Shown here: positions 1 to 64,000 of the stretch, one piece after another | Numbering within the stretch: the first letter of the stretch is position 1 | How the letters are laid out: each line of letters begins with the position of its first letter | DNA from: Nevskiaceae bacterium | Lineage (GTDB): Bacteria > Pseudomonadota > Gammaproteobacteria > Nevskiales > Nevskiaceae | NCBI GenBank assembly: GCA_008012115.1 | Contig: SSEB01000003.1 | Location: 434,001 to 498,000, forward strand | DNA: 64,000 nucleotides | Direction of reading: 5' to 3' | The notes under the pieces: model-generated | Told to the model about the DNA's origin: nothing | What the model saw: the letters and a program-made list of their open reading frames with translations, nothing else | Database searches by the model: none | Program-made: the position numbers and the translations under genes

Positions 1-705
1 GGCAGCGCCCGCGTCGCCGTGGGCCATCCCCGCAACCCGCTGGTGGCCGATGCCGCCAATGCCGACCTGCTGCTGCTCTGGCACGAGGATGAAGTGCATG
101 CCGTGCGCCGCAAGCAGGTGCAGCTGACGCAGCACCCGAGCATCGACATGTCGCGCCGCCTGTACCAGGTGAACTGGACGCCGTCGGACACCACGCGCAT
201 CTGCCCGGCGCGCATCGGCAAAGCGTTGTGGGAGGGGTTGGTGGATCGCGCCGCGCTGGCCGCCGCCGCCCAGCTGCTGGGTCTGGCGCAGCGCATGCTG
301 GACCTGGGCATCGACTACGCCGCCCAGCGCAAGCAGTTCGGCAAGCCCATCGGCTCGTTCCAGGCGGTCAAGCATCATCTCGCCGATGTCGCGGTCAAGA
401 TCGAGTTTGCCAAGCCGGTGCTGTATCGCGCCGCTTACGCGGTGATGCGCGAACAGCCGCGGCGCTCGGTGCATGTGTCCCACGCCAAGCTGGCGGCGGG
501 CGATGCGGCCTGGCTGGCGGCGCGCAAGAGCATCCAGGTGCATGGCGCCATGGGCTATACCTGGGAAGCCGACCTGCAGATGTTCATGAAGCGCGCCTGG
601 GCGCTGGACGCGGCCTGGGGCGAGCGCGCCTTTCACAAGAAGCGCATCGCCGATTTCATCTATGCCGATCAGGCCCCGCTGGGACCCGGCGAAACCTTTA
701 CCTGA
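1..705 (+). CDS. Acyl-CoA dehydrogenase, C-terminal part (cut by window edge)
   Basis: This frame is open from the first base, so the N-terminal part lies outside the window. The visible 234 codons are the C-terminal helical domain of a flavin-dependent acyl-CoA dehydrogenase, which makes the trans-2-enoyl-CoA in beta-oxidation. Family signatures seen are RKQFGKPIGSFQAVKH, which contacts FAD, and IQVHGAMGYTWEADLQM. It is followed 25 bp later by a thiolase and then an SDR, so it looks like the first step of a beta-oxidation operon. The substrate cannot be read from the sequence. Confidence 0.9.
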   Translation, partial: GSARVAVGHPRNPLVADAANADLLLLWHEDEVHAVRRKQVQLTQHPSIDMSRRLYQVNWTPSDTTRICPARIGKALWEGLVDRAALAAAAQLLGLAQRMLDLGIDYAAQRKQFGKPIGSFQAVKHHLADVAVKIEFAKPVLYRAAYAVMREQPRRSVHVSHAKLAAGDAAWLAARKSIQVHGAMGYTWEADLQMFMKRAWALDAAWGERAFHKKRIADFIYADQAPLGPGETFT

Positions 706-730
706 TTTCTCACCTTAGCGGAGCATCGTC

Positions 731-1879
731 ATGGCAGAAGCCTATATCGTCGACGCCCTGCGCACGCCCACCGGCAAGCGCAAGGGCAGTCTGGCCCACA
801 TCCACGGTGCCGATCTCGGCGCGCATGCGATCAAGACGCTGGTGTCGCGCAATGCCATTCCGGCGGAGGACTACGACGACGTCGTGTTCGGCTGCCTCGA
901 TGCCATCGGCCCGCTGGCCGGCAACATCGCGCGCTCCTGCTGGCTGGCCGCCGGCCTGCCGCTGCATGTTCCGGGCGTGACCATCGACCGCCAGTGCGGC
1001 TCCTCGCAGCAGGCGGTGCACTTCGCCGCGCAGGCCGTGATGAGCGGCACGCAGGACGTGGTGATCGCCGGCGGCGTACAGACCATGACGCAGATCCCGA
1101 TTTCCTCGGCGATGATCGCCGCGCAGCCGCTGGGCTTCAAGGATCCGTTCTCCGGCTCCAAGGGCTGGGTCGAGCGCTTCGGCAACCAGCCGGTGTCGCA
1201 GTTCCACGGTGCGCAGCTGATCGCCGACAAGTGGCAGATCAGCCGCGAGCAGATGGAAAAGTTCTCGCTGGAAAGCCATCAGCGCGCGCGCCGCGCGCAG
1301 CAGGAAGGCCGCTTCGATCGCGAAATCATCGAGTCCTGGGGCCTTAAGATGGACGAGACCGTGCGCGATACCACGCTGGAACAGATGGCCAAGCTGGAGC
1401 CTCTGGCCCCGGGCGGCACCATCACCGCCGGTGTGTCGTCGCAGACCGGTGACGCCTCTTCGGCGATGCTGATCGTGTCGGAGAAGGCACTGAAACGCTA
1501 CAACCTCAAGCCGCGCGCGCGCATCCACCACATGAGCGTCTACGGCGACGATCCGATCTTCATGCTGACCGCACCGATTCCGGCGACGCAGTACGCGATG
1601 AAGCGTTCCGGCATGAAGCTGGCGGATATCGATCTGGTCGAGATCAATGAGGCTTTCGCCCCGGTGGTGCTGGCCTGGCTCAAGGACACCGGCTATTCGC
1701 ACGCCCAGACCAACGTCAACGGCGGCGGCATCGCGCTGTCGCATCCGCTGGGCGCCACCGGCACCAAGCTGATGACCACGCTGCTGCATGAACTCGAGCG
1801 CACGAACAAGCGCTACGGCCTGCAGACCATGTGCGAAGGCGGCGGTCTCGCCAACGTGACCATCATCGAGAGGCTGTAA
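731..1879 (+). CDS. Thiolase (acetyl-CoA C-acyltransferase)
   Basis: The 382-residue protein has the normal thiolase length and cleaves 3-ketoacyl-CoA to acetyl-CoA plus a shortened acyl-CoA. The nucleophile motif RQCGSSQQA places the acylated cysteine at Cys89. The C-terminal pair is His338 in ALSHPLG and Cys368 in MCEGGG. The gene lies between an acyl-CoA dehydrogenase and an SDR with gaps of 25 and 3 bp, so all three are probably one operon. A CGGAG ribosome site stands 7 bp before the ATG. Confidence 0.93.
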   Translation: MAEAYIVDALRTPTGKRKGSLAHIHGADLGAHAIKTLVSRNAIPAEDYDDVVFGCLDAIGPLAGNIARSCWLAAGLPLHVPGVTIDRQCGSSQQAVHFAAQAVMSGTQDVVIAGGVQTMTQIPISSAMIAAQPLGFKDPFSGSKGWVERFGNQPVSQFHGAQLIADKWQISREQMEKFSLESHQRARRAQQEGRFDREIIESWGLKMDETVRDTTLEQMAKLEPLAPGGTITAGVSSQTGDASSAMLIVSEKALKRYNLKPRARIHHMSVYGDDPIFMLTAPIPATQYAMKRSGMKLADIDLVEINEAFAPVVLAWLKDTGYSHAQTNVNGGGIALSHPLGATGTKLMTTLLHELERTNKRYGLQTMCEGGGLANVTIIERL

Positions 1880-1882
1880 GTC

Positions 1883-2761
1883 ATGGGCATCTGCAACAAC
1901 CGCACGATCATCATCACCGGCTCGGGCGCGGGTCTGGGGCGCGGCTATGCGATGGCGATCGCCGCCGAAGGCGGCAACGTCGTGGTCAACGACATCAAGC
2001 GCGAGGCGGCAGACGCCGTGGTCGCCGAGATCAAGGCCGCGGGTGGCAAGGCCATCGCCAACAGCGACGACATCACCAGCATGAGCGGCGCTGACGCCAT
2101 CGTGAAGGCGGCGGTCGACGCCTTCGGCGACGTGCACGGCGTGGTCAATAACGCCGGCGTCGTGCGCGACCGCATGTTCGCCTCGATGAGCGAGGAGGAG
2201 TGGGACACGGTGATCCGCGTCCACCTCAAGGGTCACTTCTGCATCGCCAGCAAGCTGGTGCAGCGCTGGCGCGATCAGGTGAAGGCGGGCCAGAAAGTCG
2301 AGGGCCGCATCGTCAACACCAGCTCCGGCGCGGGCCTGCAGGGCAACATCGGCCAGAGCAACTACTCGGCGGCCAAGGGCGGCATCGCCTCGCTGACCCT
2401 GGTGCAGGCGGCGGAACTGGGCCGTTACGGCATCACCGCCAACGCGCTGGCGCCGGCCGCGCGCACCGGCATGACCGAGGGGCCCTTCGGGGCGATGATG
2501 AAAAAGCCGGAGGACGGCAGCTTCGATCACTACGCGCCGGAGAACGTGGCGCCGCTGGTGGTCTGGCTGTGCAGCCCGCTGTCGCAGCACGTCAGCGGCA
2601 AGGTGTTTGAGGTGGAAGGCGGCAAGCTGTCCATCGCCACCGGCTGGAAGACCGGCATTGTCCGCGACAAGAAGGCGCGCTGGAATCCGGCCGAGCTGAC
2701 CGACGTGGTCAACGGTCTGATCGCCGAATCGCCGAAAGCGCAGAAGGTCTACGGCACCTGA
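1883..2761 (+). CDS. SDR, probable 3-hydroxyacyl-CoA dehydrogenase
   Basis: This 292-residue short-chain dehydrogenase begins 3 bp after the thiolase stop. The cofactor motif is TGSGAGLG (residues 12-19), NNAG is at 89-92, and the catalytic residues are Ser147/148, Tyr161 and Lys165 (YSAAK). It resembles the dehydrogenase part of peroxisomal multifunctional enzyme type 2, including a C-terminal tail of about 40 residues after the Rossmann fold. Beside an acyl-CoA dehydrogenase and a thiolase, 3-hydroxyacyl-CoA oxidation is the likely role. That role is inferred from context and overall resemblance. Confidence 0.85.
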   Translation: MGICNNRTIIITGSGAGLGRGYAMAIAAEGGNVVVNDIKREAADAVVAEIKAAGGKAIANSDDITSMSGADAIVKAAVDAFGDVHGVVNNAGVVRDRMFASMSEEEWDTVIRVHLKGHFCIASKLVQRWRDQVKAGQKVEGRIVNTSSGAGLQGNIGQSNYSAAKGGIASLTLVQAAELGRYGITANALAPAARTGMTEGPFGAMMKKPEDGSFDHYAPENVAPLVVWLCSPLSQHVSGKVFEVEGGKLSIATGWKTGIVRDKKARWNPAELTDVVNGLIAESPKAQKVYGT

Positions 2762-2831
2762 AACGGGCGTCGGCCGGAGGAATCGGCCGACCTTGAAAAT
2801 CAACGGAAAAATCTTGATTTCCATTGATTTT

Positions 2832-2860
2832 TTGCGGTGCGGCAAGAATCCGTCTATAGT
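2832..2860 (+). promoter_or_regulatory. Candidate sigma70 promoter before the hydrolase/monooxygenase operon
   Basis: TTGCGG (2832-2837) and TATAGT (2855-2860) are separated by exactly 17 bp. They lie in an AT-richer stretch about 110 bp before the ATG at 2972. The spacing and the TATAGT box are convincing; the -35 box is only a moderate match. A weak hairpin at 2769-2791 (GTCGGCCG/CGGCCGAC) just upstream may end the preceding operon. Confidence 0.55.
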
Positions 2861-2884
2861 CACCGTGACAGTAGCCAATGTCAC
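2859..2884. promoter_or_regulatory. Overlapping palindromes over the start region, candidate operator
   Basis: GTCACCGTGAC (2859-2869) is an 11-bp palindrome overlapping the end of the -10 box. Its right half also pairs with a second site: GTGACA (2865-2870), 8 bp, TGTCAC (2879-2884). Further AGTCAATG-like repeats follow. Symmetric sites at a transcription start usually bind a dimeric repressor, but no regulator gene adjoins this operon, so the binding protein is unknown. Confidence 0.5.
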
Positions 2885-2971
2885 GATAGTCAATGACCGC
2901 CGGATGCTCCGCGGGTAGTGTGGCTGTCGTTCAGAGCCGCATTGGCGCTCTAGCCTTGACCGGAGATTGCG

Positions 2972-3853
2972 ATGACCCAGACCCATACCGCCGCCACCCG
3001 CACCCCGTCCGCCGCCGGGCGACACGAGGGGGCCAGCTTTCCGGTGCGCCGTCCGGATTTCGACTTCAGCAAGACGCCGGAGTACTGGTTCGACAACAAC
3101 CCCATGCTGACCCATTTCATGAACGGCATGGCGGCGCTGTTCCCGGATGGCGAGATGTTCTTCGTCAAGTCGGTGCGCGCGGTGCGCGACCAGATCCGGG
3201 ACGAGGCGCTGCAGAAGGAAATCAGTGCCTTCATCGGCCAGGAGGCCATGCACTCCAAGGCGCATCTCGCGCTGGACGACTATCTTCACGGCAAGGGCGT
3301 GCCGATCAAGGAGATCGAGAAGATCGCCGTCAATCTGCTCGGCGTCATCCACCGTTACGGCTCCAAGAAGCTGGACCTGTCGGTGACCTGTGCCCTGGAA
3401 CACTTCACCGCCACCTGGGCGCAGCAGTTCCTGACCCATGACGCGACCCGCGAGGTGTTCAACGATCCGACCATGCGCAAGCTGTGGACCTGGCACGCGG
3501 TCGAGGAGTCCGAGCACAAGGCTGTGGCCTACGACACCTACAAGGCCATTGGCGGCGACTACGCCACCCGCGCCGCCGGCATGGCCATCGCCATGGCGGG
3601 CCTGACTGCGGCGCTGGTCTACATCGAGTTCAAGATGGTGCGCCATGACCGCCAGCTCACCAACTGGCGCGCCTGGGGCCAGGGCCTCAAGCACATGTTC
3701 GGTCTCAAGGGCTTCTTCACGCCGACCATCCCCAAGCTGTTCGACTACTTCCGCCCGGGCTTCCACCCCAACGATCACGACGTGGCCGAAGCGCTGGCCC
3801 AGCGCCGCAGCGAACTGGCTTTTGACGCGCCCGCCGGCGCCGTGCTGCACTAA
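2972..3853 (+). CDS. PF10118-type metal-dependent hydrolase (di-metal helical protein)
   Basis: The 293-residue protein matches the PF10118 'metal-dependent hydrolase' family, a mostly helical fold with conserved Glu/His pairs. Visible motifs are QEAMHSK (Glu91, His94), ALEHF (Glu143, His144) and WHAVEESEHKAVAYD (His175, Glu178, Glu181, His182). This pattern recalls ferritin-like di-iron proteins. The true reaction is not established. It starts after a promoter with palindromic sites and is followed 9 bp later by a Baeyer-Villiger-type monooxygenase, so the two are probably co-expressed. A CCGGAGA ribosome site precedes the ATG. Confidence 0.8.
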   Translation: MTQTHTAATRTPSAAGRHEGASFPVRRPDFDFSKTPEYWFDNNPMLTHFMNGMAALFPDGEMFFVKSVRAVRDQIRDEALQKEISAFIGQEAMHSKAHLALDDYLHGKGVPIKEIEKIAVNLLGVIHRYGSKKLDLSVTCALEHFTATWAQQFLTHDATREVFNDPTMRKLWTWHAVEESEHKAVAYDTYKAIGGDYATRAAGMAIAMAGLTAALVYIEFKMVRHDRQLTNWRAWGQGLKHMFGLKGFFTPTIPKLFDYFRPGFHPNDHDVAEALAQRRSELAFDAPAGAVLH

Positions 3854-3862
3854 GCGGCCGCG

Positions 3863-5467
3863 ATGGCGACCTCCAGCCCCCGTCGCGTGCGGAAGCCCGC
3901 GACGGCGCCCAAGGCCGTTGCCGCAGCAACGGGGAAAACGCGCATGAAGAGCCACACCGTGGACGTGCTGATCATCGGCGCCGGCCTGTCCGGCATCGGC
4001 GCCGCCTGCCATCTGCGGCGCCAGTGCCCGGACAAGACGTTCGCGGTGCTCGAGCGTCGCGAGGCGATTGGCGGTACCTGGGACCTGTTCCGTTATCCCG
4101 GCATCCGCTCGGATTCGGACATGTACACCTTCGGCTTCAACTTCAAGCCGTGGACCGAGCCGCGCGTGCTGGCCGACGGCCCGTCGATCCGGCGCTATGT
4201 CACCGAGACCGCGCGCGAATACGATGTGGAGAGCCAGATCCGCTTCCGCCGCAAGGTGCTGCGTGCCGACTGGTCGACGGCGCAGTCGCGCTGGACGGTC
4301 GAGGCCTTGAATGAAGCCACGGGGGAGACGGAGCAGTACGCCGCGTCCTTCGTGATCGGCTGCACCGGCTACTACAACTACGATGCCGGCTACCGCCCGA
4401 AGTTTCCGGGCGAGACGAAGTTCAAGGGCCAGATCGTGCACCCGCAGCACTGGCCCGAGGGCCTGGACTACGAGGGCAAGCGCGTCGTCGTCATCGGCAG
4501 CGGCGCCACCGCCATCACGCTGGTGCCGTCGATGACCGACAAGGCCGCGCACGTCACCATGCTGCAGCGCTCGCCCACCTACATCATGTCGGTGCCGGCC
4601 ATCGATCCGCTCGCCGCCAGGTTGCAACGTCTCCTGCCTGACAAGATCGCCTATCGCCTGAACCGCGCACGCAACATCAACGTCCAGCGCCTGCTGTACC
4701 AGGCGTCGCGCCGTCATCCGCGCCTGATCCGCCGCCTGCTGCTGGGGCTGGTGCGCAAGCAGGTCGGCGAGGCCAACATGCGCCACTTCACGCCGAATTA
4801 CATGCCCTGGGACCAGCGCCTCTGCGTGGTGCCCAACGGCGACCTGTTCCGCGCGTTGCGCGAAGGCAAGGCGTCGATGGCGACGGACCAGATCGAGTCG
4901 TTCACCGCCGACGGCATCCGTCTCAAGTCGGGCGAAACGCTCAAGGCCGACATCATCGTCACCGCCACCGGGCTCGATGTGCAGATGTTCGGCGGCATCG
5001 AGATGGCCGTCGACGGCGAGCCGGTCAAGGTCAAGGACCGCCTGACCTACAAGGGCGTGCTGGTCGAGGGCGTGCCCAATGCCGCCATCGTGTTCGGCTA
5101 CACCAATGCTTCGTGGACGCTCAAGGCCGACCTCGCCGCCGAGTACGTCTGCCGCCTGCTCAAGCACATGGATCAGAACGGCTACCGCCAGGTGATGGCG
5201 CGCGACCGCGAGGGCTGCGGCACCGAGGACACCGTGCTCGGCGGCCTTTCCTCCGGCTACATCCAGCGCGCGGCCGACAAGCTGCCGCGCCAGGGCAGCC
5301 ACCGGCCGTGGAAGGTGGTGCAGGACTACCTGCGCGACATTCCCATCATGCGCCGCGGTGCGCTGGAAGACGGCGTGCTGGAATTCGACGGCAAGCCCAG
5401 CGCCGACCGTCGCCTGCGCACGCCGCGCTGGGTCAATCCGCTCAGGCTCGCGTTCGGGCGCTCCTGA
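3863..5467 (+). CDS. Flavin-containing monooxygenase, Baeyer-Villiger type
   Basis: The protein has two Rossmann motifs, GAGLSG (39-44) for FAD and GSGATA (212-217) for NADPH. Between them lies the Baeyer-Villiger fingerprint FKGQIVHPQHWP (187-198), which matches FxGxxxHxxxW(P/D). Such enzymes insert oxygen next to a ketone to give an ester or lactone, or oxidise heteroatoms. The first ATG at 3863 has no clear ribosome site and codes for a basic, Ala/Pro-rich leader; ATG 3944 (MKSHTVDVLIIGAG) is an equally good start. A strong terminator follows at 5485. Confidence 0.87.
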   Translation: MATSSPRRVRKPATAPKAVAAATGKTRMKSHTVDVLIIGAGLSGIGAACHLRRQCPDKTFAVLERREAIGGTWDLFRYPGIRSDSDMYTFGFNFKPWTEPRVLADGPSIRRYVTETAREYDVESQIRFRRKVLRADWSTAQSRWTVEALNEATGETEQYAASFVIGCTGYYNYDAGYRPKFPGETKFKGQIVHPQHWPEGLDYEGKRVVVIGSGATAITLVPSMTDKAAHVTMLQRSPTYIMSVPAIDPLAARLQRLLPDKIAYRLNRARNINVQRLLYQASRRHPRLIRRLLLGLVRKQVGEANMRHFTPNYMPWDQRLCVVPNGDLFRALREGKASMATDQIESFTADGIRLKSGETLKADIIVTATGLDVQMFGGIEMAVDGEPVKVKDRLTYKGVLVEGVPNAAIVFGYTNASWTLKADLAAEYVCRLLKHMDQNGYRQVMARDREGCGTEDTVLGGLSSGYIQRAADKLPRQGSHRPWKVVQDYLRDIPIMRRGALEDGVLEFDGKPSADRRLRTPRWVNPLRLAFGRS

Positions 5468-5484
5468 ATCGGCGATGACGGCCA

Positions 5485-5516
5485 ACGGCGGCGGGCGCGG
5501 GCCCGCCGCCGTTTTT
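5485..5516 (+). terminator. Rho-independent terminator
   Basis: A perfect 12-bp stem (ACGGCGGCGGGC at 5485-5496 with GCCCGCCGCCGT at 5501-5512) closes a 4-base loop and runs into five T residues (5512-5516). It lies 17 bp after the monooxygenase stop and ends that operon. Confidence 0.92.
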
Positions 5517-5628
5517 CGTGGTGCGCACGGTGACGGCTCGCGGAATCATCCCAACGGATGAAGCTTGTTGGCCGCCGCGACCGCAGAATCCAGGCAAGCT
5601 GCCGCAACGCCGCGGCGATGGATTGCCG

Positions 5629-6783
5629 ATGAATTTCGCCCTGACCGACGACCAGATCATGATCCGCGACGCGGCCGAGAGTTTTCTCGCCGATGTCGCC
5701 GACAGTGCCGCCGTGCGCAAGGCCGCAGCCGATCCGCGCGGCTACGACGAGGCGGCGTGGCGCCGCATTGCCGGCGAACTGGGCTGGTGCGGCATTCCGG
5801 TGCCCGAAGCCCACGGCGGTCTCGGCCTGGGCGCGGTGGAACTGATGCTGGTGCAGGAGCAGATCGGCCGTCGCCTGCTGCCCTCGCCGTTCTTCGCCAC
5901 GGTATGCCTCGCCGCCACGGTGTTGCGCGAAGTGGCCAGCGACGCCGCGCAAGCCGAGTTTCTGCCACGCATCGCCGCCGGCGCGCTGCGCGCCAGTGCG
6001 CCCCTGCCCAGCGATGCCGGCGGCTGGACGGCCGCCGCCAGCATGCTGCGCGCCACGCCCGAGAGCGGTCACTGGCGGCTGCAGGGCGTGGCCGAGCGCC
6101 TGCCCGATGCGCAGGACGCCGAGCTGTTGCTGCTGTTCGCCGAAACCGCCGACGGTCCCGGCCTGTTCGCGGTGCCGGCGGAATCGCAGGGTCTGCAAGT
6201 GGTCACCGCCGAAGGCTGGGACGGCACCCGCCGGTTCTCGCGCGTGCTGCTCGACGCCGTGCTGCCCGATGCCGCGCGCATCGACGAGGCCCGGCGCGCC
6301 GATGGCTACGCGCGCAGCTTCGCGCTGGCGCAGCTCTATGTCGCCGCCGAGCAGCTCGGTGCCGCGCAGCAGTGCCTGGATCTCACCGTCGCCTACACCG
6401 CCACGCGCAAGCAGTTCGGCCGCGCCATCGCCGGCTTCCAGGCGGTGAAGCACCGCTGCGCCGAGATGATGGTCAGGATCGAGGCCCTGCGCTCCGCCGT
6501 GTACGGCGCCGCGGCACAGGCCGCCGGTGATGCCGGCGTGGCGTCGCTGCAGCTGGAGTGCGCGATGGCCAAGGCCCTGGGCAGCGATGCGCTGTTCGCC
6601 TGCGCGCAGGAGGCGATCCAGCTGCACGGCGGCGTCGGCTTCACCTGGGAGTACGACCCGCAGCTCTACTTCAAACGCGCGCAGGCCAGCAGCCACTGGC
6701 TGGGCAGCGCCGATGCGCTGCGCGAAGGCATCGCCGGGCGTCTGCTGGCGCCCGACAACACGCCACCCGCTATGGCGGTTTGA
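5629..6783 (+). CDS. Acyl-CoA dehydrogenase
   Basis: The start MNFALTDDQIMIRDAAESF at 5629 gives a normal 384-residue acyl-CoA dehydrogenase; upstream in-frame codons encode nothing like the family. Signatures include RKQFGRAIAGFQAVKHRCAE and IQLHGGVGFTWEYDPQLYFKR. A second acyl-CoA dehydrogenase follows at 6939. In steroid-degrading bacteria such adjacent pairs often form alpha2beta2 enzymes, so a joint complex is possible. The last codons (PPAMAV and stop) lie inside the left end of a 114-bp repeat element. Confidence 0.92.
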   Translation: MNFALTDDQIMIRDAAESFLADVADSAAVRKAAADPRGYDEAAWRRIAGELGWCGIPVPEAHGGLGLGAVELMLVQEQIGRRLLPSPFFATVCLAATVLREVASDAAQAEFLPRIAAGALRASAPLPSDAGGWTAAASMLRATPESGHWRLQGVAERLPDAQDAELLLLFAETADGPGLFAVPAESQGLQVVTAEGWDGTRRFSRVLLDAVLPDAARIDEARRADGYARSFALAQLYVAAEQLGAAQQCLDLTVAYTATRKQFGRAIAGFQAVKHRCAEMMVRIEALRSAVYGAAAQAAGDAGVASLQLECAMAKALGSDALFACAQEAIQLHGGVGFTWEYDPQLYFKRAQASSHWLGSADALREGIAGRLLAPDNTPPAMAV

Positions 6784-6875
6784 GTGCCGATAAAGGTTAT
6801 TAAATATATAATGATTAATAAATCGTTAAATAATATAGAACAAATCCCCCAGGGAAAAGACCGACAGCGGGTGCC
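6762..6875 (-). repeat. 114-bp AT-core element, copy 1
   Basis: The terminal repeats are GCCACCCGCT (6762-6771) and AGCGGGTGCC (6866-6875, one mismatch). Arms are 6772-6795 and 6842-6865, and the AT-rich core is 6796-6841 (6 G/C of 46). The right arm, read on the minus strand, contains TTTTCCCTGGGGGATTT, which sets the orientation. The left end overlaps the 3' end of the acyl-CoA dehydrogenase, supplying its last residues and stop. No target duplication is visible. Confidence 0.9.
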
Positions 6876-6938
6876 GTCCCCGCGCGGCGGAATGCGGCTT
6901 TTCGCGGCCGGCCCTGACCGTTGCGGAGCCTGGCGCGC

Positions 6939-8126
6939 ATGAACCTGCAATCGACCGCTGCCGACGAGGCCTTCCGCAACGACATCGCCGCCTGGATGCG
7001 CGCGCATCTGGTCGGTGAATACGCGGCGATCCGGCATCGCGGCGGCCCCGGCGACGAGGAGGCCGATCCGGCACTGCGCAAGGCCTGGGAGCGTGAACTG
7101 GCCAAGGGCGGCTGGACCTGCGTCGGCTGGCCGCGCGAGTTCGGCGGGCGCGGCCTGTCGATCGAGCAGCAGGTGATCTTCCACGAGGAATACGCCCGCG
7201 CCGGCGGCCCCGGCCGCATGGGCCACATCGGCGAGGGCCTGATCGGCCCGGCGCTGATCCAGTACGGCAGCGCGGCGCAGAAACAGGAGTTCCTCCCCGG
7301 CATCGTCGCCGGCACCACCTTCTGGGCGCAGGGGTATTCCGAGCCGGGCGCCGGCTCCGATCTCGCCAACGTGCAGACCCGCGCCGAGCGGCAAGCGGAC
7401 GGCTCGTGGAAAGTGACGGGCCAGAAAATCTGGACCTCGCTGGCGCACGAGTCGGAGTGGATCTTCGTGCTGGCGCGCGGCGAGGCCGGCACCAAGGGCA
7501 ACAAGGGCCTGGTGTTCCTGCTGCTGCCGCTGGCGCAGCCGGGCATCGAGATCCGTCCGATCCGGCAGCTGGGCGGCGGCAGCGAATTCAACGAAGTGTT
7601 CTTCGACGGTGCGGTGGCCAGGGCCGAGCACCTGGTCGGCGCCGTCGGCGACGGCTGGAAGGTGGCGATGGGCCTGCTCGAAGCCGAGCGCGGCACCTCG
7701 ACGCTGGGGCAGCAGATGCACTTCCTACACGAGCTGGAACTGGTGATCGCCGCCGCGCGCGCCACCGGCCAGGACCGCAACCCCGGCATCCGCCAGCGCA
7801 TCGCGCAGGCCTGGATGGGACTGCGCGTGCAGCGCTACAACGCGCTGCGCATGCTCAGCGGCGAAAGCACCACGCTGCGGCGCGAGGCCCTGATCGGCAA
7901 GTACTACTGGTCCAACTGGCACCGCGATCTCGGCAAGCTGGCGATGGATATCCTCGGCCCGCTGGGCGATGTGCCCTCGGACGATCCGGCGATCCGGCCG
8001 CTGCAGCAGCTGTTTTTCTTCTCGCGCGCCGACACCATCTACGCCGGCACCAACGAGATTCAGCTCAATCTCATCGCCGAGCGCGGGCTGGGCATGCCGC
8101 GCGAGGCGCGTCCGGCGGTCGGCTGA
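6939..8126 (+). CDS. Acyl-CoA dehydrogenase, paired with the preceding one
   Basis: The ATG at 6939 gives 395 residues. FAD-domain motifs include WAQGYSEPGAGSDLANVQT and the C-terminal IYAGTNEIQLNLIAERGLG. Where medium-chain enzymes have the catalytic Glu in YEGT, this protein has YAGT, a common form in partners of heteromeric FadE enzymes. It probably acts with a neighbour as a pair, which is inferred. Downstream SDR, MaoC and thiolase genes complete a beta-oxidation cycle. A repeat element lies between this gene and the upstream paralogue, so it may have its own promoter. Confidence 0.92.
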   Translation: MNLQSTAADEAFRNDIAAWMRAHLVGEYAAIRHRGGPGDEEADPALRKAWERELAKGGWTCVGWPREFGGRGLSIEQQVIFHEEYARAGGPGRMGHIGEGLIGPALIQYGSAAQKQEFLPGIVAGTTFWAQGYSEPGAGSDLANVQTRAERQADGSWKVTGQKIWTSLAHESEWIFVLARGEAGTKGNKGLVFLLLPLAQPGIEIRPIRQLGGGSEFNEVFFDGAVARAEHLVGAVGDGWKVAMGLLEAERGTSTLGQQMHFLHELELVIAAARATGQDRNPGIRQRIAQAWMGLRVQRYNALRMLSGESTTLRREALIGKYYWSNWHRDLGKLAMDILGPLGDVPSDDPAIRPLQQLFFFSRADTIYAGTNEIQLNLIAERGLGMPREARPAVG

Positions 8127-8134
8127 TCGCCGGG

Positions 8135-8170
8135 ACGGCACCGGCGGGGCATGCCCCGGGGCGGTGCCGT
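8135..8170 (+). other. Nested intercistronic hairpin
   Basis: ACGGCACCG (8135-8143) pairs with CGGTGCCGT (8162-8170). The loop holds a second perfect palindrome, GGGGCATGCCCC (8146-8157). No T run follows, so it is not a standard intrinsic terminator. It lies 8 bp after an acyl-CoA dehydrogenase stop and 77 bp before the next start; it could stabilise mRNA or attenuate transcription. Confidence 0.6.
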
Positions 8171-8247
8171 GCACCAATCTCATCCTTCCGGCGGAGGCCG
8201 ACAGGGGGCAGATCGGACAGACTGCGCCGAAATCATCGGAATTCCGT

Positions 8248-9045
8248 ATGTCGAACGCCGCCGCCAATCCGCCGCCCTACGTGCCCGCCCACGGTCTGCT
8301 CAAGGGCAAGACCGTCCTGATCACGGCCGCGGCCGGCGGTGGCATCGGCTTTGCCGCCGCCAAGCGCTGCCTCGAGGAAGGCGCGCGGGCGCTGATGCTG
8401 TCCGACATCCATCCGCGCCGCACCGCCGAGGCCGCCGAGGCATTGGCCAGGGAATTCCCACAGGCGCAGGTCTACGGCCAGGTCGGCAACGTCGCGGTCG
8501 AGGCCGACGTGCAGGCGCTCGTCGATGCGGCGGAGGACAAGCTCGGCGGCGTCGACGTGCTGATCAACAACGCCGGTCTCGGCGGCAGCAAGCGCGTGGT
8601 CGACATGACCGACGAGGAGTGGCACAAGGTGCTGGACGTGACCCTCACCGGCACCTTCCGCATGACCCGCGCGATGCTGAAAAAGATGCAGCCACGCGGC
8701 CGCGGCGCCATCGTCAACAACGCCTCGGTGCTCGGCTGGCGCGCGCAGAAGGAGCAGGCGCACTACGCCGCGGCCAAGGCCGGCGTGATGGCGCTGACGC
8801 GCTGCTCGGCGCTGGAGGCCGCCGACTACGGCATCCGCATCAACGCGGTGTCGCCGTCGATCGTGTTCCACGATCACCTGCGCAAGTCTGCGCCGGAGGC
8901 GCTGCTCAAGGAACTCGCCAGCCGCGAAGCGTTTGGTCGTGGCGCGGAAGCTTTCGAGATCGCCAACATCATGGTGTTCCTCGCCTCCGACTATTCCTCC
9001 TACCTGGTCGGCGAAGTGATCTCGGCTTCGTCGCAACGTGCCTGA
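8248..9045 (+). CDS. SDR family dehydrogenase
   Basis: The ATG at 8248 gives 265 residues. Motifs are TAAAGGGIG (glycine-rich cofactor loop), NNAG, NNASVLG and YAAAK. It probably oxidises a 3-hydroxyacyl-CoA or a ring hydroxyl, since it is followed by a MaoC hydratase and a thiolase. There is no good Shine-Dalgarno sequence, but the palindrome CGGAATTCCG (8237-8246) directly abuts the start codon. An upstream in-frame stretch of about 90 codons does not look like SDR sequence and was left out. Confidence 0.85.
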   Translation: MSNAAANPPPYVPAHGLLKGKTVLITAAAGGGIGFAAAKRCLEEGARALMLSDIHPRRTAEAAEALAREFPQAQVYGQVGNVAVEADVQALVDAAEDKLGGVDVLINNAGLGGSKRVVDMTDEEWHKVLDVTLTGTFRMTRAMLKKMQPRGRGAIVNNASVLGWRAQKEQAHYAAAKAGVMALTRCSALEAADYGIRINAVSPSIVFHDHLRKSAPEALLKELASREAFGRGAEAFEIANIMVFLASDYSSYLVGEVISASSQRA

Positions 9046-9052
9046 GAAATTT

Positions 9053-9511
9053 ATGAAACCGGTCTTTGGTTCCGTCGATGACGTGCTGAGCTATGTCGGC
9101 AAGCCGCTCGGCGACAGCGAGTGGGTGACGATCGATCAGAAGCGCATCAATCTGTTCGCCGATGCCACCGACGATCACCAGTGGATCCATGTCGATCCAG
9201 TGAAGGCGAAGGATGGCCCCTTCGGCGCCTGCATCGCCCACGGCTATCTGTCGCTGTCGCTGGTGGCGCGTTTCCTGCCCGAGATCGCGACGCTGAAGAA
9301 TCTGAAGATGGGCGTGAACTACGGCACCGACAAGGTGCGTTTTCCGTCCGCCGTGAAGGTCGGTTCACGCCTGCGTGGCAAGGGCGAGATGATCGCCGCC
9401 GAGAAAACCAAGGACGGCGGCGTGCAGGCCACGATCCGTGTCACCGTCGAGATCGAAGGCGGCGAGCGTCCCGCCTGCGTCGCCGACACCATCAGCCGCT
9501 ACTATTTTTAA
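9053..9511 (+). CDS. MaoC-family enoyl-CoA hydratase
   Basis: The 152-residue hot-dog-fold protein begins MKPVFGSVDDVLSYVG. The hydratase motif is FADATDDHQWIHVDP...GPFGACIAHGYLSLSL, with the Asp/His pair used to hydrate trans-2-enoyl-CoA. It sits between an SDR and a thiolase, providing the hydration step. A GTG at 9038, overlapping the SDR end, is an alternative start that adds five residues. The next gene begins 12 bp downstream. Confidence 0.88.
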   Translation: MKPVFGSVDDVLSYVGKPLGDSEWVTIDQKRINLFADATDDHQWIHVDPVKAKDGPFGACIAHGYLSLSLVARFLPEIATLKNLKMGVNYGTDKVRFPSAVKVGSRLRGKGEMIAAEKTKDGGVQATIRVTVEIEGGERPACVADTISRYYF

Positions 9512-9523
9512 GAGAGCATTGCC

Positions 9524-10729
9524 ATGACCGAAGCTGTCATCGTCTCCGCCGCCCGCACGCCCATCGGCAAGGCCTATCGCGGCGCCTTCAACGACACCGA
9601 GGCGCCGGTGCTCGGCGGGCACGTCGTCAAACAGGTGGTGGCCCGCGCTAAGGTATCGCCCGATGAAGTGGATGATGTGCTGATCGGCTGCGCCGCGCAG
9701 CAGGGCACACAGGCCTACAACCTCGGCCGCCTCTGTGCCTACACCGGCGGCCTGCCGGACACGGTGCCGGGCATGACGCTGGATCGCCAGTGCTCCTCCG
9801 GCCTGCAGACCATCGCCATCGCCGCCAAGAACATCGTCTGCGGCGAGCAGAGGATCGTCGTCGCCGGCGGCGTCGAGTCGATCTCGCTGACGCAGAACAA
9901 GCACAAGAACAGCTACCGCTTCGTGTCGGAAGCTGTGCTCGCCGTACAGCCGGCCGCCTACATCCAGATGATCGAGACCGCCGAAGTGGTGGGCGAGCGC
10001 TACGGCATCAGCCGCGCGGCGCAGGACGAGTATTCGTTGCAGAGCCAGCAGCGCACCGCGGCCGCGCAGGCGGCCGGCAAGTTCGACGACGAGATCGTGC
10101 CGCTGGCATCGGTGAAGCAGTTGTTCGACAAGGAGGGCAACCCGACCGAGAAGCAGAACGTCACGCTGACCAAGGACGAGGGCAACCGCGCCGACACCAC
10201 GCTGGAAAGTCTCGCCGCGCTGAAGCCGGTTTGGAAGGACGGCAGGTTCGTGCAGCAGGGCAAGTGCATCACCGCCGGCAACGCCTCGCAGTTGTCCGAT
10301 GGCGCCGCCGCGACGCTGCTGATGAGCCGGGACGAGGCCAAGAAGCGCGGTCTCCAGCCTCTGGGTATCTACCGCGGCTTCGCGGTCGCCGGCTGCAAGC
10401 CGGACGAGATGGGCATCGGCCCGGTCTACGCGATTCCCAAGCTGCTGGCGCAGCACGGGCTCAGCGTCAAGGACATCGGCCTGTGGGAGCTGAACGAGGC
10501 CTTCGCGGTGCAGGTGATCTACTGCCGCGACCAGCTCGGCATCCCCAACGACCGGCTCAACGTCAATGGCGGCGCCATCAGCATCGGTCATCCGTTCGGC
10601 ATGTCCGGTGCGCGCATGGTGATGCACGCGCTGATCGAGGGTCGTCGTCGCGGCGTGAAGTACGTGGTCACCACGATGTGCATCGGTGGTGGCATGGGCG
10701 CCGCCGGGTTGTTCGAGATTCCCGCCTGA
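9524..10729 (+). CDS. Thiolase (acetyl-CoA C-acyltransferase)
   Basis: The 401-residue thiolase has its nucleophile at Cys90 (DRQCSSGLQ), His356 in GHPFG and Cys386 in MCIGGG. NEAF and [14 protein letters not shown] are also present. With the acyl-CoA dehydrogenase, SDR and MaoC protein upstream it completes one full beta-oxidation spiral. Its sequence differs clearly from the thiolase at 731, so the two units probably serve different chain lengths or structures. Confidence 0.94.
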
Positions 10730-10873
10730 GGTCCGGCCGCCGCTTGCCTTGGCGGGTGACGGCGGCCACACTGGGTCCAAAGGCCCGTTTCAGAAGCCGC
10801 GCGCAGCCGGATCAATGCCGGCGCGCAGTACCGTCCGGCAAAGACCGGACAGAGAACGAGAGGAGAGTCGGTC

Positions 10874-11884
10874 ATGGTCACAACGGTGACTTCCCGAGCG
10901 CCCGCTGGGCGCGCCGGCGCGGGCGCATGGCCCGCGTATTTGCTGGTGTTGCTGGTCCTGGGCGCCGCGATCTACGCCTTCTCACCGCGACCGAATCCGC
11001 CGTTTCCGCCGACGGTGATTCATTCCGACCGCATCCTGATCAACGCCCTGGCGCAGCGCGGCAACCGCATCATCGCGGTCGGCGAGCAGGGCCATGTGCT
11101 GCTGGCCGACAATGCATCCGGCCCGTGGCACGAAGGTCGCGTGCAGCCGCAGCGCGGCTCGACCCTGACCCAGGTGCAATACATCGGCGAGCACACGGCG
11201 CTGGCCGTGGGTCACGATGGCTGGGTCCTGCGCAGCACGGATGACGGCGAAAACTGGCAGGAAGTGGCCTTCGACACCGAGCGCTCCGACCCGCTGCTCG
11301 GCATTGCCGGCCCCTACGACGGCAAGCTGTTCGCCTTCGGCGGGTTCGGCCGCTTCGTGATGTCCACCGATGACGGCAAGACCTGGCAGAAAGTGGTCAG
11401 CGAAGCCGCCGGCGATCATCACCTGAATGCCATGACGCGCATGGCCGATGGTGCGCTGCTGCTGGTCGGCGAGCGTGGCCTGATGCTGCGCTCCGCCGAC
11501 AACGGCCAGACCTGGAAGGCGCTGCCGCAGGTCTATACCGGCTCCTTCTACGGTGCGCTGGCGCTGCCTGGCCAGCGCGTGCTGGTCTACGGCATGCGCG
11601 GCAACGCCTACGTCAGCCGCGATCTGGGCAAATCCTGGCAGAAGTCGATCGTGCCGGAGGAAGTCTCGCTGCTCGGCGGCGCGGTCACCGCCAAGGGCGA
11701 GATCGTGCTGGTGGGCGAGGGCAACACCGTGCTGGTGTCGCGCGACAGCGGCGATCGTTTCGTGGTCGCCTCGCAGGGCGAGCGCCGCACGCTGGCGGCG
11801 GTGCTGCCGGTGAGCGGCAACGAATGGCTGACCGGCGGCGAAGCCGGCCTCAGCGTCAAGCGCGCGACGGGAGCGAAGTCATGA
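10874..11884 (+). CDS. YCF48/BNR-like beta-propeller protein, membrane-anchored
   Basis: The 336-residue protein has one N-terminal transmembrane segment (about residues 20-36). It is followed by repeated propeller blades with Asp-box-like motifs such as STDDGENWQEV, STDDGKTWQKV, SADNGQTWKAL and SRDLGKSWQKS, typical of YCF48-like domains. It probably works in the periplasm as a partner of the MMPL/RND protein, whose ATG overlaps its stop as ATGA. A strong GAGGAGAG ribosome site and a short hairpin (GTCCGG/CCGGAC, 10833-10850) precede it. Confidence 0.85.
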   Translation: MVTTVTSRAPAGRAGAGAWPAYLLVLLVLGAAIYAFSPRPNPPFPPTVIHSDRILINALAQRGNRIIAVGEQGHVLLADNASGPWHEGRVQPQRGSTLTQVQYIGEHTALAVGHDGWVLRSTDDGENWQEVAFDTERSDPLLGIAGPYDGKLFAFGGFGRFVMSTDDGKTWQKVVSEAAGDHHLNAMTRMADGALLLVGERGLMLRSADNGQTWKALPQVYTGSFYGALALPGQRVLVYGMRGNAYVSRDLGKSWQKSIVPEEVSLLGGAVTAKGEIVLVGEGNTVLVSRDSGDRFVVASQGERRTLAAVLPVSGNEWLTGGEAGLSVKRATGAKS

Positions 11885-14427
11885 GCGTGATCGATAAAAC
11901 CGTCGCCCGTATTTCCGACCTGCTGATCAGCCTGCGTCATCCGCTGTCGGTGGTGTTCGCGGCTGCGACCATCTTCTTCGGCTGGAGCGCCACGCACGTC
12001 AAGCTCGATCCCGGCTTTCTCAAGCTGATCCCGATCGAGCACCCGTACATGAAGACCATGATGGAGTACCTCGACCTGTCGGGCGCCAACACGCTGCTGG
12101 TCAACCTGCGCTGGAAGGGCGAGGGCGACATCTACAACAAGGACTTCATGGGCGCGATGCAGAAGGCCACGGACGACGTGTTCTTCATCCCCGGCATCGA
12201 CCGCACGCACGTCACCTCGATGTTCACGCCCAACACCTATTACATCGAGATCACCGAGGACGGCTTCAAGGGCGAGCCGGTGGTGCCGTCGCGCTTCTCC
12301 GCGCAGCCAGAGGAACTGGAGCGCGTGCGTCACAACGTCGGCCTGTCCGGCCAGGTCGGTCTGATCGTGTCCAACGATCAGAAGTCCGCCCTGATCCGCG
12401 CCGACCTCCAGGAAGCCGACACCGGCAATCCGGAGAAGGCGGAAATCTTCTACCGCCGCGTCATGGCCAAGCTGGGCGACATCCGCGGCCGCTTCGAGAG
12501 CAAGGAAAAGTACAGCTACAAGCTCAAGGCCGATCACGCACCGTTCAAGGCCGGAGACACCATTGCCGAAGGCTATGTCGACTACGGCTGGATGCAGAAT
12601 TACCAGATGTTCTATGCGCAGCCGGACGACGGCAGCGAGCCGGTGGCGATCAAGGGCGCCGAACTGACCGTCGAGCGCAGCGACAACCCGGACTACAACC
12701 CGAATCTCGAAGTCAACATCATCGGCTTCGCGCAGTTGCTGTCGGACGTGATCAACGGCCTGATCGGCGTGTTCGTGTTCTTCGGCCTCGCTTTCCTGAT
12801 CACGCTGGCGCTGCTCTACGGTTACTCGCGCTCGCTGCGCCTGACCGTCACCGCGATGGTGGTGGCGCTGCTGCCGGTGGTCTGGCTGATCGGCATCCTG
12901 CCGCTGATCGGTTTCGGCGTGGACCCGATGTCGATCCTGGTGCCGTTCCTGATCTTCTCCATCGGCTGTTCGCACGCGGTGCAGATGACCAGTTGCTGGC
13001 GCCAGGAGGTCGCGGCTGGCCAGAGCGCCATCGAGGCGTCGCGCACGTCCTTCCGCAAGCTGTTCATCCCGGGTGCGGTGGCATTGCTGACCAACGCGCT
13101 GGGCTTCGCGGTGATCATGTTCATCCACATTCCCATCGTGCACGAACTGGGCATCACCGCCTGCCTTGGCGTGCTGCTGATGATCATCACCAACAAGATG
13201 ATCCTGCCGATCATCCTGACGCATCTGAGCCTGGAGGAATCCAGCCGCAAGCATTCGGTGGCGGCGGGCTCCAAGACCCACTCGCCGATCTGGAAGCTTA
13301 TCGCCAAGTGCGCCGAGCCCAAGGTCTCCGTGGTGGTCTTCGCGGTGTGCGTGGTGCTGCTGATCGGCAGCACCTGGATCTCGCGCAGCCTCGTCATCGG
13401 CGACTCCGGCACCGGCGCGCCCGAGCTGCGCCACGACGCGCGCTACAACGTCGACAACCGCTTCATCAACACTCACTACGACATCGGCACCGACGTGCTG
13501 ACGGTGATCGTCGAGGCCAAGAATTTCGAGGGTGATTCCTGTCTGCACTTCCCGGTGGTGGATCTCATCGACCGCTTCGAGCTGTATGTGCGCGGCATCG
13601 ACGGCGTGCGTTCTGTCACCAGCGTCGCCGGCATCGGCAAGCTCATCATCGGCGCGTTCAACGAGGGCAACCTGCGCTGGCGCGCGCTGCCGCGCAGCGA
13701 GGCCGGGCTGTCCACCGGCTCCAAGGCCTTCGATCCGGGTCTGGGTCTCAACAACGAGAGCTGCCGCGCCATCAAGGTGATGATCTTCACCAAGAACCAC
13801 GACGGCACCACCATCGCCCACGTGGTCGAGGAGATCAAGAAATTCATCGACGCCAACCCGGTGCAGGGCGTGACGCTGCGCCTGGCCAGCGGCAACGTCG
13901 GCGTGATGGCCGCCACCAACGAGGCGGTGGGCGAAGCGGAAGACCGCATGCTGCTGGCGATCTTCGGCGCACTGGCACTGCTGTGCCTGCTCACCTTCCG
14001 CTCGATCAAGGCCACGCTCTGCGTGCTGGTGCCGCTGACCCTGGTGTCGATCTTCTGCAACGCCCTGATGGCGACGCTCGGCATCGGCCTCAAGGTGGCG
14101 ACGCTGCCGGTGGTGGCGCTGGGCGTCGGCGTCGGCGTGGACTACGCCATCTACCTGTTCGAGCGCATCCAGCACGAGATGAAGGACAACGCGATGACTT
14201 TCCGCGACGCCTTCGAGGAAGCCATGCAGCAGCGCGGCAGCGCTGCCGTGTTCACCGCCATCACCATGGCCATCGGCGTCGGCACCTGGACGCTGTCGGC
14301 GCTCAAGTTCCAGGCCGACATGGGCGTGCTGCTCAGCTTCATGTTCCTGGTCAACATGCTCGGCGCCATCTGCCTGCTGCCCGCCATGGGCGCGTGGTTC
14401 TATCGCGGCGTCAACGAGAAGAAGTAA
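11881..14427 (+). CDS. MMPL/RND-family lipid transporter
   Basis: The 848-residue protein has a transmembrane helix near residues 20-40 and a large periplasmic loop. A first helical bundle starts around LLSDVINGLIGVFVFFG, followed by a second loop and a second bundle containing GVGVDYAIYLFERI. This is the MMPL/HpnN-like RND layout, exporting hydrophobic compounds or lipids with proton-motive force. It is translationally coupled to the YCF48 protein. DUF1329 and DUF1302 genes, which often travel with this pair, occur further on. A terminator follows at 14444. Confidence 0.88.
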   Translation: MSVIDKTVARISDLLISLRHPLSVVFAAATIFFGWSATHVKLDPGFLKLIPIEHPYMKTMMEYLDLSGANTLLVNLRWKGEGDIYNKDFMGAMQKATDDVFFIPGIDRTHVTSMFTPNTYYIEITEDGFKGEPVVPSRFSAQPEELERVRHNVGLSGQVGLIVSNDQKSALIRADLQEADTGNPEKAEIFYRRVMAKLGDIRGRFESKEKYSYKLKADHAPFKAGDTIAEGYVDYGWMQNYQMFYAQPDDGSEPVAIKGAELTVERSDNPDYNPNLEVNIIGFAQLLSDVINGLIGVFVFFGLAFLITLALLYGYSRSLRLTVTAMVVALLPVVWLIGILPLIGFGVDPMSILVPFLIFSIGCSHAVQMTSCWRQEVAAGQSAIEASRTSFRKLFIPGAVALLTNALGFAVIMFIHIPIVHELGITACLGVLLMIITNKMILPIILTHLSLEESSRKHSVAAGSKTHSPIWKLIAKCAEPKVSVVVFAVCVVLLIGSTWISRSLVIGDSGTGAPELRHDARYNVDNRFINTHYDIGTDVLTVIVEAKNFEGDSCLHFPVVDLIDRFELYVRGIDGVRSVTSVAGIGKLIIGAFNEGNLRWRALPRSEAGLSTGSKAFDPGLGLNNESCRAIKVMIFTKNHDGTTIAHVVEEIKKFIDANPVQGVTLRLASGNVGVMAATNEAVGEAEDRMLLAIFGALALLCLLTFRSIKATLCVLVPLTLVSIFCNALMATLGIGLKVATLPVVALGVGVGVDYAIYLFERIQHEMKDNAMTFRDAFEEAMQQRGSAAVFTAITMAIGVGTWTLSALKFQADMGVLLSFMFLVNMLGAICLLPAMGAWFYRGVNEKK

Positions 14428-14443
14428 GCGGCGGCAAAACCAA

Positions 14444-14477
14444 AGCGGCGCGCCAGAGATGGCGCGCCGCTTTTTTT
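14444..14477 (+). terminator. Rho-independent terminator
   Basis: AGCGGCGCGCCA (14444-14455) pairs perfectly with TGGCGCGCCGCT (14460-14471) around a GAGA loop. Seven T residues follow (14471-14477). It lies 16 bp after the RND stop codon. Confidence 0.94.
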
Positions 14478-14591
14478 CGATGCGGGAGCCGTATCCACCG
14501 AAGATGTCTGCGTGCAATTCTGGGCACCTGCCGTAGCCCGCGGTATCGACCGTTTCCTGCACTGCGACGCCGGTTCGGGCTCCCGAAATAC

Positions 14592-14705
14592 GCCACCCGC
14601 TATCCTTCGATATCATCCTAATATTGTTATTAATTATTTATTAATTTTAAATTCAATAAATAATTAATAACAAATCCGCTGCGTGGCCGGGCAAGAGCGG
14701 GTGGC
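14592..14705 (-). repeat. 114-bp AT-core element, copy 2
   Basis: The terminal repeats GCCACCCGCT (14592-14601) and AGCGGGTGGC (14696-14705) match perfectly and extend by two more bases outward. Arms are 14602-14625 and 14672-14695. The core 14626-14671 (3 G/C of 46) is itself a perfect 17-bp inverted repeat around a 12-base centre, extendable to 19 bp (14624-14642 with 14655-14673). This is the most symmetric of the seven copies. Confidence 0.92.
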
Positions 14706-14764
14706 GTGAGGTGAGGCGTTTTTGCGGTGCTGCAGCGGGCCACTCATCCATTTGCAGCATGTGC

Positions 14765-14781
14765 CGTGAGTGAGGCTCACG
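14765..14781. promoter_or_regulatory. 17-bp palindromic operator, same type as at 61680
   Basis: CGTGAGTGAGGCTCACG has the same length and core (GTGAGT-n-AG-n-CTCAC) as the site upstream of the carboxylase operon at 61680-61696. It lies 115 bp before the amidohydrolase ATG. A shared regulator, plausibly the TetR encoded at 58380-59090, is inferred. Confidence 0.6.
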
Positions 14782-14896
14782 CTAAGGTCAAAGCCATGAT
14801 GCCGACGTGTGCCGCGCCTTCGCGGCAGCAGCCCGCAGAGGCTGCGTCAGACGGCAACCGTGCGCGGTCGCGGACCTACTCAGGAGAGCGCTTGCA

Positions 14897-16000
14897 ATGA
14901 GCACCGAACTAGCCACCGAACGTCTGGTCTCGGTTGACTCGCATGTGCATTTCACCGACGAGTGGGTCAAGGCGCGTCTGCCGAAAAAGCTGCACGCGAT
15001 CTGGGACGAGGCCAACGTCAAGGCCGAGGACTACGGCGCCAAGGTGTTGCGAGGCGGCCAGCCGCAGTTGCATCTGGAGGACTTCGTCGATCCGGAGGCG
15101 GCCAAGGACCCGGGCCACTTCAATCCCGAGGGCAAGCTCAAGGCGATGGACCTCGATGGCGTCTATGCCGAGGTGATCTTCCCGGAGCTGGCCGGCGCCA
15201 AGATCGTCAACCCCTCGCTGATGGGCGAGGATTGGAAAGAGGTGTTCGTCGGCTACAACAACGCGATGGGCGACTTCGCCAGCTACGACCCGGTACGCCT
15301 GATGACGGCCTACCAGTTGCCGCTGTACGACATCGATTTCGCGGTGAAGGAAGTGCAGCGCCTGGCGCGCGACAAGAAGGCGCGCTGCGTGCAGCTGACG
15401 CCGTTCCCGTCCGACCTCGGCCTGCCGGATTTCTACCACGAGCGTTATGTGCCGCTGTGGAAGACCATCGAGGAAACCGGCCTGACCATCCTCAATCACC
15501 TCGACCTGCGCGCCTCGCTGTGGGACGTGTTCCGCCGCGACCCGACGCCGCAGAAAGGCATCTTCACCGCGCTGCCCTGGGCGCCACTGGCCGAGACGAT
15601 CTGCATGTGGATTCTCACCGGCACGCTGGAGAAGTATCCGAAGATGAAGGTGATCTTCGTCGAGCCTGGCCTGGGCTGGCTGCCGTGGTTCTTCCAGGCG
15701 CTGCTCGATCCGCGCATGCACGCGCACTACGAATTCCCCGGCGTGAAGCGTCCGCCGAGTGAGACCTTCAAGGCGCAGTGCGGCGCCACCTTCATGTATG
15801 AGCCGCAGGGTCTCAAGCTCTGCTACGACTACTTCGGCCCGGACTGCCTGTACTGGTCCACCGATTTCCCGCACCCGGCAACCTGCTGGCCCAACTCGCG
15901 CAAGCAGGTGGTGAGCCAGTTTGCCGAGGCCGGCATCCCGGAGGCGGACCGCAAGAAAATCACGTCGCTGAATGCGTTGAAGACGTTTGGTTTGGGCTAG
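14897..16000 (+). CDS. Amidohydrolase-2 family metal-dependent hydrolase
   Basis: The 367-residue protein starts after a good AGGAGAG site. The N-terminal VDSHVHFTDEW (residues 12-22) carries the metal-binding HxH pair (His16, His18), and the C-terminal YWSTDFPHPATCWP holds the conserved Asp. This fold performs hydrolytic or decarboxylating steps on cyclic compounds (ACMSD-like TIM barrel). A palindromic operator lies upstream and a CoA-transferase follows, so it may open or decarboxylate a degradation intermediate. The substrate is unknown. Confidence 0.87.
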   Translation: MSTELATERLVSVDSHVHFTDEWVKARLPKKLHAIWDEANVKAEDYGAKVLRGGQPQLHLEDFVDPEAAKDPGHFNPEGKLKAMDLDGVYAEVIFPELAGAKIVNPSLMGEDWKEVFVGYNNAMGDFASYDPVRLMTAYQLPLYDIDFAVKEVQRLARDKKARCVQLTPFPSDLGLPDFYHERYVPLWKTIEETGLTILNHLDLRASLWDVFRRDPTPQKGIFTALPWAPLAETICMWILTGTLEKYPKMKVIFVEPGLGWLPWFFQALLDPRMHAHYEFPGVKRPPSETFKAQCGATFMYEPQGLKLCYDYFGPDCLYWSTDFPHPATCWPNSRKQVVSQFAEAGIPEADRKKITSLNALKTFGLG

Positions 16001-16066
16001 GCAAAAAATCAGGTCATTCTCATCTGCGCGGGAATGACGGAATTAATTTTAGAGACAACAGGTGAA

Positions 16067-18619
16067 ATGATGGCTGGCGTATTGAGCGGTCTCAAAGTTC
16101 TCGATCTGTCCTGGGGCATTGCCGGCCCGATGACGGCGATGCTGCTCGGCGACAACGGCGCCGACGTCACCAAGATCGAGCCGCCCGGCGGCGATCCGTT
16201 CCGCAACCAGCTCGGCTACAAGGTCTGGCAGCGTGGCAAGAAGAGCGCGATCCTCGATCTCAAGAGCGCCGCCGACAAAGAAGCCTTCCTGGCGCTGGCC
16301 AGCCGCGCGGACATCCTCGTCGAGTCGTACACCCCGGGCACCACGGACAAGCTGGGCATCGACTACGCCACGCTGTCCAAACTCAACCCGCGCCTGATTT
16401 ATTGCTCCATCACCGGCTACGGCCGCGACAATGCCCTGAGCCAGCGCCCGGCGTACGATGCGCTGGTGCAGGCGCGCACCGGCCTGATGTTCGAGCAGCG
16501 CGGCTGGCCCGAGGGCGCGCTCAATCACATGAACGGCCTGCCCGATCCGTTTCCCGATCTCGAAATTCCGCAGGAAGACGTGCAGGGCGCGCCGCGTCCG
16601 GGGCCGCTGTTCGTCGCCTCGCACTGGCCGAGCCTCGGCGCCTTCTTCACTGCCTCGATGGGCATCGCCGCCGCCGTGCGTGCGCGCGAGATCACCGGCA
16701 AGGGTCAGTGGGTCGAGACTTCGCTGTTGCAGGGCTGTCTCGCCGGTGCCGCTGGCGTCTGGCAGCGGGCCGAGAAGCCGGATGCGCCGGGCTTCGATAC
16801 CTGGATTCTCAACAGCAAGTCGTCCAAGGGCCATTTCAAGGCCAAGGACGGCAAGTGGCTGCACAACTGGGTGCCCAACCCGCGCTTCATCCTGCAGGCG
16901 GCGGAAGGCGACAAGATCAATGCCACGCCCGACCTCACGGTGCAGAACGATCCCGACCGCTTCGGTACGGGACCGGAAGAAATCCTGGTGATGTCGCACT
17001 ACCAGCCGCTGTTGGCCGAGGCCGTGGCCAAGTTCCCGGTGCAGGACTGGATCGACGCGGCCGCCATTGCCGAGATGACGATGCAGCCGGTGCGCAGCAT
17101 CGAGGAGTCGCTGGCCGATCCGGCGTTTCTCGAAGATGGCTGCGTGACCGAGACGAAGGACGCGGAGCTGGGCACGATCCGCACGGTCGGCAATGCTTTT
17201 AACATGAGCCTGACGCAGGGCAAACCCGGTGCGCCGCCGGTCAAGCCCGGTGCCAATACCGATGAGGTGAAGGCCGAGGCGGCGCGCATCATCGCCGAGG
17301 CCAAGGCCGGCACTGCCGCGCAGCGCGGGCCGACCGGCAAGACGCTGAAGGCGCCGCTGGACGGCATCGTCGTGCTCGACCTCGGCCTGGCCATCGCCGG
17401 CCCCTTCGGGACGCAGCTGCTGTCCGATCTCGGCGCGACGGTGATCAAGGTCAACGGCCTGTTCGACCTGTTCTGGCACCGCGTGCACATCGCCTACATG
17501 GCCAACCGCGGCAAGAAGAGCATCACGCTGAACCTGAAGGACCCGCGCGCGATGAAGATCCTGCTGGATCTCGTCGCCAAGGCCGACATCGTGCAGCACA
17601 ACATGCGTTACGACGCCGCCGAGCGTCTGAAGATCGACTACGAGTCGCTGAAGAAGCTGAACCCGAAGCTGATCTACTGCCACACGCGCGGCTTCGAGCG
17701 CGGCCAGCGTCAGAGCCTGCCGGGCAACGACCAGACCGGCGCCTGTCTCTCGGGCATCCAGTTCGAGGACGGCGGCATGGCGCGTCCGGGCGAGCACGGC
17801 GAAGTGGGCCGTCCGCTGTGGAGCTTCACCAGCTTCGGCGACACCGGCAACGGCTTCCTGTCCGCCACGGCGATGATCAACGCGATCTATCACCGCGACC
17901 GCACGGGCGAAGGCCAGTTCGTCGACACCTCCATCATCAACGCCGCGCTGCTCAACACCAGCTATGCGGTGGCGACGCCGGACGGCAAGGGCTTCGAGCG
18001 TCCGCGCATCGGCGGCGACCAGGTCGGCTATTCCGCCGGTCACCGCATCTACGAGACCAAGGACGGCTGGCTGTGCTTCGTGCTGGTCGAGCAGTCGCAC
18101 TGGGATGAGCTGTTCACGGTGCTGCATTCGCCGCGCCTGACCATCGATGAGCACTTCGCGACCTTCGAGGCGCGCCAGAAGAACGACGCGGCACTGGCCA
18201 GCTTCATCGGCACGCGCCTCAAGACGCGCACCGCCGCCGAGTGGTTCAAGGACTTCGACGCCGCTGGCGTGCCGGTGGAGATCGTCGACACCGAGTTCTC
18301 GCGCAAGCTGCACGACAACCCCGAGTTCCAGAAGAAGCAGTGGGTGGTGTCGTATCCGCACCCGGTGGTCGGCAAGCTCGACCAGATCGGCCTGCTGGTG
18401 AACCTCTCCGACACGCCGGGCGTGATCCAGGGCCGTCCGCTGCTGGTGGGCGAGCACACCAAGGAAATCATGGCCGGCATGGGCTACTCCGAGGACGACA
18501 TGAAGACGATGGAGGAGCAGATGGCCATCGGCTTTGTCGGCATGCCGCGCATGCCCAACCGCAAGCCCGGCGCGCCGGTACCGCTGACGCCGTCGGCGGC
18601 GCAGTCGGAACGGAAGTAA
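16067..18619 (+). CDS. Tandem CaiB/BaiF (class III) CoA-transferase, two fused domains
   Basis: The protein has 850 residues, about twice a normal CaiB/BaiF unit. The first half begins LSGLKVLDLSWGIAGPMTA and carries the catalytic-Asp region RPAYDALVQA (about residue 131). The second half begins GIVVLDLGLAIAGPFGTQL and carries PGNDQTGACLSG. Class III CoA-transferases move CoA between acids through an aspartyl-CoA anhydride. Two half-sites in one chain replace the usual interlocked dimer. The start at ATG 16067 or 16070 follows an AGGTGA site; ATG 16034 is also possible. Confidence 0.88.
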   Translation: MMAGVLSGLKVLDLSWGIAGPMTAMLLGDNGADVTKIEPPGGDPFRNQLGYKVWQRGKKSAILDLKSAADKEAFLALASRADILVESYTPGTTDKLGIDYATLSKLNPRLIYCSITGYGRDNALSQRPAYDALVQARTGLMFEQRGWPEGALNHMNGLPDPFPDLEIPQEDVQGAPRPGPLFVASHWPSLGAFFTASMGIAAAVRAREITGKGQWVETSLLQGCLAGAAGVWQRAEKPDAPGFDTWILNSKSSKGHFKAKDGKWLHNWVPNPRFILQAAEGDKINATPDLTVQNDPDRFGTGPEEILVMSHYQPLLAEAVAKFPVQDWIDAAAIAEMTMQPVRSIEESLADPAFLEDGCVTETKDAELGTIRTVGNAFNMSLTQGKPGAPPVKPGANTDEVKAEAARIIAEAKAGTAAQRGPTGKTLKAPLDGIVVLDLGLAIAGPFGTQLLSDLGATVIKVNGLFDLFWHRVHIAYMANRGKKSITLNLKDPRAMKILLDLVAKADIVQHNMRYDAAERLKIDYESLKKLNPKLIYCHTRGFERGQRQSLPGNDQTGACLSGIQFEDGGMARPGEHGEVGRPLWSFTSFGDTGNGFLSATAMINAIYHRDRTGEGQFVDTSIINAALLNTSYAVATPDGKGFERPRIGGDQVGYSAGHRIYETKDGWLCFVLVEQSHWDELFTVLHSPRLTIDEHFATFEARQKNDAALASFIGTRLKTRTAAEWFKDFDAAGVPVEIVDTEFSRKLHDNPEFQKKQWVVSYPHPVVGKLDQIGLLVNLSDTPGVIQGRPLLVGEHTKEIMAGMGYSEDDMKTMEEQMAIGFVGMPRMPNRKPGAPVPLTPSAAQSERK

Positions 18620-18640
18620 GACTCTCGGCTACGCGAATGC

Positions 18641-18674
18641 CGCTCCCTCTCCCCGCTAGCGGGGAGAGGGAGCG
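18641..18674. terminator. Perfect 34-nt palindrome between convergent genes
   Basis: CGCTCCCTCTCCCCGCT (18641-18657) is followed directly by its exact reverse complement (18658-18674). It lies 21 bp after the CoA-transferase stop and contains the stop codon and last codons of the opposing TetR gene. There is no T run on either side. It may act as a two-way mRNA end or be a REP-like intergenic palindrome, since CTCCC...GGGAG palindromes of this kind are common in proteobacteria. Confidence 0.7.
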
Positions 18675-19327
18675 TTCTGCATTGCCAAAGTTTCCGTGCC
18701 GACCATGATGGTGCGGATCATGTCGGTGACGTCGTCGATCAGCTTGGGATGTTCGGCAGGCGGCCGTTCCATGGCGCTCGTGCCCATCGAGAACACCAGC
18801 CGGGTGATGGCGCGCGACACCAGTTCGGCATTGTGGATCGGCGTGTTGCTGGCGGCGGCGAGACGCACGAGGTCGGTCTGAAGTTCCTTCTCGAAAAATT
18901 CCAGCTGGCGCTCCACCGCCTGCTTGAAGGCGGCAGAGCCGACGGCGCCCTCGCGCAGCAGCAGGTGCAGGTAGTGCTTGTCGGACTGCAGCTGCTGCAG
19001 GAAGGTCTCCACCGAGGCGCGGATCACGCTCTCGCCGGCGCCGACGCGGCTGCGCGCCTTCCAGATCAGGTCACGCAGGGATTGTCCCGCCTGCTCGATC
19101 AGGGCCACCGCCAACTCGTCGATACTCTGGAAGTGCCGGTAAAAGCTGTTGGGAGCGATGGCGGCGGCGCGGGCGACCTCGCGGAGCGACAAAGTGGCGA
19201 CGCTGCGGTGCGGGCCCAGGAGTTGCAGGGCTGCATCGACGATGTCCTGGCGCGAGATGGCCGGCTTGCGGCCCTGGCGGTTGGATTTGGATTTCCTAGC
19301 CGGCGCGGCTTTTCTTGAAGGATTCAT
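18656..19327 (-). CDS. FabR/DesT-like TetR repressor of a fatty-acid desaturase
   Basis: The 223-residue protein has a TetR helix-turn-helix in SVATLSLREVARAAAIAP followed by NSFYRHFQSIDEL. The similarity to E. coli FabR is obvious in LSLREVAR, APNSFYRHF, VIRASVETF and LLLREG...SAAFKQAV. FabR and Pseudomonas DesT sense the saturated/unsaturated acyl-CoA balance and repress unsaturated-fatty-acid genes. The gene diverges from a desaturase, with a palindrome between them. Its last residues (NAPSPR) are encoded by a perfect palindrome. Confidence 0.88.
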   Translation of the reverse strand: MNPSRKAAPARKSKSNRQGRKPAISRQDIVDAALQLLGPHRSVATLSLREVARAAAIAPNSFYRHFQSIDELAVALIEQAGQSLRDLIWKARSRVGAGESVIRASVETFLQQLQSDKHYLHLLLREGAVGSAAFKQAVERQLEFFEKELQTDLVRLAAASNTPIHNAELVSRAITRLVFSMGTSAMERPPAEHPKLIDDVTDMIRTIMVGTETLAMQNAPSPR

Positions 19328-19342
19328 TCAGGTAATATACAT

Positions 19343-19360
19343 AATATACAGTTGTATATT
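19343..19360. promoter_or_regulatory. Operator between the FabR-like repressor and the desaturase
   Basis: AATATACA-GT-TGTATATT is a perfect 8-bp inverted repeat with a 2-bp centre, within the longer imperfect symmetry 19339-19369. It begins 16 bp from the TetR start codon and ends 40 bp before the desaturase ATG. The core TACA-nn-TGTA resembles the FabR operator pattern. It most likely serves autoregulation plus control of the desaturase. Confidence 0.75.
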
Positions 19361-19400
19361 AATTATGTACGCTGATCGACTGGACCCACGCAGCCACTCT

Positions 19401-20549
19401 ATGAACGATACCTCGAAAGCGCCGATCAACTGGCCCGCGACCCTGATGCTGCTGCTCACGTCGCTGCCCGTGATCCTGATCCTGCCGTTCTACCTGTGGC
19501 AACGCGATGTCAGCGCCGCTGCCTGGATCTGGGCCCTGGTGTTCCTGGGGCTCAACGAGCTGTCGATCACGGCCGGCTACCACCGCCTTTGGTCGCACCG
19601 TGCTTACAAGGCGCAGCCGGCGCTCAAGTGGTTCTATGCCGTTTTTGGCGGCATGGCCGTGCAGAACAGCATCCTGATCTGGGCCACGGCGCACCGCGTG
19701 CACCATGCCCACGTCGACGACGTGGACCTCGATCCGTATTCGGCCAAGCGCGGATTCTGGTTCTCGCACCTGGGCTGGATGCTGCGCGACTACCCGGCGT
19801 CCAAGCCGGACTTCAGCCGCTCGCCGGACCTGCTGGAGGACAAGGTCGTGATGTTCCAGCACCGGCACTATCTGTGGTTCGCCTTCGGCTCCAACTTCGG
19901 CTTGGTGATGCTGCTGGGCGCGCTGTACGGCGACATGGCCGGCTTCGTGCTGGTGGCGGGTTTCCTGCGGCTGTTCGTGAGCCATCACCTGACCTTCTTC
20001 ATCAACTCCCTGGCCCACTGCTGGGGGCGGCAGCCGTACACCACCACCAATACGGCGCGCGACAACGACCTGCTCGCCGTGCTGACCTGGGGCGAGGGCT
20101 ATCACAACTATCACCACCTGTTTCAGTGGGACTACCGCAACGGCATCCGCTGGTGGCAGTTCGATCCCACCAAGTGGTGGATCGCGGCGTGGGCGCGCGT
20201 GGGGTTGGCGTCGGGCTTGCGCCGCGTGCCGGAATTCAAGATCCAGCAGGCCCGTGTCCAGTGCCAGCTGGAGCGCGCCCGTGCGGCGATGGAAGGCCGC
20301 AGCGCGCATGCGCGTTACGTGGAATTGAAGGCCCAGATCGATGCCGAATGGCAGCACCTCACGGAGGCGGGCGCGCGCTGGGCGCACCTGCAGAGCGAGA
20401 AACTGACGGCCGCGAAGGAGCAGATCCGCAGCCGCTGGGAGCAAAGCGAGTTCAAGCACCGCATGGAGCTGAAGGCGCTGGAGCTTTCGGTGCGCCTGCA
20501 GCACCGGCGCGTCGCGCTGCTGCTGCGGCGGCAGATCGCGATGGCCTGA
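19401..20549 (+). CDS. Membrane fatty-acid (acyl-CoA/acyl-lipid) desaturase
   Basis: The 382-residue protein has the three histidine boxes of delta-9-type desaturases: HRLWSH (61-66), HRVHH (98-102) and HNYHH (235-239), which bind a di-iron centre. Hydrophobic segments lie near 14-32, 41-58, 75-95 and 165-200. It introduces a double bond into acyl chains at the membrane. Residues from about 285 on form a charged, helix-prone tail of roughly 100 residues that ordinary desaturases lack. ATG 19401 is preferred, because ATG 19365 lies within the operator region. A terminator follows. Confidence 0.9.
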   Translation: MNDTSKAPINWPATLMLLLTSLPVILILPFYLWQRDVSAAAWIWALVFLGLNELSITAGYHRLWSHRAYKAQPALKWFYAVFGGMAVQNSILIWATAHRVHHAHVDDVDLDPYSAKRGFWFSHLGWMLRDYPASKPDFSRSPDLLEDKVVMFQHRHYLWFAFGSNFGLVMLLGALYGDMAGFVLVAGFLRLFVSHHLTFFINSLAHCWGRQPYTTTNTARDNDLLAVLTWGEGYHNYHHLFQWDYRNGIRWWQFDPTKWWIAAWARVGLASGLRRVPEFKIQQARVQCQLERARAAMEGRSAHARYVELKAQIDAEWQHLTEAGARWAHLQSEKLTAAKEQIRSRWEQSEFKHRMELKALELSVRLQHRRVALLLRRQIAMA

Positions 20550-20580
20550 CGGTCCTTGCCCGGGCCATCATTGGCTGACG

Positions 20581-20608
20581 TCCCCCGTGCCGCGCACGGG
20601 GGATTTTT
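20581..20608 (+). terminator. Rho-independent terminator
   Basis: TCCCCCGTGC (20581-20590) pairs with GCACGGGGGA (20594-20603) around a CGC loop. Five T residues follow. It ends the desaturase transcript 31 bp after the stop. Confidence 0.93.
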
Positions 20609-20785
20609 ATTGGGCGACTGCCGGGCACGACGCTGATCGGCATGGCGGTTTGCGGTGGACCGCATGGACGACTCGTCCATTTGAATCAGGCTCCTGGCTT
20701 GCCGTGACCGGTATAGTCGAACGAGCTTCGGGGTGCCATATCCGGTGCCCTACTATCCATCGACGTTCGTCCACGCAGGCGATCC

Positions 20786-21232
20786 ATGACTACACCGACC
20801 GACAGCACACCGTCAGCCGCGGCCGCGCCCAAGCCCACGCGCATTGCGCCCATCGTCACGCCCGACGCCAAGGATTTCTGGGAGGCGGCGGACCGTGAGG
20901 AATTCATCGGCGAAAAGTGCAGCGATTGCGGCCGGTTCCGCTTCCCGCCGCGGCCGATGTGCCCGTACTGCCACAGCCTCAAGCGAGAGTACGTGAAACT
21001 CTCCGGTTACGGCACTGTGCACTCCTGGTGCATGCCGCGCCATCCACCTCCGTTCGGGTTTCGCGAGCCGCCGATCGTGGCGGTGATCCAGCTGCAGGAA
21101 GGCACACGGTTCGTGTCCAACGTCGTCGGCGTCAAGCTCGAGGACATGAAGCAGGACATGGCCGTGGAAGTGATCTTTGAACCGACGATGGGCAATCACA
21201 AGGTGCCCGTGTTCAAGCCGAGGGGGCAATAA
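20786..21232 (+). CDS. DUF35 OB-fold protein, partner of an Ltp2-like aldolase
   Basis: The 148-residue protein has a rubredoxin-like zinc ribbon (CSDC at 45-48 and CPYC at 59-62) followed by an OB-fold (YGTVHSWCMPRHPPP to VEVIFEPT). The next gene starts 1 bp after its stop and encodes a thiolase-like Ltp protein. In actinobacterial steroid degradation, a ChsH2-type DUF35 domain and Ltp2 form a retro-aldolase that removes a side-chain fragment from 3-hydroxyacyl-CoA. The same partnership is likely here. Confidence 0.85.
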   Translation: MTTPTDSTPSAAAAPKPTRIAPIVTPDAKDFWEAADREEFIGEKCSDCGRFRFPPRPMCPYCHSLKREYVKLSGYGTVHSWCMPRHPPPFGFREPPIVAVIQLQEGTRFVSNVVGVKLEDMKQDMAVEVIFEPTMGNHKVPVFKPRGQ

Positions 21233-21233
21233 C

Positions 21234-22406
21234 ATGGCGCGCACGTTCAAGGAAGCCGCCATCGCCGGCATCGGCGCCACCGAATTCTCCAAGGAGTCCG
21301 GCCGCACCGAACTGCAACTGGCGGCGGAGTGCTCGCTGGCCGCCTGCCAGGACGCCGGCGTCGATCCGCGCGACATCGACGGCATGATCACCTTCACCAT
21401 CGACAACAGCGACGAGATCACCCTCGCGCGCTGCCTCGGCGTTAAGGATCTCGCTTACACCACGCGTATCCCCGGTGGCGGCGCGGCGGCGGCGGCAACG
21501 ATCTTCCAGGCGATGGCCCTGGTCAACGCCGGCGTCTGCAACAACGTGCTGATCTGGCGCGCCATGAACGAGCGCTCGCAGTACCGCTTCGGCCAGAACC
21601 CCAACAACATGCAGGGCTACACCGGCGGCCACGGCACCGGCACGCTGCTCTGGAACATCCCCTTCGGCGCGATGACGCCGGCGAGCTGGGGCGCGCTGCA
21701 GGCGCAGCGCTACCTGTGGAAGTACGGCCTGACTAATGCCGATCTCGCGCACGTCTGCGTGCAGCAGCGCCAGTACGCGGCAACCAATCCCAAGGCCTGG
21801 TTCTACGGCAAGCCGATCACGGTGGAGGATCACCAGAATTCCAAGTGGATCATGGAGCCGGTGCTGCGCCTGCTCGATTGCTGCCAGGAGAGCGACGGTG
21901 CCGTCGCACTGCTGGTCACCAGCCTCGAGCGCGCACGCGACCTCAAGCAGCCGCCGGTGCGGATTCTCGGTGCCTGCCAGTCGATCCCGTTCAACGTCGA
22001 AGTCATCGCCAACTTCCATCACGACGACATGACCGTGATGCCGGAGGCGCGCGGTGTCGCCAAGCGCCTGTGGGAGATGACCGGTCTCAAGCCTGCCGAC
22101 ATGCAGGCGGCGATGCTGTACGACGCCTTCAGCCCGCACGTGCTGCTGCAGCTCGAGGCCTTCGGCTTCTGCAAGCCGGGCGAGGCGGCGGCCTTCGTCA
22201 AGGCGGGCGGCATGGCGCTCGATGGCGCCATCCCCACCAACACCCATGGCGGCCTCGCCGGCGAAGCCTATATCCACGGCATGAACAGCATGGCCGAGGG
22301 CATCCGCCAGGTGCGGGGGACCTCGGTCAACCAGGTCACCAAGAAGACGGTCGAGCACGTGCTGGTGTCGAGCGGCATGGCGGGCGCCGTGCTGGCAAGG
22401 GCGTGA
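21234..22406 (+). CDS. Ltp2-like thiolase-fold aldolase (no catalytic cysteine)
   Basis: The 390-residue protein has the thiolase/SCP-x fold (IAGIGATEFSKESGRTELQL at the start, NTHGGLAGEAYIHGMN near the end). The nucleophile loop reads IPGGGAAAAA, so the catalytic Cys of true thiolases is missing, as in Ltp2 aldolases. It directly follows a DUF35 gene and probably needs that partner. The reaction is likely C-C cleavage of a beta-hydroxyacyl-CoA, giving a ketone or aldehyde plus acetyl- or propionyl-CoA. The site AGGGGG stands 8 bp before the ATG. Confidence 0.85.
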   Translation: MARTFKEAAIAGIGATEFSKESGRTELQLAAECSLAACQDAGVDPRDIDGMITFTIDNSDEITLARCLGVKDLAYTTRIPGGGAAAAATIFQAMALVNAGVCNNVLIWRAMNERSQYRFGQNPNNMQGYTGGHGTGTLLWNIPFGAMTPASWGALQAQRYLWKYGLTNADLAHVCVQQRQYAATNPKAWFYGKPITVEDHQNSKWIMEPVLRLLDCCQESDGAVALLVTSLERARDLKQPPVRILGACQSIPFNVEVIANFHHDDMTVMPEARGVAKRLWEMTGLKPADMQAAMLYDAFSPHVLLQLEAFGFCKPGEAAAFVKAGGMALDGAIPTNTHGGLAGEAYIHGMNSMAEGIRQVRGTSVNQVTKKTVEHVLVSSGMAGAVLARA

Positions 22407-22425
22407 TCCCCGGACCATCAGGCGC

Positions 22426-23505
22426 ATGGAGCCTATCCACCTCAAGCTGCGCGTCGAGGCCGGCGTCGATTTGCCGGGCGAGGGCGTGCTGCACCTCGCG
22501 GCGGACGTCTGGGCGCCACCCGGGCTGGATGCTGGCGCTGCGCTGACGGCGCTGGTGTGCCTGCCCGGCGGTGGCATGACGCGCCGCTATTACGACCTGC
22601 CGGTGGAGAGTGCTCCGCAAGGTTCGCCTGATGAGCAGCATGTGTCCGGTCGCGCTCCTGCGCCGGCTCCCGCACCCACGCTACGCGGCGCCGTGTCGCC
22701 GGCGCGCGACTTCGACGCCAGCTTCAGCTTCGCGCGGCAGATGGTGGCGCGTGGCTTCATCGTGATCGCCATCGATCATCTCGGCATCGGCGAAAGCGAC
22801 CGGCCGACGGACGGCTATGCGCTCACGGCGGATGTGGTCGCCGCCGCCAATGGCAACGCCACCGCGCAGATCGTGGCGCAACTGCGCGAAGGCCGCCTGA
22901 CGCCCGCCCTGCCGCCGCTTTCCGGGCTGGTCACCCTGGGCGTCGGCCACTCGATGGGCGCGATGATGACCTTGCTGCAGCAGGCGCTGCGCCGCCAGCA
23001 TGCCGGCATCGCGCTGCTGGGTTTTTCCACGCGCGGTCTGCCGGAGTATCTGCCGCCGCAGGTGCGTGAGCTGGCGCAGGACACGACCGCAGTGCGCGCC
23101 AAGATGCAGAAGCTGGCCAGGACCATGTTCGTGCAGCCCTACCCGGTGATCAAGCCGTCGCCGCAGTCCGGTGCAATCTACTCGGGCAAGGGCGCCGACC
23201 CGCGCGGCGCCGCGGCGATCAAGCAGATCGCCGACGCCCTGCTGCCGGTCTGCGCCTTCATGTCGATGGTGCCGGGCAACGTGCTGCCGGAGGCCAAACG
23301 CATCGACGTGCCGGTGTTCCTGGGCCTGGGCGAGCTTGACATGGCCGGCCCGCCGCACGAGATTCCGGCGAGCTTTCCGGCCAGCCGCGATGTCACGCTG
23401 CATGTGATCCGCGGCGCCGGGCACAGCCATTTTCTGTTTCCGTCGCGCGGCGAACTGTTCGACCGCCTGGCGGCCTGGGCGCGCACCGTGGTCGCGGCCC
23501 GATGA
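22426..23505 (+). CDS. Alpha/beta hydrolase with an inserted Ala/Pro segment
   Basis: The 359-residue protein has the nucleophile elbow GHSMG, an acid region in GLGELDMAGPP and a catalytic His in GAGHSHF. A low-complexity stretch (about residues 61-94, containing APAPAPAPTLRGAVSP) interrupts the fold between the first strands and DASFSFARQMVARGF. A related segment interrupts the acyl-CoA ligase 2 kb downstream. The gene may release an acyl group or hydrolyse an ester or lactone in the pathway; the substrate is not evident. Confidence 0.82.
   Translation: MEPIHLKLRVEAGVDLPGEGVLHLAADVWAPPGLDAGAALTALVCLPGGGMTRRYYDLPVESAPQGSPDEQHVSGRAPAPAPAPTLRGAVSPARDFDASFSFARQMVARGFIVIAIDHLGIGESDRPTDGYALTADVVAAANGNATAQIVAQLREGRLTPALPPLSGLVTLGVGHSMGAMMTLLQQALRRQHAGIALLGFSTRGLPEYLPPQVRELAQDTTAVRAKMQKLARTMFVQPYPVIKPSPQSGAIYSGKGADPRGAAAIKQIADALLPVCAFMSMVPGNVLPEAKRIDVPVFLGLGELDMAGPPHEIPASFPASRDVTLHVIRGAGHSHFLFPSRGELFDRLAAWARTVVAAR
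22663..22702 (+). repeat. In-frame inserted repeat, copy A
   Basis: Two blocks are identical to copy B at 24679-24724: CCGGCTCCCGCACCC (22663-22677) and GGCGCCGTGTCGCCGG (22687-22702). Both copies are read in the same frame and give APAP...LR-GAVSP. The copy sits inside the alpha/beta hydrolase gene, within a stretch of about 100 bp that looks like an insertion. Confidence 0.7.
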
Positions 23506-23537
23506 TTTTTTGATCGACGATTTCTGGAGAGAGGCAC

Positions 23538-23855
23538 ATGGCCAAGACAGCATTGAAGGCAGGCGCGCGGTTCAAGAGCGCCGTCAGCGACGCGCAGGTG
23601 ATGATCGTGAAGGCGCCGGCCGGCGAGTTCGAACTGGCCTGCGGCGGCGTGGCGATGGTCGGCGGCACCGCGCCGGTGCCGGAAGGCGCGACGCTGGCGG
23701 CCGGCGACGCCGGCGAAGTGCTGATCGGCAAGCGCTACGTCAACGCCGACGAGTCGCTGGAACTGCTCTGCACCAAGGGCGGCAAGGGCACGCTGACACT
23801 GGATGGCGTGGCGCTGGAGATCAAGCAGGCCAAGCAGCTGCCGTCGTCGGACTGA
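23538..23855 (+). CDS. Small conserved-type protein of unknown function
   Basis: The 105-residue protein is preceded by GGAGAGAGGCAC. It is predicted soluble, with alternating beta strands (FELACGGVAMVGG, GEVLIGKRYV, SLELLCTKGGKGTLTLDG) and no signal peptide. It starts 32 bp after the alpha/beta hydrolase and ends 13 bp before the acyl-CoA ligase, so it is probably part of that operon. I do not recognise a named family. Confidence 0.7.
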   Translation: MAKTALKAGARFKSAVSDAQVMIVKAPAGEFELACGGVAMVGGTAPVPEGATLAAGDAGEVLIGKRYVNADESLELLCTKGGKGTLTLDGVALEIKQAKQLPSSD

Positions 23856-23868
23856 TCGAGTTGCACCG

Positions 23869-25455
23869 ATGAATATCGCGACCATTCTCGACATGGCGGC
23901 GGAAGCCTTCGGCGACCGTGTGGCCGTGGCGTCCGGCGCCAGCCGGTTCACCTACGCGCAGCTGCGCGAGCGCGCCTGCGCCGCCGCCGCCGCGATCAAG
24001 GCCAGCGGCGCGCAGTACGTGGCGCTGCTGGACGTGAACAGCCCGGCGGCCCCGGTCGCGATCTTCGCCGCCGCCTATGCCGGCATTCCCTACGTGCCGC
24101 TCAACTACCGGCTGACCGCGCCGGAGATCAACGAGCTGGTGGAGCGTGTCGCGCCGGCGTACCTGATCACCAGTGGCGAGTACGCCAAGCTGCTGCAGCC
24201 GCATGCCGGCGTGACGGTGGTGGACCGCGCCGCGTTCCTCTCGCTGCCGGCCAGCGATGCGGTGCCGGAGATCGGTGACGATCCGCGCGCGGTCGCGGTG
24301 CAGCTGTTCACCAGCGGCACCACCGGCAAGCCCAAGGCCGCGATCCTGCGCCACGAGAACCTGATGAGCTATATCGTCGGCACCGTGGAGTTCGCCGCTG
24401 CCGACGACAACGACGCCATCATCGTCACCGTGCCGCCGTACCACATCGCCGGCATCTCGGCGGTGCTGTCGTCCACCTATGCCTGTCGCCGCATGGTGCA
24501 ACTCGACGGCTTCGACGCCAAGGCCTGGCTCGCCGCCTGCCGCGAGCACGCGGTGAGCAACGCCTTCCTGGTGCCGACGATGCTGCAACGCATCGTCGAT
24601 CACCTTGCGGAAAGTGGTGAGCCGGCGTCGCGGCGTGAACGGAGTGCTGCTGGCGAGAGCGACGAAGCCGCGACCGCACCGGCTCCCGCACCCGCTTCGC
24701 TGCGCGAAGGCGCCGTGTCGCCGGTGCACCTTCCCGCCCTGCGCTCGCTCGCCTACGGCGGCGGCAAGATGCCGCTGGCCACGATCCAGAAGGCGATGCA
24801 GCTATTCCCACACGTCGATTTCACCAACGCCTATGGTTTGACCGAGACCAGTTCGACCATCGCCGTGCTCGGGCCGGAGGATCACCGCGCCGCGGCCGCC
24901 AGCAGCGACCCGGCGGTGCGCCGTCGCCTCGGCTCGGTCGGCAAGCCCGGTGCGGTCGAGATCCAGATCCGCGACGAGGCCGGCCGGGTGCTGGGCACCG
25001 AGGAGGCGGGACTGGTCTTCGTACGCGGGCCGCAGGTCTCGGGCGAGTACCTGCAACAGGGCAGCCAGCTCGATGCCGACGGCTGGTTCCCGACCAAGGA
25101 CCGCGGCTATCTCGATGCCGAGGGCTATCTCTTCCTCGACGGCCGTGCCGACGACGTGATCGTGCGCGGCGGCGAGAACATCTCGCCCGGCGAGATCGAG
25201 GACGTGCTGCTGTCGCATCCCGCCGTCGCCGACGCCGCCGTGGTGGCGATGCCGGACGAGCAGTGGGGCGAGGGCGTCGCCGCCGCCATCGTGCTCAAGC
25301 CCGGCGCGGCTGCCAACATCGGCGAGCTGCAGGAGCTGGTGAAAGGCAAGCTGCGCTCCTCGCGCGTGCCGCAGAAAATCGTGTTCAAGGATGCGCTGCC
25401 CTACAACGAGCTGGGCAAGGTGCTGCGCCGCGTGATCCGCCAGGAGTTCGTCTGA
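23869..25455 (+). CDS. Acyl-CoA synthetase (AMP-forming ligase)
   Basis: The 528-residue ANL-family enzyme has the P-loop TSGTTGKPKAAIL, the motif YGLTETSSTIAV, the hinge region GYLDAEGYLFLDGRADDVIV and the C-terminal lysine in NELGKVLRRVI. It activates a carboxylic acid to acyl-CoA via acyl-AMP. About 35 residues (about 252-287, including APAPAPASLREGAVSP) interrupt the protein just before LPALRSLAYGGGK and look inserted. Its stop overlaps the ATG of the SRPBCC gene. Confidence 0.9.
   Translation: MNIATILDMAAEAFGDRVAVASGASRFTYAQLRERACAAAAAIKASGAQYVALLDVNSPAAPVAIFAAAYAGIPYVPLNYRLTAPEINELVERVAPAYLITSGEYAKLLQPHAGVTVVDRAAFLSLPASDAVPEIGDDPRAVAVQLFTSGTTGKPKAAILRHENLMSYIVGTVEFAAADDNDAIIVTVPPYHIAGISAVLSSTYACRRMVQLDGFDAKAWLAACREHAVSNAFLVPTMLQRIVDHLAESGEPASRRERSAAGESDEAATAPAPAPASLREGAVSPVHLPALRSLAYGGGKMPLATIQKAMQLFPHVDFTNAYGLTETSSTIAVLGPEDHRAAAASSDPAVRRRLGSVGKPGAVEIQIRDEAGRVLGTEEAGLVFVRGPQVSGEYLQQGSQLDADGWFPTKDRGYLDAEGYLFLDGRADDVIVRGGENISPGEIEDVLLSHPAVADAAVVAMPDEQWGEGVAAAIVLKPGAAANIGELQELVKGKLRSSRVPQKIVFKDALPYNELGKVLRRVIRQEFV
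24679..24724 (+). repeat. In-frame inserted repeat, copy B
   Basis: CCGGCTCCCGCACCC (24679-24693) and GGCGCCGTGTCGCCGG (24709-24724) are identical to blocks of copy A at 22663. The 15 bases between them contain the small hairpin TTCGC-TGC-GCGAA. The copy is carried in frame by the acyl-CoA synthetase gene. Confidence 0.7.
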
Positions 25456-25898
25456 TGTACGTCATCGAGAAAATCGTCGAGATCGACGCGCCGCCGGCGC
25501 GCGTCTGGGAAGTGATCACCGATCTCAAGCGCTATCCGGAATGGAATCCGTTCATGCGCGAGTGCCACACCACGTTCAAGCCGGGCGATCCCATCGACAT
25601 GAAGGTGCAGCTGTTCGCCAAGCCGCAGCCGCAGCAGGAGATCGTCAAGGAATATGTCGAGGGCCAGCGCTTCGCCTACACCATGAAGCCGGTGCCCGGC
25701 GGCACGCTGTCGAGCTACCGCTCGCACGAGGTCGAGGCGCTGCCCAACGGCCGCACGCGTTACCGCTCGTATTTCCATCTCCAGGGCTGGCTGATGCCCC
25801 TGGTGCGCGGCCTGCTCGGCGCGCGGCTGGAGAAGGGCTTTGCCGGCATGACCCAGGGCATCCAGCAGCGCGCGGAGCGGCTGGCGAAGGCGTCCTGA
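25455..25898 (+). CDS. SRPBCC (START-like) domain protein
   Basis: The 147-residue protein opens with the family pattern VEIDAPPARVWEVITDLKRYPEWNPF, which forms the first strand and helices of the Bet v1-like ligand-binding fold. Its ATG overlaps the ligase stop (TGATG), so translation is coupled. Such proteins bind hydrophobic ligands or act as cyclases or carriers. A lipid- or CoA-intermediate-binding role in this operon is plausible but not shown. A 114-bp element follows 23 bp downstream. Confidence 0.83.
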   Translation: MYVIEKIVEIDAPPARVWEVITDLKRYPEWNPFMRECHTTFKPGDPIDMKVQLFAKPQPQQEIVKEYVEGQRFAYTMKPVPGGTLSSYRSHEVEALPNGRTRYRSYFHLQGWLMPLVRGLLGARLEKGFAGMTQGIQQRAERLAKAS

Positions 25899-26265
25899 GC
25901 GTCGCTGCACGCCGGCAAGGCCGCACCCGCTGCTGCCGTTTTGCCTGGGAGAATCGTTATATTTTATTTATCTAAATTTAATTCGATAAATATTTAATAA
26001 CATCTCTCGCCACGCCGGAAGCCACAGCGGGTGGCTGGTTCCGGCGGGCGCACAACGCTTGCGGCGATTTCTGACGAAGCCCTCGGCGCAATCACGATAA
26101 ACTGCGGCACCCACGGCGTGTCCATGCCCGCCGCAGGGGCCTCCCCGCCGACTCTCCATCCTCATCGCCGCCGCAGACATGATCAGGCCCCGGCTCCCGC
26201 CGCTTCCGCAAGGACCGCGATTCCCCGAGACCCGACGCGCCCGCGTGCCGGTCGTGCGCTGAGCC
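25899..26265. other. 367-bp gene-free stretch holding a repeat element
   Basis: The stretch contains the third 114-bp element (25922-26035) and about 230 bp of GC-rich sequence in which I see no convincing promoter, terminator or small gene. The next gene lacks a clear Shine-Dalgarno sequence. Confidence 0.6.
25922..26035 (+). repeat. 114-bp AT-core element, copy 3
   Basis: The terminal repeats are CGCACCCGCT (25922-25931) and AGCGGGTGGC (26026-26035). Arms are 25932-25955 and 26002-26025. The core is 25956-26001 (5 G/C of 46) with imperfect dyad symmetry (GTTAT...GATAAAT...ATAAC). The left arm contains TTTTGCCTGGGAGAATC, matching the CCCTAGGG-type arm of other copies. Confidence 0.9.
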
Positions 26266-27612
26266 ATGCTGTCGCCGGACACCATCGCCCAGCGTTACGC
26301 GCAGCACCTGCTGCACGCCACGGGCGCCATGCCGCTGCATGCGCCGGTCGCGCCCGCGCGGCATCCCGCCCTGGCCTGGCGGCGCAGCGGCTTGATGGCG
26401 CTGACCGGCCGGCCGGAGGCCGCGCCCGCGATGTGCCTGGTGCCGCTGACGGCGATCGCCGACGGCGCGCTGGTGGCGCTCGCGGCGCTGGCGCCCGCCG
26501 GTGCGCTCGGCGGCGACGACGGCGCCGCGCTGCTGGCCGAACGCGCCGCCATTGCCGGTCACACGCGACGCGGCGCGGTGTCGCCCGGCGGGGCCTGCCG
26601 CCTGCTGGCGACGAGGGATGGCGCCATCGCGCTCAATCTCGCGCGCGACGAGGATCGCGAGCTGCTGCCGGCCTGGCTGCAGCGTGACGACCTGCGCGAC
26701 GACGCCGCCATCGGTGCGGCGCTGCGCGAGCAGACGATGCACGATCTGGTCGAGCGCGGCCGCGAGCTGGGGCTCGCCGTCGCGCCCGTGGTGCCGCCGC
26801 CGACGCCGGCCACGGCCTGGTGCGAAACCCTGCAGCAAGGTCCGCGCGCGACTGCCGTGCGCGCCGCGCCGCGCGTGCTCGACCTGTCGTCGCTGTGGGC
26901 CGGCCCCTTGTGTGCGCAGCTGCTGCGTCTTTGCGGCGCCGACGTGGTGAAGCTGGAGAGCCGGCAGCGGCCCGATGGTGCGCGTCGCGGGCCGCCGCCG
27001 TTCTTCGACCGGCTCAATGCCGGCAAGCGCAGCGTCGCGCTCGATTTCACCCGCGCCGAAGAACGCGCGCGGCTGCGTGCGCTGATCGAGCGCGCCGACA
27101 TCGTCATCGAAGCCTCGCGGCCGCGCGCACTGCGCCAGCTCGGCATCGACGCCGAGGCCTTGATCGACGCGCGGCCGGGGCTGACCTGGATTTCGCTCAC
27201 CGGCTACGGCCGCGGCGGCGCGCGCGAAAACTGGATCGCCTACGGCGACGACGCCGGCGTCGCCGCCGGCCTGACCTGGCTGATGCGGCAGGCCACCGGC
27301 GAGCTGCTGTTCGTCGGCGATGCCATCGCCGATCCGCTCACCGGCCTGCACGCCGCGCTTGCGGCCTGGGCCACGCACCGCGCCGGCGGCGGACGCCTGC
27401 TGTCGCTGTCGCTGGTCGATGTCGTGCGTCATGCCCTCCAGTTCGAGCGCCCGGCGGATGCCGAAGCCCTGCGTGCGCGCCAGCGCGACTGGGCGGCGCA
27501 GGCATGCGACGAAGTTCCGGCTGCGCCGCAGGCGCCGGTGTCGCGCGGCACGGCGCCTGCCTTGGGTGCCGACAACGACGCGGTGCTGCGCGACTGGGGC
27601 GTGACATGCTGA
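26266..27612 (+). CDS. CaiB/BaiF-family CoA-transferase with a partial N-terminal domain
   Basis: The 448-residue protein starts at ATG 26266. Residues from about 197 match the start of a CaiB domain (VLDLSSLWAGPLCAQLLRLCGADVVKLES, then GKRSVALDF). The first 190 residues resemble only the later part of such a domain (MALTGRPE, GAVSPGGACRLLATRDG, ALNLARDED). This is a known layout of shortened double-domain CoA-transferases. It overlaps the amidohydrolase start by 7 bp and probably works with it. Activity is uncertain because the catalytic Asp region is atypical. Confidence 0.75.
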   Translation: MLSPDTIAQRYAQHLLHATGAMPLHAPVAPARHPALAWRRSGLMALTGRPEAAPAMCLVPLTAIADGALVALAALAPAGALGGDDGAALLAERAAIAGHTRRGAVSPGGACRLLATRDGAIALNLARDEDRELLPAWLQRDDLRDDAAIGAALREQTMHDLVERGRELGLAVAPVVPPPTPATAWCETLQQGPRATAVRAAPRVLDLSSLWAGPLCAQLLRLCGADVVKLESRQRPDGARRGPPPFFDRLNAGKRSVALDFTRAEERARLRALIERADIVIEASRPRALRQLGIDAEALIDARPGLTWISLTGYGRGGARENWIAYGDDAGVAAGLTWLMRQATGELLFVGDAIADPLTGLHAALAAWATHRAGGGRLLSLSLVDVVRHALQFERPADAEALRARQRDWAAQACDEVPAAPQAPVSRGTAPALGADNDAVLRDWGVTC

Positions 27613-29045
27613 TCCGCGGCGCCGAGATTCCCGGCCATGACGAGCGCCTCGACGTGCGCATCGAGGACGGCCGCATCGCCGCCGTGGCGCGGGCCCTGAC
27701 GCCGCGACCGGATGAAGCGCTGATCGAGGCGCGTGGCGCGGCGCTGCTGCCGAGCCTGCACGATCACCATCTGCACCTCTGCGCGCTGGCGGCGGCGCGC
27801 GCCTCGGTGCCATGCGGGCCGCCGCAGACGATGGACGCCGATACGCTGGCGCGCGCGCTGCGCGAGGCCTCGGCACGGCTCGCCGAAGGCGAATGGCTGC
27901 GCGGCATCGGCTACCACGACAGCGTCGCCGGCGCGATCTCGCGCGACTGGCTCGACGAGGTGCTGCCCGAGCGGCCGGTGCGCATCCAGCACCGCAGCGG
28001 CCGGCTGTGGATTCTCAACACGCGCGCGCTGACGCTGCTGCAACCCGACGCCGAGGCGCCGCTGGAGCGCGTCGGCGGCCGGCTCAGCGGGCGGCTCTAC
28101 GATGCCGACGGCTGGCTGCGTGCGCGCATCGGCGGCTTGCGGCCGGACCTCGCGGCCGTCGGCGCGGAGCTGCTGGCGCATGGCGTCACCGGGGTCACCG
28201 ACACCAGCCATCACAACGGCGAGGGCGAGTGGCGGCACTTCGCGCAGGCGCGCGCCCGTGGCGCGCTGCCGCAGGACCTGGTGGCGATGGGCAGCGCGGC
28301 GCTGGACGAGGTTGCCGACGGCGATGGCCTCTGGCGCGGCGCGCACAAGTTTCACCTGCACGACCACGCGCTGCCGGAGTTCGAGACGCTGTGCCGCGAT
28401 ATCGACCGCGCGCATCGTGCCGGACGCGGCGCCGCCTTCCACTGCGTCACCCGCGGCGAGCTGGTCTACGCGCTGGCGGCGCTGCGCGAGGCGGGCGGCA
28501 ACGGCGCCGATCGCATCGAGCACGCCGCCGTGGTGCCGCCGGAGCTGCTGGCGCAGTTGCGCGAGAGCCGCGTCGCGGTGGTGACGCAGCCGCACTTCAT
28601 CGCCGAACGCGGCGACGACTACCTGCGCGAGGTGCTCAGCGAAGACCGCCCCTGGCTGTACCGCGTGCGCGGCCTGCTCGAGGCCGGCGTGCCGGTGGCT
28701 TACGGCAGCGACGCGCCCTACGGCGACCTCAATCCCTGGCGCGCGATGCAGGCGGCGGTGCGCCGCCGCAGCGCGCGCGACGTGCTGATGGGCCGCGACG
28801 AGACGCTGACGCCGGAGCAGGCGCTGGACCTGTTCCTGGCACCGCTGGCCACGCCGGGCCTGTCGCCACGCCGCGTCGTCGCCGGTGCGCCGGCCGATCT
28901 CTGCCTGCTCGCGACCTCGTGGCGCGAGGCGCGCATGGACCTGTCCCGCGTGCGCGTGCGCCTCACGCTCAAGCGCGGTGTACCGCTGTATCAGGCGCCG
29001 GCACCGGCCGGACCGCGCCGTTACGGGCTCAGCGGCGCCGGCTGA
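27606..29045 (+). CDS. Amidohydrolase family protein (YtcJ/Amidohydro_3 type)
   Basis: The 479-residue protein begins MLIRGAEIPGHDERLDVRIEDG, a typical composite-domain start. LHDHHLHLCALA carries the first metal-binding histidines. Later motifs are THK-like GAHKFHLHDH, IEHAAVVPPEL and AYGSDAPYGDLNPW with the conserved Asp. The C-terminus closes the beta-sandwich (GAPADLCLL). It is translationally coupled to the CoA-transferase gene upstream. Hydrolysis of a cyclic amide, lactone or similar bond is likely; the substrate is unknown. Confidence 0.82.
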   Translation: MLIRGAEIPGHDERLDVRIEDGRIAAVARALTPRPDEALIEARGAALLPSLHDHHLHLCALAAARASVPCGPPQTMDADTLARALREASARLAEGEWLRGIGYHDSVAGAISRDWLDEVLPERPVRIQHRSGRLWILNTRALTLLQPDAEAPLERVGGRLSGRLYDADGWLRARIGGLRPDLAAVGAELLAHGVTGVTDTSHHNGEGEWRHFAQARARGALPQDLVAMGSAALDEVADGDGLWRGAHKFHLHDHALPEFETLCRDIDRAHRAGRGAAFHCVTRGELVYALAALREAGGNGADRIEHAAVVPPELLAQLRESRVAVVTQPHFIAERGDDYLREVLSEDRPWLYRVRGLLEAGVPVAYGSDAPYGDLNPWRAMQAAVRRRSARDVLMGRDETLTPEQALDLFLAPLATPGLSPRRVVAGAPADLCLLATSWREARMDLSRVRVRLTLKRGVPLYQAPAPAGPRRYGLSGAG

Positions 29046-29598
29046 AGTGCAGCACCAGGCCCAGCGTCCAGGCGACGCTCAGGGCGATGAACACGACGAG
29101 GCCGGCGAGCATCGCCGTCTCCGGCAGGCGCGGCGGCTGCACCGTGTGGGCCGCGATCACCAGTTCGTGCGTGTAGAGCAGGAACAGCGCCAGCAGGCTG
29201 CCGAACTGCAGGCCGCGCCGTGACAGTTCGGCCCGCGTGGCGTCGCGGCGCTCCGGCGCCAGCCAGTAGGCCTTGTGCGGCAGATGGATCAGCTGCGGCG
29301 GCAGCCCGCCCACCAGGGCGGACAGGCCGGCGATCAGCGTCGGCACCAGCACGGTCACCGTCAGCATCAGCAGCAGGTAGTCGGTGCGCGGCATGAAGGC
29401 GTTGGCCGCGCCGCCGGCCATGAAGTGCGAGGCCACCCGCGGCGGCAGGCGCGCGAAGGAGACCAGCAGGTCGGCGATGGCGGCGGCTTCGATCAGCAGG
29501 AACAGTCGGCGCACGGCAGGCGGGTCACGGTGCAGACGGGCGGCCAGTCTGCCACGCGGCGGCCGCGAAACGTCCCGGCGCGGCGTCCGTGCGGCCAC
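29029..29598 (-). CDS. Membrane protein, DUF1648-like
   Basis: The protein has about four hydrophobic segments (LFLLIEAAAIADLLVSF, LLLMLTVTVLVPTLIAGL, FGSLLALFLLYTHELVIA, MLAGLVVFIALSVAWTLGL). The stretch LPPRVASHFMAGGAANAFMPR resembles the DUF1648 signature. Its 3' end overlaps the convergent amidohydrolase by 17 bp. The outermost start, a GTG, lies inside the terminal repeat of a 114-bp element and would add an Arg-rich leader. A GTG at 29514 is a likelier start. Confidence 0.65.
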   Translation of the reverse strand: MAARTPRRDVSRPPRGRLAARLHRDPPAVRRLFLLIEAAAIADLLVSFARLPPRVASHFMAGGAANAFMPRTDYLLLMLTVTVLVPTLIAGLSALVGGLPPQLIHLPHKAYWLAPERRDATRAELSRRGLQFGSLLALFLLYTHELVIAAHTVQPPRLPETAMLAGLVVFIALSVAWTLGLVLHFSRRR

Positions 29599-29707
29599 CC
29601 GCTGTCGGCATTGCGATGGCCGATGTTGTTATTAAATATATATCAATAATAAATTTGATAAATAAAATATAACTAACTCCCTAGGGAAATCGCGGCGAGC
29701 GGGTGGC
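29594..29707 (-). repeat. 114-bp AT-core element, copy 4
   Basis: The terminal repeats GCCACCCGCT (29594-29603) and AGCGGGTGGC (29698-29707) are perfect. Arms are 29604-29627 and 29674-29697, and the core is 29628-29673 (4 G/C of 46). The right arm contains TCCCTAGGGA, the palindrome also found in the left arm of copy 5, so this copy is in the opposite orientation. It lies between divergent genes. Confidence 0.92.
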
Positions 29708-29834
29708 GGCGGCCCGGCTCGAAAGACGTGATTCTGATGCCGTGGCGCGCGACTCATCCGAGCGGAGTACCCATTTCGAGAAGACATTTGCAAAACTAGC
29801 CGCCAGTGTCACCCACCCGCCAGCGAGGCCTGCG

Positions 29835-30575
29835 ATGAGCGCAGAGGACGACAGCGCGAACAGCAACGGCGTCGGCGCGACCAAGGTCGCCCGCGTCGGC
29901 CGGCCGCCGCGCGTGTCGGTGGAGGCCATCGTCGCCGCGGCGCTGGAGATCGGTCTCGACAAGGTCACGCTCAAGCAGATCGCCGACCAGCTCGGCGTGG
30001 CGCAGGCCACGCTCTACCGCCACGTCAACAATCGCGAGGAGCTGCTGCGGCTGGCCGCCTTCCAGCTGACGCTGCAGCGGCAGCTGCCGGGCGCCGCCAA
30101 CACGCACTGGTCCGATCTGGCCGTGCAGTACGCGGAGAGCCTCTACGAATCTTTCCTCAACGAGCCGCAGCTGATCGCGCAGCTGCTCAAGGGCGAGCTG
30201 GGGCCGCATGCCGAAGTCGACGTGCTGGAGCAGTTCCTGACCGCGATCCGCCAGCATGGCTTTTCGGAGCTGGAAGGCGTGCAGCTGTTCCACGCCATCG
30301 GCATGGTCACCATCGGCGCCGCCGCCGGCGCCATCGGTCAGCGCGCCGCCCAGGCGGCGGGCAAGCCCTGGAGCGCGGCGATGCGCCGCACGCTGGCCGA
30401 GCGCGACGAGACCGAGCTGCCGCAGGTGCGCCGCGTGCTGCCGCCGACGCTGGAGATCGACAACATTCCCTGGCTGCCGTCACTGCATGCGCTGCTGTCC
30501 GGCATCGCTGCCGCGCGCGGCGAGCAGCTGCCGCGTTTGCGCCCCGCGCGACGTGCATCGCGCAACGCCGGTTGA
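29835..30575 (+). CDS. TetR-family regulator beside a cytochrome P450
   Basis: From ATG 29835 the protein has 246 residues. The DNA-binding domain spans SVEAIVAAALEIGLDKVTLKQIADQLGVAQATLYRHVNNREELL. The C-terminal part resembles TetR_C domains and presumably binds a pathway ligand. The P450 gene starts 20 bp after its stop, so autoregulation with the P450 and rubredoxin is likely. The in-frame codons upstream, back to 29703, look non-coding. Confidence 0.85.
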   Translation: MSAEDDSANSNGVGATKVARVGRPPRVSVEAIVAAALEIGLDKVTLKQIADQLGVAQATLYRHVNNREELLRLAAFQLTLQRQLPGAANTHWSDLAVQYAESLYESFLNEPQLIAQLLKGELGPHAEVDVLEQFLTAIRQHGFSELEGVQLFHAIGMVTIGAAAGAIGQRAAQAAGKPWSAAMRRTLAERDETELPQVRRVLPPTLEIDNIPWLPSLHALLSGIAAARGEQLPRLRPARRASRNAG

Positions 30576-30595
30576 ATCGGCAGGAGGAGAGAACC

Positions 30596-31882
30596 ATGTC
30601 CGAGCGTTTGACGCCCGCAGGCCGCATCGAGATCGACGGCCGCATCTTCAATCCGTATTCCAAGGACTTCATCCGCAACCCCGATCCGTCCTGGCAGGTG
30701 TTGCTGCGCGACTATCCCATCGCCTGGCACAAGGACCTGCAGATGTGGCTGATCAGCAGCCACGAGCTGTGCGACCGCCTGCTCAAGGACACCCGCTTCT
30801 CGCCCTATTTCGGGCACTGGGAGCACGCGCCGCCGCCGAAGGCGGAGGCCGACAAGAACGATTTCGACCGCGCCTACGAGCGCGGCTTCTTCGCCGTCAC
30901 CAACCGCGAGCATCTGCGCCTGCGCAAGCTGACCATGCCGGCGTTCTCACGGCCGGTGATGGGCCGCATCGATGCCAAGATCCGTGACCTCGTCGTCGGC
31001 TGCTTCGACGAGATCGGCGACGCTGACAGCTTCGATGCCTACACCGCGCTGGCGGCCAAGATCCCGGTGCGCGCCATCGCCCGCATGGTCGGCGTGCCGA
31101 CCGACATGGAGGCGTTCTTCCACCAGTTTGCGGTGGACATCATCAAGTGCACGCGCATCAACATCGGGCCGAAGGAGCGCGAGGCGGCGATGCGCGCGAC
31201 GCTGCCGGGCTTCGAGTATTTCAAGACGGTCATCGCCGAACGTCGCGCGCTGCCGCATCCGGGCGACGATTTCATCGGCAATCTGGTTGGCGCGGTGGAG
31301 AACGGCGAGCGGCTGGACGACTACGAGATTTTGTCGGTGATCTTCGCGCTGATCACCGCCGGCTCCGACACCGCCACCGATCTGCACACCTACCTGCTGC
31401 ACGCGCTGCTCAGCCATCCCGACCAGCTGGCGCTGCTGCGGCAGCAGCCGGAGCTGATGGAGAACGCCATCATCGAGTGCCTGCGCTGGGGCTCCTTCGG
31501 CAAGATGCCGTTCTTCCGTTTCGCGGTGGCGGACACCGAGTTCGCCGGCCAGCTGATCCGCAAGGGTCAGGGCATCGGCGTCAACATCAGCGCCGCCTGG
31601 CACGATCCGGCCAAGTGGCCGGATCCGACCCGTCTCGACATCACGCGCCGTCTCGATGGCAACATCGTGTTCGGCTCCGGCGCGCATTTCTGTATCGGCA
31701 CCTACCTGGTGCGCGTGCAGGGCAGCCTGATGCTCAACGAGTTCATGCGCCGCTACCCCGACGCCACGCTGGCCGACGGCACCGGCGACATCGACTACGA
31801 GTACACCCACCACAACGCGCGCCGCATCAACCGGCTGATCGTCCGCACCCACCTGCGCCAACGGCAGCCGCGCGCCGCCTGA
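30596..31882 (+). CDS. Cytochrome P450
   Basis: The 428-residue soluble P450 has the I-helix oxygen-activation motif AGSDTATD, the K-helix ECLR (ExxR) and the heme loop [10 protein letters not shown] with the thiolate ligand near Cys366. It is preceded by AGGAGGAGAG. A rubredoxin gene follows 26 bp downstream and a TetR gene precedes it. It probably hydroxylates a lipid, terpene or steroid-like substrate, and the regulator may sense that substrate. The [10 protein letters not shown]-type C-helix motif appears as [15 protein letters not shown]. Confidence 0.94.
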
Positions 31883-31908
31883 CTTTTCAAACTGACTTGA
31901 GACTCCCT

Positions 31909-32070
31909 ATGGACAAGTGGATTTGCGTCATCTGCGGCTACATCTATGACCCGGCCAAGGGCATTCCGGGCGCGGTGGCGCCGGGCACCGCCTTCGCCGA
32001 TCTGCCGGAGGACTGGGTCTGCCCGGAATGCGGCTCGCCCAAGGACTCCTTCGAGCCCTACACGGAGTGA
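31909..32070 (+). CDS. Rubredoxin
   Basis: The 53-residue protein has the two iron-binding pairs [10 protein letters not shown] and [11 protein letters not shown], typical of AlkG-type rubredoxins. It lies just after a P450 gene. P450s normally use ferredoxins, but this spacing suggests that the rubredoxin passes electrons to the P450. A matching NAD(P)H-dependent FAD reductase is encoded at 43283-44521. Confidence 0.95.
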
Positions 32071-32241
32071 TCCGGTCGCCATCGGTGACGGCGGCGTCAT
32101 CGGAGTCGCCTGGGACATAATCGGTTCGGACGAGGCATGGCCCGGGGTGTTGACTAACATAGCCCCAGGCAAAGTCCCGCCCGACGGTCATGGCGCGGAC
32201 CGGCTCATAAAAAACGTCGCGCAGCCGCGAGGAGATCACTG

Positions 32242-33618
32242 ATGAAACTCAAGCTAGTTCTGGCTTCATGCGTTGTGGGAGGCGCGGCCGCCGCGCTGGC
32301 GTTGTCGCCGGCCATGGCCAAGACCCCGCCCGATAAGATCGCCGAGCTGGGCGGCGCGAAGCTGACCTGCATCGGCGCCGAAAAGGCCGGAACCAAGGAT
32401 GGCGTTGCCGAGTACAGCGGCAAGTGGCTGGATTCGTGGCCGGGCATGAAGGGCAAGTCGGGCTACGAGCCGGGTCCCTATGCCGACGAGAAGCCGCTGT
32501 TCACCATCAGCGCACAGAACATGGCGCAGTACGCCGACAAGCTGACCGACGGCCAGAAGGCGATGCTGAAGAAGTATCCGCAGTCCTACCGCATGGACGT
32601 CTATCCCAGCCACCGCGATTTCCGCGTGCCGGACTGGGTCTGCGACGTGGTCAAGAAGAACGCCGCCAACTCGGAAGTGATTCATGACGGGCTCGGCGTC
32701 ACCGGCGTCACCGGCGGCATCACCTTCCCGTTCCCGCAGACCGGCCTCGAGGCGATCTGGAACGCGATCAACCCCTACCGCCCGCTCAACGAGAACGCGG
32801 TGGTGGACATCGCGGACGTCTACTCGAACGGCAACATTGCCTGGGGCAAGCAGCACTTCATGACCTTCGCTCCCGGCTACGATCCGGTGAAGCGCGGCTC
32901 GTACCAGGACAAGATCAACGCGTATTTCTACACCGCCTACATGCTGCCGGAGCGCGACAAGGGTTTCGTCGCGGTCGGCTATCAGCCGAATGACTTCAAC
33001 AAGGACGCGACGCAGTCCTGGCAGTATCAGCCGGGCATCCGCCGCGTGCGCCAGGCGCCGGAAGTCGGCTTCGACTACCCGGTGCCGCCGGCCGGCCTGC
33101 GTACGGTGGACGACGACTACGGCTTCAACGGCTCGCCCGAGCGCTACAGCTGGAAGCTGATCGGCAAGAAGGAGATGTATGTCCCGTACAACAACTTCCG
33201 CGCCAACGATCCGGCGGTCAAGTACAAGGATCTGATCAAGCCGAACACGGTCAATCCGGACTACCTGCGCTACGAGCTGCACCGCGTCTGGGTGCTCGAG
33301 GGCGATCTCAAGCCCGGCGTGCGCCACATCTACAAGAAGCGCGTGCTGTTCCTCGACGAGGACAGCTGGCTGACGCTCACCGCCGACAACTACGACGCGC
33401 GCGGCCAGCTGTGGCGCAACACCATCATCACCTACCACTACTCGCAGGAGTCGAAGTCCTATCACCGCGGCGCGTCGATCTATCACGATCTGACCGCCGG
33501 GGCCTATGAAGTCGGCTACCTGACCAACGAGTCCGGCGAGAAGTGGTGGCGCCTGAACCAGAGCAACGTCAACGCGTCGATGTTCACGCCGGATGCCGCG
33601 GCGCGCGGCGGGCACTGA
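32242..33618 (+). CDS. DUF1329 periplasmic/outer-membrane-associated lipoprotein-type protein
   Basis: The 458-residue protein has a signal peptide (MKLKLVLASCVVGGAAAALA, cleavage likely after AMA at residue 26) and the DUF1329 region rich in Tyr/Trp (LWRNTIITYHYSQ, ASIYHDLTAGAYEVGYL). This family is predicted to fold like LolB/outer-membrane lipid carriers. DUF1329, DUF1302, YCF48 and MMPL proteins commonly occur together; all four are in this window. A GAGGAG site precedes the ATG. Role inferred: handling hydrophobic substrates in the envelope. Confidence 0.87.
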   Translation: MKLKLVLASCVVGGAAAALALSPAMAKTPPDKIAELGGAKLTCIGAEKAGTKDGVAEYSGKWLDSWPGMKGKSGYEPGPYADEKPLFTISAQNMAQYADKLTDGQKAMLKKYPQSYRMDVYPSHRDFRVPDWVCDVVKKNAANSEVIHDGLGVTGVTGGITFPFPQTGLEAIWNAINPYRPLNENAVVDIADVYSNGNIAWGKQHFMTFAPGYDPVKRGSYQDKINAYFYTAYMLPERDKGFVAVGYQPNDFNKDATQSWQYQPGIRRVRQAPEVGFDYPVPPAGLRTVDDDYGFNGSPERYSWKLIGKKEMYVPYNNFRANDPAVKYKDLIKPNTVNPDYLRYELHRVWVLEGDLKPGVRHIYKKRVLFLDEDSWLTLTADNYDARGQLWRNTIITYHYSQESKSYHRGASIYHDLTAGAYEVGYLTNESGEKWWRLNQSNVNASMFTPDAAARGGH

Positions 33619-33645
33619 CCGTCCTTGACTGCCTGACGCAACACC

Positions 33646-33674
33646 CCCATGCCCGGCTTTTTGCCGGGCATGGG
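33646..33674 (+). terminator. Hairpin after the DUF1329 gene
   Basis: CCCATGCCCGGC (33646-33657) pairs perfectly with GCCGGGCATGGG (33663-33674) around a TTTTT loop. Only a weak AT stretch follows, so termination may be partial. It separates the DUF1329 gene from the SDR/aldehyde dehydrogenase pair. Confidence 0.75.
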
Positions 33675-33729
33675 CATTAATAGAACCGAACGAAGCAGAA
33701 CTTTCAGAAACGAACGAGGGGATCGCAAT

Positions 33730-34596
33730 ATGAAAACCGCATTCATCACCGGCGCCAACGTCGGTCAGGCCAACCTGCTGGTCAAGGCGCTGTCCTCGCA
33801 GGGCTGGCGCGTGTTCGCCGGCGTCCTGCCCGGCGCGCCCACCGACCTGAAGACCGGCGGCAACGTCACCGTGGTCGACCAGGACGTGTCGAACACCGAG
33901 TCGGTGAAGAAGAGCGCGGAGATCGTGACGCAGGCGCTGAACGGCCAGGGCCTCGATCTGCTGATGAATGTGGCGGGCGTCGCCAACGTCGCCGTCGGCG
34001 TGCTGGAAGCCGCCGACCTGACGCAGGCCGAGCGCCTGTTCCACATCAACACCTTCGGCCAGCTGCGCGTGATCCAGGCCTTCCTGCCGCTGCTGCGCAA
34101 GAACGCGCCGGGTTCGCGCATCGCCAACTACAGCTCGGGCGCGATCATCGCCAACCCCGTCGGCGCCGGCATCTACAACATGACCAAGCACGCCATCCAC
34201 GGCATGACGCTGACGCTGCGCCACGAGCTGGCGCCGTTCGGTATCCAGGTCACGTCCATCATCCCCGGCGGCGTGCTGACCGGCATGTCGGCCAACTCGC
34301 ACGAGAACACCAAGAAGACCTGGGCGATGCAGCCGGAGGCGGTGCGCAAGATCTATGGCCCGCATCTCGAAAACGTGATGTGCAAGGTGCTGCCCGACAT
34401 GCTGGAGAAGACCGGCAGCTCGCCCGAGCAGGCGCTGGAAGGCACGCTGGAAATCCTGGCCAAGAAGAAGTGGAAGCCGATGGAATACCTGGGCAAGGAC
34501 GTCAAGCCGATGGGCTTCATGCGCCGCCTGCTGTCCGACAGCCAGCTCGAAGGCATCATGCGCTCCACCTTCAAGATTCCGTCGTACAAGGCCTGA
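33730..34596 (+). CDS. SDR family oxidoreductase
   Basis: The 288-residue protein begins MKTAFITGANVGQANLLVKAL, an SDR cofactor motif (TGANVGQAN). It also has NVAGVAN in place of NNAG and YNMTKHAIHGM with the catalytic Tyr and Lys. It may act as a retinol- or sterol-dehydrogenase-like enzyme on a hydrophobic alcohol. The aldehyde dehydrogenase starts 10 bp later, suggesting a two-step alcohol-to-acid oxidation. Confidence 0.83.
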   Translation: MKTAFITGANVGQANLLVKALSSQGWRVFAGVLPGAPTDLKTGGNVTVVDQDVSNTESVKKSAEIVTQALNGQGLDLLMNVAGVANVAVGVLEAADLTQAERLFHINTFGQLRVIQAFLPLLRKNAPGSRIANYSSGAIIANPVGAGIYNMTKHAIHGMTLTLRHELAPFGIQVTSIIPGGVLTGMSANSHENTKKTWAMQPEAVRKIYGPHLENVMCKVLPDMLEKTGSSPEQALEGTLEILAKKKWKPMEYLGKDVKPMGFMRRLLSDSQLEGIMRSTFKIPSYKA

Positions 34597-34606
34597 GAGG
34601 TCCGCC

Positions 34607-36106
34607 ATGAACGCCGTCCTCAAGGAAGACAACGTCTACCGCCCGCTGTTTGATCGCCAGCTGGCGAAGTCGCGGGAGCTGGCGCTGACCGGCGCCGCCG
34701 AGCGCGCCGACAAGATTCGCCGACTGCTCAAGGCGACGCTGGACGCGCGCCCCGCGATCCTCGAGGCTGGTTACAAGGAGCTGCGCCTGTCGCCCACCGA
34801 CATCGACGCGCAGCTGCTGATGGTCAAGGGCGAGGCGGAGTTCATCGCGCGCAATCTCGAAGCCTGGATGGCCGATCAGCCGATCCAGGGCTCGATCATG
34901 ACCCTGGGCAAGAAGAGCTACCTGCGCTACGAGCCCAAGGGCATGGTGCTGCACGTCTCCACCTGGAACGCGCCGATTGCGGAAGCCTTCGTGCTCGCCT
35001 TCGGCGCCATCGCCGCCGGTTGCACCTTCTGGCTCAAGCCGTCCGAGCTGGCGCCGCATTCGGCGCAGGTGATCGCGGACATCGTGAAGAGCGCGTTCGC
35101 CGAGGACGAGTTTGCGGTGTCGGTGGGCGGTCCGGAAGTCTCGTCGGAACTGCTCAAGCTGCCGTTCAACCACTTCTTCTACATCGGTGGCCACGGCGTC
35201 GGCCGCATCATCATGCGGGCGGCGGCGGAACACTTCGCCACCTTCACGCTGGAGATGGGCGGCAAGAATCCGGTGATCGTCGACCAGACCGCCGACCTGG
35301 AAGAGGCCGGCCGCAAGATTGCCTGGGGTCGCGTGGCCAACGCCGGCCAGGTGTGCCTTGCGCCGGACTACGCCCTGGTGCACGAGAGCGTGCTCAAGGG
35401 CTTCGTCGCGCAGCTCGGCAAGTTCATGACCAGCATGTACAACGCCGACGGCAAGGGCTTCCAGAAATCCGCCGACCTGCCGCGTATCGTCAACGCGCGT
35501 CACTTCGAGCGCATCAAGGCGCTGCTCGACGATGCCGTGGCCAAGGGCGCGAAGGTGGAGCTGGGCGGCGAAACCGATGCCGCCGATCTCTACATCTCGC
35601 CGACCATCCTCACCGGCGTGACCGAGGACATGCGCATCATGCAGGAGGAGATCTTCGGGCCGATCATCTGCGTGTTGCCGTTCGGGCAGCGCGAGCAGGC
35701 CGTCGCCACCATCCGCCGTCGCCCCAAGCCACTGGGCTCGTACATCTTCGCCAAGGATCGCGCGGCCATCGACTGGTTCCTGGCGCGCACCACCTCGGGC
35801 AGCACGGTGGTCAATCACAACCTGATCCAGTCCGGCACCAATCCCTACCTGCCGTTCGGCGGCGTCAACGCCAGCGGCACCGGCCGCATCGGCGGGCGCT
35901 ACACCTTCCTGGAGTGCTCCAACGCACGGGCGGTGGTGGAAGACCAGTATCCGGCCGGCGATCCCAACATCATGTTTCCGCCGTACTCGGACAAGTACAA
36001 GAAGATGATCGGCCAGATGCTGGGCAAGGAGCTGAAGATTCCGGACGGCGTGGTCAACGCCATCAACGGCATCATCAAGTTCACCGCGCTGTTCAAGAAG
36101 AAGTAA
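34607..36106 (+). CDS. Aldehyde dehydrogenase
   Basis: The 499-residue enzyme has the cofactor region FWLKPSELAPHSAQVI, the Glu motif LEMGGKNPVIV and the catalytic Cys in NAGQVCLAPDY. It resembles the coniferyl/long-chain aldehyde dehydrogenase group and ends with a hydrophobic, Lys-tipped tail (VVNAINGIIKFTALFKKK) that could attach to the membrane. It is preceded by GAGAGG and is coupled to the SDR gene. It would oxidise an aldehyde to the acid for CoA activation. Confidence 0.92.
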   Translation: MNAVLKEDNVYRPLFDRQLAKSRELALTGAAERADKIRRLLKATLDARPAILEAGYKELRLSPTDIDAQLLMVKGEAEFIARNLEAWMADQPIQGSIMTLGKKSYLRYEPKGMVLHVSTWNAPIAEAFVLAFGAIAAGCTFWLKPSELAPHSAQVIADIVKSAFAEDEFAVSVGGPEVSSELLKLPFNHFFYIGGHGVGRIIMRAAAEHFATFTLEMGGKNPVIVDQTADLEEAGRKIAWGRVANAGQVCLAPDYALVHESVLKGFVAQLGKFMTSMYNADGKGFQKSADLPRIVNARHFERIKALLDDAVAKGAKVELGGETDAADLYISPTILTGVTEDMRIMQEEIFGPIICVLPFGQREQAVATIRRRPKPLGSYIFAKDRAAIDWFLARTTSGSTVVNHNLIQSGTNPYLPFGGVNASGTGRIGGRYTFLECSNARAVVEDQYPAGDPNIMFPPYSDKYKKMIGQMLGKELKIPDGVVNAINGIIKFTALFKKK

Positions 36107-36124
36107 TCGGCCGCCAGATAAAAG

Positions 36125-36148
36125 AACCGGGCCCTGCCCGGTTTTTTT
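36125..36148. terminator. Bidirectional Rho-independent terminator
   Basis: AACCGGGC (36125-36132) pairs with GCCCGGTT (36136-36143) around CCT. A seven-T run follows on the plus strand (36142-36148), and a CTTTTATC tract follows on the minus strand. It lies between the convergent aldehyde dehydrogenase and sixA genes. Confidence 0.93.
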
Positions 36149-36155
36149 ATGCGCG

Positions 36156-36665
36156 CTACCCGGCGTGGTGTGGCGTGGCGGTTTTCTTGGGCCAGTCGTG
36201 CCAGCGCACGCGGCCGCTGGCCGGCGCGATCTCCCGCCAGCGGCGCGCCGGCAGCTCCAGTTGCACGATGCCGCAGGTCGGCAGTTCCAGCACCGGATCG
36301 GCCGACAGTTCCAGCGCCAGCAGGCTGAGCCCGGGGTTGTGGCCGAACAGGGCGACGTTGCCGCTGGCGTCGTCGAGTTCCCGCACCACGTCCAGCAGCG
36401 TCGGCAGCGAGGCGTCGTAGATGCGCGGCAGGATCGCGATGCCGTCCTCGGAAAGGTCCAGTGCCTGTGCGAACAGGCGTGCGGTGGTGATGGCGCGCAG
36501 GGCCGGGCTGCTCACCAGCCGGTCGGGCGGGCTGCCGGCGCGCAGGCGCGCGGCCATGGCCGGCGCATCGCGGCGCCCGCGGGCATTGAGCGGACGCTCG
36601 AAATCCGTCAGTTCGGCGTAATCCCAGGAGGACTTGGCGTGACGGACGAGCGTGAGCAGGCGCAT
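36156..36665 (-). CDS. sixA: SixA-type phosphohistidine phosphatase
   Basis: The 169-residue histidine-phosphatase protein begins MRLLTLVRHAKSSW, the RHG-type phosphohistidine motif. SSPALRAITTARLF and the second His in GHNPGLSLL complete the site. SixA removes phosphate from histidine in phosphorelay proteins such as ArcB, and also acts on the nitrogen PTS protein NPr. It stands alone between a terminator and the flavin reductase gene. Confidence 0.88.
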   Translation of the reverse strand: MRLLTLVRHAKSSWDYAELTDFERPLNARGRRDAPAMAARLRAGSPPDRLVSSPALRAITTARLFAQALDLSEDGIAILPRIYDASLPTLLDVVRELDDASGNVALFGHNPGLSLLALELSADPVLELPTCGIVQLELPARRWREIAPASGRVRWHDWPKKTATPHHAG

Positions 36666-36705
36666 GCCGGCAATCTAGCATGCACGCGGCGCATCCCGCG
36701 TCCGC

Positions 36706-37686
36706 TCAGCTGTTGTGCCAGAGCGCGCCGGCGGTGGGGTCGATGGACTGCAGCAGGCGGTTGAGCAGCGACTTGAGCACCGCGGCCTCCCCCGCGCCCA
36801 GGCGCTGCAGCACCTGGCTTTCGACCGACTTGGCGGCGGTGATCACACGCAGGGTGCAGGCGCTGCCTTCGGCGGTGAGCTGGTAGGCAGGGCGGCCGTT
36901 GATGTCGAACACGTTGCGCACCAGGCCGCGCAGGATCAGCGCTTCGATCGCCGCGCTAGCCCGGTCGTCGAGCACGTTGGACAGGCCCTCGTTGATCTCG
37001 CTGGCGGTAACCACTTCTTTCAGCGTCAGTGCCGACAGCAGGTAGAACTCTTCGTCGCTGAGGCCGGCGGCGATCAGCAGGGGGCGGATCTGACCGAAGA
37101 ACTGGAAATGGCTGCGGCCGAGCAGGTAGCCCAGGAAGTCCTCGCTGAAGCTGCCGCTATGGTAGGCGCTGCGCGGCTTGGCCGAAGGGTCGCGATGGGC
37201 GGCGTGCGCATAGCGTCCGCCGTGAAACACCAGCGGCGAGCTGTCGGCGCGGTCGAAGGACAGCACCTCGCCGACGAAGATGACGTGGTCGCCGCCCTCG
37301 TACTGGAAGGCGGTGCGGCACTGGAAGCGCGCGGTGCAGCCCTGCAGCAGCGGGATGCCGCCGACGCCGGTGTCGACCGCCAGACCGGCGAACTTGTCCT
37401 CGCCGCGCCGCGCGAAGCGCGACGACAGCGCTTCCTGGTCGGCGGCCAGCACGTGCACCGCCCAATGCTGCGCGGCCTTGAACGTGGGCAGGCTCATCGA
37501 CGAGTTGGCCAGGCTCCACAGCACCAGCGGCGGATTGAGCGAGACCGAGTTGAAGCTGTTGGCGGTCAGACCCAGCGGCGCGCCATCGGCGCTGCGCGTG
37601 GTGATGATGGTGACGCCGGTGGCGAACGCGCCCAGTGCCTTGCGGAACTCGGTGGGGTCGAAGGCAGTGGTCTGGGCGTCGCTCAT
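36706..37686 (-). CDS. Flavin reductase fused to a MarR-like winged helix
   Basis: Residues 1 to about 170 form the FMN-binding flavin-reductase domain (FRKALGAFATGVTIITTRSADG, LTANSFNSVSLNPPLVLWSL, VHVLAADQEALSSRFA). This domain gives reduced flavin to two-component monooxygenases. The rest (about 155 residues, EEFYLLSALTLKEVVTASEI to LLNRLLQSID) reads like a MarR-type winged helix. It starts at ATG 37686 after an AGGA site. It lies 35 bp after the DUF1302 stop on the same strand. No two-component oxygenase is seen in the window. Confidence 0.85.
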   Translation of the reverse strand: MSDAQTTAFDPTEFRKALGAFATGVTIITTRSADGAPLGLTANSFNSVSLNPPLVLWSLANSSMSLPTFKAAQHWAVHVLAADQEALSSRFARRGEDKFAGLAVDTGVGGIPLLQGCTARFQCRTAFQYEGGDHVIFVGEVLSFDRADSSPLVFHGGRYAHAAHRDPSAKPRSAYHSGSFSEDFLGYLLGRSHFQFFGQIRPLLIAAGLSDEEFYLLSALTLKEVVTASEINEGLSNVLDDRASAAIEALILRGLVRNVFDINGRPAYQLTAEGSACTLRVITAAKSVESQVLQRLGAGEAAVLKSLLNRLLQSIDPTAGALWHNS

Positions 37687-37730
37687 GCGGTGCATCCTGG
37701 CCGGCGGCGTTGCCGCCGCCGGCCGGTCGG

Positions 37731-39743
37731 TCAGAAGTTGTACTTGACGGTCACGCCGAGATTATCGCGGTCCTGGTACGGACGGTCGGTGAAGTTCGGC
37801 GAGCCAAAATAGGCGCTGTAGCTCACGCCCAGCTGCAGCTGCTGCAGGTAGGTGAAGTTGACGCCGACACTGGCGCGCCGGTCGTTCGGGCCCATCAGTG
37901 CGCCGAGGCCGGAGAGCAGCGAGCCGTGGCCGCGACCGACGCCGGCGAAGGTCATCGGAATCTGCAGGTCCCAGGCCGGGAAGATGTTCTTGTGGTCGAT
38001 GAACCAGAGGAACGAGTAGCCCCAGGTCGAGGTGTTGTATTTCAGTGCCGTGCTGACCGGATGATTGGGGTTGGCGACGCTGGTCACGCCATCGACACTG
38101 AACACCTTGTTGGTGCCGACGTCGGCGACCAGCGTGATGGCATCCCACCACGGCGTGCTGCCGAAGATGTACAGGGCGTTGACGTCCAGCTGGCCGATGC
38201 GCGAGCGCGAGGGCGTCGGAATCGGTCCGGTGATGCCGCCATCGACGTTGACCAGCACCGGCACGCCGTCGCGGTAAATCGCCTCGGCGCCGATATTGGC
38301 ACCGAACAGCTCGGTGGACAGGCTCGCCGCGCCCATCTTGATGCCGTCGAAATACTTGATGTTGTACGTCACCGGCACGGTGATGCCCAGGGTGCCGGTG
38401 GTGATGTCCGGTACGCCAGGCGTCGGGCTCTTCACCAGCAGCGCATTGCCGTAGTTCTGCACGGGTGACGGCGTGGTGTCGTGGTAACGCAGATAGTAGA
38501 GGCCGGCGGTGGTGTTCGGCGTGACCGCGTAGCGCATGCCCAGGCCGTACTGGCCGTAATTGCTGGGCCTCAGTTCGCCGGCGTACTTCACGTTGACGTA
38601 CTTGGGAACGTTGCTGCGCGGCGCCGCCAGCGCCAGCACCGTCTGCGGCACGGTGACGGCCGGGAGGCCGAGGTTGTTGATCTGCTGGGTCAGGGCATTG
38701 ACGGTGGTCTGCACCGCCGGCGTCAGCTGGTTGTTGCTCGGCAGGGTGCCGTTCTGCATCAGGAAGCCGTCGATCAACTGGACTGCCGCGGCGATGTCGT
38801 TCTGCCCGTTGGGCTGGGTGCTGCCGGTCAGGTTGACGTTGGAGTACGCGGAGACATCGAGCGGGTTGTAGATGCCGTAGATGAACTGGCGCCCCGGTCC
38901 GACGACGTCGGCCACCGAGAAGAACTCGCCGACGGGATTGAGTTCGGTGGGCTTGTATTCCAGCTTGTACTGGCCGAGCAGGGTCAGGCGGCTGTTGACC
39001 GACAGTTGCATCGCGATCTGGTTGACCGGCAGCAGGATGCTCTTGACGTCGGCGCCCGGCACGGTGGCCTTGGTGGCGTCGGCCGGTCCCTGGGTCAGCG
39101 CGATGCCGTCGAAGAACAGGCTCTCGCCCCAGGCCGCCACCTGGCGGCCGACGCGCAGGTTCAGCGCGCTCTCGTCGCCGAGCTGCCAGTTGCCGGAGAT
39201 GTAGGCATCGAGCAGGCGGCCGCGCATGCCGTCGAAGCGTTCGGCATCCTTGGTGAAGTGGTTGAAGTCCGAGTTTGGTCCGCCGTACTCGCCGTTGGGG
39301 CCGAACTTGTTGATGGTGTCCGGTGACCGGTTGTCGTTGGCGCGACGGTACACGTTGTCATAGAACGCATCGCCGCGGACGATGAGATCGTAGTTGTCCT
39401 TGGTCAGGTGGATTTCGCCGAGCAGGGTCATGCGATTGTTGATCGGCGTCCACTTCTTGAAGCTGCGGTCGCCGTCGTCGTAGTTGTTCGACTCGGGCAC
39501 CTTGAGATAGGTCGGCAGCGGAATGCTGGCGGCGGGCGGCGCATTGATGATGCCGTCGCTGGGAGCCTCGGTGCGTACCGCGACGACGTAGGCGCCTTGC
39601 AGCGAGTACGAGGCGTCGATGCCGAGGAAATCGAACGTGCCCGCCGAGGCGGCGCCGCTGATGGCGGCGATGCCGACCGCGATGAGTGTTCGTGCCTGCG
39701 GCGCGAAACGGCTGCGCCGGCTCTCCTGATCAAGAGTCGCCAT
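37731..39743 (-). CDS. DUF1302 outer-membrane beta-barrel protein
   Basis: The 670-residue protein has an extended signal peptide (cleavage likely after GAASA near residue 34) and many amphipathic strands. It ends in GVTVKYNF, the aromatic terminus recognised by the outer-membrane assembly machinery. The DUF1302 family is predicted to form porin-like channels. With DUF1329, YCF48 and RND proteins it probably moves hydrophobic compounds across the envelope. A GGGGGAG ribosome site precedes the ATG. Confidence 0.88.
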   Translation of the reverse strand: MATLDQESRRSRFAPQARTLIAVGIAAISGAASAGTFDFLGIDASYSLQGAYVVAVRTEAPSDGIINAPPAASIPLPTYLKVPESNNYDDGDRSFKKWTPINNRMTLLGEIHLTKDNYDLIVRGDAFYDNVYRRANDNRSPDTINKFGPNGEYGGPNSDFNHFTKDAERFDGMRGRLLDAYISGNWQLGDESALNLRVGRQVAAWGESLFFDGIALTQGPADATKATVPGADVKSILLPVNQIAMQLSVNSRLTLLGQYKLEYKPTELNPVGEFFSVADVVGPGRQFIYGIYNPLDVSAYSNVNLTGSTQPNGQNDIAAAVQLIDGFLMQNGTLPSNNQLTPAVQTTVNALTQQINNLGLPAVTVPQTVLALAAPRSNVPKYVNVKYAGELRPSNYGQYGLGMRYAVTPNTTAGLYYLRYHDTTPSPVQNYGNALLVKSPTPGVPDITTGTLGITVPVTYNIKYFDGIKMGAASLSTELFGANIGAEAIYRDGVPVLVNVDGGITGPIPTPSRSRIGQLDVNALYIFGSTPWWDAITLVADVGTNKVFSVDGVTSVANPNHPVSTALKYNTSTWGYSFLWFIDHKNIFPAWDLQIPMTFAGVGRGHGSLLSGLGALMGPNDRRASVGVNFTYLQQLQLGVSYSAYFGSPNFTDRPYQDRDNLGVTVKYNF

Positions 39744-39773
39744 TGAATCTCCCCCGTCGTTTTAGTTTTGCAA

Positions 39774-39830
39774 CCACCCTACCTTAGTGAGGCCTGCCAC
39801 CGGGAGCCTCATCCGAATTGATTAGGGTGG
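39774..39830 (-). other. Nested inverted repeats upstream of DUF1302
   Basis: CCACCCTA (39774-39781) pairs with TAGGGTGG (39823-39830), and GAGGC with GCCTC pair inside. On the minus strand this would lie in the leader of the DUF1302 mRNA or in its promoter. It could be an operator pair or a structured 5' leader; nothing distinguishes these. Confidence 0.4.
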
Positions 39831-39853
39831 CGGCCGCCTGGACGCAAAATCGC

Positions 39854-39967
39854 CGCACCCGCTAAGAGCATTTTCCCTAGGGAAAATGTTATTAAAAATA
39901 AATTAATTTAAAAAATTACAGATATAAAATAACAAGCGGTTTTAGTGGTGACGGCGCAGCGGGTGGC
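39854..39967 (+). repeat. 114-bp AT-core element, copy 5
   Basis: The terminal repeats are CGCACCCGCT (39854-39863) and AGCGGGTGGC (39958-39967). Arms are 39864-39887 and 39934-39957, and the core is 39888-39933 (4 G/C of 46). The left arm holds the perfect palindrome ATTTTCCCTAGGGAAAAT (39870-39887). The element lies between divergent genes. Confidence 0.92.
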
Positions 39968-40111
39968 CGGTGATGGCGGGTGGTCGCTCCTGCGATTGAG
40001 GGTGGCGGCGGATTCGGAATTCAGGCACCGTAATCCAAAGCGGTCCATGAGCCGCAGCGCCGCGCAGGCGAACACACACAGCGCGGCCAAGACGCGAAAG
40101 GAAGGAGAGCG

Positions 40112-41551
40112 ATGAACTACCTGAGCCCGCTGGACGCCGTGTTCCTGCGCATGGAGACCAAGCGCACGCCGATGCATGTCGGCGCGATGATGACCTTCAA
40201 GCTGCCGGACGACGCGCCGCCCGATTTCGTGCGCAAGCTGATGGAGCAGATGCGCACGCATCCGTTCATGCCTTCGCCCTTCGACTGCCGCCTCGCGCGC
40301 GGTCGCCTGTCGCGGCTGGCGCCGGCCTGGGAGAAGTGCAACGTCGACATGGAATACCACATGCGCCACTCGGCGCTGCCGTATCCCGGCGGCGAGCGCG
40401 AACTGGGCGTGCTGGTGGCGCGCATGCACTCGCACCCGCTGGACCTGTCGCGGCCGCTGTGGGAGTGCCACCTGATCGAAGGCCTGGAAAACCGCCGCTT
40501 CGCGCTCTACTTCAAAGCGCATCACTGCGCCATCGACGGCATGGGCGCGATGCGCATGGTGCAGAAGTGGCTGTCGACCGATCCGAACGACACACGCGGC
40601 ATGGGGCCGTGGATGCTGGCCGAGAAGCCGGAGCGCGAGGCGGCCGCGCCGGAGTCGCTGTGGACGCGCCTGCAGCGGCCGGCACGCGCCGCCGCCGAGC
40701 AGGCGCGCGGCGTCAAGGAACTGGTCAAGGGCCTGACCAAGATGACCAAGGGCGAGGACAGCGGCACGCGCGCCGCGTTGACCACGCCGCGCAGCCTGTT
40801 CAACGTGCCGGTGTCGCAGCAGCGTCGCCTGGGCACGCAGATTCTCGATCTCAACCGCATCAAGGCCGTCGCCAAGGCCACCGACGCCAGCGTCAACGAC
40901 GTGCTGCTCGGTATCTGCGGCGGCGCCATCCGCCGTTATCTCGTCGAGCAGAACGCGTTGCCGGAAAAATCCCTGCTGGCCTCGGTTCCGGTGGCCTTGC
41001 AGCGTTCCGCTGGCGAGGGCGGCAACGCCGTCGCCGGCTTCGTCGTGCCCATCGGCACGCAGCTGGAAGACCCGGCCGAGCGCGTGCGCCTGGCCAGCCG
41101 CGTCACCACGCGCAGCAAGCAGGAGCTGATGGAGATGCCGCGCGCCGCGCTCGATCAGTTGGCGCTGATCGGCCTGGCGCCGTTCCTGGTGGGGCAGATG
41201 ACCGGCACGCTGCCGAAGATTCCGCCGATGTTCAACTTCGTCATCTCCAACGTCGTGCTGTCGAAGGACTCGCTCTACCTGATGGGTGCGGAGCTGGAGG
41301 CGATGTACCCGGTGTCCTTCCTGTTCGACGGCTACGCCCTCAACATCACCCTGGTCGGCTACAAGGATCGCGTCGCAGTCGGCTTCCTCGGCTGCCGCGA
41401 GGCGATTCCGCGCCTGCAGCGTCTCGCCGTCTACACCCAGGACGCGCTGGCGGAGCTGGAGCAGTCGCTGGGCATCGGCACCGCGCCGTCCGCCGCGCCC
41501 ACCCCGAAATCTGCGAAGAAGAAAGCGCCGGCACGGCGAAAGCGCGCCTAG
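40112..41551 (+). CDS. Wax ester synthase/diacylglycerol acyltransferase (WS/DGAT)
   Basis: The 479-residue protein carries the condensing motif HHCAIDG (137-143, HHxxxDG), PLWECHLIEGL and the second conserved region VPVALQRS...GNAVAGFVVPIGT. These enzymes esterify acyl-CoA with fatty alcohols or diacylglycerol to make storage lipids at the inner membrane. A strong AAGGAGAG site precedes it. Its C-terminal tail is Ala/Lys-rich. A small membrane protein gene follows 19 bp downstream. Confidence 0.93.
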   Translation: MNYLSPLDAVFLRMETKRTPMHVGAMMTFKLPDDAPPDFVRKLMEQMRTHPFMPSPFDCRLARGRLSRLAPAWEKCNVDMEYHMRHSALPYPGGERELGVLVARMHSHPLDLSRPLWECHLIEGLENRRFALYFKAHHCAIDGMGAMRMVQKWLSTDPNDTRGMGPWMLAEKPEREAAAPESLWTRLQRPARAAAEQARGVKELVKGLTKMTKGEDSGTRAALTTPRSLFNVPVSQQRRLGTQILDLNRIKAVAKATDASVNDVLLGICGGAIRRYLVEQNALPEKSLLASVPVALQRSAGEGGNAVAGFVVPIGTQLEDPAERVRLASRVTTRSKQELMEMPRAALDQLALIGLAPFLVGQMTGTLPKIPPMFNFVISNVVLSKDSLYLMGAELEAMYPVSFLFDGYALNITLVGYKDRVAVGFLGCREAIPRLQRLAVYTQDALAELEQSLGIGTAPSAAPTPKSAKKKAPARRKRA

Positions 41552-41570
41552 GGTCCACGCGAGACGCCGC

Positions 41571-41948
41571 ATGTACAGCTACCTGTTCGTGAACGGTCTC
41601 ATCTTCCTGGTGGTGGGCCTGCGCGGCCTGTTCAAGCCGGTGGAGACGGTGGCCACGCCCTACGGGCTGATCGCCGAGGAAGTCGACGCGCGCAACTACC
41701 TGCGCGCCGGCGCCGGTGGCGTGGTGATCGCGGCCGGGGCGCTGCAGATCGTCGGCGTGCTGCTGCCGTCGCTGGCGCTGCCCGCGCTGATCATGGTGGT
41801 GACCCTGCTCGGCGGCATGGTCGGCGGCCGGCTCGTCAGTCTCGTGCTCGATGGCCGGCCCACCGTGGTGCCGTGGATCGCCGGCGGCTTCGAGACGCTG
41901 GGCCTCGCGCTCGGCGGCTACTGGCTGTGGGTGGAGCTGACGCGGTAG
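41571..41948 (+). CDS. Small four-helix membrane protein, DUF4345-like
   Basis: The 125-residue protein is mostly hydrophobic, with four likely membrane segments (YLFVNGLIFLVVGLRGLF, GGVVIAAGALQIVGVLL, LALPALIMVVTLLGGMVGG, AGGFETLGLALGGYWLWV). It follows the wax ester synthase by 19 bp and is probably co-transcribed. The function is unknown. Confidence 0.75.
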   Translation: MYSYLFVNGLIFLVVGLRGLFKPVETVATPYGLIAEEVDARNYLRAGAGGVVIAAGALQIVGVLLPSLALPALIMVVTLLGGMVGGRLVSLVLDGRPTVVPWIAGGFETLGLALGGYWLWVELTR

Positions 41949-41989
41949 GCAAGCGCCGCGTCCCGCATGACGGTTTTACCCAGGCGCGC

Positions 41990-43240
41990 CTAGCGCAGCC
42001 GTGGGCAGGCGCGCGTGATGGCGCCGACCACTTTCGCCATTTGCAGGATCGCCGTCGGGGCCACCGACTTGCCGTTGTTGAGGATCGCCACCGACAGCTC
42101 GCGCGCCGGATCGGCCCAGCACAGCACGGTCATGAAGCCGATGTGGCCGAAGGCATCGCGGGACTTTGGACCCCACAGGCCCACCGGGTTTTCGCCGAGC
42201 ATGAAGGCCGGCGAGAAGCGCATCGGGATATTGAGCATGCCATCGATCTGGATGCGGCCGACCGGCTTCACCGCCTCCGCCACCGTCGCCTCGCTCAGCA
42301 CACGATGGCCGTCAAGCGTGCCGCCATTGCGCAGCATCTCGAAGATGCGGCAGGCATCGTCGGCCGAGGCGTAGAGATTGCCGGCCGGCACGATGGCGGA
42401 AAGGTAAGCGTCATCGTTGGAAGCGCTCACCGCGCGCGCGAAATCGACGCCGAGCACGCGCTCGGCGATCTTGGTGATCGGCCACACCGGCTTGGGTCCG
42501 GTCAGGTAGTTGAGCGGCGCCTGGGCGCGGCGCTCCGGCGGCAGGCCGAAGCTCAGGCTGTTGAGACCCAGCGGTTCGGCCAGCCACTGCTGCAGCGCCT
42601 CGCGCAGCTCGATCTTGCCGACGCGGCGCACCAGCTCGCCGACGATGAAGCCGCCGGTGAGCGCGTGGTAGGCCTGCTTCTCGAAGCGCGGATCGAACGG
42701 CGGCGCCAGGCACAGCAATGACACCATGGCGTCCCAGTGACGCAGCAGGCTCGGGTCCGGATGCTTGATCGGCAGCTGCGGGATGCCGGCGCGGTGCGCC
42801 AGCAGCTGGCGGATGGTGACGCGATCCTTGCCGTGCGCGGCGAACTCCGGGATGAAGTCGGCGACGCGGTCGTCGAGCCGCAGCAGGCGATCCTCGGCGA
42901 GCTTGTGCACCAGCAGTGCGGAGATCGCCTTGGAGGCGGAGAACAGGCAGATCGGCGCGTCCGGGCTCAGCGGCACGCGGTCGGCGCGCTCGCCGGGGCC
43001 GTTGCCGCGCAGGCAGCCGATGGCGCGCTTCATCACGATCTGGCCGCGCCGGCGCACGACGAGGGTGATGGCCGGCTGCAGGCCGGTGCGGTAGAGCTGC
43101 TCGACCGCGCTCCAGATGCGGTCGATGCCGCCGGGGCGCACACCGAGGTGATCCGGCGCGGCTTCCGCCGCGTGGTCGATGTGCGTCACTTCCGAGAGGT
43201 CGTGCGGAACCGCGACCTTGCGATAGCCCAGCAAATTCAT
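41990..43240 (-). CDS. Serine beta-lactamase-fold hydrolase/esterase (EstB-like)
   Basis: The 416-residue protein has the SxxK motif SASK (Ser101, Lys104) of the beta-lactamase/penicillin-binding fold, as in class C and family VIII esterases. A Tyr in KQAYHALTGGF and HIGFMTVLCWADP near the end fit the remaining active-site motifs. It has no signal peptide, so a cytosolic esterase is likelier than a beta-lactamase. The start ATG 43240 is preferred because GGGAG lies 10 bp before it. Confidence 0.85.
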   Translation of the reverse strand: MNLLGYRKVAVPHDLSEVTHIDHAAEAAPDHLGVRPGGIDRIWSAVEQLYRTGLQPAITLVVRRRGQIVMKRAIGCLRGNGPGERADRVPLSPDAPICLFSASKAISALLVHKLAEDRLLRLDDRVADFIPEFAAHGKDRVTIRQLLAHRAGIPQLPIKHPDPSLLRHWDAMVSLLCLAPPFDPRFEKQAYHALTGGFIVGELVRRVGKIELREALQQWLAEPLGLNSLSFGLPPERRAQAPLNYLTGPKPVWPITKIAERVLGVDFARAVSASNDDAYLSAIVPAGNLYASADDACRIFEMLRNGGTLDGHRVLSEATVAEAVKPVGRIQIDGMLNIPMRFSPAFMLGENPVGLWGPKSRDAFGHIGFMTVLCWADPARELSVAILNNGKSVAPTAILQMAKVVGAITRACPRLR

Positions 43241-43282
43241 CCCTGCCGCTCCCATGGTCGCGCCGGGTGCGGCGCGCAAAGT

Positions 43283-44521
43283 TCAGCCTGCCGGCACCAG
43301 GTCCTTCATCGCCACCGCCTCGTCGGCCAGGCGCGCAGGATCGACCGCAGCGCGCATCGCCACCAGCTTTTTGGCGAACAGGAATTCCTGCGGCTTGCTG
43401 ACCGCGTCGGCGGCAATGATCTTGCCGTCCTTGAGATAGAACGCGGCGAAGCTGCGCTGGGTCGTGGGATCGCCGCGCAGCACCACCTGCTCGTAGCCGG
43501 TCGAGATGCCGACCATCTGCAGCTTGCAGTCGTACTGGTCGGACCAGAACCACGGCACCATGTGGTAGGGCTCGTTCTTGCCCAGCATGTTGCGCGCGGC
43601 GTTGCGGCCCTGCTCCATCGCGTTCTGCACCGACTCCAGGCGCACGCGGCGGCCGAGGAATTCGCTGGGATGGTTGGTGCAGTCGCCGGCGGCAAAGATG
43701 TCGGGGTCGGAGGTGCGTGCGCATTCGTCGACGATGATGCCGTTGTCGACGTCCAGCCCCGCCGCCTGCGCCAGCTCGGTGTTGGGCACCAGACCGATGC
43801 CGGCGACGACGAAGTCGGCGTCGATGCGGCTGCCGTCGCCCAGGGTCACATGCGTCACCGCGCCGTCACCTTCGAGCGCGGCGATCTGCACGCCGGTGCG
43901 CACATCGACGCCGGCCTCGCGGTGGATGCGCTCGAAGAAGGCGGACACCTCCGGCGAGGTCACACGCGCCAGCACGCGCGGCAGGCCTTCGAGGATGGTG
44001 ACCTTGAGGCCGAGCTTGACCGCCACCGCCGCCGCCTCCAGGCCGATGAAGCCGCCGCCGATGATCACGGCATGCTTGCCGGCGACGCTGTGCGCGCGCA
44101 TCGCCACGATGTCGTTGATGGTGCGCACCGGGAACACGTTGGGCTGGTCGGCATTGGCCATCGACAGCAGGCGCGGGCGGCCGCCGGTGGTGAGCGCCAG
44201 CTTGTCATAGGCCAGTGTGCCGCCGTCGGCGAAGTGCAGGGTCTTGGCGGCGCGGTCGATGCGCGTGACGCGGGCGTTGGCGCGGAACTCGATGTTCTGC
44301 TTCTCCAGACCCGCCAGCGGCTGCACGTAGAGCTGCTCCTGCGTGACGCTGCCGGCGAGAAAGCCCTTGGACAGCGGCGGCCGCTTGTACGGCGGATGCG
44401 GCTCCTCGCCCACCAGCACCACGCGGCCGGCGAAGCCGAGTTTGCGCAGTTCCAGCGCGGTTTCCGCGCCGGCCTGGCCGGCGCCGACGATGACGAAGGT
44501 CTGTGTCGCGGTGTCGCTCAT
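43283..44521 (-). CDS. NAD(P)H-dependent FAD reductase (rubredoxin/ferredoxin reductase type)
   Basis: From ATG 44521 the protein has 412 residues. It has the FAD motif VIVGAGQAGAETALEL, the NAD motif VIIGGGFIGLEAAAVAV and the second FAD motif DIFAAGDCTNHP. This is the AlkT/putidaredoxin-reductase family, which feeds electrons to rubredoxins or ferredoxins. It is the best candidate in the window to serve the rubredoxin and P450 at 30.6-32.1 kb. A hydrolase gene lies just downstream on the same strand. Confidence 0.92.
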   Translation of the reverse strand: MSDTATQTFVIVGAGQAGAETALELRKLGFAGRVVLVGEEPHPPYKRPPLSKGFLAGSVTQEQLYVQPLAGLEKQNIEFRANARVTRIDRAAKTLHFADGGTLAYDKLALTTGGRPRLLSMANADQPNVFPVRTINDIVAMRAHSVAGKHAVIIGGGFIGLEAAAVAVKLGLKVTILEGLPRVLARVTSPEVSAFFERIHREAGVDVRTGVQIAALEGDGAVTHVTLGDGSRIDADFVVAGIGLVPNTELAQAAGLDVDNGIIVDECARTSDPDIFAAGDCTNHPSEFLGRRVRLESVQNAMEQGRNAARNMLGKNEPYHMVPWFWSDQYDCKLQMVGISTGYEQVVLRGDPTTQRSFAAFYLKDGKIIAADAVSKPQEFLFAKKLVAMRAAVDPARLADEAVAMKDLVPAG

Positions 44522-44576
44522 CGGTGTTTCCAAGGTGTGAACAGTGCTGGTGAGGGCCAACCCGGCGCGCGGGCGC

Positions 44577-44690
44577 GTGACCCGCTGACGGCAACACGGC
44601 CGAAAATGTTGTTGTATTTTATTTAAAGATAATTAAATTGAATAACAAAATAAAACAAACCATCTGCCCCAATCGGACAGAGCGGGTGAC
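44577..44690 (-). repeat. 114-bp AT-core element, copy 6
   Basis: The terminal repeats are GTGACCCGCT (44577-44586) and AGCGGGTGAC (44681-44690), the most diverged pair. Arms are 44587-44610 and 44657-44680, and the core is 44611-44656 (6 G/C of 46). The right arm, reversed, shares GGGCAGATG with copy 7. It lies between two minus-strand genes; the 69 bp to the next stop codon show no other signal. Confidence 0.88.
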
Positions 44691-44759
44691 ACGGAAAATG
44701 CCCGGAAGCGAACCTTACAACATCCACCGCATGCAGTAGAGCGCTGCGGCGGCGACGGT

Positions 44760-45827
44760 TCAGTGCGCCGCGGCCTGCGCGTAGGGCTTGAGTGGCGGCT
44801 CGCTGCCGGTCAGATGCGGATCGGGGGCGCCGGTGGCGACATCGCCCTGCAGGATGGTCAGCAGCGCCGGCACGCCGGCGCCGGCCAGGGCCGGGTTGGC
44901 GATGATCGGGACGTTGAGGCACACCTGGGCCGGGTCGATGCGCGCCGGATCGGCCGGGCCGGCGTGTTCGATGGCATCGAGCGCCAGCGCGAAGGCCAGC
45001 GAGTCGACGGTGCCGATGGTGACGTGATCGACGATCTGCTGCGGGCAGACGTTCTGCAGCAGGATATTGGCGACCTTGGGATTGTTCTGCTGCCAGTCCA
45101 GCGCCGCGGTCGGCACCGGCACGGCCGGCTGCACCAGTTCGTCGGTGAGCGTGTAGAGGTTGGTGTAGTCGATGTCACCCGGGGTTTCGTCGCCGGCATT
45201 GAGCGCGCCGACGAACTGCGAGCCGGGCGTGAACTGGTAGAACGCCGCCGGCAGCAGGCCCACCGGCAGGGCGCCGAGGCCCAGCTGCTGTTCCAGCGTT
45301 GCTGGCGAGGCAATGAGGGTGCCGTGGTGAGGGCCGGCCTGCATCACGAAATCCGCGACCGCCGCCCGCGCCGACGGCCACCACTTGAGCGCCCAGCGCG
45401 GCATGGTGGCGCCCTGGCTGTGGCCGATCATCGCCAGCTTGCGGCCGGTCCTGGCATGCAGGCGGCGCAGGGCGTTGACCACGTACTCGGCCGAGATCTG
45501 CTGGTCGCCGAGGCCGCGGTCCGGGTAGGTCACGGCGCAGACGTCGTAGCCGCGCGCCGACAGCAGCGGGATGTAGTTCCACTCGTACTGCTCCTGCCCG
45601 GCGGTGAAGGTGCCGTGCACCAGCAGCACCGCCGGCTTGTCCGGATGCGTGAAGGCGGTGCAATGCAGCGCGGCGTCGAGCGTGTCCTGCGGCGTCGTCA
45701 GCGCCGGCTCGTCCGGGAATTCGGACTTGGCGCCGGTGATGCCGCTGGCGGATGATGGCGAGGAAGCGCCGCCGCAGGCATTCAGCAGCAGGGCGCTCAG
45801 GACGACGGGGAGGGCAAGGGTTTTCAT
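44760..45827 (-). CDS. Lipoprotein lipase/alpha-beta hydrolase
   Basis: The 355-residue protein has a lipoprotein signal (MKTLALPVVLSALLLNAC, lipidated Cys18) followed by a Ser/Gly linker. The fold shows LLVHGTFTAG (oxyanion region) and the nucleophile elbow GHSQG in KLAMIGHSQGATMPRW. It resembles secreted lipases that act on triacylglycerols or long-chain esters. It is probably anchored in the outer membrane, where it could release fatty acids for the catabolic genes around it. Confidence 0.87.
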   Translation of the reverse strand: MKTLALPVVLSALLLNACGGASSPSSASGITGAKSEFPDEPALTTPQDTLDAALHCTAFTHPDKPAVLLVHGTFTAGQEQYEWNYIPLLSARGYDVCAVTYPDRGLGDQQISAEYVVNALRRLHARTGRKLAMIGHSQGATMPRWALKWWPSARAAVADFVMQAGPHHGTLIASPATLEQQLGLGALPVGLLPAAFYQFTPGSQFVGALNAGDETPGDIDYTNLYTLTDELVQPAVPVPTAALDWQQNNPKVANILLQNVCPQQIVDHVTIGTVDSLAFALALDAIEHAGPADPARIDPAQVCLNVPIIANPALAGAGVPALLTILQGDVATGAPDPHLTGSEPPLKPYAQAAAH

Positions 45828-45901
45828 GGCGCGGACCTCGAACGATGCGCCAGTGTCGGCGCTCGCCGCGTCGGCGCCCTCCGCCGTTCGGAGGAGACGG
45901 A

Positions 45902-46147
45902 TCAGCGCCGCCGACGCCGCGCCAGCAGGCGCTCCGGCGTGATGCCGCGCCGGCTCATCGTGGCCAGGTGCGCATGGCCGCGCTCGGTGAGCTGGAAGCC
46001 GCCGTAGTCATCGGCTGAGATCAGGCGGTCGGCCGACAGGGTCTTGAGCAGGTCCGCCGACACCGGCGTGGCGGCCGCGCCGCTGCGCTGCGCCTCGCGC
46101 AGGGCGTGCAGGGCCAGTACTTCTTCGTCGCGGCGCAGGGCGCACAT
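45902..46147 (-). CDS. Small hypothetical protein, possible winged helix
   Basis: The 81-residue protein contains a pattern reminiscent of a small winged helix (VSADLLKTLSADRLISADDYGGFQLTERGHAHL) and ends in an Arg-rich tail. It diverges from the universal stress gene, with an FNR/ANR box between them. I recognise no named family; coding status is likely but not certain. Confidence 0.5.
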   Translation of the reverse strand: MCALRRDEEVLALHALREAQRSGAAATPVSADLLKTLSADRLISADDYGGFQLTERGHAHLATMSRRGITPERLLARRRRR

Positions 46148-46204
46148 GGGCGTTCTCGGTCATCGGGCTGGCATCCAGTGTCGGCATCGGGCGGGCCAGG
46201 CGCC

Positions 46205-46218
46205 TTGATCCGGATCAA
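46205..46218. promoter_or_regulatory. Perfect FNR/ANR box
   Basis: TTGATCCGGATCAA matches the FNR/ANR consensus TTGAT-n4-ATCAA exactly and lies inside a longer perfect palindrome (46201-46222). It is 58 bp from the 46277 start and a similar distance from the divergent start at 46147. Activation at low oxygen of the universal stress gene and the genes behind it is the likely role; Anr control of usp genes is known in Pseudomonas. Confidence 0.85.
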
Positions 46219-46276
46219 GGCGTGGCCAGCGCCGTGCGCCCAAGCTGGCGTCACGATCCCACCATCCCGATGCGCC

Positions 46277-47209
46277 ATGGCTCACTACACCCGAATCCTC
46301 CTGCTGGCCGACCCCTCGCTGCAGCGCACGCCCGCGCTCGACGCGGCGGCGCGCATGGCCAAGGCCGCTGGTGCGCGGCTGCACATCAACGTGTTCGACG
46401 CCAGCGACACCATCGCCGCCATGAAGTGGATGCAGCCGGATCTGGCGCAGCCGGCGATGGACGCCTACACCGAGGTGCGCCGCGCCTGGGCGGTGACCGA
46501 GGCACAGGTCTTGCAGGCGCAGGGCATCGACGCGGTGGGCGACGCCGCCTGGGCGCGTCCGGCGATCGACGAGATGCTGGAACAGATCGGTGAGTTGAAG
46601 CCGGACCTGGTGATCAAGGACGTGCATCACGAGCCGGCGCTGCGCCGCATCTTCCTGACGCCGCTGGACTGGCAGCTGCTGCGCCAGTGTCCGGCGCAGT
46701 TGCTGCTGGTCAACAGCGCCGCCGCCGTCCCGCCACGGCGCGTGCTGGCGGCCATCGATCCGGTGCGCGGCGGTCCGGGCGGCCACGATTTCAACCGCAA
46801 GATCGTGCAGGACGCGCTGGGCTTCGCGATCCAGTGCGATGCCGAACTGCACCTGGTCACCGCCTTCGATGCCGCCGTGCTGACTGGCTTCGGCGCGGCG
46901 GAGGCCGGCGCCGTCGTCACCACGGAGCTGTTCGAAACCCTGCGCGACAGTCACCGGCAGGTGTTCGACGAGGTGGCGGACGCCTACGGCGTGCCCGCGG
47001 GGCGGCGCCATTTCCTCTACGGTCCGCCGGCCGCGGCCATCGCCGAGTTCGCCGGCCAGCACCACACCGACGTGATCGCGGTCGGCGCCAGCTCGCGTCA
47101 CGGCGTCGAGCGCTTCCTGCTGGGCTCGACCGCGGAATCACTGTGCGAGAACGCACCCTGCAACCTGTTGGCGATCAAGCCGGAGGGATTCGCAGCCGCC
47201 GGCGCCTGA
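46277..47209 (+). CDS. Tandem universal stress protein (UspE-like)
   Basis: The 310-residue protein has two Usp domains, about 1-150 (HYTRILLLADPSLQRTPALD, CPAQLLLVNS) and 155-300 (PRRVLAAIDPVRGG, DVIAVGASSRHGVERFLLGS, CNLLAIKPEG). The second domain has a partial ATP-binding G-x2-G-x9-GS pattern in GASSRHGVERFLLGSTAE. It is preceded by a perfect FNR/ANR box and followed 43 bp later by a deacetylase gene. A role in low-oxygen or stress survival is likely. Confidence 0.92.
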   Translation: MAHYTRILLLADPSLQRTPALDAAARMAKAAGARLHINVFDASDTIAAMKWMQPDLAQPAMDAYTEVRRAWAVTEAQVLQAQGIDAVGDAAWARPAIDEMLEQIGELKPDLVIKDVHHEPALRRIFLTPLDWQLLRQCPAQLLLVNSAAAVPPRRVLAAIDPVRGGPGGHDFNRKIVQDALGFAIQCDAELHLVTAFDAAVLTGFGAAEAGAVVTTELFETLRDSHRQVFDEVADAYGVPAGRRHFLYGPPAAAIAEFAGQHHTDVIAVGASSRHGVERFLLGSTAESLCENAPCNLLAIKPEGFAAAGA

Positions 47210-47252
47210 CGCTAGCATGTCCATCTCCCGCTGCTGGAGTTGAACGCCGCAC

Positions 47253-48194
47253 ATGAAGAGCTACCGGCCGGTCGCCTGGATCACGCATCCCGCCTGCGCG
47301 CTGCACGACATGGGCGCCGATCACCCGGAGTCGCCGCGCCGACTCGCGGCCATCGAGGATCGCCTGCTGGTCGCCGGCCTCAAGGATTTTCTCCTGCAAT
47401 GCGAGGCGCCGCGCGCGCCGGAGGAATCCTTGGCGCGGGTGCACGATGCAGGGCACGTGCGCCGCATCCTCGATGCCGACACGCGCGAGGGCGAGGTGCA
47501 GATCGACGGCGACACGCTGATGAACCGTCACAGTCACGAAGCCGCGCTGCGTGCCGCCGGCGCCGGGCTGCTGGCCGTGGACCTGGTGATGAGCGACCGC
47601 GCCGGCCTCGCCTTCTGCGCGGTGCGCCCGCCGGGCCATCACGCCGAGCGCGCGCGTGCGATGGGCTTCTGCCTGTTCAACAACATCGCCGTGGCGGCGG
47701 CACATGCGCTGGCGCGCGGCCTGACACGCGTGGCGATCCTCGATTTCGACCTGCACTACGGCAATGGCACCGCCGACATTTTCAAGTCCGACCGCCGTGT
47801 GCTGCTGTGCTCCACCTATCAGCACCCGCTGTATCCGCACTGGGCCGGGATTCCGGGGGCCGACAACCTGCTCGACGTGCCGCTGCCGGCCGGCACCGGC
47901 AGCCGCGAGTTCCGCGCCGCCGTCGCCGACCGCTGGCTGCCGGCGCTGGAGCGTTTCCAGCCGGAACTGCTGCTGGTCTCCGCCGGCTTCGATGCCCACA
48001 TGGCCGATCCGCTGGGCGACCTGTGCCTGAGCACGGACGACTATCGCTGGCTGGGCACGGTCATCCAGGGCGTTGCCGACGCCTGCTGCCAGGGACGCGT
48101 GGTCGCCATGCTCGAAGGCGGCTACGAGCTGCACGCGCTGGCGCGCAGCGTCGAGGCCTTCCTGACACCTTTCGTCGGCGAACTGCCGGTATGA
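47253..48194 (+). CDS. Histone-deacetylase-family protein (AcuC-like deacetylase)
   Basis: The 313-residue protein shows class II HDAC-like motifs: HPESPRRLAAIEDRL, RPPGHHAERARAMGFC with the catalytic His pair, DFDLHYGNGT with zinc-binding Asp and His, and SAGFDAHMADPLGDL with the third zinc ligand. Bacterial members deacetylate proteins (AcuC) or polyamines. Its stop overlaps the ATG of a Pat-type acetyltransferase (ATGA), so an acetylation/deacetylation pair is likely. It follows the universal stress gene. Confidence 0.88.
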   Translation: MKSYRPVAWITHPACALHDMGADHPESPRRLAAIEDRLLVAGLKDFLLQCEAPRAPEESLARVHDAGHVRRILDADTREGEVQIDGDTLMNRHSHEAALRAAGAGLLAVDLVMSDRAGLAFCAVRPPGHHAERARAMGFCLFNNIAVAAAHALARGLTRVAILDFDLHYGNGTADIFKSDRRVLLCSTYQHPLYPHWAGIPGADNLLDVPLPAGTGSREFRAAVADRWLPALERFQPELLLVSAGFDAHMADPLGDLCLSTDDYRWLGTVIQGVADACCQGRVVAMLEGGYELHALARSVEAFLTPFVGELPV

Positions 48195-50500
48195 CGGTCC
48201 GCAATCTCGAGGCGCTGTTCCGCGCGCGGCGGGTCACCGTGCTGGGTGCTGCGCAGGGCGCCGCGCAGGATTGTCTGATGACGCATCTCGCGCGCAGCGT
48301 CGCCGACGGCGGTCTCGTGCGGGAGGAGGCCGCGGACGATGCCGCCACCGGCAGCGAGGCCGCGGTCGCGGTGGTGCTGGATGCCGCCGCGATCGACGTC
48401 GATGGCATCGACCGGCTCGCCGCGCGCGGCTACCGCGCGCTGCTCTGGGCCAGCGGCACGGCGCCGTCGCAGGCCGTGCTCTCGGCCGCGCGTCCCTACG
48501 CGATGCGTGTGCTCGGCGCCCGCAGCGCCGGTTTCTTCAGCGCGCGGCCGGCGCTCAACCTGACCGCGTTTCCGCTGGCGCCGCCGGCCGGGCGCATCGC
48601 GCTGATCGCGCAGTCGCAGTCCATCGCCGCCGCCGCGGTGGACTGGGCGGTGGAGCGCAACATCGGCCTGTCGTGGATGGCGGTGACCGGTGCCGAGTCC
48701 GATATCGATGTCGGCGACCTGCTCGACTTCGCCGCGCTCGATCCCGGCACGCGCGCGGTGATGGTGCAGGTCGGCCGTATCCGCGACGCGCGCAAGTTCA
48801 TGTCCGCGGCGCGCGCCGCCTCGCGTCTGAAGCCGACCATGGTCCTGCAGACGCCGACCGGCGAGGACACGTCGGCGCTCGATCCGGTGAAGTCCGCGGC
48901 CTTCATGCGCGCCGGCCTGGTGGAATGCGGCAGCCTCGGCGGCATGTTCGACGGCCTGGCGGCGCTGGAGCGCCTGCAGGCGCCGGAGCATGGGCATGTC
49001 GCGATTCTCGCCAACGGCGCCGGCATCTGCGCCCTGGCGGCGCATGCGGTGACCGCGCAGGGACTGGCGGTGGCGCCGCTGGCACCGCCGGTGCGCACGC
49101 AACTGGACGCGCTGATCCCTGGCGTGCGTTGTGTCGGCGGCGGCGTCGACGCTGGCACCGCGACGTCGGAGCAGCTGGTGGCCGCCGCCAAGCTGCTGAT
49201 GCAGACGACCGGCGACGGCGCCGTGCTGTTCGTGCACAGCCCGCTCGCCGGCCAGAAGCAGGACGCCATCGCGCAGGCGCTGTCGCAGGCCGGGCTCGAC
49301 GAGCGTCTGGTCACGGTCTGGCTGGGCCTGCATACCGCGCTGCCGGCGCGGCGCAGCAGCGCGCTGGCGCGTCACGCCACCTTCTCGGCCATCGGCGACG
49401 CGGTGCGCGCGATCCGTTTCCGCGTGCAGTACGCGCGCACGCGCGAAATGCTGATGCGCACGCCGCCCAAGGCGGCGCTGGCGCGACCGCCAAGTGAAAC
49501 GCCGGACGCCGCGCGCATCCAGCGCCTGGCCGCGCGCGGCGGCGAACTGGCCGGTGCGGCGGCGCTGGAGTTCCTGCGCACGCGCGGCATGGCGCTGGGC
49601 GCGGCGGTGCGTGCGATGCCGGATCTGCAGGTCACGGCCTTCCGGCATGCCGAGATGGGCGCGGTCGTGGGTCTGCAGGCGCTGTTCTCCGGCGCGGGCG
49701 GCCGCGCCGCCTACGGCCTGCCGCCGCTGGACCCGCTGCTGGCTGCGCGCATGGCGGAGGATGCGGGCCTGACCCGCGTCGCCGCCGATGCGCCGGTGCT
49801 CGACCTGCTGGTCCGCGCCGGCCAGATCATCGCCAGCGAGGCGGCGCTGTCGTCGCTCAACCTGCCGCTGGCCATCGCCGCCGACGGCACCCCGGCGCCG
49901 GCGGGCGTAGCGCGACTGCAGTGGCACGCCGACGTGCCATCGGCGCGGCGCCGCCTGGCGCTGGCGCCGTACCCCGATCATTTCTCGCACATCTATCGCA
50001 CGGCGCGCGGCGAGGATTACATCGTGCGGCCGGTGCGTCCCGCCGACGAGCCGGCGCTGCTGCACCTGCTGCAGAGCCTGGACGCGGAGGAAGTGCGCCT
50101 GCGCTTCTTCACCCACATCCGGCACTTCTCGCACGACATGGCGGCGCGCATGACGCAGATCGACTACGACCGCGAGATGGCGCTGGTGGTGGCGCGGGCA
50201 TCGCGGCCGGACGAGGTGGCGGGTATCGGCACCATCGTCGCCGATCCGGACAAGGTGATCGCCGAATACGCGATCCTCGTTCATCACGATCACATCCGGC
50301 AGGGGCTGGGTCGGCACCTGATGGAGTGCCTGCTGGGCGCGGCGCGTGCCTACGGCATCCAGCGCGTGCGCGGCGAGGTGTTGAGCGAGAACGCGGCGAT
50401 GCTCAATCTCGTGCGCAATCTCGGCTTCTCGGTCCGCGCCGTCGAGGACGACCCGGGCTGCCGCGTGGTCGAGATCGCGCTGGAGCCACCGCCGGAGTAG
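48191..50500 (+). CDS. Pat-type protein: NDP-forming acyl-CoA synthetase-like region plus GNAT
   Basis: The 769-residue protein has an acyl-CoA synthetase (NDP-forming)-like region (IALIAQSQSIAAAAVDWA, GHVAILANGAGICALAA). A C-terminal GNAT domain (about residues 615-769: YIVRPVRPADEPALLHLL, HDHIRQGLGRHLMECLLGAA with the acetyl-CoA loop) follows. This is the Pat/PatZ domain order, in which the synthetase part is usually inactive and regulatory. The N-terminal CoA-binding region is diverged. It is translationally coupled to a deacetylase. Likely targets are acyl-CoA synthetases. Confidence 0.87.
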   Translation: MTVRNLEALFRARRVTVLGAAQGAAQDCLMTHLARSVADGGLVREEAADDAATGSEAAVAVVLDAAAIDVDGIDRLAARGYRALLWASGTAPSQAVLSAARPYAMRVLGARSAGFFSARPALNLTAFPLAPPAGRIALIAQSQSIAAAAVDWAVERNIGLSWMAVTGAESDIDVGDLLDFAALDPGTRAVMVQVGRIRDARKFMSAARAASRLKPTMVLQTPTGEDTSALDPVKSAAFMRAGLVECGSLGGMFDGLAALERLQAPEHGHVAILANGAGICALAAHAVTAQGLAVAPLAPPVRTQLDALIPGVRCVGGGVDAGTATSEQLVAAAKLLMQTTGDGAVLFVHSPLAGQKQDAIAQALSQAGLDERLVTVWLGLHTALPARRSSALARHATFSAIGDAVRAIRFRVQYARTREMLMRTPPKAALARPPSETPDAARIQRLAARGGELAGAAALEFLRTRGMALGAAVRAMPDLQVTAFRHAEMGAVVGLQALFSGAGGRAAYGLPPLDPLLAARMAEDAGLTRVAADAPVLDLLVRAGQIIASEAALSSLNLPLAIAADGTPAPAGVARLQWHADVPSARRRLALAPYPDHFSHIYRTARGEDYIVRPVRPADEPALLHLLQSLDAEEVRLRFFTHIRHFSHDMAARMTQIDYDREMALVVARASRPDEVAGIGTIVADPDKVIAEYAILVHHDHIRQGLGRHLMECLLGAARAYGIQRVRGEVLSENAAMLNLVRNLGFSVRAVEDDPGCRVVEIALEPPPE

Positions 50501-50506
50501 CGGCGG

Positions 50507-50932
50507 TCACTCGCCGCGGTAGGTCACCCAGTTCTTCTCGGTCTCGCGCAGGCGCACCTCGTGCAGCGTGGCGCCGTAGTGCACATGCAGCACGCGCCAG
50601 AACAGCACCACGAGGTTCTCGGCGGTGGGGTTGATGCCGCGCGTCAGCAGCGCGTCGTGGTTGAGATGGCGGTGATCGATGACATCGACGATCAGCTCGT
50701 GCATCACGTCGCGGATCTGCTTGAGATTGACCACGATGCCGGTCTTCGGATCGACCGGCCCGCGCAGCGTCACTTCCAGCACGTAGTTGTGGCCGTGGCC
50801 GTGGTCGTAGGCGCAGGGGCCGAACAGCGCGCGGTTCTCGGCATCGCTGAGATCGTCGGCCCACAGCCGGTGAGCGGCGGAGAACGTCTCGCGGCGCGTG
50901 AGGTAAACGATGGGGGATTTCTCAGTTGTCAT
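50507..50932 (-). CDS. 6-pyruvoyl-tetrahydropterin synthase (PTPS), eukaryote-like
   Basis: The 141-residue protein has zinc ligands His21, His46 and His48 (FSAAHRL, HGHNY), nucleophile Cys40 (FGPC) and a C-terminal ETEKN with Glu130. The pattern (FSAxHRL, LSDxEN, LFGxC, GHGHNY, DPxTGxVxNL, TAENxxV, ETxxNxVxYxGE) follows mammalian PTPS more closely than bacterial QueD. PTPS converts dihydroneopterin triphosphate to 6-pyruvoyl-tetrahydropterin. Its start overlaps an SDR by 11 bp. It converges with the Pat-type gene, 6 bp apart. Confidence 0.87.
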   Translation of the reverse strand: MTTEKSPIVYLTRRETFSAAHRLWADDLSDAENRALFGPCAYDHGHGHNYVLEVTLRGPVDPKTGIVVNLKQIRDVMHELIVDVIDHRHLNHDALLTRGINPTAENLVVLFWRVLHVHYGATLHEVRLRETEKNWVTYRGE

Positions 50933-51626
50933 TGCAATGCACTTCCATCGTGGTGCCGGTGATCGGTTCGGATTGGGCGCGGTCGAGCAGGAAAGCGACA
51001 GACGGTGCGAGCGCGTCCGGCAGGGTCTTCGGCTGCAGTCCCAGGGCCTCGGTCATCGCCGTGCGCAGGGTGCCGGGGGCGATGGCGTTGACGCGGATGC
51101 CGTGGGCGCGGCCGTCGATGGCCAGCGCCTCGGTGAGCCCGACGATGGCGTGCTTGGACGCGGCGTAAGCGGAGAAGCCCGGAAACTTCTGCATGCCGCG
51201 GATGCCGCCGAGCGAGGAGATGTTGACGATGTCGCCGCGCACGCCGTGCTCGCTCCACAGGCGCATCGCCGCGCGGCAGGCGTTGAAGGTGCCGGCGACA
51301 TTGGTGCTCAGCACCTGCGCGAACAGCTCCGGCGTCAGCTCGCCCCAGACGTCGCCGCGGCCGAGGATGGCGGCGCAGCAGACCAGGGCGTCGGGCCGGA
51401 ACTCGCGGATCGCGGCATCCACGGCCGCGGCGTCGGCAACATCGAGCGCGAACACCTGGGCCACGGCACCGAGGGCCTGGAGTTCGGCGGCGGTCTCGTC
51501 GAGACGCGTCTGGTTGCGGCCGGCCAGCGCCACGCGCCAGCCCTGGCGCGCGAGATGCCGCGCGATGGCGGCACCAAGGCCGGAACCACCGCCGGTGATC
51601 AACACGGAGCGCTGCTGGGTGCTCAT
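50922..51626 (-). CDS. SDR, possibly sepiapterin-reductase-like
   Basis: The 234-residue SDR has TGGGSGLG, the active-site Ser in NISSLGG and YAASKHAIVG. Its 3' end overlaps the PTPS start by 11 bp, so the two proteins are made together. Sepiapterin reductase is itself an SDR that reduces 6-pyruvoyl-tetrahydropterin, so this pairing suggests synthesis of a reduced pterin cofactor. Sequence alone does not prove the substrate. Confidence 0.8.
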   Translation of the reverse strand: MSTQQRSVLITGGGSGLGAAIARHLARQGWRVALAGRNQTRLDETAAELQALGAVAQVFALDVADAAAVDAAIREFRPDALVCCAAILGRGDVWGELTPELFAQVLSTNVAGTFNACRAAMRLWSEHGVRGDIVNISSLGGIRGMQKFPGFSAYAASKHAIVGLTEALAIDGRAHGIRVNAIAPGTLRTAMTEALGLQPKTLPDALAPSVAFLLDRAQSEPITGTTMEVHCNDN

Positions 51627-51691
51627 GGGGCTATTGTCTCATTGTTGCGCCCGTCCTGCGGGCGCGAACCCCTATTACGGCGCCGCGCGGT

Positions 51692-53599
51692 TTACGGTTG
51701 CGTCTTGGCGTAACCCAGTGTCTGCAGCGCCGCTCCGACCTCTTCCAGGGTGCGCGGATCGTCGATGGTGGCCGGCACCGCGTGCGGCTGGCTGTCGGCG
51801 ATGGCGCGCATGGTGGCGCGCAGCACCTTGCCGGAGCGCGTCTTGGGCAGTCGCGCCACCACCGCCACCTGCTTGAAGGCGGCGACCGCGCCGATCTGCG
51901 CGCGCACGCGCTCGACCAGCTCGCGGGCGATGGCGTCCGGCGCCTGCTGCACGCCGGCCTTGAGCACCACCAGGCCCACGGGCAGCTGACCTTTCATGGC
52001 GTCGGCGACGCCGATCACCGCGCATTCGGCCACCGCCGGATGCGAGGCCAGCACCTCTTCCATCGCGCCGGTGGACAGGCGATGACCGGCGACGTTGATG
52101 ATGTCGTCGATGCGCGACATGATCCACCAGTAGCCGTCGGTGTCGCGGTAGCCGGCGTCACCGGTGAGGTAATAACCGGGATAGCGGCTCAGATAGTTGT
52201 CACGATAGCCCTGGTCGTTCTGCCACATGGTGCTCAGCGTGCCCGGCGGCAGGGGCAGCTGGATGACGACGTTGCCGATGTCGCCGTCCTTCACCGCGGC
52301 GCCATTGGCGTCGAGCACGGCAAAGCGGAAGCCCGGCACCGGCATCGTCGCTGAGCCGGGCTTGACCGGCATCGGCGTCAGGCCGTGGCAGTTGGCGATG
52401 GCCGGCCAGCCCAGTTCGGTCTGCCACCAGTGATCGATCACCGGCACTTTCAGCTTGCCCTGCGCCCAGAGGATGGTGTCGGGATCGCAGCGCTCGCCGG
52501 CGAGGTACAGCGTCTTGAATTTCGAGAGATCGTATTGGCGGATCAGCTTGCCGTCCGGGTCTTCCTTCTTGATCGCGCGGAACGCGGTGGGCGCGGTGAA
52601 GAAGGTCTTGACGCCGTGCTGCGCGATCACGCGCCAGAAGGCGCCGGCGTCCGGCGTGCCGACCGGCTTGCCTTCGTAGAGGATCGTGGTGCAGCCCTGC
52701 AGCAGCGGGCCGTAGACGATATAGGAGTGGCCGACGACCCAGCCGACGTCGGAGGCGGCCCAGAACACGTCGCCGGGATCGGTGTCGAACACCGCCTTCA
52801 TCGAGTAGCGCAGCGCCACGGCGTGACCGCCATGATCGCGCACCACGCCCTTGGGCTTGCCGGTGGTGCCGGAGGTGTAGAGCACGTAGAGCGGATCGGT
52901 CGCCGACACCGGCACGCAGTCGGCCGGCGTCGCGGCGGCAACGGCCTGCTGCCAGTCGACGTCGCGGCCTGCCTTCAGCGCGGCCTCGCGCTGCGGCCGC
53001 TGCAGGATGAGGGTGCGCGCAACCTGATGTGTCGCCAGCTCCAGCGCCTGATCCAGCAGCGGCTTGTAGTCGATCACGCGGCCCGGCTCGATGCCGCAGG
53101 AGGCCGACACCACCAGCACCGGCTCGGCGGCGTCGATGCGCTTGGCCAGCTCCGGCGCGGCGAAACCGCCGAACACCACCGAATGCACCGCACCGATGCG
53201 CGCGCAGGCCAGCATCGCAACTGCCGCCTCCGGCACCATCGGCATGTAGATCACCACGCGGTCGCCGCGCTGCACGCCGTTGGCGCGCAGGGCGCCGGCG
53301 AAGCGTGCGACGGCGTCGCGCAGTTCGCGATAGGTGAAGGTCTTCTGCGTGCCTGTGAGCGGGCTGTCGTAGATCAGTGCAGCCTGCTCGGCGCGGCCGC
53401 CCTCGATGTGACGGTCCAGCGCGTTGTAGCAGGTGTTGAACTCGGCGCCGGCAAACCAGCGGTAGAACGGCGCCTGGCTAACGTCGAGCACCTGGGTCCA
53501 CGGCCGGTGCCAGTGCAGGCCCGCAGCCTGCTCGGCCCAGAAGGCCTCCGGTTCGGCCGCGGCGCGGCGGTAATCGCGGGCGTAGGCGCTTTCGGTCAT
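51692..53599 (-). CDS. prpE: Propionyl-CoA synthetase (PrpE-like)
   Basis: The 635-residue AMP-forming synthetase has the acetyl-/propionyl-CoA synthetase N-terminal region (EAFWAEQAAGLHWHRPWTQV), YTSGTTGKPKGVVRDHGGH, WWQTELGWP and the hinge and C-terminal domain. The C-terminal catalytic Lys591 lies in PKTRSGKVLR, which fits the recognition motif acetylated by Pat enzymes. It resembles PrpE more than Acs. It would recover propionate from odd-chain, branched-chain or steroid side-chain breakdown. An esterase gene lies 21 bp upstream. Confidence 0.87.
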   Translation of the reverse strand: MTESAYARDYRRAAAEPEAFWAEQAAGLHWHRPWTQVLDVSQAPFYRWFAGAEFNTCYNALDRHIEGGRAEQAALIYDSPLTGTQKTFTYRELRDAVARFAGALRANGVQRGDRVVIYMPMVPEAAVAMLACARIGAVHSVVFGGFAAPELAKRIDAAEPVLVVSASCGIEPGRVIDYKPLLDQALELATHQVARTLILQRPQREAALKAGRDVDWQQAVAAATPADCVPVSATDPLYVLYTSGTTGKPKGVVRDHGGHAVALRYSMKAVFDTDPGDVFWAASDVGWVVGHSYIVYGPLLQGCTTILYEGKPVGTPDAGAFWRVIAQHGVKTFFTAPTAFRAIKKEDPDGKLIRQYDLSKFKTLYLAGERCDPDTILWAQGKLKVPVIDHWWQTELGWPAIANCHGLTPMPVKPGSATMPVPGFRFAVLDANGAAVKDGDIGNVVIQLPLPPGTLSTMWQNDQGYRDNYLSRYPGYYLTGDAGYRDTDGYWWIMSRIDDIINVAGHRLSTGAMEEVLASHPAVAECAVIGVADAMKGQLPVGLVVLKAGVQQAPDAIARELVERVRAQIGAVAAFKQVAVVARLPKTRSGKVLRATMRAIADSQPHAVPATIDDPRTLEEVGAALQTLGYAKTQP

Positions 53600-53620
53600 G
53601 GCGACTCCTCTCGTTGCGGC

Positions 53621-54577
53621 TTACGCGGCCAGGTGCTGGCGGATGAAGGCGACGATGTCCTTGCGGGCTTCGCGCACCTCGGGGAACAGGGCCTCGAACA
53701 GCGGGAAGGCGTGCGGCAGCACCGGCCAGATGTCCATCTTGGTCTCGACGCCCGCTTCGCGCGTGCGCTGCACGCAGGCGATGGTGTCGTCGCGCAGGAT
53801 TTCGTTGTCGGAGGCGACGAAGTACAGCGGCGGAAAGCCACGGAAATCGGCGTACAGCGGCGACAGTTCCGGATCGCTGGCGTCGTGGTCGCCGGAGTAG
53901 AACTCGTCGACGGTGTACAGCGCCTTCGCCGGCAGGATCGGGTCCGACTTCATGCGCGCGGTGCGCGAGGGCAGGCCGTGCAGGCGGCCCAGTTCGGTCG
54001 CCGGCGAAATCGGCACCGCGCAGGCGGGGCGCGGCCAGCCGCGCTTGCGGATGCGCTGCAGCACGCCGAGCGTGAGGTTGCCGCCGGCCGATTCGCCGGC
54101 GACGGCGATGCGGCGCGGATCGAAGCCCAGGTCGAGCAGCGCGCGATAGCCGCGCTCGCTGTCGTCCAGCGCCGCCGGAAACTTGTTGCCGGGCGCGAGG
54201 CGGTAATCGACCAGGAAGCCGACGGCGCCCAGCTCCGCGCAGAGCCTGGCCAGCATGCGCACGTGCACTTCCGGTGAGGCGGGCAGGATGAAGGCGCCGC
54301 CGTGCAGGTAGAGGATCGCCGGCTTGTGAGTGTCGCGCAGATCGCCCAGCACGTAGCCCGGCACACCGCCGTCGGGCGCGCCGATCACGCGGTACTCCAG
54401 CGGTAGGCCGAAGGTATTGCGACAGGGCCGCGAGGCCGTCAGCAGCTGGATGGCGGCGATGCGCTTGCGCGAACCGCGCACCGCCCACGCCAGCCACGGC
54501 CGCAGGAAGGTGCGCAGCAGCCAGACGACGATGCGGCTACGGGTGCTGATGGCGACGGGCTTGAGGGTGAATTCCAT
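53621..54577 (-). CDS. HSL-family alpha/beta hydrolase (esterase)
   Basis: From ATG 54577 the protein has 318 residues. The oxyanion motif HGGAF and the nucleophile motif GESAGG define the hormone-sensitive-lipase family; the catalytic His is likely in VLPHAFPLFEAL. It hydrolyses short to medium acyl esters. It is the first gene of a pair with prpE on the minus strand. A 114-bp element lies 66 bp upstream, and GCGGGTG (54628-54634) adds an extra copy of the element's terminal sequence near it. Confidence 0.88.
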   Translation of the reverse strand: MEFTLKPVAISTRSRIVVWLLRTFLRPWLAWAVRGSRKRIAAIQLLTASRPCRNTFGLPLEYRVIGAPDGGVPGYVLGDLRDTHKPAILYLHGGAFILPASPEVHVRMLARLCAELGAVGFLVDYRLAPGNKFPAALDDSERGYRALLDLGFDPRRIAVAGESAGGNLTLGVLQRIRKRGWPRPACAVPISPATELGRLHGLPSRTARMKSDPILPAKALYTVDEFYSGDHDASDPELSPLYADFRGFPPLYFVASDNEILRDDTIACVQRTREAGVETKMDIWPVLPHAFPLFEALFPEVREARKDIVAFIRQHLAA

Positions 54578-54642
54578 GACGGGCTCGGAAATGAAGTGAC
54601 CGGAGTCTAGCCGCTGCAAGGCGCAACGCGGGTGTTCATGAC

Positions 54643-54756
54643 GCCACCCGCTCGCGACATTTCGCCTGGGCAGATGGTTTTAATTTATCAATCATTTTTA
54701 AATTTGATTAATAATTATTAACAGCCTGTGGCGGTGGTACGCCGGGAGCGGGTGGC
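54643..54756 (+). repeat. 114-bp AT-core element, copy 7
   Basis: The terminal repeats GCCACCCGCT (54643-54652) and AGCGGGTGGC (54747-54756) are perfect. Arms are 54653-54676 and 54723-54746, and the core is 54677-54722 (5 G/C of 46). The left arm contains ATTTCGCCTGGGCAGATG. It lies between the carboxylase operon's end and the esterase/prpE pair, both on the minus strand. Confidence 0.92.
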
Positions 54757-54769
54757 GGTGTTTTCTGCC

Positions 54770-56377
54770 TCACATGCGGAAAATGCCGTAGCGCGGATCG
54801 CTGATTGGCGTGTTCAGCGCCGCCGACAGCGCAATGCCGAGCGCGTTGCGCGTGTCCACCGGGTCGAGGATGCCGTCGTCCCAGATTTCGGACGTGCTCC
54901 AGTAGGCGCTCTGCTTGCGCTTGAACTCGCCGAGCACCGGATCGCGGATCGCGTCGATGTCGGTCTGGCTGAGTTTCTTGCCGGACTTGGCAAGCTGGCG
55001 GATTTTCACGTCGGCCAGCGTGTTCGCCGCCTGCTCCGCACCCATTACGCTGATCTGCGACTGCGGCCACGAGAACAGGAAGCGCGAGTCGAAGGCGCGG
55101 CCGCTCATGCCGTAGTTGCCGGCGCCGAAGGAGCCGTTGCACATCACGGTAAACTTCGGCACCTCCGAGCAGGACACCGCCATGATCATCTTGGCGCCGT
55201 CCTTGGTGATACCGCGGCGCTCGTATTCGCGTCCGACCATGAAGCCGGTGATGTTCTGCAGGAACAGGATCGGCGTGCGGTTCTGATTGCACAGCTCGAT
55301 GAAGTGCGCGCCCTTGAGCGAGCTGTCGTTGAACAGCACGCCGTTGTTGCCGAGGATGCCGATCTTGTAGCCCCACAGGTGCGCGTAGCCGCAGATCAGA
55401 GTCTTGCCGTAATTCGGCTGGTACTCGTGAAAGCGCGAGCCGTCGACCAGGCGCGCGATCACTTCGCGGATGTCGAACTGCTGCTTGATGTCCTTGGGAA
55501 TCACGCCGTATAGCTCGGCGGGATCGTAGAACGGGGCTTCCGGCTCCTGCCATTCGATGTGCGTCTTCTGCGGACGCTTGAACTGCGCCACGATGTCGCG
55601 CGCGATGGCAATCGCTTCTTCCTCGGAGCCGGCCGGATAGTCGGCAGTGCCGGAGACGCTGGTGTGCATGTCGCAGCCACCGAGTTCATCGACGGTCACG
55701 TCTTCGCCGGTCGCCGCCTTCACCAGTGGCGGGCCCGCCAGGAAGATCGCGCCGGTGCCGCGCACGATCACGTTGTAGTCCGACAGGCCCGGCACGTAGG
55801 CGCCGCCGGCGGTGCAGTGGCCGAGCACCACCGACACCTGCTGCACGCCCATCTTCGACAGCTGGCACTGGTTGCGGAAGATGCGGCCCGCCATGTATTT
55901 GTCGGCGAACAGATCGGCTTGCAGCGGCAGGAACCCACCAGCGGAGTCGCAGAGATGCACGACTGGCAGGCGGTTCTCGATGGCGATGTCGAGCGCGCGC
56001 ACTGTCTTCTTTACCGTCAGCGGATACCAGGCGCCGCCCTTCACCGACGCATCGCCGGCGTTGATCACGACCTCGCGACCCGAGACGATACCGATGCCGG
56101 TGACGCAGGCCGCGCCCGGCACTTCGCCGTCATAGGCGTCGTTGGCGGCGAGCGACGAGAACTCGAGGAAGGGCGTGCCCGGATCGAGCAGCAGCTTCAG
56201 ACGCTCGCGCACCAGCAGCTTGTTCTGCGAACGCAGGCGGTCGATATCGCGCTGCGGGCGTTCGTCGCGCACCTTGCGCTGCTTCTCGCGGAATTCCTCG
56301 ACGAGCTTGCGGTTATGCGCGGCGTTGGACTGGAACTCGGCCGACGAAGTATTGATTTTGGACTCTATGCGTTTCAT
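54770..56377 (-). CDS. Acyl-CoA carboxylase beta subunit (carboxyltransferase, AtuC/LiuB type)
   Basis: The 535-residue carboxyltransferase has GHCTAGGAYVPGLSDYNVIV, the N-terminal acyl-CoA site (CDSAGGFLPLQADLF) and the C-terminal ITGFMVGREYERRGITKDGAKM. Length and motifs fit methylcrotonyl-, geranyl- or related beta-methyl-enoyl-CoA carboxylases. It is the last gene of an operon with AtuA-like, hydratase, biotin carboxylase and biotin carrier genes, which favours a geranyl-CoA-like branched substrate. Its ATG overlaps the biotin-carrier stop (ATGA). Confidence 0.9.
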   Translation of the reverse strand: MKRIESKINTSSAEFQSNAAHNRKLVEEFREKQRKVRDERPQRDIDRLRSQNKLLVRERLKLLLDPGTPFLEFSSLAANDAYDGEVPGAACVTGIGIVSGREVVINAGDASVKGGAWYPLTVKKTVRALDIAIENRLPVVHLCDSAGGFLPLQADLFADKYMAGRIFRNQCQLSKMGVQQVSVVLGHCTAGGAYVPGLSDYNVIVRGTGAIFLAGPPLVKAATGEDVTVDELGGCDMHTSVSGTADYPAGSEEEAIAIARDIVAQFKRPQKTHIEWQEPEAPFYDPAELYGVIPKDIKQQFDIREVIARLVDGSRFHEYQPNYGKTLICGYAHLWGYKIGILGNNGVLFNDSSLKGAHFIELCNQNRTPILFLQNITGFMVGREYERRGITKDGAKMIMAVSCSEVPKFTVMCNGSFGAGNYGMSGRAFDSRFLFSWPQSQISVMGAEQAANTLADVKIRQLAKSGKKLSQTDIDAIRDPVLGEFKRKQSAYWSTSEIWDDGILDPVDTRNALGIALSAALNTPISDPRYGIFRM

Positions 56378-56880
56378 TTTTTCTTCTCGATAGCCACGAG
56401 ACTCAACAACAACGCATCACGGTCGAAAGTCTGGCCCTTGTCGTAGGTCACGGCCTCGATCACGCCGTCGCGCGGCGCGGCGATGGTGGTCTCCATCTTC
56501 ATGCTCTCCATCACCAGCAGGATCTGGCCCTTGGTGACGGCATCGCCGGCCTTCACCGAGACGCTGACGATGCTGCCCGGCATTGGCGCCAGCACGCGGT
56601 CCTCGGCAGAGCCGAGGCCGGCGGCGGCCAGCCGCTTGAGTGGATGCTCGTAGCGCAGCTGATAGGCCTCGCCGTCGAAGTGTACGAAGACGTCGTCGCC
56701 CCTGGTGGCGATCACGACTTCGTGGTGTTCACCGTCCAGCGTCAGCCAGGCGCGGCCATCGGCGCCGGTCTTCAGGTCGATGGGCAATGTGCGGTCGGCG
56801 AGGTGCAGACGGTACCCGTCGGCACTGCGCGAGAGTTCCAGATTGTGCTCGGCATCGCCGAGCTTGAAGGCGTGGTGCAT
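56374..56880 (-). CDS. Biotin carboxyl carrier part of the split carboxylase alpha subunit
   Basis: The 168-residue protein ends in a biotinyl domain with MESMKMETT, the biotinylated lysine being Lys128. The first 90 residues resemble the BT linker domain that normally joins the biotin carboxylase and the carrier. It is in the same reading frame as the upstream biotin carboxylase and begins 9 bp after the reading frame's TAA, behind an AAGGACAG ribosome site. So it is the C-terminal third of an ordinary alpha subunit made as its own chain. Confidence 0.9.
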   Translation of the reverse strand: MHHAFKLGDAEHNLELSRSADGYRLHLADRTLPIDLKTGADGRAWLTLDGEHHEVVIATRGDDVFVHFDGEAYQLRYEHPLKRLAAAGLGSAEDRVLAPMPGSIVSVSVKAGDAVTKGQILLVMESMKMETTIAAPRDGVIEAVTYDKGQTFDRDALLLSLVAIEKKK

Positions 56881-56889
56881 GGTCTGTCC

Positions 56890-58383
56890 TTAGTTGCGCC
56901 AGCTGCCGATGGCGGCGTGCATGTCGGGTACGGCATCGGCGACATCGCGCATCGGCCGGGTGCTGAGCGCGGCGGCGCCGAGCAGGGCGTGCAGGGTCTG
57001 CGCGGGCATGTCCGGTTCGGCCGCGATCTGCGGGTTGGCGTCGAGAAAGCCGGTGTGCACGTCGCCGGCGACGAAGGCCGGGTGGTGGATCAGGCGGCGC
57101 AGAAAAGCGGTGTTGGTCTTGCAACCCAGCAGCACGGTTTCGCGCAGCGCCTGGTCGGCCTTGGCGATGGCGTCCTTGCGATCCGTGCCGCGAATGATCA
57201 GCTTGGCGATCATCGGATCGAAGGCCGAGGTGACTTCGCCGCCCTGCACGATGCCGCTGTCCCAGCGCACGCCGTCGCCCTGCGGCGGATGCAGCACCAG
57301 CACCGGTCCGGTGGTCGGCGTGTAGCCGCGCGCGGCGTCCTCGGCATAGATGCGGAACTCGATGGCGTGGCCCTGCGACTTCACGTCGTTCTGGCCGTAG
57401 CCGAGCTTCTCGCCGGCGGCGACGCGCAGCTGCTCGTGCACGAGGTCGATGCCGGTGATCTCTTCGGTGACCGGATGTTCCACCTGCAGGCGCGTGTTCA
57501 TTTCGAGGAAATAGAACTCGCCGCTCGGACCAAAGATGAACTCGACCGTGCCGGCGTTGCGGTAGCCGATGGCGCGGGCGATGCCGGCAGCGGTTTCGCA
57601 GATCTCCTTGCGCTTTTTGTCGTCCAGCGCCGGCGACGGTGTTTCCTCGACGATTTTCTGGAAGCGGCGCTGCACCGAGCACTCGCGCTCGAACACGTGC
57701 ACGACGCTGCCTTGGCCATCGCCGAGCACCTGCACCTCGATATGGCGCGGATTCTCGATGTAGCGTTCGCAGTAGAGACGGCCATCGCCGAAGTAGCGCT
57801 GCCCCTCGCTGCGGCCACGCTCGATCTCCTGCTCCAGCAGTGACAGGTCGCGCACGATGCGCATCCCTTTGCCGCCGCCGCCAGCGGAAGGCTTGATCAG
57901 CAGCGGCGCCCCGACCTTGCGCGAGCGTTCGACGAAGGTTTTGGGATCGTCGTCCTCGATGGCCGAGGGCGCGACCGGGAAGCCGGCCTTCTGCACATAG
58001 TTGCGGGCGCGCACCTTGTCGCCCATGAGATCAATCTGCTCCGGCGTTGGGCCGATGAAGCGGATGCCGGCCGCTTCCACGGCCTGGCAGAAGCCCTTGT
58101 TCTCCGACAGGAAGCCGTAGCCCGGATGGATCGCGCCGGCGCCGCAGCTTTTGGCCGCCGCGATGATCTGCGCGCCGTCGAGATAGCTGGCCACCGGCGT
58201 CGGGCCGGTGATCTCGATGGCGTGATCGGCCATCTTCACCGCCAGCGTGCCGCGGTCGGCGGCGTGGTAGACCACCGCGCCCTTGAGGCCGAGCTTGCGC
58301 ACCGTGCGCAGCACGCGCACCGCGATCTCGCCGCGGTTCGCCACGAGCACGGTGTGGAAAGGCCATTGCCTGGGGTCACTCAT
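56890..58383 (-). CDS. Biotin carboxylase part of the split carboxylase alpha subunit
   Basis: The 497-residue protein has the biotin carboxylase and ATP-grasp motifs (VLVANRGEIAVRVLRT, HPGYGFLSEN, KPSAGGGGKGMRIV, EMNTRLQVEHPVTEE). It ends at IGSWRN, where methylcrotonyl-CoA carboxylase alpha subunits normally continue into the BT and biotin domains. The stop is a single in-frame TAA. Together with the next gene it has the length of a complete alpha subunit. It overlaps the upstream TetR gene by 4 bp. Confidence 0.92.
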   Translation of the reverse strand: MSDPRQWPFHTVLVANRGEIAVRVLRTVRKLGLKGAVVYHAADRGTLAVKMADHAIEITGPTPVASYLDGAQIIAAAKSCGAGAIHPGYGFLSENKGFCQAVEAAGIRFIGPTPEQIDLMGDKVRARNYVQKAGFPVAPSAIEDDDPKTFVERSRKVGAPLLIKPSAGGGGKGMRIVRDLSLLEQEIERGRSEGQRYFGDGRLYCERYIENPRHIEVQVLGDGQGSVVHVFERECSVQRRFQKIVEETPSPALDDKKRKEICETAAGIARAIGYRNAGTVEFIFGPSGEFYFLEMNTRLQVEHPVTEEITGIDLVHEQLRVAAGEKLGYGQNDVKSQGHAIEFRIYAEDAARGYTPTTGPVLVLHPPQGDGVRWDSGIVQGGEVTSAFDPMIAKLIIRGTDRKDAIAKADQALRETVLLGCKTNTAFLRRLIHHPAFVAGDVHTGFLDANPQIAAEPDMPAQTLHALLGAAALSTRPMRDVADAVPDMHAAIGSWRN

Positions 58384-59090
58384 GATTTGGCTCTCTGAAC
58401 TTTGGGTAGGGCTTTCTCGAGACGGCTGGCGATCTGCACCAGCCGCCGGGTTTCACGTTGAAGCTGGACGTCGGCGCCACGACTGCTGATGCCGTCCCAC
58501 AGCAGCGCGGTGATCTGGCCGGCGGTGGCGTCGATGTCGAGGGCGCCGCGACCGCAGATGTAGTTCCAGGTGTAATGCTCGATGCTGCCGTAGACCATGT
58601 CGCGCAACAGCGGCAGCGCGATGTCGTGGCGAATCTCGCCGGCCTGCACGCCGTCGTCGAGCGTGTCCACGAGCAGTTGTGTGTAGCGGCGATTGAGGCC
58701 GTGCAGGTCGGAGCCGTGGTAGTCGTGTTCCGACCGCACTTCGCGGAACATCAGCCGGCACAGCAGCGGGTAGTCGCGGATCGAGCGCAGGTGGCGCCAG
58801 ACCAGCAGGCGCAGGCGCTCGCGCGTGCCGGCGACCTCGGCGAGATCGCGCGCGTAGTCGCCGAACATCTCCTCGTACCAATGCTCCAGCACCTTGAGCA
58901 GCAGCTCGCGCTTGGTCGGGAAGTACTTGAACACCGTGCCTTCGACCACGCCGCAGCGCGCGGCGATCTCGGAGACGGCGGTCTGTTCGTAGCCTTTCTT
59001 GCAGAACACGTCGCGCGCGGCCGAGAGGATGTGGCCGACGCGCTCCTCGCGCGCCAGTCGTACCGGGGCCTTGGCGGCGGGCCTGCTCAC
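58380..59090 (-). CDS. TetR-family regulator inside the carboxylase operon
   Basis: The 236-residue protein has a clear TetR DNA-binding domain (ILSAARDVFCKKGYEQTAVSEIAARCGVVEGTVFKYFPTKREL). It overlaps both neighbours by 4 bp (ATGA), so it is made with the pathway enzymes. The palindrome at 61680-61696 before the operon is its likely operator, and the similar site at 14765 may be a second target. In Pseudomonas, AtuR, also TetR-type, represses the acyclic terpene genes. Confidence 0.87.
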   Translation of the reverse strand: MSRPAAKAPVRLAREERVGHILSAARDVFCKKGYEQTAVSEIAARCGVVEGTVFKYFPTKRELLLKVLEHWYEEMFGDYARDLAEVAGTRERLRLLVWRHLRSIRDYPLLCRLMFREVRSEHDYHGSDLHGLNRRYTQLLVDTLDDGVQAGEIRHDIALPLLRDMVYGSIEHYTWNYICGRGALDIDATAGQITALLWDGISSRGADVQLQRETRRLVQIASRLEKALPKVQRAKS

Positions 59091-60841
59091 GCGAGCAACA
59101 CCTCGGGCACGTCGAGTTCGAAGTCCATCAGGATCTGCGCCATCATCTTGCCCTGCGGGTCGTAGCGCAGGCTGGCCATGCCGCCGCCGCCCAGCGCGTT
59201 GTGCAGCAGGAAATTGAAGCCGTGCAGCCCCGGCAGCTCGAAGCGCTCGACCTTGCTCGGTGCAAAGTGTGCGAAATATTGGCTGACCGCGTCGGGCGTG
59301 AGCTGCGCGCGGATCACGGGCACGTATTCCGGCTTGCGCGCCAGCACGCCGATGTTGGCGGCGTCGCCCTTATCGCCGCTGCGGCCGTAGGCCAGCGCAA
59401 TCAACGGACGCTTGACGGTCTTGCCGCCGGCCACTGCCGCAGCCGGCGGTGCCAGCGCCGCGGCTGCACTCGTCGCGCCGGTGGCGGCTGGCGTGAACGG
59501 CTGGCCGTCCACTTCGATGTTCACCGACGCCTTCGGCACCAGGCAGGAAAACAGGCGTACCAGCGGCGTCGGCGACGGGCGCCCGCCGGAGAAACCGGTG
59601 ATGCCCTGCGCCATAGCCGTGGCCGGCGGGATGAATTCGCGCCCGAAGATCTCCAGCGCATTCTTGTCGGCGTGATGCACCGACAGCTTCAGGATCACTT
59701 CGCGTGTGCTGCGGGCGCGGGAGTGCTCGCCCCAGTTGGCTTCGCTGCCGAGCACCTCGACGTCGGTGCGGGTGTAGTCGGCGAGCTTGCGCTGCGCGAA
59801 CAGCGTGCGCGTGCGCTTGAGGATGGCGGCGGCCACGGCTTCGGCCTTTTTCACCGCATCGACGCCGCCAATCATCATCGTGCCGGTGCAGCGGAAGCCG
59901 TCCTGATACGTGGCGGAAACCTTGTAATGGTCGGTCGGCGCGCGGCCCCTGGCGCCGCTGACGGCGACGCGGTGTTCGCCGACCTGCGTCAGGGTCACGT
60001 TGCGGAAATCGCAGGTCACGTCCGGCAGCAGGTAGGTCGCCGGATCGCCGATTTCGTAGACGATCTGCTCCGCCACCGTCTCCGGCGCGACGCGGCCGCC
60101 GGTGTTGGCCGGTTTGGTGATCTCGAACCGGCCGTCGGCCTGGCACACGGCGATGGGGAAGCCCATGCGGTCCCAATCGCCGGCAACTTTCTCCCAGTCG
60201 GTGCTGATGCCGCCAGTGGCCTGCGCGCCGCATTCGATGATGTGGCCGGCGAGGCTACCCATCGCGAGGCGGTCGTAGTCGGTGGGCGTCCAGCCGAACT
60301 CGTGAATCATCGGCCCGAGCGCGACGGCGGTATCCACACAGCGGCCGGTGAGCACGATGTCAGCGCCGCCATCCAGCGCCCTGGCGATGGGGAAGGCGCC
60401 GAGGTAGGCGTTCATGCTCCACAGCTTCGGCGGTATCGCCTCGCCGCTGAACATTTCCTTGATGTCCGCGAACTCGGCGGCGCGCGGCAGCAGGTCGTCG
60501 CCGGTGACGATGCTGACCTTCAGGTCGAGGTTGAGCGCCTTGAGCTTGTCCTCGATGGCGGCCTTGCAGGCCTGCGGATTGACGCCGCCGGCGTTGGTGA
60601 CGACCTTGATGCCGCGCTCCTTCAGCTGCGGCGCCAGCGCGGCGACCACGGACGGGAAGTCGGTGGCGTAGCCGGCGTTCGGGTCCTTGGCGCGCGCACG
60701 CGCCAGCAGCGACATGGTGATCTCGGCCAGATAATCGAGAACGAGGTAATCGATCTCGCCGGAGTCCACGAGCTGCTTCGGGCCTTCGGCGGAGTCGCCC
60801 CAGAAGCCGGCACCGCAGCCAATCCTGATTTGAGTCTTCAT
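59087..60841 (-). CDS. AtuA-like protein (DUF1446 plus C-terminal domain)
   Basis: The 584-residue protein begins IRIGCGAGFWGDS and contains ILTGRCVDTAVALGPMIHEFGW, typical of the AtuA N-terminal DUF1446 domain. A C-terminal region (KRPLIALAYGRSGDKGDAANIG...LLHNALGGGG) matches the AtuA-associated domain. AtuA is required for acyclic terpene utilisation in Pseudomonas, but its reaction is not known. Its presence marks this as an Atu-like operon. Confidence 0.88.
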   Translation of the reverse strand: MKTQIRIGCGAGFWGDSAEGPKQLVDSGEIDYLVLDYLAEITMSLLARARAKDPNAGYATDFPSVVAALAPQLKERGIKVVTNAGGVNPQACKAAIEDKLKALNLDLKVSIVTGDDLLPRAAEFADIKEMFSGEAIPPKLWSMNAYLGAFPIARALDGGADIVLTGRCVDTAVALGPMIHEFGWTPTDYDRLAMGSLAGHIIECGAQATGGISTDWEKVAGDWDRMGFPIAVCQADGRFEITKPANTGGRVAPETVAEQIVYEIGDPATYLLPDVTCDFRNVTLTQVGEHRVAVSGARGRAPTDHYKVSATYQDGFRCTGTMMIGGVDAVKKAEAVAAAILKRTRTLFAQRKLADYTRTDVEVLGSEANWGEHSRARSTREVILKLSVHHADKNALEIFGREFIPPATAMAQGITGFSGGRPSPTPLVRLFSCLVPKASVNIEVDGQPFTPAATGATSAAAALAPPAAAVAGGKTVKRPLIALAYGRSGDKGDAANIGVLARKPEYVPVIRAQLTPDAVSQYFAHFAPSKVERFELPGLHGFNFLLHNALGGGGMASLRYDPQGKMMAQILMDFELDVPEVLLA

Positions 60842-60844
60842 GGA

Positions 60845-61630
60845 TCAGGTGCCCGTGAAGTTCGGCGCGCGCTTTTCCTGGAAGGCGGCCATGCCTTCCT
60901 TGGCGTCCTGGGTGCTCGACATCACCGGCACCATCGCCTGCGCGTATTCCAGCGATTCGCGCAGCGACATGTCGCGCATGGCATTGAAAGCCTGTTTGCC
61001 GAGACGGATCGCAGTCGGCGACTTGTCGATGATGCGCGACAGCAGCCAGTCGAGCTTGGTATCCAGCTCGGCGCGCGGCACGACATAGCTCAGCACGCCC
61101 CAATCCAGCGCGTCCTGCGCGCTGAACTGCTCGCCGGTGATGCACATTTCCTGCAGCTTGCGCGGCGGCAGGATGCGCAGCATATAGGGCAGGATCATCA
61201 TCGGCGTCATGCCGATCTTCGATTCCGTGGTGCCGATGCGGATGTCGTCGGCGCCGATGGCCATGTCGCAGGCGCAGAGGATGCCGAAGCCGCCGGCCAT
61301 GACGTGGCCGTTGACGCGCGCGATCACCGGCAGCTTGCACTCCTGCAGGCGCTTGAACAGGTCGACGATGTAGTGCTGCGGCCGCGAGTAATCGACCGCG
61401 AAGGCGAAGCCTTTGACGCCCTTGGCGAGATCGGCGCCGGCGCAGAAGGCCTTGTCGCCGGCGCCGGTCAGCACGATGGCGCGCACCGCGCTGCCGGGCG
61501 CGCCGGCCTGCACGATGGCAGCGTCGATCGTGCGCACGACCTCCTCGTTCAGGGCGTTGCGACGTTCCTCGCGGTTGATCGTGATCCAGAGGACGGCGCC
61601 TCTCTGCTCGACAAGGACGGGTTCGGACAT
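60845..61630 (-). CDS. Enoyl-CoA hydratase (AtuE/LiuC-like)
   Basis: The 261-residue crotonase-fold protein has FCAGADLAKGV (oxyanion-hole region), VMAGGFGILCACDMAIGADD and a later conserved region (ESKIGMTPMMILPYMLRI). It begins 50 bp from a palindromic operator and is the first gene of the carboxylase operon. It probably hydrates the carboxylated enoyl-CoA, as AtuE does with isohexenyl-glutaconyl-CoA. A GGAG ribosome site lies before the ATG. Confidence 0.9.
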   Translation of the reverse strand: MSEPVLVEQRGAVLWITINREERRNALNEEVVRTIDAAIVQAGAPGSAVRAIVLTGAGDKAFCAGADLAKGVKGFAFAVDYSRPQHYIVDLFKRLQECKLPVIARVNGHVMAGGFGILCACDMAIGADDIRIGTTESKIGMTPMMILPYMLRILPPRKLQEMCITGEQFSAQDALDWGVLSYVVPRAELDTKLDWLLSRIIDKSPTAIRLGKQAFNAMRDMSLRESLEYAQAMVPVMSSTQDAKEGMAAFQEKRAPNFTGT

Positions 61631-61679
61631 GGCGGGCTCCAGCGTGAAAATCGGGATGTCCGCAGCATAGTCGCAGGTT

Positions 61680-61696
61680 GGTGAGTCAGACTCACC
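61680..61696. promoter_or_regulatory. 17-bp palindromic operator before the carboxylase operon
   Basis: GGTGAGTC-A-GACTCACC is a perfect palindrome. It lies 49 bp upstream of the enoyl-CoA hydratase start; a TATGCT-like -10 box on the minus strand lies at 61664-61669. It probably binds the TetR protein encoded within the operon. Its 5'-GTGAGT...CTCAC core matches the site at 14765-14781. Confidence 0.75.
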
Positions 61697-61744
61697 CGTT
61701 TAGGGGAGGAGCGTCGCGACCGGCCGGTCCGGCAGCCGTTCTGC

Positions 61745-62683
61745 CTACAGCAGGCAGCCGTCCACCGGGGCCAGCGGGCGGGGCAGGTCGGTGGCGCCCA
61801 GCGCGGTCAGCAGCTGGATTTCGATGGTCCGGCAGATCGCGTCCAGCGCCAGATGGTTGGGCTCGGTGCCGAAGGGCTCCTCGATCTCGCTGCCCAGAGC
61901 ATCGAGGCCGAAGAAGGTATAGGCGACGATGGCCACCACCAGCGGCGTCATCACGCCGACGGTCTGCACCAGCCCGAAGGGCAGCAGAAAACAGTAGAGA
62001 TAGGCCGTGCGGTGCAGCAGCAGCGTGTAGGCGAACGGCACCGGCGTGTTCCGGATACGCTCGCAGCCCGCGGCATCCGCGCACAGGCCGGACAGCGTTT
62101 CGTCGATTGCGACGGCGACCTGCGGGTCGATCTGCCCGGCGTGCAGCAGTGCGCCCAGATCGTCTCCCATCCGGGTCAACAGCGCCTGCGTCGTCGTCCC
62201 GTGGGCGCCGTCGCGCTCCCGCTCTCCGGGCGTCAGCCAGATCGCCAGATCCGGGCCTGGGTCGGAGCCGCGCAGCTGGTGCCGCAGCGTGTGGGCGAAG
62301 GCGATGGCATGGCGGAGGATGCGCGTGCGCGGATCGGTCGCATCGTCGTGACGCGCAGCCGAGGGCAGCCGGGTCAGGGTCTGCAGCTGCCGTGCCAGCG
62401 TACGGCTGCGGTGCAGCAGATTGCCCCAGAGCTTGCGTCCTTCCCAGTAGCGGTCGTAGGCCGCGCTGTTGCGAAAGCCCAGGAAGATGGCCAGCGCCAG
62501 GCCCATCAGCGAAAACGGCACGGCGGTGAGCGTGACCTGCCAGTTGAAGATGCTGCCGTGCACGAGGGTGACGACGACGGCCAGCGAGGTGCATAGCAGG
62601 AGATTCCAGGCGATGCGCGGCAGGACCGAGCCGCGGATGGCGAAAAACATGCGGAGACTGCCTTGCCGGGAAAGCACCATCAT
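61745..62683 (-). CDS. Bestrophin-family (UPF0187) membrane protein
   Basis: The 312-residue protein starts MMVLSRQGSLRMFFAIRGSVLPRIAW and has the bestrophin pattern AIFLGFRNSAAYDRYWEGRKLWGNLLHRSR, then LLPFGLVQTVGVMTPLVV and FFGLDALGSEIEEPFGTEPNHLAL. Bacterial bestrophins form pentameric ion channels. The long in-frame upstream extension to 63094 is antisense to the next gene and was rejected. It stands alone between the carboxylase operon and a divergent hydratase gene. Confidence 0.9.
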   Translation of the reverse strand: MMVLSRQGSLRMFFAIRGSVLPRIAWNLLLCTSLAVVVTLVHGSIFNWQVTLTAVPFSLMGLALAIFLGFRNSAAYDRYWEGRKLWGNLLHRSRTLARQLQTLTRLPSAARHDDATDPRTRILRHAIAFAHTLRHQLRGSDPGPDLAIWLTPGERERDGAHGTTTQALLTRMGDDLGALLHAGQIDPQVAVAIDETLSGLCADAAGCERIRNTPVPFAYTLLLHRTAYLYCFLLPFGLVQTVGVMTPLVVAIVAYTFFGLDALGSEIEEPFGTEPNHLALDAICRTIEIQLLTALGATDLPRPLAPVDGCLL

Positions 62684-62804
62684 GGGAGCGGCTCCGTCGG
62701 GGTGAAGGATGGGATGCGTCGCAGCCGTGATTTTTGCAAAAAAGGGCGCGGCTTGCGCCGCGGCCGGGTCAGGCCGGCAGCGGCGTTGTGTATGCTCGCG
62801 GCGT

Positions 62805-63806
62805 ATGAAGTCGCCCATCGCCGTCGATCTGTCCACCGCGCTGGCTGACGCCCGCGCCGGCGGCGTCGGCCCCTCGCTTTTCGCGTCGCAGTCGAGCCTA
62901 CTGCTGGATGCCGCCGTGCCATTGCCGCCGGAGCAGGCGTCGGAGCTGGCCCACTGGCTGCGGCAGCGACCCTGTCCGGTGATTGCGCTGGCGCCGGACG
63001 ACGCCGACGATGCCGTGACGCGTGCCGCCGATGTCCGCGTGGCCGGGCTGGTCGAGGCCGGGCCGCTGTTGGCCGGCATCGCGCGCAGCCCCATCGCCGC
63101 GACGGTGCTGGTGCAACTGCTGCGGGCCGGCGAGCGCCTGTCGCCGTCCGATGCGCTGCTCGCCGAGTCGCTGGCCTACTCCACGCTGCAGGCCGGCCCG
63201 GAATTCCGCCGCTGGCTGGAAGAACACCGCGCCGAAACGCCGGCTGCGCACGATGACGACGGCCCGGCGCTGTTGGCAGCGCGCGACGGCGATGTCCTGA
63301 CCCTGCAACTCAACCGCGCCTCCAACCGCAATGCCATGACCGTGGAGATGCGCGATGCGCTGATCGAAGCGCTACAGCTGGTGCTGGCCGACGACAGCAT
63401 TGCCCGCGTGCGGCTTTCCGGGCGCGGCAAATGCTTCTCCACCGGCGGCGATCTCACCGAGTTCGGCAGCGCGCCGGACCCGGCCACCGCGCATCTCGTG
63501 CGCAGCCTGGCCCTGCCCGGGCGCCTGCTCGCGCGCTGCGCGGAGCGGGTCGAGGTGCGCGTGCACGGCGCCTGCGTCGGTTCCGGCATCGAGTTTCCGG
63601 CCTTCGCCGGCCGCATCGTCGCCGCGCCGGATGCGTGGTTCCAGTTGCCGGAACTGCAGTTCGGCCTGATTCCCGGCGCCGGCGGCACCGTCAGCATCGC
63701 GCGCCGGATTGGCCGGCAGCGCGCCGCGTGGCTGATGCTCGGCGGTCAGCGCATCAAGGCGGACCGCGCCCTGGCCTGGGGCCTGGTGGACGCCGTGCAG
63801 GCGTGA
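62805..63806 (+). CDS. Enoyl-CoA hydratase/isomerase with an extended N-terminus
   Basis: The 333-residue protein has a crotonase domain in its second half (LNRASNRNAMTVEMRDAL, SGRGKCFSTGGDLTEF, HGACVGSGIEFPAFAGRIV, FGLIPGAGGTVSIARRIG). The first 150 residues are not part of a standard crotonase and may be a degenerate second domain (PCPVIALAPDDADDAV, LLAESLAYSTLQAGPEF). The N-terminal half has no clear motif. It is divergent from the bestrophin gene and its substrate is unknown. Confidence 0.82.
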   Translation: MKSPIAVDLSTALADARAGGVGPSLFASQSSLLLDAAVPLPPEQASELAHWLRQRPCPVIALAPDDADDAVTRAADVRVAGLVEAGPLLAGIARSPIAATVLVQLLRAGERLSPSDALLAESLAYSTLQAGPEFRRWLEEHRAETPAAHDDDGPALLAARDGDVLTLQLNRASNRNAMTVEMRDALIEALQLVLADDSIARVRLSGRGKCFSTGGDLTEFGSAPDPATAHLVRSLALPGRLLARCAERVEVRVHGACVGSGIEFPAFAGRIVAAPDAWFQLPELQFGLIPGAGGTVSIARRIGRQRAAWLMLGGQRIKADRALAWGLVDAVQA

Positions 63807-63822
63807 CCGCGTGGCCGGCCCT

Positions 63823-64000
63823 TCAGCCCCAGAGACGTTCGCGTGGCGAGCCGGAGCGCCGCACGGCGCGGATGGCGGCCGCGTTGGGGCAGAACACGTA
63901 GTGCTCGCTGCGCTGGGCGGTCTCGCGGTCGCAGATCGCGGCGGCGGTGCAGCGCTCGCAGCGCGCCATCTGGCGCCAGACATCGGCCGGCGGCTGCGCC
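63823..64000 (-). CDS. Cys-rich small protein, C-terminal part (cut by window edge)
   Basis: On the minus strand a frame open to the window edge ends at TGA 63823-63825. The visible 58 residues include CERC, a further CDRET and FCPNAAAIRAVRR, a Cys pattern seen in DUF6455-like proteins. The start is outside the window. It ends 16 bp after the convergent hydratase gene. Confidence 0.6.
   Translation of the reverse strand, partial: AQPPADVWRQMARCERCTAAAICDRETAQRSEHYVFCPNAAAIRAVRRSGSPRERLWG

Follow-up and report, generated by a model that had tools for sequence, protein, structure and literature searches.

Known acetylation systems and the Nevskiaceae locus

Lysine acetylation in bacteria is usually linked to carbon status. 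In E. coli, this link is cAMP-CRP, according to a reference title in PMC6640162. In Bacillus subtilis, the acuABC operon, which is divergent from acsA, co-encodes a GNAT acetyltransferase and an HDAC-type deacetylase that act on an acyl-CoA synthetase, as proposed for the locus described here; however, AcuA is not a PatZ-type fusion, AcuB is present, Usp is absent and the excerpted text makes no mention of FNR control (PMC8556138). Rhodopseudomonas palustris likewise pairs a Pat-type writer (RpPat) with an HDAC-type eraser (LdaA) that act on acyl-CoA synthetases including PrpE, but the sirtuin SrtN also contributes, and gene linkage and FNR control are unstated in the excerpts of that report (PMC6640162). 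E. coli PatZ (PDB 9it0, 9isq) shares the overall fold of the Pat-type protein studied here (TM-score 0.84 over the query), with its Glu809 aligned to Glu692, yet it is longer (its PDB sequence has 886 aa, compared with 769 here) and has a full-length central ATP-grasp part that is ∼90 residues longer. Elsewhere, usp genes are controlled by FNR, as predicted here, whereas no deacetylase or protein acetyltransferase is named alongside them in the excerpts of those studies (PMC2908626, PMC5934665). Finally, a 'protein acetyltransferase' of Burkholderia cenocepacia H111 (BCAM2710), likened to Pat here by its description only, increased 19.5-fold as protein and 1.9-fold as RNA in micro-oxia, with no HDAC partner named in the excerpted text (PMC3759415, Table 2).

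The window (the whole 64-kb stretch of Nevskiaceae bacterium DNA analysed) contains a tandem usp gene followed by genes for an HDAC-type deacetylase and a Pat-type acetyltransferase, downstream of an FNR-type box (Table 1). The parts are already known from acuABC, FNR-driven Usp and LdaA/RpPat, but the combination of FNR box, Usp, HDAC and Pat was not found in the literature searched. Although the locus resembles acuABC in having GNAT and HDAC genes, it has no acuB, and the nearby synthetase gene lies on the opposite strand, 1.2 kb downstream.

Table 1. Features of the usp-hdac-pat locus (window positions)
Feature	Position	Strand	Remarks
FNR-type box TTGATCCGGATCAA	46205..46218	+	Perfect TTGAT-N4-ATCAA; predicted site
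-10-like hexamer CAAGCT	46241..46246	+	22-nt gap after box, class II spacing
Tandem universal stress protein, UspE-like, 310 aa	46277..47209	+	PF00582 in two stretches
HDAC-type Zn deacetylase, 313 aa	47253..48194	+	PF00850; catalytic residues conserved
Pat-type lysine acetyltransferase, 769 aa	48191..50500	+	PF13607 and GNAT
PrpE/AcsA-like acyl-CoA synthetase with PKTRSGK	51692..53599	-	Candidate Pat target; outside operon

A putative class II FNR promoter precedes usp

The original prediction placed a perfect TTGAT-N4-ATCAA box ahead of the tandem Usp gene, and this was borne out, with TTGATCCGGATCAA located 58 bp from the usp ATG. It was the sole perfect match in a scan of the 64-kb window (expectation for at most one mismatch, 0.41 sites), and the top site in the 250 bp upstream of usp was unmatched across 400 first-order Markov resamples. 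Genome-wide (3.25 Mb), there were five perfect palindromic sites and none for a reversed control pattern.

Since a scan for sigma-70 consensus promoters between 45850 and 50900 found none, the gap between box and hexamer was tested in its place, by counting per gap the hexamers whose second base is A and whose sixth is T (A2/T6) in 18 box promoters. Such hexamers occurred at gap 22 in 10/18 promoters and at gap 23 in 4/18 (14/18 together), although the set includes near copies among its usp1 (three), ggdef (three) and g10 hdac (two) promoters, leaving ∼13 independent cases, 9 of which fit. None of the 18 had one at gaps 13–21 or 24–25 (background 3%). The test omitted two loci with two mismatches (L085, L093), two with distant sites (L136, L159) and L002, where the box is in a coding ORF; this last box was taken as chance, and yet in one orientation it too is followed by an A2/T6 hexamer at gap 22 (TACCTT). 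When every box with one mismatch or none in 80 named loci was included, giving 88 orientations, gap 22 accounted for 11 and other gaps for 1 to 7. At usp, the hexamer is weak but falls at gap 22, and the register of box and hexamer predicts a transcript start at ∼46253 and a box centre at -41.5.

Two other candidates were set aside. A second box before hdac, CTGTTGGCGATCAA, has two mismatches, is within usp and, by eye, lacks an A2/T6 hexamer at gap 22. A divergent 81-aa ORF (45902–46147, minus strand) might share the main box, but it had no relative among the fetched loci (its two matches were both the same genome stretch) and was therefore excluded from the parts.

The likely regulator is encoded beside hemN

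In the same genome, hemN carries an identical box at the identical 58-bp distance to its ATG. FNR, FixK and DNR families use similar boxes. All three are listed in the excerpted text of PMC2908626, and an alternative that we consider unlikely is that a different member of the CRP/FNR family, of the NO-sensing DNR type or the FixK type, recognises the box, in which case the signal would be NO or a FixLJ relay and not oxygen via an Fe-S cluster. Response-regulator-like ORFs, identified by eye ahead of the regulator gene, would fit such a reader, as would the regulator's atypical cysteine pattern: its spacing is C-x5-C-x3-C, compared with C-x2-C-x5-C in 25/28 relatives, and oxygen sensing by this protein is thus not assured. 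Against this, only one of the three Crp-type proteins of the genome has an FNR-type recognition helix (ETVSR); it keeps three N-terminal cysteines and one internal cysteine, its best structural matches are FNR structures, and its gene, the only one of FNR type in the genome, adjoins hemN. We favour control by an FNR-type regulator.

The hdac-pat pair is conserved and often follows an FNR-type box

The coordinates and the 43-bp gap between usp and hdac are as originally described; the overlap of hdac with pat measures 4 bp (ATGA). Against the NCBIfam UspE equivalog model (NF008380), Usp scored 141.8 bits over its full length, below the cut-off of 227, and so is labelled only a UspE-like tandem Usp.

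Within the Nevskiaceae, the HDAC-Pat pair is conserved, with 21 loci spread over 20 genomes. Of 20 loci tested, 7 have an upstream box with one mismatch or none, and two further loci have boxes with two mismatches; the 13 loci that lack a box within the one-mismatch limit include that of the nearest HDAC relative (L069, 76% identity), so this wiring is common but not universal. FixL/FixJ-like and FNR-like genes adjoin the pair in g3, g10 and g12. The congener G001 has no HDAC, no Pat and no close FNR match, in a search whose E-value limit passes over distant FNR proteins (e.g. G006 gave no match despite its perfect box). In the 80 named loci, 7 boxes upstream of Pat were observed versus 0.86 expected (Poisson test, with other sequence from the same 80 loci as baseline); these are the best 80 of 515 relatives, and hence frequencies among them are not population frequencies. 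Perfect boxes also precede full-length Pat genes in two MAGs: in one from the Caulobacteraceae (L113), the neighbours are FixLJ-like genes and Usp, and in a betaproteobacterial one (L119), they are hemerythrin and a metal ATPase.

These comparisons bear on whether FNR might govern usp alone, usp being a classical FNR target, with hdac-pat forming a separate following unit expressed mostly from its own promoter. This arrangement would agree with FNR regulons that include usp genes in alphaproteobacteria and in Herbaspirillum (excerpts of PMC2908626 and PMC5934665), and most relatives have HDAC-Pat without an adjoining Usp. However, no terminator-like site was found in the 43-bp gap, at four loci (L070, L071, L074 and L077) a box with one mismatch or none stands immediately before HDAC-Pat without Usp, and three g8 species repeat the order box-Usp...HDAC-Pat. 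Separate expression is accordingly a distinctly improbable arrangement, and a single usp-hdac-pat transcript is preferred.

Predicted deacetylase, acetyltransferase and targets

In the deacetylase, H129 and H130 (presumably the His-His dyad), D166, H168 and D247 (which we take to be the Zn ligands) and Y291 (presumably the Tyr of classical Zn deacetylases) were invariant in 17/17 sequences. By these residues, the protein is an HDAC-type classical Zn lysine deacetylase, with predicted activity. The Pat-type protein consists of an NDP-forming acyl-CoA synthetase-like part (PF13607, a partial TIGR02717 match and a fold match to 9it0), a shortened ATP-grasp part and a C-terminal GNAT domain (PF00583). 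The GNAT residue E692, aligned with PatZ E809, was also invariant (17/17); we take E809 to be the catalytic Glu. No ATP-grasp Pfam match was found in the protein, and the region between the flanking parts has 161 residues versus ∼250 in the full-length form. Because this domain is incomplete, the protein is termed a short Pat-type variant and not PatZ; from its sequence, it is a conserved short form that has lost part of the ATP-grasp domain. The genome encodes one HDAC and one Pat, and no sirtuin (SIR2) was found in it. A point against the model proposed below is that a writer and an eraser on one transcript would have no obvious net direction.

The PKTRSGK motif is present in AcsA and in the neighbouring synthetase, making these acyl-CoA synthetases better-founded candidate Pat substrates than Usp. 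The original suggestion that Usp may itself be a target gains no support from this locus. That the co-encoded Usp is acetylated by Pat and deacetylated by HDAC to tune the stress protein is quite unlikely: M. smegmatis Pat acetylates a Usp (excerpts of PMC8556138 and PMC6640162) and, in this locus as in g8, the genes lie next to each other, but most HDAC-Pat loci have no Usp neighbour and mycobacterial Pat differs in architecture (cAMP-binding domain plus GNAT). As a conserved neighbour, the synthetase was rejected: used as a query, it had no match in the 35 loci of the HDAC-Pat search, and in a second set, which covered only loci containing HDAC, Usp or a box, its one match was partial (L127, 32%). 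Its adjacency does not look conserved.

A model for oxygen-dependent acetylation

We propose, with a probability of roughly 0.7, that a class II FNR-dependent promoter drives a usp-hdac-pat transcript that is activated at low oxygen, and that Pat and HDAC tune acyl-CoA synthetases. The original prediction of FNR control of one such operon is well supported by the box, the class II spacing and hemN as a positive control, and further by footprints in relatives and recurrent FixLJ-like, FNR and Usp neighbours. Upon a drop in oxygen, the FNR-type regulator encoded beside hemN would activate transcription. Usp would aid survival of energy stress, while Pat would acetylate the Lys of PKTRSGK in AcsA and PrpE-like synthetases, silencing them, and the NAD-independent Zn deacetylase would undo this. 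Acyl-CoA synthesis might thereby be lowered, then quickly restored, in low oxygen.

Acetylation reportedly reduces the activity of R. sphaeroides FnrL. A broader version of the model, tentative and on balance rather unlikely, is that this sirtuin-free cycle of the genome's only Pat and only HDAC forms an FNR-driven hypoxia module, in which the NAD-independent eraser stays active as NAD+ drops at low oxygen and Pat may feed back on FNR. Related wiring, with boxes ahead of Pat genes that adjoin FixLJ-like, Usp or hemerythrin genes, is also seen in alpha- and betaproteobacteria.

If, as appears, a stress protein and acetyl-adding and acetyl-removing enzymes are under one low-oxygen switch, reversible protein acetylation would follow oxygen supply in Nevskiaceae bacterium. 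With its incomplete ATP-grasp domain, the short Pat also offers a natural test of that domain's role, and the genome, lacking a detected sirtuin, provides a simple setting for testing the link between oxygen and acetylation. If the model is true, it poses a clear question, whether the acetylome switches with oxygen via transcription of both enzymes, and lysine acetylation would be linked to oxygen by a conserved pair of writer and eraser genes under an FNR-type promoter.

An FNR-type box precedes usp-hdac-pat

The three genes usp, hdac and pat, directly 3′ of the perfect box, are likely under FNR-type control, in line with the original prediction of an oxygen-responsive operon joining a stress protein, a deacetylase and an acetyltransferase. 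Taken whole, the explanation is that an FNR-type regulator would drive usp-hdac-pat in low oxygen, with Pat silencing acyl-CoA synthetases and HDAC reversing this (probability about 0.7, judged from sequence). An FNR-type promoter, considered alone, is somewhat more probable. The box is 58 bp from the usp ATG, usp and hdac are separated by 43 bp, and an ATGA is common to the hdac end and the pat start. Since both flanking genes lie on the opposite strand, usp, hdac and pat form a closed co-directional unit. On the other side of the box, a divergent 81-aa ORF has its ATG 57 bp away; no relative of it was found among the fetched loci.

Features of the usp-hdac-pat region (positions in the window)
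Feature	Position	Strand	Remark
Lipase-like gene	44760-45827	-	upstream of usp
Divergent ORF	45902-46147	-	81 aa
Perfect palindrome box	46205-46218	+	TTGATCCGGATCAA
Hexamer of the usp promoter	46241-46246		CAAGCT
Tandem Usp gene	46277-47209	+	
HDAC-type gene	47253-48194	+	
Pat-type gene	48191-50500	+	short form
6-pyruvoyl tetrahydropterin synthase family gene	50507-50932	-	downstream of pat
AcsA-like synthetase	51692-53599		PKTRSGK

Scanning all 24 contigs of the genome (3.25 Mb, 94.8% complete) gave five perfect boxes and no site of the reversed control pattern. Besides the box upstream of usp, one precedes hemN (HemN_C, radical SAM), whose ATG is also 58 bp 3′ of its box, one precedes a beta-CASP metallo-hydrolase gene, one (locus L005) has a KshA-type Rieske oxygenase gene on one side and, downstream, a gene with no Pfam match, and one (L002) is within a coding ORF. 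A -10-like hexamer stands at gap 23 from the L005 box. The gene adjoining hemN (L007, 949-1704) encodes the only one of the genome's three Crp-type proteins with the recognition helix ETVSR, which we take to be FNR-type, the helices of the other two being taken as CRP-like, and its closest solved structures are FNR-type regulators. The N-terminal cysteine spacing of this regulator, C-x5-C-x3-C versus C-x2-C-x5-C in 25 of 28 relatives, is a weak point of the FNR reading.

Promoter spacing was examined by aligning the 40 bases 3′ of 18 boxes (4 from this genome, 14 from others). An A2/T6 hexamer (A as second base, T as sixth; background 3% per position) started at a gap of 22 nt in 10/18 and of 23 nt in 4/18 promoters, and in none of the 18 at gaps 13-21 or 24-25; around 13 of these promoters are independent cases, and nine fit. 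Class II promoters, with FNR bound at -41.5, show such a gap of 22-23 nt, and usp has a hexamer of this kind. As a control, 88 orientations of all boxes in the best 80 of 515 relatives, a set that includes real promoters, gave 11 hexamers at gap 22, against 1 to 7 at any other gap. The coding-ORF box of L002 also fits once.

The deacetylase and acetyltransferase

HDAC residues H129, H130, D166, H168, D247 and Y291 are invariant (17/17), and the best solved match is 5ji5. Pat residue E692, aligned with E809 of PatZ, is likewise invariant in 17/17, and the predicted Pat structure (pLDDT 84) matches PatZ (9it0) with a TM-score of 0.84 over the query. Pfam found no ATP-grasp domain in Pat. The stretch between the synthetase-like and GNAT parts is 161 residues versus ~250 in full-length forms, and this short form, with an ATP-grasp part ~90 residues shorter, is conserved in relatives; all measured Nevskiales Pats are short except those of L094 and L095, and Burkholderia and Paraburkholderia Pats are similarly shortened. 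In L094 and L095 (G002 and G015, same family) a full-length Pat gene comes first and HDAC second, in reverse order, and these Pats fall elsewhere in the tree. The pairing of HDAC with Pat thus appears to have arisen in both gene orders, with two types of Pat. Because the genes are joined with different Pat types, we argue for a functional partnership. The HDAC and Pat genes of L162 are divergent.

SIR2 proteins, present in 30/37 genomes searched, were not found in the genome of the window, which has one HDAC-family protein and one Pat. Therefore, at 94.8% completeness, the operon holds the genome's only recognised deacetylase and Pat. Congener G001 is the reverse, with a sirtuin and no HDAC or Pat match. 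PKTRSGK, which surrounds the lysine modified by Pat enzymes, occurs in two of the genome's three AcsA-like synthetases.

HDAC-Pat loci in relatives

The relatives' names assign the family to Nevskiaceae/Nevskiales, and matches at E 1e-20 were found in 37/61 genomes for Pat and 49/61 for HDAC. Among 35 stretches fetched, HDAC was followed by Pat on one strand in 21 loci of 20 genomes (one cut by a contig end), a long Pat by HDAC in two, Pat occurred without HDAC in five and HDAC without Pat in seven. Twenty HDAC-Pat loci with upstream sequence were scanned for boxes before HDAC or, in group g8, before a co-directional usp or GGDEF gene. Seven (L070, L071, L073, L074, L075, L076 and L077) had a box with ≤1 mismatch, two further loci (L072 and L085) had one with two mismatches, and 11 had none with ≤2, including L069, which has the closest HDAC (76%). 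That 13/20 linked loci are without a ≤1-mismatch box is a weak point for FNR control.

Gene order in g8 is box-usp, box-GGDEF-usp-hdac-pat. In L073, L075 and L076, a GGDEF gene preceded by an FNR-type box of its own lies upstream of hdac-pat, flanked by two usp genes, a placement that suggests wiring of c-di-GMP into the low-oxygen usp-hdac-pat unit. FixL-like and FixJ-like genes (assigned with Pfam for L070, with similarity clusters for the rest) lie upstream of HDAC-Pat in groups g3, g10 and g12, joined by Hsp20 in g10, and FNR-like genes occur a few kb or less from HDAC-Pat in G010, G012, G014 and G021.

Pat loci beyond Nevskiales

In the best 80 of 515 relatives, ≤1-mismatch boxes were enriched within 300 bp upstream of Pat or HDAC-Pat, with seven seen versus 0.86 expected from the remaining sequence of the same loci; Nevskiales account for three of the seven. 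Within this set, perfect boxes lie upstream of full-length Pat genes in L113 (a Caulobacteraceae MAG, adjoining Usp and FixLJ-like genes) and L119 (a MAG labelled Bordetella, with hemerythrin-type and metal ATPase genes nearby), and four perfect boxes occur in the alphaproteobacterial L152, together with genes for an FNR/FixK-type regulator, a short Pat and a Usp. FNR boxes upstream of Pat recur outside Nevskiales. HDAC is close to Pat in just 7 of these best 80, which makes the pairing chiefly a feature of Nevskiales.

Published systems and a possible turnover of acetylation

The acuABC system pairs a GNAT with an HDAC, both acting on AcsA (PMC8556138), acyl-CoA synthetases including PrpE are targets of RpPat and LdaA in R. 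palustris, and acetylation reduces FnrL activity in R. sphaeroides (both PMC6640162). FNR targets include usp genes in alphaproteobacteria and Herbaspirillum (PMC2908626, PMC5934665), and BCAM2710 of B. cenocepacia H111, named 'protein acetyltransferase', was 19.5-fold up in the micro-oxia proteome (PMC3759415). The original prediction, which held that Usp may itself be a target, was correct in its mycobacterial precedent: M. smegmatis Pat is reported to acetylate a Usp. No paper among those covered by the literature searches describes an FNR-controlled HDAC-Pat operon. With writer and eraser on one transcript, we infer a further step: the arrangement suggests rapid acetylation turnover in low oxygen, not a one-way change.
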